Positions 1 through 17,840 of a stretch of DNA of 17,840 nt are shown here, piece by piece. The stretch covers positions 1-17,840 of the forward strand of contig JAOAGA010000030.1 of assembly GCA_026415985.1 (NCBI GenBank), read 5' to 3'. The position numbers and the translations under genes were made by a program. Under the pieces are notes generated by a model, which was not told the origin of the DNA, did no database searches, and worked only from the letters and a program-made list of their open reading frames with translations. The first letter of the stretch is position 1; each line of letters opens with the position of its first letter. This stretch comes from Pseudomonadota bacterium. GTDB lineage: Bacteria; CALINM01.

Positions 1-809
1 GGATAGTCTTCCTTTCTTTTTAATATTTTTGAATTTTTTTCTTCTTCATCCTGAAAGATATTTTCATAATCAATTGGCTCAATAAGATCAAAATTTCTTT
101 CTTCAGAAATCTTTTTAAGGCCTAAAGAAAGACTGAGATGTGGGTTCTCACAGATTAGATTATTTTCTCCAAGTCTCTCACTGAAGGCATTTAGAAGAGC
201 TAAATTTTTAAATACCCCTCCGCAAAGCAAGATATTGCCTTCTGGCAAAGAACCTTTAAAAAGAACATCAATTATATTTTCAGCAAGGCTTTCACAAAGA
301 CCTGCAGAAATCTCTTCTTTTGTATAACCATCCTGCTGTAGATGAATTAGGTCGGTCTTTGCAAAAACTGAACATCGGGTGGAAACAGGAGGCTTTACCT
401 TTGCATTCAGTGCCCTTTTACCAAACTCATCAATGGTGTAACCTAACCTTTTTGCCTGTAGGTCAAGAAAAGAGCCCGTTCCGGAAGCACAGGTTGTATT
501 AAGTATGTGTCTTACATAATTTCCCTTTTCATCTAAATTTATTATAAAAAAGGAGCTTGCCCCAACATATAAAATGTGTCTTATCTCTTCATATGCCTTT
601 GCTAAACTTATCAGCACATAAAAGGGATGTAACCCCTTGTAATGAATGGAGTTTTTACCGGTAAATACTGCCTTTGATGAATCAATACCAAGGTCGTTCA
701 ATATTTTTTTAAACTCCCCTCTGTGGGGTGAATAAAATATCTCTTTTTCTTTATCGTCGATAACGGAGAGGTAAGAAGACCCGATGTCTACAAAAAAATT
801 ATAAGACAT
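1..809 (-). CDS. BadF/BadG/BcrA/BcrD-family ATPase, partial (C-terminal part beyond left edge)
   Basis: Translating the minus strand from the ATG at 809 gives 269 codons that stay open to the window edge. The protein belongs to the ASKHA ATPases that activate 2-hydroxyacyl-CoA dehydratases and ATP-dependent benzoyl-CoA reductases by ATP-driven electron transfer. Visible are a degenerate phosphate-1 motif (VDIGSS, residues 7-12), CASGTGSFLD (107-116), STRCSVFAKTDLIHLQQ (143-159) and a GGVFKN motif (197-202). Cys107 and Cys146 are 39 residues apart, as for the two cysteines of HgdC-type activators that hold a [4Fe-4S] cluster at the dimer interface. Stand-alone activators are about 260 residues; this one continues into a charged linker (about 235-269) without a stop. 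I therefore infer the N-terminal domain of one of the very large fused activase/dehydratase-like proteins, whose substrate is generally unknown. No Shine-Dalgarno sequence precedes the ATG; a TATAAG box lies 7 nt upstream. The family is certain; fusion and substrate are inferred. Confidence 0.88.
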   Translation of the reverse strand, partial: MSYNFFVDIGSSYLSVIDDKEKEIFYSPHRGEFKKILNDLGIDSSKAVFTGKNSIHYKGLHPFYVLISLAKAYEEIRHILYVGASSFFIINLDEKGNYVRHILNTTCASGTGSFLDLQAKRLGYTIDEFGKRALNAKVKPPVSTRCSVFAKTDLIHLQQDGYTKEEISAGLCESLAENIIDVLFKGSLPEGNILLCGGVFKNLALLNAFSERLGENNLICENPHLSLSLGLKKISEERNFDLIEPIDYENIFQDEEEKNSKILKRKEDY

Positions 810-816
810 ATAATAA

Positions 817-847
817 CTTATATAACAGAAAAATACATGGAATTCAA
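817..847 (-). promoter_or_regulatory. Possible promoter for the BadF-type ATPase gene, leaderless geometry
   Basis: On the minus strand TATAAG (822-817) ends 7 nt before the ATG at 809, and TTGAAT (847-842) lies 19 nt further upstream. This would put transcription start at about 810, so that the mRNA begins at the start codon. The gene has no Shine-Dalgarno sequence, which supports the reading. The long spacer and the AT-rich context keep confidence low. Confidence 0.35.
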
Positions 848-892
848 GTTATATATATCAAAGAGAGCCTGTAGTAAAAATAATAGAATCAG

Positions 893-2887
893 TTAGATTT
901 TAAAGTTTTGTAGCTCTTTTGTTAAGCTGTTTGTTCCCTCACCTAAGGTATCTATTGACTTTTTCATAATCTCAACTGTTTCTATCATTGTAGAGCCAAT
1001 ATTTTTCAGGCTATTTAAAGACTCATTGATGGATCTGCTTTTTTCATTTTGCATAATTATAGCGGTTGTAATCTCTTCAGCCTTTTTATATACGTTTTCT
1101 ATAACTTCTGATATTTGCTTACTACTTGATGATTGCTGGTCCGTAGATACCTTAAGACCCATAGCCAGATCTTTTAACTTTTCTATGGAAGATACTATAA
1201 AGGATGTGCTTTTTGAAAGCTCCTGTGTTGCAGTGAATATATGATCAATCTGATTCTTGATATCATTTACTGATTTTGTAATATTTGTAATACCTAAAGC
1301 CTGTTCAGTCGTTGCCTTTTGAATGGTTTTTGATTTTTCTGCCGATATGTTGGCATTCTCTAATATTTCAAGAAGGGTAGATCTTACTATTGACATAAGA
1401 TTTACACCTTCTTCTATACTTTCAAGAGAATTTTTTGTCATTGAGACACTTTTTTCTATATCTGACTGAACAGTTTCTATCATATCTTCTATCTCTTTTG
1501 TAGAAGCTGATGTTCTTTTAGACAGGTTTTTTATCTCCTCTGCTACCACAGAAAAACCTTTGCCCTGCTCTTGAGATTGTGCTGCGAGGATAGAGGCGTT
1601 AAGTGCAAGAAGGTTAGTATTATCAGCAATATCTGAGATTAATCCGACTATTCTTCCTATCTGGGAAGACTTTTCTCCTAATGTGCCAATTATAACTGAC
1701 AGGGCTTCCACATTCTTTTTGATATTTTCAAAACCTTTAATCGCGTTATCAAAGGATGTTATCCCCTTTTGAAGAATCAGGTTTCTGACCTTCTCAGACA
1801 AATCTGCAGATTCTAAGGTACTTTTTTCAACCTCTTTTATTGATGTGCTCATCTCTATAATAGATGCAGAAGTTGCTTCACTTGCGTTTGATATTACCTC
1901 GAGGCTCGACTCAATCTCTTTAACAGAAGATGCCATCTCTTCTATTGAAGAAGCAGTATTATAGGTATTTTTTGATAAAACATCGGCGCTTTCGGCAATA
2001 TTATTAATAGAGGCAGACATTTCATAACTTGAAGAGCTTGCATTATTTGCAGAGTTCTTCAAAAACTCTGATGAGTCAGATAAAATTCTTATGGCCTTAT
2101 TAATCTCTTCTATATTTGAAACATTTACCTCTATTGCCTTGTAAAGATCCTGAGATAGCTTCTCGGAGCTTTTTGCAGAACTGCTAAGACTTTTGGTAAC
2201 CTGAAAGACATCATCTGCTAACTTATTTATTTTAATAATTATGTTTTTTAGATAATCACCCAAGCTGTTGATGGAACTGGCCATCATTCCCACTTCATCT
2301 TCGCTGTCAAGATTAACGGTATTGGTGAGATCCCCCATAGCCATATTTGCTGAGATCTCGCTTATGTTTTTAATTGGCTTTATTACAAGTTTATCAACAA
2401 GTGTTCTCATTAAAACTGAAAACAAGATGAAGGAAATTGATATTGATATCAGGATAGTAATAACGCTTTTCTTAAGACTACGCTTTAAAGTATTATCATT
2501 AAACCCGATTTTTAAATATCCTAATTTAATACCGCTTTCACTTTTAATCTCGCTTTTAAGAACAAGATAGCTTTTTTCATTATCCGGCATTTTAGTGATT
2601 GGGTTATCCTGATCGTTATAATAAACAGCATAATCGACTTCATCGCTCTTTTTTATCTCATTAATGAAATTTTCAAGAGATTGGTAATCATAATTTGCAT
2701 AGAATGTGGCGCTTATTTTTGACAAATAATTAATCATCTCTTCTGCATTATGATGGACCGATTCTTTTGCAGACAGATAGCTATTTATTGTCATGGCAGA
2801 GCCTAAGATTATCATGAGAAAAAATACTATTGATAATGTGGGGACCTGAAATTTTAATCTCAGGCTCTTAGATATATTTTTATTCAT
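893..2887 (-). CDS. Methyl-accepting chemotaxis protein with long cytoplasmic hairpin
   Basis: This 664-residue chemoreceptor has a transmembrane helix at about 17-37, a periplasmic sensor of about 100 residues (38-140, probably a single Cache/PAS-like fold) and a second membrane helix at 141-163. A HAMP domain (about 165-215; PIKNI, GDL, EDEVG) and a long Ser/Ala/Glu-rich coiled coil follow. The signalling tip is at about 416-450 (ISDIADNTNLLALNAS and QGKGFSVVAEEIKNL). Each arm from HAMP or C-terminus to the tip is about 215-230 residues, near 31 heptads, much longer than in the E. coli receptors. The tip reads LNASILAAQSQE where most receptors have LNAAIEAARAGE. No C-terminal CheR/CheB pentapeptide is present. 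The gene lies 23 bp after the binding-protein gene and is probably co-transcribed with it, so that protein may present the ligand. Only a weak ribosome site (GGGGAG, about 15 nt upstream) is seen. Confidence 0.95.
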   Translation of the reverse strand: MNKNISKSLRLKFQVPTLSIVFFLMIILGSAMTINSYLSAKESVHHNAEEMINYLSKISATFYANYDYQSLENFINEIKKSDEVDYAVYYNDQDNPITKMPDNEKSYLVLKSEIKSESGIKLGYLKIGFNDNTLKRSLKKSVITILISISISFILFSVLMRTLVDKLVIKPIKNISEISANMAMGDLTNTVNLDSEDEVGMMASSINSLGDYLKNIIIKINKLADDVFQVTKSLSSSAKSSEKLSQDLYKAIEVNVSNIEEINKAIRILSDSSEFLKNSANNASSSSYEMSASINNIAESADVLSKNTYNTASSIEEMASSVKEIESSLEVISNASEATSASIIEMSTSIKEVEKSTLESADLSEKVRNLILQKGITSFDNAIKGFENIKKNVEALSVIIGTLGEKSSQIGRIVGLISDIADNTNLLALNASILAAQSQEQGKGFSVVAEEIKNLSKRTSASTKEIEDMIETVQSDIEKSVSMTKNSLESIEEGVNLMSIVRSTLLEILENANISAEKSKTIQKATTEQALGITNITKSVNDIKNQIDHIFTATQELSKSTSFIVSSIEKLKDLAMGLKVSTDQQSSSSKQISEVIENVYKKAEEITTAIIMQNEKSRSINESLNSLKNIGSTMIETVEIMKKSIDTLGEGTNSLTKELQNFKI

Positions 2888-2910
2888 GGATAAATATTTA
2901 AACTCCCCAT

Positions 2911-3750
2911 CTAAAATTTAAAATCAAAGTCCTTTTTAACCCCTGCCTTTTGCAATAGCCCCAGGGTATGTGAGAAATCCTTCTGAGTTGTTTTTATAAA
3001 ACCTTGAATATTCATCTGATTTTTAACCTCATTGGCAGATGGTGAGTTGTCATTCTTAATATTCAGTAAAATATTTGAAATTTTATCAACTAAATCCTTT
3101 TTTGTCTTTTTTGATACGATAAGGGTCATATCAGGGTTTTCACCTTTATCTTCACCTATTTTCTCTATATTGGGATATTTATCCTTATTCTTTTCCCAGA
3201 CAAGATTTTTAACTATTGCATAATCTGCTGCACCCCTCGATAGGGCATCAATGGCAGCGCCGTGATTTGCAGCAATCATAACATTAGCCTTTATATTTTT
3301 AATCCCCGGAATGGAATGGTAAAAAATCTCACCTGAAGAGGCAAGGGCACTGAAGATAACCTTTTTCCCGTCGAAAAACTTTGCAGTTCCGTCAAACTTT
3401 TGAGCACTCTTTTGACCTAATATTACAGCATGGTATGTAGATATGCCATCCTTGCTGACAGGTCTAAGTACCGGATATGCTACATCTTTGATAATCATTA
3501 TTCCCGCTACTCCAGAACCGCTAAACATGGCATCTGCCTCGCCGGCAGAAAACATCTTTGCAGCACTCTGATAATTTGGAGTGCCAACTAAATTTACATT
3601 GATATCTTTTGTTTTCAGATAATCCATCAGAGGCTTATATTTTTCTGCCGCCCCTTTATCATCTTGCATAATCAGTATTTTAAAATCAGCGGAAAAAGAA
3701 AGGCCTGCAAAAAGAACAATGAAAAGAACTGAAAATAATACCTTTTTCAT
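2911..3750 (-). CDS. PhnD-like periplasmic substrate-binding protein
   Basis: The product has 279 residues. It starts with a signal peptide (MKK, hydrophobic 4-18, probable cleavage near SFS-A at 20/21) and continues with a PhnD/phosphate-phosphite-phosphonate-type periplasmic binding fold. Typical traits are the early FKILI strand, the phrase YKPLMDYLK (38-46), and the segments MFSAGEADAMFSGSG and AAIDALSRGAADYAIV. No permease or ATPase gene follows; the next gene in the unit is a chemoreceptor. A role in sensing rather than uptake is therefore plausible, but the ligand cannot be read from sequence and this superfamily is broad. The ATG at 3750 is preceded by AGGGGGG, a good ribosome site, and by a consensus-like promoter. 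Family assignment is confident; substrate and function are not. Confidence 0.85.
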   Translation of the reverse strand: MKKVLFSVLFIVLFAGLSFSADFKILIMQDDKGAAEKYKPLMDYLKTKDINVNLVGTPNYQSAAKMFSAGEADAMFSGSGVAGIMIIKDVAYPVLRPVSKDGISTYHAVILGQKSAQKFDGTAKFFDGKKVIFSALASSGEIFYHSIPGIKNIKANVMIAANHGAAIDALSRGAADYAIVKNLVWEKNKDKYPNIEKIGEDKGENPDMTLIVSKKTKKDLVDKISNILLNIKNDNSPSANEVKNQMNIQGFIKTTQKDFSHTLGLLQKAGVKKDFDFKF

Positions 3751-3776
3751 AAACCCCCCTAAATTTATTTTCTTTA

Positions 3777-3805
3777 ATTATATATCCGTTAAATTCTTAA
3801 TTCAA
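3777..3805 (-). promoter_or_regulatory. Sigma-70-type promoter of the binding protein-chemoreceptor unit
   Basis: On the minus strand TTGAAT (3805-3800) and TATAAT (3782-3777) are separated by exactly 17 nt. Transcription would start near 3770, leaving a leader of about 20 nt with a strong ribosome site. The -35 box lies inside a pair of direct repeats, which suggests control at this site. Confidence 0.6.
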
Positions 3806-3819
3806 TTTTTAATTCAATT
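3797..3819. repeat. Two direct repeats of an 11-bp motif over the promoter
   Basis: TTAATTCAATT occurs at 3797-3807 and again at 3809-3819, a 12-bp period, and is followed by a further TTAA at 3821. The left copy overlaps the -35 box of the minus-strand promoter. The arrangement resembles a site for a regulator that binds in tandem, but an AT-rich chance repeat is possible. Confidence 0.5.
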
Positions 3820-3857
3820 CTTAATGCTAATACTTAAGACCCGGGTGGTTATTTTTT

Positions 3858-3872
3858 ACCGTAGTCTATGGT
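3858..3872. promoter_or_regulatory. Candidate activator site (inverted repeat) upstream of the sigma-54 promoter
   Basis: ACCGTAGTCTATGGT is a near-perfect inverted repeat: 7-bp arms with one mismatch around a central T. Its centre lies about 109 bp upstream of the predicted start of the polyferredoxin operon, the usual distance for upstream sites of sigma-54 activators. A second palindrome, ACCCGGGT, is at 3839-3846. The role is inferred from position and symmetry only. Confidence 0.4.
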
Positions 3873-3946
3873 CATAATTCATCAAAAAAATCTATCTTTC
3901 AAAGAACATATATATTGTAAACAATTGTAATAAAAGGATATTATAA

Positions 3947-3963
3947 TTGGCATAGAGGTTGCA
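3947..3963 (+). promoter_or_regulatory. Sigma-54 (-24/-12) promoter of the aromatic-acid operon
   Basis: TTGGCATAGAGGTTGCA has the invariant GG (3949-3950) and GC (3961-3962) separated by exactly 10 nt, and its flanks match the YTGGCA-N6-TTGCW consensus. Transcription would start near 3974, leaving about 17 nt of leader that just retains the AGGAGG ribosome site at 3975-3980. Such promoters need an NtrC-type activator; none is encoded in the window. An overlapping TATAAT (3942-3947) has no matching -35 box. Confidence 0.65.
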
Positions 3964-3990
3964 AAACGCCCTAAAGGAGGGATCTAATTC

Positions 3991-4371
3991 GTGAAAATAA
4001 AAGTTATTAAAGAGAAGTGTACCGCCTGTGGTCTCTGCGAAAATATCTGTAGCCTTACCCATACAGGCACAGTTAATAAAAAAAGGTCTGCCATAAGAAT
4101 TTTTATGGATGATTTAGGCGATAGTATCCACACCCCTTTATTGTGTCTTCAGTGCAAAAAGATGAAATGTTTAGAGGCTGAAAATCTATCTGAAACTGAG
4201 ATAACTGAAGAGAAAAAAAAGTTTCTCTGGGAAAATCTTTTGAGAGCAAGTAATTGTCCCTTTAATGGCTGTTTTGCACATGAAGGAAAGGTCTATCATT
4301 GTAATCTTTGTGACGGAGACCCTCAGTGTGTCAAGGTATGTACAAACTCTGCTTTAATTTTAATTGATTAA
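3991..4371 (+). CDS. Polyferredoxin-like [4Fe-4S] protein, first gene of the aromatic operon
   Basis: This small (126-residue) iron-sulfur protein has 13 cysteines: CTACGLCENIC at 10-20, CLQCKKMKC at 52-60, C89 and C94, and C104/C107/C113/C117. The pattern is that of HycB/DMSO-reductase-B-like electron carriers and can hold three [4Fe-4S] clusters. Such subunits serve aldehyde ferredoxin oxidoreductases and, in obligate anaerobes, the BamC subunit of the tungsten-type benzoyl-CoA reductase. BamC as I recall it is somewhat larger and sits next to bamB, which is absent here. It may thus carry electrons for benzoyl-CoA reduction or for Had/acyl-CoA oxidation elsewhere. The start is GTG at 3991, placed 10 nt after AAAGGAGG. 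The thiolase gene follows after about 15 nt. The iron-sulfur role is clear; the partner is inferred. Confidence 0.85.
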   Translation: MKIKVIKEKCTACGLCENICSLTHTGTVNKKRSAIRIFMDDLGDSIHTPLLCLQCKKMKCLEAENLSETEITEEKKKFLWENLLRASNCPFNGCFAHEGKVYHCNLCDGDPQCVKVCTNSALILID

Positions 4372-4386
4372 AATAAGGAGATGGAA

Positions 4387-5577
4387 ATGAAGGAAAGTTA
4401 TAGTGATGTTGTTTTTGTATCTGCGGTAAGAAGTCCCATGGGCAAATTTGGTGGAACCCTCAGGGATATGCCTGTTTACGAACTTGGTGGTTATGTAATA
4501 AAAGAGGCACTTAGCAGAGCAGGGCTAAAGGGCGATGAACTTGATGAAGCGATAATAGGAAACTGCAGGCAAGCAGGAAACGGACCCAACCCTGCAAGAA
4601 GCGCAATTTTATTAGGGGGAATTGATAAAAAAATTCCTGCTAATACTGTTAATATGGCCTGTCCTTCCGGTATGTTAACAATTCTTTATGCCATTAGATC
4701 TATTATTGACGGTACAAAGATTGTTCTTTGCGGTGGTATGGAAAGTATGAGCACTATTCCTTATCTCTTAAAAAATGTACGGTGGGAAGGGTTTAAGATG
4801 GGAGATAAGGTTTTAATGGATGGTTGGGGAGATAGCGTAGACCCAATAATTAATATGGGGATGGGACAAACCGCAGAGAATTTAGTAGAGAAGTACGGCC
4901 TAACTCGAGAAGAGCTTGATCAGTTTGCAGTAGAAAGCCATCAAAAGGCGGGCAGGGCAAAAAAGGAAGGGTGGTTTAAAGAAGAAATTGTTCCAATACC
5001 TGTGAAAACAAAAGATAAAGGCGAAATAATATTTTCAGAAGATGAGTCAATAAGAGAGGATACCTCTCTCGATAAAATGGCCAAGATCCCCCCTGCCTTC
5101 AAAAAGGGTGGCTGTGTAACAGCGGGAAACTCCTGCGGGCTTACAGATGGTTCCGCAATGCTCGTTGCTATGCGCAGAGATGTTGCCAGATCATTGGGAT
5201 TAACACCTCTTTTTTCAGTTGTAAGCTTTGCACAGACAGCCTGTGAGAATGCCTTTATGGGAGAAGGCCCCGGTTACTCAATACCAATGGTTTTAGAAAA
5301 AGCCCGATTATCTCTTGAAGATATTGATTTGATAGAGGTTAACGAAGCATTTGCAGCCCAGATGGTTGTAAACGAGAGGATGCTTAATTGGGATAGAAGC
5401 AAGGTAAACATTACCGGTGGAGCAATTGCTTTGGGACATCCAACCGGTTGCAGTGGTGCGAGAATAGTTGTAACGCTTTATCATAATTTAAAAAGATTAA
5501 ACAAAGAGCTTGGCGTTGCGGGTATCTGCGGGGCAGGAGGAGTTACTACTGCCTGCGTTATAAAAAGAGAAGGATGA
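4387..5577 (+). CDS. Thiolase (acetyl-CoA acyltransferase)
   Basis: A thiolase of 396 residues (398 if counted from the in-frame ATG at 4381; numbering below uses that ATG). It cleaves a 3-oxoacyl-CoA with CoA, or condenses two acyl-CoAs. The nucleophilic cysteine is C94 in NMACPSGM, the NEAF motif is at 321-324, the catalytic histidine is H353 in GGAIALGHPTGCSGARI, and C383 lies in GICGAGG. The CPSGM around the nucleophile differs from the common CGSG(L/M), so substrate preference may be special. In this operon the likely step is cleavage of 3-oxopimeloyl-CoA to glutaryl-CoA and acetyl-CoA. I chose ATG 4387 because AAGGAG (4375-4380) touches ATG 4381 but stands 6 nt before 4387. Fold and activity class are certain; the substrate is inferred from neighbours. 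Confidence 0.93.
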   Translation: MKESYSDVVFVSAVRSPMGKFGGTLRDMPVYELGGYVIKEALSRAGLKGDELDEAIIGNCRQAGNGPNPARSAILLGGIDKKIPANTVNMACPSGMLTILYAIRSIIDGTKIVLCGGMESMSTIPYLLKNVRWEGFKMGDKVLMDGWGDSVDPIINMGMGQTAENLVEKYGLTREELDQFAVESHQKAGRAKKEGWFKEEIVPIPVKTKDKGEIIFSEDESIREDTSLDKMAKIPPAFKKGGCVTAGNSCGLTDGSAMLVAMRRDVARSLGLTPLFSVVSFAQTACENAFMGEGPGYSIPMVLEKARLSLEDIDLIEVNEAFAAQMVVNERMLNWDRSKVNITGGAIALGHPTGCSGARIVVTLYHNLKRLNKELGVAGICGAGGVTTACVIKREG

Positions 5578-5614
5578 CATTTACATAACACAGTAATTAA
5601 AAGGAGGGATAAAA

Positions 5615-6361
5615 ATGATTGATTTAAAAGGAAAGGTTGCTCTCATTACCGGTGGATCAAGAGGAATTGGTGCCGAAATTGTAAAAACATTGGCAAGATG
5701 CGGTGCAGATGTGGCTTTTAATTATGTAAAAAGTGAGGAAAAGGCCATCTCATTGAAAAAAGATATAGAAAAGATGGGTAGTAAGGTTTTTATATACAAA
5801 TGCGATGTTGTTGAATATGGTGATGCAGAAAATATGGTAAAAGAAGTTGTTGCAAACTTAGGGGGGCTACACATACTTGTCTGCAATGCAGGAGTGAACT
5901 GGGATGGAGTTTTATGGAAGATGACACCGGAGCAGTGGCATAGGGTTATTTCTGTTGATTTAACCGGCACATTTAATTTTATGAGAGCGGTAGCTCCGAT
6001 ATTTAAGGATCAAGGCTATGGAAAGATTGTCAATATAACCTCTATAAACGGGCTAAGAGGAAAGTTTGGTCAGACAAACTACTCTGCAGCAAAATCAGGA
6101 GTCCACGGACTTACCAAGGCAGCAGCCAAGGATTTAGGAAAGTTTGGTGTTAACGTAAATGCCATTGCTCCCGGATTTATATTAACGGAAATGGGTGAAT
6201 CAATGCCCGATGAGTTTAAAAAAATTGCTATTGAAGAAAGCGCCTTAAAGAGAGCGGGACTACCCGAAGATGTGGCAAATCTTACCGCCTTCCTCGCCTC
6301 AGATTTGGCTAAACATATAACCGGTGAGATAATCAAGGTTGACGGCGGACAATATATATAA
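5615..6361 (+). CDS. Short-chain dehydrogenase, FabG-like; probable 3-hydroxyacyl-CoA dehydrogenase
   Basis: A 248-residue classical short-chain dehydrogenase. It shows the cofactor motif TGGSRGIG (12-19), NAG (91-93), the catalytic Ser143, Tyr156 and Lys160 (YSAAK), and the PGFI(L)T segment after 186. It closely resembles FabG, the 3-oxoacyl-ACP reductase. Lying between a thiolase and Dch/Had, it more likely oxidises a 3-hydroxyacyl-CoA such as 3-hydroxypimeloyl-CoA, but a reductive role in lipid or hydroxybutyrate metabolism is possible. AAGGAGGG stands in front of the ATG. A 7-bp hairpin follows its stop codon. Confidence 0.9.
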   Translation: MIDLKGKVALITGGSRGIGAEIVKTLARCGADVAFNYVKSEEKAISLKKDIEKMGSKVFIYKCDVVEYGDAENMVKEVVANLGGLHILVCNAGVNWDGVLWKMTPEQWHRVISVDLTGTFNFMRAVAPIFKDQGYGKIVNITSINGLRGKFGQTNYSAAKSGVHGLTKAAAKDLGKFGVNVNAIAPGFILTEMGESMPDEFKKIAIEESALKRAGLPEDVANLTAFLASDLAKHITGEIIKVDGGQYI

Positions 6362-6368
6362 TACTACT

Positions 6369-6390
6369 CCTACGGTTTACAACCCGTAGG
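6369..6390 (+). other. Intercistronic stem-loop between the dehydrogenase and dch
   Basis: CCTACGG (6369-6375) and CCGTAGG (6384-6390) pair perfectly around an 8-nt loop, 7 bp after the preceding stop codon and 7 nt before the dch ribosome site (AAGGAGGG, 6398-6405). No U-run follows, so it is not a standard terminator. It could stabilise or mark a processing point in the polycistronic mRNA. Confidence 0.55.
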
Positions 6391-6411
6391 GATTTTCAAG
6401 GAGGGAAGATC

Positions 6412-7182
6412 ATGTTTGGTTTTATAAATTATAAAAAAGAAGGGAGAATAGCAGAGATTCGTATTAACAAACCGCCATATAATGTTCTTGATATAAAAAC
6501 AATGGAGGAAATTAATACTGCTTTAGACGATGTTAAAAACTCTCAACCAGATTTAAATGCTTTAGTAATAACTGCGGAAGGAGATAAAGCCTTTTCTGCT
6601 GGTGTTGATGTCGCAGATCATACCCCTGACAAGATGGAAAGGATGCTTGAGACCTTTCACGGTATTTTCAGAAGATTAGAGACCCTTGATATTATTACTA
6701 TTGCAGGAGTTAAAGGCTCTGCCTTAGGTGGCGGATGTGAGCTTGCCATTGGATGTGATCTGATAATTTGTGCTGATAATGCTAAGTTCGGACAGCCTGA
6801 AATTAAACTGGCTGTATTTCCCCCTGTAGCTATAACCTATCTGTCTCATATAGTCGGAACAAAAAAGGCCTTTGAGATTATCCTGTTAGGTGAAACTATC
6901 TCCGCTGAAGAGGCAAAAACATTGGGCTTGGTAAACCAGGTTTTTCCTTTGGCCGAGTTTGAAGATAAATTAAAGGAGTATATGAAAAAATTAGAGATGA
7001 TGAGTGGTTCAGCCTTGAAGGTTACAAAAAAGAGTCTTAAAAAATCATTAAATTTTAATTTCGAAGATGTTCTGTCTCAGATAGAAAAGGATTATCTCTC
7101 TGAGCTCATGACATTAGAGGATGCAAACGAGGGAATAAACTCCTTTCTTGAAAAGAGAAAACCTGTTTGGAAACACAGATAA
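6412..7182 (+). CDS. dch: Cyclohexa-1,5-diene-1-carbonyl-CoA hydratase (crotonase family)
   Basis: A 256-residue enoyl-CoA hydratase-fold protein. Oxyanion-hole segments are AFSAGVD (60-66) and GSALGGGCE (102-110). Glu110 and Glu130 are 20 residues apart, as for the two catalytic glutamates of crotonase. The stretch FGQPEIKLAVFPPVA (126-140) is what I recognise from Dch/BamR proteins, which hydrate the dienoyl-CoA made by benzoyl-CoA reductase to 6-hydroxycyclohex-1-ene-1-carbonyl-CoA. The next gene is Had, which uses exactly this product, and that pairing is the strongest argument for the specific call. The fallback is a generic enoyl-CoA hydratase. A strong ribosome site (AAGGAGGG) precedes the ATG. 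Confidence 0.8.
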   Translation: MFGFINYKKEGRIAEIRINKPPYNVLDIKTMEEINTALDDVKNSQPDLNALVITAEGDKAFSAGVDVADHTPDKMERMLETFHGIFRRLETLDIITIAGVKGSALGGGCELAIGCDLIICADNAKFGQPEIKLAVFPPVAITYLSHIVGTKKAFEIILLGETISAEEAKTLGLVNQVFPLAEFEDKLKEYMKKLEMMSGSALKVTKKSLKKSLNFNFEDVLSQIEKDYLSELMTLEDANEGINSFLEKRKPVWKHR

Positions 7183-7197
7183 TAAAGAGGGGGACCT

Positions 7198-8265
7198 ATG
7201 GGAATAAATACTATTAAAACTTATCAGATGTTAGAACCCGGAAAGCTTATAAAAACAGAGATAGCAAAACCAGAACTCAAAGAAGATGAGGTTTTGGTAG
7301 AGATAAAAGGGTGTGGTGTCTGTCACACCGATTTAAGTTATTTTTATCACGGCGTTCCTACGGTAACAAAACCGCCCCTTACCTTAGGACACGAAATATC
7401 CGGTGTTATAGTGGAGGGAAAAAGTGATTTAATAGGAAAAGAAGTAATTATTCCTGCGGTTATGCCCTGTAACAGTTGCCCCATCTGTGCCAAAGGCAGG
7501 GAAAACAGATGTCTCAGCCAAAAAATGCCCGGAAATAGCTTAGATATTTATGGTGGTTATTCAAGTCATATTCCAGTCCCCTTCAGGGATCTTTGTTTTA
7601 TTGAGAACAGAAAAAATTTTCCCTTAGAATTTCTTGCAGTTGTTGCTGATGCGGTAACAACTCCCTATCAGGCAGGAATGAGAGGGGGGTTGGAAAAGGG
7701 AGATTTAGTTATAGTAGTAGGAGCTGCAGGTGGAGTTGGAACCTATATGACCCAAATGGCAAAGGCATTTGGGGCCCAGTGTGTAATTGGCTTTGACATA
7801 GCGGAAGAGAAGTTAGAAAACATGAAAAATTACGGCCTTGATTATGCAATTAACCCTAAAGGCAAGGAGATAAAGGAATTAAAAGAAATTTTCAAGTCAA
7901 TCTGTAAAGAGAAAGGTTATCCATCAAATTTCGGATGGAAAGTTTTTGAATGTACCGGCACAAAGCAAGGGCAGGAGCTTGCATTGGAATTTTTATCCTT
8001 TATCGGAAAACTCGTAGTTGTTGGTTATGGTCCTCACAAGGTAGAATATATGCTGTCAAAGCTTATGGCCTTTGACGCAGAGATAATAGGAACATGGGGT
8101 TGTCCTCCGAAACACTATAAAAATGTTCTTAATCTTGTCTTGGAAGAGAAGGTGCAGATTAAACCTTTTGTTGAGACAAGACCGATGAGTCAGATAGAAG
8201 AGGTTTTTGATTTAGCTCATCATGGCAAATTAACCAAGAGAGTGGTTTTAACGCCTGATTTTTAA
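7198..8265 (+). CDS. had: 6-hydroxycyclohex-1-ene-1-carbonyl-CoA dehydrogenase
   Basis: A 355-residue zinc-dependent medium-chain alcohol dehydrogenase. Catalytic-zinc residues are Cys42 (GVCHTDL) and His65-Glu66 (LGHE). A structural-zinc lobe has Cys91, Cys94, Cys97 and Cys105. The Rossmann motif is VVGAAGGVG (173-181). Segments such as LSYFYHGVPTVTKPPLTLGH (46-65) and VADAVTTPYQAG (149-160) are those of the Had/BamQ group of anaerobic benzoate degraders. That group oxidises the 6-hydroxy compound with NAD+ to 6-oxocyclohex-1-ene-1-carbonyl-CoA, the substrate of the ring-opening hydrolase Oah/BamA. The hydrolase gene is not present nearby. Had is the last gene of the operon; its stop is one base from that of the convergent MFS gene. 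Confidence 0.87.
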   Translation: MGINTIKTYQMLEPGKLIKTEIAKPELKEDEVLVEIKGCGVCHTDLSYFYHGVPTVTKPPLTLGHEISGVIVEGKSDLIGKEVIIPAVMPCNSCPICAKGRENRCLSQKMPGNSLDIYGGYSSHIPVPFRDLCFIENRKNFPLEFLAVVADAVTTPYQAGMRGGLEKGDLVIVVGAAGGVGTYMTQMAKAFGAQCVIGFDIAEEKLENMKNYGLDYAINPKGKEIKELKEIFKSICKEKGYPSNFGWKVFECTGTKQGQELALEFLSFIGKLVVVGYGPHKVEYMLSKLMAFDAEIIGTWGCPPKHYKNVLNLVLEEKVQIKPFVETRPMSQIEEVFDLAHHGKLTKRVVLTPDF

Positions 8266-8266
8266 A

Positions 8267-9496
8267 TTATTTTACTTTTTGAGGCATTTTTACTTTATAT
8301 AACAATAAAAGCCCCATAAGAAAAAAAATTGAAACAGAAAGTATTGCGGGTCTTTGACTTTTAGCAAGGGCTGAGATCTGGCCGAAAAGTAGAGGCCCTA
8401 AAATAGATGAGGTCTTTCCCACAAGGGAATAAATACCAAAATACTCAGATTCTGCTCCTTCAGGTATAAAATAGGTATATAATGTTCTGCTGGCCGACTG
8501 AATGGTTCCCAAACCAAGACCTGCTATGCAGGCTATTATAAAAAAAATATTCTTGTTAATCACCAGATAGGAAGACACCGTTACTGTAATCCAGAAGATT
8601 AAAGAGAGGCTGATTACTCTCTTTGGTCCTTTTATGTCTATTATTTTCGCAAAAGCAAAAGACCCGATCAATGCGGTTACCTGAACTAAAATAAAAAGTT
8701 TTATAATATCAATATTGCTAAACCCTAACGATGTCACCGCAAAGATTGTTGAAAAGGCAATTACCGTGTTTATACCATCTCCGTATAAAAAATAGGCGAA
8801 GAGAAACCTTTTCAGATCCTTTGATTCTTTTATAATCATAATTTTTTCAAAAACAAAACCTAAACCACTAATCACTGATGATTTAAAGCTCGATTTTCTT
8901 TCATCCTTTGGCAAATAAATAAATGAAGGAACTGAAAAAATTAAAAAGAAAATGGAAACGGAAAGCCAGATTAAATCATATCTGTTGTTTTTAGCCAAAA
9001 AAAGAGACAGCAAAAGAGACAGGATTGACCCTCCGTATCCCAAACCGAACCCCCAGGAAGAGACTCTTCCCAAATAATTTGAAGGAGTTATCATCGGCAA
9101 AAAGGAGTTATAAAAAACAATGGATGATTCCATTGAAATGTTTGCAAAAACTATTAATAAAAAACCCCCATATATGTCTCCCTTTTGAAGGAAAGTAAAA
9201 AATGCCACTGACAGGGAACAAGAAATTATGAAAAAATAAAGCATTGTCTTTCTTCTGCCGGAATAATCGGCAATACCTCCCAAAACCGGAGAAAGGATGG
9301 CAGTTATAAACATACTTAAAGAAACCGCCCTCCCCCACCATAAATCTCCCAAACCATCTGCATTTCCAACTATTAAATTAGCGAAATACACCGGAAAGAT
9401 AACCGCAGAAATTACCGCAGAATAGCTTGAGTTTGCAAAATCAATAAGGCACCAGCTTAATATCTGTTTCTTATTCGTGATGGTTTTTCCTGTCAT
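8267..9496 (-). CDS. Major facilitator superfamily transporter, UMF1/Atg22-like
   Basis: An integral membrane protein of 409 residues with about twelve hydrophobic segments. The N-terminus WCLIDFANSSYSAVI, followed by FPVYFAN, is characteristic of the bacterial UMF1 family (related to fungal vacuolar effluxer Atg22), and GGIADYSGRRKTM is the MFS loop-2/3 motif. It probably exports a small metabolite; the substrate is not known for most family members. Its 3' end abuts had, but it is transcribed in the opposite direction and need not belong to that pathway. No Shine-Dalgarno sequence precedes the ATG; TATTAT ends 7 nt upstream. It is divergent from yacG across 76 bp. Confidence 0.88.
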   Translation of the reverse strand: MTGKTITNKKQILSWCLIDFANSSYSAVISAVIFPVYFANLIVGNADGLGDLWWGRAVSLSMFITAILSPVLGGIADYSGRRKTMLYFFIISCSLSVAFFTFLQKGDIYGGFLLIVFANISMESSIVFYNSFLPMITPSNYLGRVSSWGFGLGYGGSILSLLLSLFLAKNNRYDLIWLSVSIFFLIFSVPSFIYLPKDERKSSFKSSVISGLGFVFEKIMIIKESKDLKRFLFAYFLYGDGINTVIAFSTIFAVTSLGFSNIDIIKLFILVQVTALIGSFAFAKIIDIKGPKRVISLSLIFWITVTVSSYLVINKNIFFIIACIAGLGLGTIQSASRTLYTYFIPEGAESEYFGIYSLVGKTSSILGPLLFGQISALAKSQRPAILSVSIFFLMGLLLLYKVKMPQKVK

Positions 9497-9503
9497 TCTT
9501 GAG

Positions 9504-9509
9504 ATAATA
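9504..9509 (-). promoter_or_regulatory. Possible -10 box of the MFS gene, leaderless geometry
   Basis: On the minus strand TATTAT (9509-9504) is followed by 7 nt and then the ATG at 9496, so transcription would begin at the start codon. No convincing -35 box is visible. The same spacing occurs at three other genes in this window. Confidence 0.35.
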
Positions 9510-9537
9510 ACATAAAAATTGCCTCTTGAAATAGAGA

Positions 9538-9565
9538 TAGACTGCTAAAGTTATTTAGATATAAT
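9538..9565 (+). promoter_or_regulatory. Promoter of yacG, leaderless geometry
   Basis: TAGACT (9538-9543) and a perfect TATAAT (9560-9565) are 16 nt apart. Seven nucleotides follow before the ATG at 9573, putting transcription start at about 9572. There is no Shine-Dalgarno sequence. Confidence 0.5.
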
Positions 9566-9572
9566 AATTATT

Positions 9573-9761
9573 ATGGCCTTTGAAAGAAAAAGAAGATGTC
9601 CTATTTGTAATACAGAGCTCCATTTTAGTATTAAGGATTCACCTTATGGTCCTTTTTGTTCGGAAAGGTGCAAAAAGATAGATTTACTGAACTGGATTGA
9701 GGAAAAATACAGGATTGAGAGAGAGATTAAAGAAGAAGATCTGGAAGAATCTAAATCCTGA
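9573..9761 (+). CDS. yacG: YacG-family zinc-finger protein (DNA gyrase inhibitor homologue)
   Basis: This 62-residue protein has CPIC (9-12) and then CSERC (29-33), the four zinc ligands of the YacG/DUF329 family. The typical RCKKIDLLNWIEEKYRI segment and an acidic tail follow. In E. coli YacG binds GyrB and inhibits DNA gyrase; whether this holds here is an inference from homology. The gene stands alone, divergent from the MFS gene. Its last 11 bp overlap the 3' end of cysS on the other strand. It appears to lack a Shine-Dalgarno sequence and to be translated from a leaderless transcript. Confidence 0.85.
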   Translation: MAFERKRRCPICNTELHFSIKDSPYGPFCSERCKKIDLLNWIEEKYRIEREIKEEDLEESKS

Positions 9762-11217
9762 TTCTATAACGGGTTCCCTCTTTAGTATCTTCCAGTTCAA
9801 TGCCCATCGAGTAGAGTTTGCTTCTTATCTCGTCTGCCTTTGCGTAGTCTTTGTTTGTCCTTGCTTCTGTTCGTTCCTTAATAAGATTTTCAATATCACC
9901 TTTTGATAAATCTAAGTCAGCTAAGTGCTTTTCAAGGGCTTTGTCAAAAAACACTACAGGATCTTCCTGAAGAATCCCTAAAACATTCGATAAATCTTTA
10001 AGACTTAAGTAGGCTTCTTTTATAAAAACTATATCTTTATCGCTTAAGTTTTTTCCCTTTGTTTGAATAATTTTATTTACCTCTTTTGTAAAATCAAAAA
10101 TTTTAGAAACAGCAACAGCGGTATTAAAATCATCACACATCGCGGAATCAAAGGATTTTTCAAAATCAGAGATGATCAGCTTTTCCTCATCGGATAACGT
10201 TTCCGTGATATCCTTATTTTCTGTTATATCCTGCCAGTTTTTAAGAGTGAGATAAAGTCTTTTTATACTCTTGTCAAACTCTCCTAACTTATCATCATCA
10301 TAATCGATGGGGCTACGATAATGGCTGGATAGAACAAACAGTTTCAATGCTTCTGGGTGAAATTTTTTTACGATCTCCCTGATTGTTAAAATATTTCCTA
10401 AAGACTTACTCATTTTTTCTTTATTTATATTGACAAAACCATTGTGAAGCCAATATTTAACGAATGGTTTACCTGTATAGGCTTCACTTTGGGCAATCTC
10501 ATTCTCATGATGGGGAAAGATAAGATCCATCCCGCCACCATGAATATCAAAGGTTTCTCCTAAAAGATTTAAAGACATAGTTGAACATTCCAAATGCCAG
10601 CCGGGCCTTCCTTCCCCAAAAGGTGAGTTCCATGAGGGTTCGTAATCAAATCTTTTTCTCTTCCATAGAGCAAAATCAAGAGGACTTTTCTTTCTCTCAT
10701 CAACATCAACACGGGCACCGGATCTTAGTTCATCCAGTGGTTTTTTAGAGAGCTTGCCATATTCCGGAAAGGACTCAACGGAGAAATATACATCCCCATC
10801 TACTTCGTATGCACAGCCTTTTTCAATAAGTCTTTTTATCATTTCTATCATTTTATCAATATATTCAGTCGCTTTAGGAGTATAAGTGGGCTTTTCAATA
10901 CCAAGCAGATCCATATCTTCATCGAAGGCTTTAATATATTTTTCAGAAACCTCTTTAAAGTTTACCCCCTCATCTTTTGCCTTATTGATAATCTTATCGT
11001 CAATATCAGTATAGTTTCTTACGTAATCAACTTTATAGTTCAGACGTTTTTTTAAAAAACGATATATGGCATCAAAAACTATCTGAACCCGGGCATGACC
11101 GATGTGAGAGTAATCATAGGCGGTTATACCACATACATACATCTTGATTTTACCTTCTTCCACGGGAGAAAATTTTTCTTTTGAATTGGTTAAGGTATTA
11201 TAAACATAAAGATCCAT
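9751..11217 (-). CDS. cysS: Cysteinyl-tRNA synthetase
   Basis: The 488-residue class I enzyme charges tRNA-Cys. It shows the zinc ligand Cys29, the HIGH motif (38-41), the KSPLDFALWK block (177-186), the second zinc set Cys211, His236 and Glu240 (FPHHENE), and KMSKS (268-272). A helical anticodon-binding region and a C-terminal domain follow; the length is normal for the family. CGGAG stands 7 nt before the ATG at 11217. It is the last gene of the carD operon, starting one base after the ispF stop. It ends with TAG inside the convergent yacG gene. Confidence 0.98.
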   Translation of the reverse strand: MDLYVYNTLTNSKEKFSPVEEGKIKMYVCGITAYDYSHIGHARVQIVFDAIYRFLKKRLNYKVDYVRNYTDIDDKIINKAKDEGVNFKEVSEKYIKAFDEDMDLLGIEKPTYTPKATEYIDKMIEMIKRLIEKGCAYEVDGDVYFSVESFPEYGKLSKKPLDELRSGARVDVDERKKSPLDFALWKRKRFDYEPSWNSPFGEGRPGWHLECSTMSLNLLGETFDIHGGGMDLIFPHHENEIAQSEAYTGKPFVKYWLHNGFVNINKEKMSKSLGNILTIREIVKKFHPEALKLFVLSSHYRSPIDYDDDKLGEFDKSIKRLYLTLKNWQDITENKDITETLSDEEKLIISDFEKSFDSAMCDDFNTAVAVSKIFDFTKEVNKIIQTKGKNLSDKDIVFIKEAYLSLKDLSNVLGILQEDPVVFFDKALEKHLADLDLSKGDIENLIKERTEARTNKDYAKADEIRSKLYSMGIELEDTKEGTRYRIRI

Positions 11218-11218
11218 C

Positions 11219-11704
11219 TTAATCTCCGTTTTTATAAATTAGTGCGGTTGCCATACAGGCTATTCCCTCTTTTCTCCCTGCAAATCCCATCTTTTCTGTA
11301 GTAGTTCCTTTAATATTTATATCATCTTCAGGGATAAATAGAATTTTTGAAAGAGTCTTTTTCATTTTATTGACATAATTACGAATTTTGGGCTCCTCAC
11401 ATATAACAGTGCAATCAATGTTTGATATCTTAAAGCCACGGGTCTTTACCAAATCTACAACCCTTTCCAAAAGTATCTTACTATCTATGTTTTTAAAACT
11501 TTTATCGTTATCAGGAAAATGTTTGCCTATATCATCTTCCCCGACAGCACCAAGTAATGCATCCATAATAGAGTGAATAAGACAGTCTGCATCGGAATGA
11601 CCAGCCAAACCGAGGGGGTAATCGATCTTTATCCCTCCGAGGAAAAGCTCTCTGCCCTCTTCAAATTTGTGGAAATCAACACCTAAACCAACCTTTACCT
11701 TCAT
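11219..11704 (-). CDS. ispF: 2-C-methyl-D-erythritol 2,4-cyclodiphosphate synthase
   Basis: A 161-residue enzyme of the MEP isoprenoid pathway. It cyclises 4-diphosphocytidyl-methylerythritol 2-phosphate with loss of CMP. Metal ligands are Asp10 and His12 (GVDFHKF) and His44 (GHSDADCLIHSIMDALLGA); the C-terminal TTTEKMGFAGRKEGIA block is typical. The gene begins 29 bp inside the end of ispD, in another frame, so translation of the two is probably coupled. IspD and IspF act two steps apart, and their adjacency is common. Confidence 0.97.
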   Translation of the reverse strand: MKVKVGLGVDFHKFEEGRELFLGGIKIDYPLGLAGHSDADCLIHSIMDALLGAVGEDDIGKHFPDNDKSFKNIDSKILLERVVDLVKTRGFKISNIDCTVICEEPKIRNYVNKMKKTLSKILFIPEDDINIKGTTTEKMGFAGRKEGIACMATALIYKNGD

Positions 11705-12368
11705 ATAATCTCACTAAGCTTTTAATTATATCCAAATCTTCCTCAAAAGTAAGCTTTAAATTATATCTTTCCCCTTCAACTGTATAGACCTTTTCACCTA
11801 CCAACTCTAAAAGATTGGCTTCATCGGTATAATCGATTTTATTATCAATTTTTTTAAAGGCCTTTTTTAATAAAGATATTTTAAACCCCTGTGGTGTCTG
11901 GGAAAGAAACAGGTAGTCTCTGTTAAGGGTTTTTTTTACATAATTTTTATCAATCTCTTTAACGGTATCTGGTATTGGTATTACAGGTATGGCATTTCCA
12001 TATTTCTTTGAAGCTCCATATACCTTTGAAAAAAGGGATGGCGAAGCTAATGGCCTTGCCGAGTCATGAATCAGGACAATACCATTATTATCAAGATTAT
12101 TAACCGCATTTATCACCGAATCCTGTCTTCTTTCCCCTCCTTCTGTTAATTTTACCGTAAAGCCGTATCTTTTTATGATTTTTTCATAAGTTTTTTTATA
12201 ACCCGGCGGGAATGTTAAAATAATTTCTTTCGGATTTAACATAGTTGCGGTCTTAAGGGAATAATACAGAAGAGGTTTTTTGTTTATTTTTATTAGTTGT
12301 TTTGGGGCTTCGTATCCAAATCTTTTTCCTATTCCGGAAGCAAGAACAACAATATAAAGATTTTCCAT
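11676..12368 (-). CDS. ispD: 2-C-methyl-D-erythritol 4-phosphate cytidylyltransferase
   Basis: A 230-residue nucleotidyltransferase that joins CTP and methylerythritol phosphate in the MEP pathway. The P-loop-like segment reads LASGIGKRFG (8-17) instead of the usual AAGxGxRM, followed by PKQ (23-25). The IHDSARP segment replaces the more usual HDAARP, and TPQGF is present. The conserved residues are otherwise in place, so the enzyme is probably active. There is no clear Shine-Dalgarno sequence; the ATG stands 3 nt after the stop of the PIN-TRAM gene, which suggests translational coupling. Confidence 0.95.
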   Translation of the reverse strand: MENLYIVVLASGIGKRFGYEAPKQLIKINKKPLLYYSLKTATMLNPKEIILTFPPGYKKTYEKIIKRYGFTVKLTEGGERRQDSVINAVNNLDNNGIVLIHDSARPLASPSLFSKVYGASKKYGNAIPVIPIPDTVKEIDKNYVKKTLNRDYLFLSQTPQGFKISLLKKAFKKIDNKIDYTDEANLLELVGEKVYTVEGERYNLKLTFEEDLDIIKSLVRLYEGKGWFRC

Positions 12369-12371
12369 AAA

Positions 12372-13358
12372 CTATGAGTGTATCTGAGAAAAGATTATTT
12401 TTCCTGAAGGTGTTTGCAAAACGCTTTTAACCTCAACGTCTATTTTCTGTCCAATAAATTTTTTTCCGTTCTCAACTACAATCATTGTTCCGTCATCTAA
12501 ATAGGCAACTGCCTGTCCCGGTTCTTTTCCTTCCTTGAGAAGAAAGACATTTATAACCTCACCTGCCACAAGCGAGGGCTTTAAAGCGTTTGCCAAAATA
12601 TTTAAATTCAAATTCTGTATCCCCTGAAGCTCTGCTACCTTGCTTAAATTATAATCCATAGTAACTATCTTGCCGTTCAATTTCTTTGCAAGTGTAACTA
12701 ATTTTAAGTCCACTTCCTTTATTCTGAAAAAGTCTATCTCTGATATTTCCAAATCATGGGTAATTTTCTGAATGTTTGACAGAACATCAAGACCTCTTCT
12801 GCCTTTTGTCCGCTTGACGGGATCCATTGAATCAGCCAGGATCTGAAGTTCCTTTATGACAAAACGTGGAACTATAAAGGGGCCTTCTAAAAAACCACTT
12901 TCAATAATATCGGTAATCCTTCCATCTATAAGGATACTTGTGTCTAAAACCTTTGGTATTCTCTCCCCTTTTGACTCTTTTTTGTCTTCTATAAACGGTA
13001 TGTTAACATTTTTTATCTTCTCTATGCCTATGGAAATACCTATATATCCCAGAAGAACTCCCAGTATGAATCTTATGCCTAAGGTATATCCCAGAAAATC
13101 TATGCTTAATGCGGGATTATTTAAATAGCCTGTAAAAAAAAATAAAGGAGAAATGGAAAGAACAAAACCGATGAAGGCACCTACAAAATATTTTATAGGA
13201 ACCTTTGCGATAATATCTCTTATTATTATTGTAATGAAACCTAAGGCAAAGCCGGAGAAGAGGCCTAATAACTTGTGGGCTCCCTTAAATAGTAACTCAA
13301 AAAAATAATACCCGCTAAGAGCACTAAATATTAAAACAAAAATTTTAATAACATACAC
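12372..13358 (-). CDS. Membrane-anchored PIN-TRAM domain protein (YacL-like)
   Basis: A 328-residue protein with four hydrophobic segments in the first 115 residues, a PIN nuclease-like domain (about 136-255) and a TRAM domain (about 262-325) predicted to bind RNA. PIN acidic residues are visible at Asp139 (VLDTS), Glu170, Asp191 and Asp235 (VTMDYNL), so metal-dependent RNA cleavage is plausible. The cellular role of this YacL-type family is poorly understood. The start is GTG at 13358, the first start after an in-frame stop, with AAGGG about 6 nt upstream. The carD-PIN/TRAM-ispD-ispF-cysS order is seen in several phyla. Confidence 0.93.
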   Translation of the reverse strand: MYVIKIFVLIFSALSGYYFFELLFKGAHKLLGLFSGFALGFITIIIRDIIAKVPIKYFVGAFIGFVLSISPLFFFTGYLNNPALSIDFLGYTLGIRFILGVLLGYIGISIGIEKIKNVNIPFIEDKKESKGERIPKVLDTSILIDGRITDIIESGFLEGPFIVPRFVIKELQILADSMDPVKRTKGRRGLDVLSNIQKITHDLEISEIDFFRIKEVDLKLVTLAKKLNGKIVTMDYNLSKVAELQGIQNLNLNILANALKPSLVAGEVINVFLLKEGKEPGQAVAYLDDGTMIVVENGKKFIGQKIDVEVKSVLQTPSGKIIFSQIHS

Positions 13359-13367
13359 ATCAAACCC

Positions 13368-13859
13368 TTAGGAAGAGAGGAGTGAATTAATTTTGCTGAT
13401 TATAACATCTTCTGAACAATTTTCACAACAGGCAAGCTCTTTAATGATAAGTCTTTTTACATGGTCAAGCAGTTTTTTTTCTCCAAAAGAAAGTGTTTTG
13501 TGGGATTGAAGGTGGGTCAACTCTTTTAGTATCTGAGCATGGTCTATGATAGAACCACTTTTTAGCTTGGCATTGTAATCTCTCTGTCTCCTGTTCCAGG
13601 GAATATGTGTTTTAACAACTCTTTCATCACCACTTCTTTTGAGCACAGAAAAAACTTCATCAATCCTTTCTTTAGGAGTAAGGTGACGAAGTCCTACAGA
13701 CTGAGCCTTTGACTGAGGAATTGTAACAGTCATACCGCTATCCATAATCTTTAAAACATAAAAACACTCTTTCGTTCCGTTACACTCTTTACTCTCAATC
13801 TTTTCGATTACCCCTACTCCATGCGCAGGGTAAAATGCCTTATCGCCTACTCCAAACAT
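13368..13859 (-). CDS. carD: CarD/CdnL-family transcription regulator
   Basis: A 163-residue protein. The N-terminal Tudor-like RNA polymerase interaction domain begins FGVGDKAFYPAHGVGVIEKI (2-21). A C-terminal helical domain contains WNRRQRDYNAKLKSG (about 88-102). CarD binds the RNA polymerase beta subunit and stabilises open complexes at many promoters, notably of rRNA and housekeeping genes. The C-terminal CCENC is unusual but isolated. A strong GGGAGG ribosome site precedes the ATG, and the gene heads a tightly packed five-gene operon behind its own promoter. Confidence 0.93.
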   Translation of the reverse strand: MFGVGDKAFYPAHGVGVIEKIESKECNGTKECFYVLKIMDSGMTVTIPQSKAQSVGLRHLTPKERIDEVFSVLKRSGDERVVKTHIPWNRRQRDYNAKLKSGSIIDHAQILKELTHLQSHKTLSFGEKKLLDHVKRLIIKELACCENCSEDVIISKINSLLSS

Positions 13860-13911
13860 ATAAACCTCCCTTTTCCCCTACTAAAATTAAAACAAAAATT
13901 AATAATGCTTA

Positions 13912-13941
13912 ATTCTATTATATTACAATAAAATTAGTCAA
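13912..13941 (-). promoter_or_regulatory. Promoter of the carD operon
   Basis: On the minus strand TTGACT (13941-13936) and TAGAAT (13917-13912) are 18 nt apart, giving a leader of about 45 nt with a strong ribosome site. A TATAAT also overlaps this stretch but lies only 13 nt from the -35 box. The preceding gene hsp20 points the same way and no terminator is visible, so read-through is possible. Confidence 0.5.
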
Positions 13942-13961
13942 GAAATATTTTCACAATCAAA

Positions 13962-14318
13962 TTAAAAGGGGATTAAAATACTTAATACACCATCTTTTAA
14001 TTTTGCCTTTACCCTTGTAACGTCAAAGGAGGTTGGAAGTTCAATAATTTTCTCAAAACTACCACTATATCTTTCCATTAAAAGATAATTCTGTTCTTTT
14101 TTCTGCTCATTCTTGTTTCCATAAATTTTAAGACGATTATTTTCACAACATACAGATATCTCTTCTTTTGTAAAGGAAGGCAGTTCTAACTGTATATTTA
14201 GTCCCTCATCATTTTCAAAAATATCAATAGGTGGAGTAAAAGTTCTGTTTACGCGGGCTAACTCGCTATCCCAATCATTTAGCTTAATATTAATGTAATA
14301 CAGTTCATCGTAGTTCAT
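13962..14318 (-). CDS. Small heat shock protein (Hsp20/alpha-crystallin family)
   Basis: A 118-residue chaperone of the sHSP family, which holds unfolding proteins. The alpha-crystallin domain covers about 28-117: PPIDIFENDEGL, ELPSFTKEEI, and the closing KDGVLSILIPF, where relatives read GVL-(T/S)-(I/L)-x-(L/I)-P. The protein stops directly after this last strand, so the C-terminal extension with the I-x-I/V motif that most family members use for oligomer assembly is missing. It may form small assemblies. Its ATG overlaps the htrA stop codon (ATGA), pointing to coupled translation with the periplasmic protease. Confidence 0.88.
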   Translation of the reverse strand: MNYDELYYINIKLNDWDSELARVNRTFTPPIDIFENDEGLNIQLELPSFTKEEISVCCENNRLKIYGNKNEQKKEQNYLLMERYSGSFEKIIELPTSFDVTRVKAKLKDGVLSILIPF

Positions 14319-15613
14319 GGCATCCTGAAGCTGACAAACTTATTTCCCTGCTTTGTTCTTAACTGAATAGTTACCGCTGAGTTTTTAGGGATTAATGTTA
14401 CAATCTCAACTAACTGGTCTATGGTTTCAACCTTTTGGTTATTTACACTAATAATTATGTCACCGGGAACAATTTTTAAAGAGCTGGCGATGGAGTGGGG
14501 TTGAACTTCTTCTACAACAATCCCGCTTTTTGATTCTGATAACCTGAGTCCTAATTTTTCAAGCACTGTTCCCTGTTCTGACTGTTTACCTAACGTGGCT
14601 GAAAGAATAACTTCCTTTTTTTCTCTATAAATCTTTAGTTTTACTGTATCCCCCGGCAAATAACTGGCAATAATTTTAGGAAAAGAAGTAAACTCATCTA
14701 CGGTCTTACCGTTAACATCAAGGATGATATCCCCTTCCTTAATACCAGCCTTCTCTGCGGGACTGTTTTTTACGACCTCTGAGACGAGAACCCCGACTGT
14801 TTTATCAAACCCAAAGCTTTCTGCTATCTCTTTTGTAACTTCCTGAAACTTAATTCCAAGATAGGCTCTCTCTACTATACCCTTTTTTAGCTGAGGCAGA
14901 ATTGTTTTTACCATATTAATAGGTATGGAAAAACCTATATTCTGACCACCAGCGATAATTGCTGTGTTAATACCCACTATCTCTCCGTTTAGGTTAAAAA
15001 GAGGTCCTCCAGAGTTACCAAAATTAATTGGTGTATCCGTTTGAATAAAATCATCATAGGGACCGGAACCAATGACTCTCCCTTTGGCACTAACTATTCC
15101 TTTTGTGACAGTATGAGATAGTCCGAAAGGATTCCCTATAGCAATTACCCAGTCTCCTACTTCCAACTTATCTGAGTCTCCCAACCTTGCAAAGGGAAGA
15201 TTATCTCTGTTAATTTTTAACAAAGCGATATCAATTTTAGGATCCTTTCCGACAACCACTGCTTCTATATCTTCCTTAGATCTGTAAAGTCTTACCTTTA
15301 TTATGCTTGCATCCTTTATTACATGATGATTGGTAAGTATATAACCATCTTCGGAAATAATAACCCCGGACCCCAGACTTTGCCTCTGAAAGTCTTTCGG
15401 CATATCAAAATCAAAGGGAGATTCCCCGAAAAACTCTTTAAAGAAATCAAAGGGAGTTGGTCTTTGTGCTTTAATAATCTGAGTGGTACTTATATTCACA
15501 ACTGTAGGCTCAACCTTTTTTACCAATTGAGAAAAACTCTTAAGTTCCTCACTGTAAAGGGGTTTAATAAGCAATACTGCCAGAAAAAACAAAACCATCA
15601 GGTGTCTTCTCAT
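14315..15613 (-). CDS. htrA: Periplasmic serine protease/chaperone, HtrA (DegP/DegQ) family
   Basis: A 432-residue protein with a signal peptide (about 1-21), a trypsin-like protease domain (about 75-245) and two PDZ domains (about 250-340 and 350-430). The catalytic triad is His97 (LTNHHV), Asp128 (DIALLKI) and Ser201 (GNSGGPL). The activation-loop segment reads QTDTPINFGNSGGPL, close to the usual QTDAAINPGNSGGPL. Such proteases degrade or refold damaged envelope proteins. AGGAGC lies upstream of the ATG at 15613. The gene is divergent from the SOS operon across 122 bp and precedes hsp20, so the pair looks like an envelope and cytoplasm protein-stress unit. Confidence 0.96.
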   Translation of the reverse strand: MRRHLMVLFFLAVLLIKPLYSEELKSFSQLVKKVEPTVVNISTTQIIKAQRPTPFDFFKEFFGESPFDFDMPKDFQRQSLGSGVIISEDGYILTNHHVIKDASIIKVRLYRSKEDIEAVVVGKDPKIDIALLKINRDNLPFARLGDSDKLEVGDWVIAIGNPFGLSHTVTKGIVSAKGRVIGSGPYDDFIQTDTPINFGNSGGPLFNLNGEIVGINTAIIAGGQNIGFSIPINMVKTILPQLKKGIVERAYLGIKFQEVTKEIAESFGFDKTVGVLVSEVVKNSPAEKAGIKEGDIILDVNGKTVDEFTSFPKIIASYLPGDTVKLKIYREKKEVILSATLGKQSEQGTVLEKLGLRLSESKSGIVVEEVQPHSIASSLKIVPGDIIISVNNQKVETIDQLVEIVTLIPKNSAVTIQLRTKQGNKFVSFRMP

Positions 15614-15650
15614 CTTTTAGCTCCTCCAACAAACAAAAACTAACTTACTT

Positions 15651-15679
15651 AATATTAACAGAAATAAAAAAAAAGTCAA
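15651..15679 (-). promoter_or_regulatory. Possible promoter of htrA-hsp20
   Basis: On the minus strand TTGACT (15679-15674) is 17 nt from AATATT (15656-15651). The spacer is mostly a T-run. The -35 box is good and the -10 box is weak, so a stress sigma factor or activator could be involved. No CIRCE-type inverted repeat is seen. Confidence 0.3.
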
Positions 15680-15699
15680 AAACCGGATATATTATAAGG

Positions 15700-15728
15700 T
15701 TGACAACTGAACAAGTGTTCAGTATAAT
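15700..15728 (+). promoter_or_regulatory. Consensus promoter of the SOS operon
   Basis: TTGACA (15700-15705) and TATAAT (15723-15728) are both perfect and separated by exactly 17 nt. The predicted start of transcription is about 15735, one base before the ATG at 15736. An unrepressed promoter of this strength would be very active, which fits strict repression by LexA through the palindrome in its spacer. Confidence 0.88.
15706..15723. promoter_or_regulatory. LexA operator (SOS box), GAAC-N4-GTTC type
   Basis: ACTGAACAAGTGTTCAGT is a perfect inverted repeat of 8-bp arms around AG. It contains GAAC-AAGT-GTTC, the core of the LexA box first known from Bacillus (GAAC-N4-GTTC), and not the CTGT-N8-ACAG box of gamma-proteobacteria. 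It fills the whole promoter spacer plus the first base of the -10 box. Because dinB and lexA lie directly downstream, LexA is the obvious ligand. Confidence 0.88.
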
Positions 15729-15735
15729 TTAAACA

Positions 15736-15969
15736 ATGGCTGATAGTTTTGATTTTATAAAAGTAGCAACTATATTTAAGAAAGGAATGATTTTTCCCAT
15801 CTGGTTTGAACGGAAGGGACAAAAATACCCTATAGATAAGATACTCTACAGATGGGAAGAAAGAAAGGGAAGGTCGCAAATACTATATTTTTCAGTAGTA
15901 TCCGGTGAGGAAAACTACAACATAGCCTTTGATAGTGAAAATTTTATCTGGCATATAATAGAAGGATAA
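15736..15969 (+). CDS. Small SOS-operon protein of unknown function (possibly DUF6504-like)
   Basis: A 77-residue protein encoded first in the LexA-controlled operon. It has no signal peptide or membrane segment. The middle contains IFPIWFERKGQKYPIDKIL and YRWEERKGRSQILYFSV, alternating aromatic and charged residues typical of a small beta-rich fold. This recalls the short DUF6504-like proteins found next to DinB or ImuA/DnaE2 genes, but I cannot confirm membership. The ATG at 15736 begins 7 nt after TATAAT and has no ribosome site, so translation would be leaderless. A start at Met18 (15787) would have AAAGGA directly against it and seems less likely. The dinB gene follows after 5 bp; its AAGGA site lies over this gene's stop codon. 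Function unknown. Confidence 0.75.
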   Translation: MADSFDFIKVATIFKKGMIFPIWFERKGQKYPIDKILYRWEERKGRSQILYFSVVSGEENYNIAFDSENFIWHIIEG

Positions 15970-15974
15970 ATTTT

Positions 15975-17129
15975 ATGATCCTGCACATAGATATGGATGC
16001 CTTCTTTGCCTCCGTTGAACAGGCTTCTAATCCAAGGCTGAAAAACCAGCCTGTGGCGGTGGCAAGCTCTGAGAAAAGGGGAGTTATCATTACCTCTTCC
16101 TATGAAGCAAGAAAATATGGAGTAAAAACCGGTTTCACAATTTTTGAGGCCCAAAGAGTTTGTCCTCATATAAAGATAGTTCCTGCTAACTTTGAAAAAT
16201 ATGTTTCGACATCTAAAAAGATTATTGAAATTTTTAAAAAACAGGGAATTACTGAAGTTTTTTCCATAGATGAGGCGTTCATTGATATAGGAGATAAGAA
16301 CCCCCTTATAGTTTCCGATCAGATCAAGAAAGATATCAAAAAAAATTTCTCCATAACCTGTTCTGTCGGGGTAGGAGTTAATAAAGATATAGCTAAATTA
16401 GCCAGCGGAATAAATAAGCCCGATGGTTTTTATTGGGTGAAAAGCTTTGATCAGATTAAAGATATACCAATAAAGGAAGTATGCGGTATTGGAAAAAAGA
16501 TTTCCGGAAAATTAGCTTTAATCTCTGTCAAGACGATAAACGATTTTGTTAATATAAAGAATGAAGTTTTGCGCTCTATTATGGGTATCGGCGGTATAAG
16601 ATTAAAGATGGCTTTGCTTGGAGAACTATTTGAAAAAGTTAACCCCGAGAGTGTAATTCCAAAATCTGTCAGCAACAGTATGACACTGCCTCAAAATATA
16701 TGGAAGAAGGAAGATATTGACATAGCTCTTTTTCAGCTTAGCGAAAAGGTTGCCTATCGTTTAAGAAAACAAGGTTTAGGGGGTAAACGTATTGGTGTTT
16801 ATGTAAGATTTGGTGATTTTACAAGCATTAGCATTGATAGAAGATATTACGAATATACCAGTGACGAACAGGAAATATTTAAAAGAGCAAAAAATATTAT
16901 TAATAATTTAGCCTTAAACAAACCGATAAGATTGTTGGGAATATCTGTAACAGAGCTTTCTCCCGCCGTTCAGATTCAAATTTTTAATGAAAACAAAAAA
17001 GAGAGGATAGAAGCTATAGACCGTATAAGAGAAAGATGGGGATTTTCCGCCATCACGTGGGGAGTTCTTGCAAAGAGATTCAAGCATAAGCCACCAATAT
17101 CTCCCGCATGGAGGCCAGAGAAGCCATAA
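15975..17129 (+). CDS. dinB: DNA polymerase IV (Y family)
   Basis: The 384-residue error-prone translesion polymerase has HIDMDAFFASVEQ (4-16), with Asp6 and Asp8 as metal ligand and active-site residues and Phe11 as probable steric gate. SIDEAFIDI (97-105) carries Asp99 and Glu100. Palm/finger, thumb with helix-hairpin-helix segments (about 170-215) and little-finger domain are all present. The C-terminus ends SPAWRPEKP and shows no evident QLxLF sliding-clamp motif, which in many Pol IV proteins is terminal. It is the second gene of the SOS operon, with AAGGA 8 nt before the ATG. Confidence 0.96.
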   Translation: MILHIDMDAFFASVEQASNPRLKNQPVAVASSEKRGVIITSSYEARKYGVKTGFTIFEAQRVCPHIKIVPANFEKYVSTSKKIIEIFKKQGITEVFSIDEAFIDIGDKNPLIVSDQIKKDIKKNFSITCSVGVGVNKDIAKLASGINKPDGFYWVKSFDQIKDIPIKEVCGIGKKISGKLALISVKTINDFVNIKNEVLRSIMGIGGIRLKMALLGELFEKVNPESVIPKSVSNSMTLPQNIWKKEDIDIALFQLSEKVAYRLRKQGLGGKRIGVYVRFGDFTSISIDRRYYEYTSDEQEIFKRAKNIINNLALNKPIRLLGISVTELSPAVQIQIFNENKKERIEAIDRIRERWGFSAITWGVLAKRFKHKPPISPAWRPEKP

Positions 17130-17130
17130 T

Positions 17131-17709
17131 ATGCTTACAAAAAGAAGAAAGGAGATTCTTGATTTCATAATAAGTTTCAGAGACAGTACCGGTCAGATAC
17201 CAACCATAAGAGAGATCTGCAATCATTTTGGTTTTAGATCTACCAACGGAGTATATGAACACTTAAAGTCCCTTGAAAAAGACGGCTATCTTGAGTTGAA
17301 ACAAAAAAAATCAAGAGGTATCTGCATAAAAGATGAGAAACAAAACTTCTTGCCTCTTCTGGGAGTCGTTCCTGCCGGCTCTCCGTTGTATCCGATCATC
17401 GAGGAAGGAGAGCATGTCAACATGCCCTTGAAACATAAGGAGGGTTTTCTGTTGCGAGTTAAAGGAGACAGTATGATAAAGGCAGGGATTCAGGATGGCG
17501 ACATAGTCCTTGTGGAAGCAAACAAGGAAGTTACAAATAACAGCATAGTAGTAGCAATGATAGAAGAGGAAGTTACGCTTAAAAGACTATTTATCTATAA
17601 TGATTTTATCGAGCTTCGCCCTGAAAACGATAACTATAAGCCAATAAAAGTGAATAAAAGACAGATTAAAATACTTGGCAGAGTCACCACTTTAATAAGA
17701 AAGCTATAA
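17131..17709 (+). CDS. lexA: SOS repressor LexA
   Basis: A 192-residue repressor. The N-terminal winged helix-turn-helix spans about 1-65 (TKRRKEILDFI, PTIREICNHFGFRS, VYEHLKSLEKDGYL). The cleavage site is Ala82-Gly83 in VVPAGSP; the peptidase dyad is Ser114 (GDSM) and Lys151 (VTLKRL). RecA-ssDNA triggers self-cleavage and derepression of SOS genes. I place the start at ATG 17131, one base after the dinB stop, because the protein then begins in the usual way; the reading frame is open further upstream but with no good start. The linker between the domains is slightly short. As last gene behind its own operator, lexA is autoregulated. Confidence 0.97.
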   Translation: MLTKRRKEILDFIISFRDSTGQIPTIREICNHFGFRSTNGVYEHLKSLEKDGYLELKQKKSRGICIKDEKQNFLPLLGVVPAGSPLYPIIEEGEHVNMPLKHKEGFLLRVKGDSMIKAGIQDGDIVLVEANKEVTNNSIVVAMIEEEVTLKRLFIYNDFIELRPENDNYKPIKVNKRQIKILGRVTTLIRKL

Positions 17710-17838
17710 AAATTTTTCTTTACATATTTTGCCTTTTAATAAAAAAGGAAAACCATTAAGCATCTTATGCACTTTTCCCTTAACCTTATTATGGTAACCA
17801 ACCTTATAAAATTGGCACGTGGTATAGACATATTGACC
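17704..17838 (-). CDS. Possible C-terminal end of a convergent gene, unrecognised, partial at right edge
   Basis: On the minus strand one frame is open from the right edge for 44 codons and stops with TAG at 17706-17704, overlapping the last 6 bp of lexA tail to tail. The peptide is rich in Lys, Gly and aromatic residues (for example YKVGYHNKVKGKVHKMLNG). I do not recognise it. Tail-to-tail overlap is also seen at yacG/cysS, which makes a real gene plausible. A second minus-strand frame is open for about 34 codons here, so chance is not excluded. Confidence 0.4.
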   Translation of the reverse strand, partial: GQYVYTTCQFYKVGYHNKVKGKVHKMLNGFPFLLKGKICKEKFL

Positions 17839-17840
17839 AC

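Follow-up and report, generated by a model that had tools for sequence, protein, structure and literature searches.

The lexA operon and its promoter

The window, that is, the whole stretch of 17,840 nucleotides analyzed here, derives from a 1.57-Mb genome (G000; the assembly is 84% complete) and contains an operon of three genes coding for a small DUF6504-like protein, DNA polymerase IV and the LexA repressor, preceded by a compact promoter (Table 1). The LexA protein scores 180 bits against TIGR00498 (cut-off 111) and is also matched by PF01726 and PF00717; in the alignment, the Ala-Gly cleavage site (VPAGSP), the catalytic serine (KGDSM) and the catalytic lysine (VTLKR) are all present. The product of the first gene yields no Pfam match at E < 1 and stays under the cut-off of DUF6504 (PF20114). 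Because its aligned homologs score just below that cut-off (21.2-23.8 against 24.2), we refer to it as DUF6504-like only. Alignment of the N-termini supports Met1 as the start of this protein, whereas the alternative start at Met18 (position 15787) was ruled out, given that the homolog from G002, a genome of the same family, has no methionine there and that the alignment begins at Met1.

Table 1 Features of the promoter region and of the downstream operon in the window
Feature	Positions	Strand	Basis
-35 element TTGACA, perfect	15700-15705	+	direct read; promoter scan
Spacer ACTGAACAAGTGTTCAG, 17 nt	15706-15722	+	direct read
18-bp palindrome ACTGAACAAGTGTTCAGT, putative LexA operator	15706-15723	+	direct read; register kept in G002, box in G003
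GAAC-N4-GTTC core of the palindrome	15709-15720	+	direct read
-10 element TATAAT, perfect	15723-15728	+	direct read; promoter scan
Predicted transcription start, A15735 or A15736	15735-15736	+	inferred from the -10 to +1 distance
Start codon ATG of the first gene	15736-15738	+	direct read
DUF6504-like protein, 77 aa, first operon gene, no Shine-Dalgarno sequence	15736-15969	+	homolog alignment
dinB, DNA polymerase IV (Y family)	15975-17129	+	PF00817 (E 3.6e-46); PF11799
lexA repressor: HTH, Ala-Gly cleavage site, catalytic Ser (GDSM), catalytic Lys (TLK)	17131-17709	+	TIGR00498

The initial annotation had described a perfect TTGACA, a 17-bp spacer and a perfect TATAAT upstream of the first gene, with a palindrome that spans the entire spacer and reaches one base into the -10 element and with an ATG 7 nt farther downstream. 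On direct reading, all of these elements and their positions proved correct, and in the promoter scan the region 15700-15728 scores 12 out of 12 matches. The palindrome ACTGAACAAGTGTTCAGT consists of perfect 7-bp arms, ACTGAAC and GTTCAGT (outer bases counted), on either side of four bases, the central AAGT, which are not self-complementary, whereas TTAAACA separates TATAAT from the ATG. Since the DUF6504-like gene, dinB and lexA all lie downstream, the site is the promoter of the operon encoding LexA itself. An A-rich tract, AAAAAAAAAGTC, located upstream of the -35 element (window 15640-15699), could serve as an UP element, and a divergent htrA-like gene begins 93 nt from the box; the neighbor differs in G002.

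In the window, GAAC-N4-GTTC is present at this single site (0.12 expected), and its extended form, CTGAAC-N4-GTTCAG, occurs once in the genome. Perfect promoters of the form TTGACA-N16..18-TATAAT number eight in G000, compared with three for the reversed control, and, because such promoters precede a 16S rRNA gene and a tRNA-like gene (L117, L119), consensus promoters are evidently used in this genome. The palindrome is found in only one of the eight, namely that of the window.

Conservation and recurrence of the box

In G002, whose LexA is 52% identical to that of the window and whose DUF6504-like protein is about 35% identical, the same three genes are preceded by TTGCTA-ACTGAACATTTGTTCAG-TATAAT-TAAATT-ATG, with a different gene upstream. 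The register of the box, the -10 element and the gap of 6-7 nt to the ATG are kept between the two genomes, while most of the other sequence has changed; as in G000, CTGAAC-N4-GTTCAG has a sole exact copy in G002. In a third genome of the family (G001, 91% complete), recA is present, and lexA and the DUF6504-like gene were not seen. The LexA relatives retrieved by the contig search were too distant, and in none of them was the exact core found near lexA.

A different arrangement is encountered in the unrelated genome G003, where lexA, dinB and DUF6504 constitute separate transcription units. TGAAC-N4-GTTCA is found there four times, once before each of these three genes and once inside an open reading frame. 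For dinB and lexA of G003, the operator is located exactly within the 17-nt spacer. The dinB promoter (L193, C62:9383-9411) reads TTGACA-17-TATATT and harbors GAACATTTGTTC within its spacer; the ATG follows the -10 element either directly or after 9 nt. The presence of the box at each of three separate genes is, in our view, the strongest evidence for regarding the palindrome as a putative LexA operator, and the copy in the window is very probably the operator of the lexA operon itself. Were it instead bound by another dimeric repressor, for example, a TetR- or GntR-like protein, its absence from recA and other promoters of G000 would fit. Such a repressor would, however, have to account for the box preceding the lexA operon of G000 as well as that of G002, and at the separate lexA, dinB and DUF6504 units of G003, as well as for a core identical to the GAAC-N4-GTTC motif reported for Gram-positive LexA (PMC3323433), and we consider this explanation highly improbable.

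The box also recurs well outside these three genomes. Among 386 genomes searched with the spacer-core pattern TTG-N6-GAAC-N4-GTTC-NN-TA-N3-T, using the reversed pattern as a control, 23 places were recovered, compared with six for the control, and at least ten of the 23 precede lexA, dinB or DUF6504. A stricter pattern, which demanded the box, TATANT and an ATG at a gap of 5-9 nt, yielded ten matches against one for the control; half of the ten begin SOS genes: a DUF6504-like gene in G000 and in G002, dinB in G003, and lexA in both G236 and G202. The lexA gene of G286, in which 10 nt separate the -10 element from the ATG, adds a further case. The lexA genes of G236 (L217), G202 (L221) and G286 (L204), which have the box just upstream of the -10 element and the ATG 7-10 nt after the latter, are candidates for leaderless expression; the genome of G202 is 0.6 Mb in size. 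Pattern matches in G113, G377, G049, G259, G418 and G408 begin no recognizable SOS gene and are regarded here as chance or unexplained. In G294 (L203), two tandem GAAC-N4-GTTC-like boxes precede a gene for an S24-peptidase-like protein, the ATG of which lies a few nucleotides after a second -10-like stretch.

These results bear on the notion that a strong promoter merely happens to hold a palindrome in the window. The eight perfect consensus promoters of the genome offer some room for such a coincidence, but the exact box occurs once genome-wide and stands in the same register in G002, and the patterns exceed their reversed controls clearly in the 386 genomes, so that chance is barely credible. 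It also follows that this organism is not alone in having GAAC-N4-GTTC: boxes of this type precede lexA-type genes in several lineages, and the initial annotation's view of the motif as notable in this bacterium is not sustained. The same motif has been reported as that of LexA for Bacillus subtilis and Mycobacterium tuberculosis (PMC3323433), and LexA motifs vary widely between groups (PMC8565304). The recurrence further ties the uncharacterized DUF6504-like protein to the SOS response, with its gene boxed in several lineages and lying beside that of polymerase IV.

Probable leaderless start of the first cistron

No Shine-Dalgarno sequence was found upstream of the ATG at 15736, and the distance from the -10 element to the ATG (7 nt in the window and 6 nt in G002) falls in the range of 5-9 nt that we applied to starts devoid of a Shine-Dalgarno sequence. 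Start statistics were compiled over 413 kb of G000, comprising 20 fetched stretches (~395 kb) and the window. A -10 element at a gap of 5-9 nt was observed at 9 of 40 intergenic starts lacking a Shine-Dalgarno sequence and at none of the 48 starts possessing one (Fisher p 0.0005); when starts were not split in this way, the histogram of TATAAT-ATG distances displayed only a weak bump, and it was the split that gave a clear signal. The candidates in G000 include aroA-, fur- and xer-like genes (named by eye from their N-termini). In the window itself, the ATG of yacG (9560-9575, start at 9573) is preceded at 7 nt by TATAAT, with no Shine-Dalgarno sequence and no clear -35 element, making this gene a second leaderless candidate. 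Because -10 elements at this distance are seen at starts without a Shine-Dalgarno sequence and are absent from those with one, leaderless expression seems to be an ordinary, if minor, route in G000.

The lack of a Shine-Dalgarno sequence, the conserved gap of 6-7 nt and the existence of a real class of such starts in the genome together make a leaderless transcript likely for the DUF6504-like cistron. The initial annotation's proposal of a first codon coinciding with or adjoining +1 is thus supported in silico, the predicted start being at 15735 or 15736. The position of the operator does not by itself imply leaderlessness, and the two features are separable, because boxed promoters elsewhere have ordinary leaders: those of lexA in G003, G057, G053 and G326 are followed by leaders no shorter than ~22 nt, a clear Shine-Dalgarno sequence being present in some. 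By analogy, the LexA-controlled promoter of the window could be as described and still give rise to a short or longer leader, if transcription started several nucleotides upstream or from a second promoter. Against this, there is no Shine-Dalgarno sequence ahead of the ATG, the promoter scan found no second forward-strand promoter scoring in 15560-15700, the gap to the ATG is kept in G002, and G000 has a significant class of starts of this kind; we therefore hold a leader to be unlikely.

Collectively, the above observations allow us to propose, with good confidence, that the DUF6504-dinB-lexA operon is driven by an autoregulated SOS promoter at 15700-15735, with LexA bound in the spacer and a first cistron that is leaderless (0-1 nt). 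Given that the box is conserved at the lexA operon and recurs at lexA, dinB and DUF6504 elsewhere, LexA autorepression through promoter occlusion appears to be the best reading of the site. A LexA dimer on the palindrome would be positioned between the -35 and -10 hexamers, in line with the initial annotation, which had placed it between the two sigma contacts and is supported in silico on this point, and would block access of RNA polymerase to a promoter of consensus strength. Upon DNA damage, RecA-stimulated self-cleavage of LexA would free the promoter, RNA polymerase would start at A15735 or A15736, and the first cistron would be presented on a leaderless mRNA. The polymerase IV gene, which has its own Shine-Dalgarno sequence, would be translated next, and LexA, judging from the gene order, would be made last, restoring repression. 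If the leaderless start is true, SOS induction would bypass Shine-Dalgarno initiation for the first cistron.

Extent of the regulon and relation to known systems

The regulon was searched for with genome-wide patterns and in the 20 stretches, with uvrA, ssb and similar genes covered by the patterns. The recA gene of G000 carries no recognizable box (best match, 10 of 15 positions), and pattern searches of the 84% complete assembly recovered no other intergenic box; among the 42 near-matches examined, the window site is the only perfect intergenic one. An excess of boxes with two mismatches in G000 (40 versus 20 in the control) was set aside, nearly all of those examined lying inside reading frames. 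Diverged boxes elsewhere in the genome are possible. As recA is devoid of a box and no other intergenic one was found, the LexA regulon looks, within the available assembly, like a single operon combining translesion synthesis with its own repressor. The initial annotation had envisaged GAAC-N4-GTTC palindromes upstream of recA and other SOS genes and took their absence as evidence against the proposal. The searches of G000 indeed recovered none, so that no wider regulon corroborates the motif inside this genome; a box at recA and other SOS genes is, however, a common rather than a strictly defining trait of such operators. An autoregulated lexA operon is not thereby refuted, given that boxes of this kind are found before lexA, dinB and DUF6504 in other lineages. 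A reduced regulon is suggested, with LexA governing error-prone synthesis and not recA. We also entertain, as a tentative idea with somewhat less than an even chance of being right, that the locus exemplifies a minimal SOS unit recurring in distant lineages, in which lexA, dinB or a DUF6504-like gene is expressed leaderlessly from fewer than 40 bp of DNA with the box as the spacer, and which in G000 would make up the whole LexA regulon, directed at translesion synthesis rather than at recA.

The closest counterpart of the promoter layout is that of Escherichia coli recA, TTGATA-CTGTATGAGCATACAG-TATAAT, the spacer box of which is an established LexA operator. As in the window, the operator is located between the -35 and -10 elements and ends directly before TATAAT, and the dyad center is 8.5 bp upstream of the -10 element in both. 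The E. coli promoter differs in having a 16-nt spacer and a 16-bp CTGT-N8-ACAG box (17 nt and GAAC-N4-GTTC in the window), a leader of ~50 nt with a Shine-Dalgarno sequence, and recA rather than a lexA operon downstream. The outer CTG...CAG of the window box presumably echoes the E. coli box, with the core being that of Gram-positive bacteria. G003 shares the three genes and the box with the window, but in separate units rather than one operon, and its lexA has a leader of ~90 nt with a Shine-Dalgarno sequence, unlike what is predicted for the first cistron of the window.

The design is not new, as both an operator in the spacer (E. coli recA) and a leaderless lexA (M. tuberculosis) have precedents; taken singly, every element has been described before, and the window unites them in a compact, conserved form. 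The site is real, looks functional and is mechanistically familiar; moderate interest attaches to the putative one-operon regulon, to the connection with DUF6504 and to the repeated occurrence of candidate leaderless starts. It also provides a clean candidate LexA operator for a poorly sampled lineage with almost no sequenced relatives among the genomes compared. In M. tuberculosis, experiments have shown that translation of lexA begins at the transcription start (PMC2897130), which makes it a leaderless SOS gene with the same class of box; there, it is lexA itself that is leaderless, whereas in the window it would be the DUF6504-like gene, followed by dinB and lexA, and the two lineages are unrelated. 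In Deinococcus-Thermus, leaderless promoters are common, with the -10 element a few base pairs upstream of the open reading frame (PMC12340547), as in the window, which adds a perfect -35 element and a putative repressor site and belongs to a genome in which leaderless starts account for a minority of genes.
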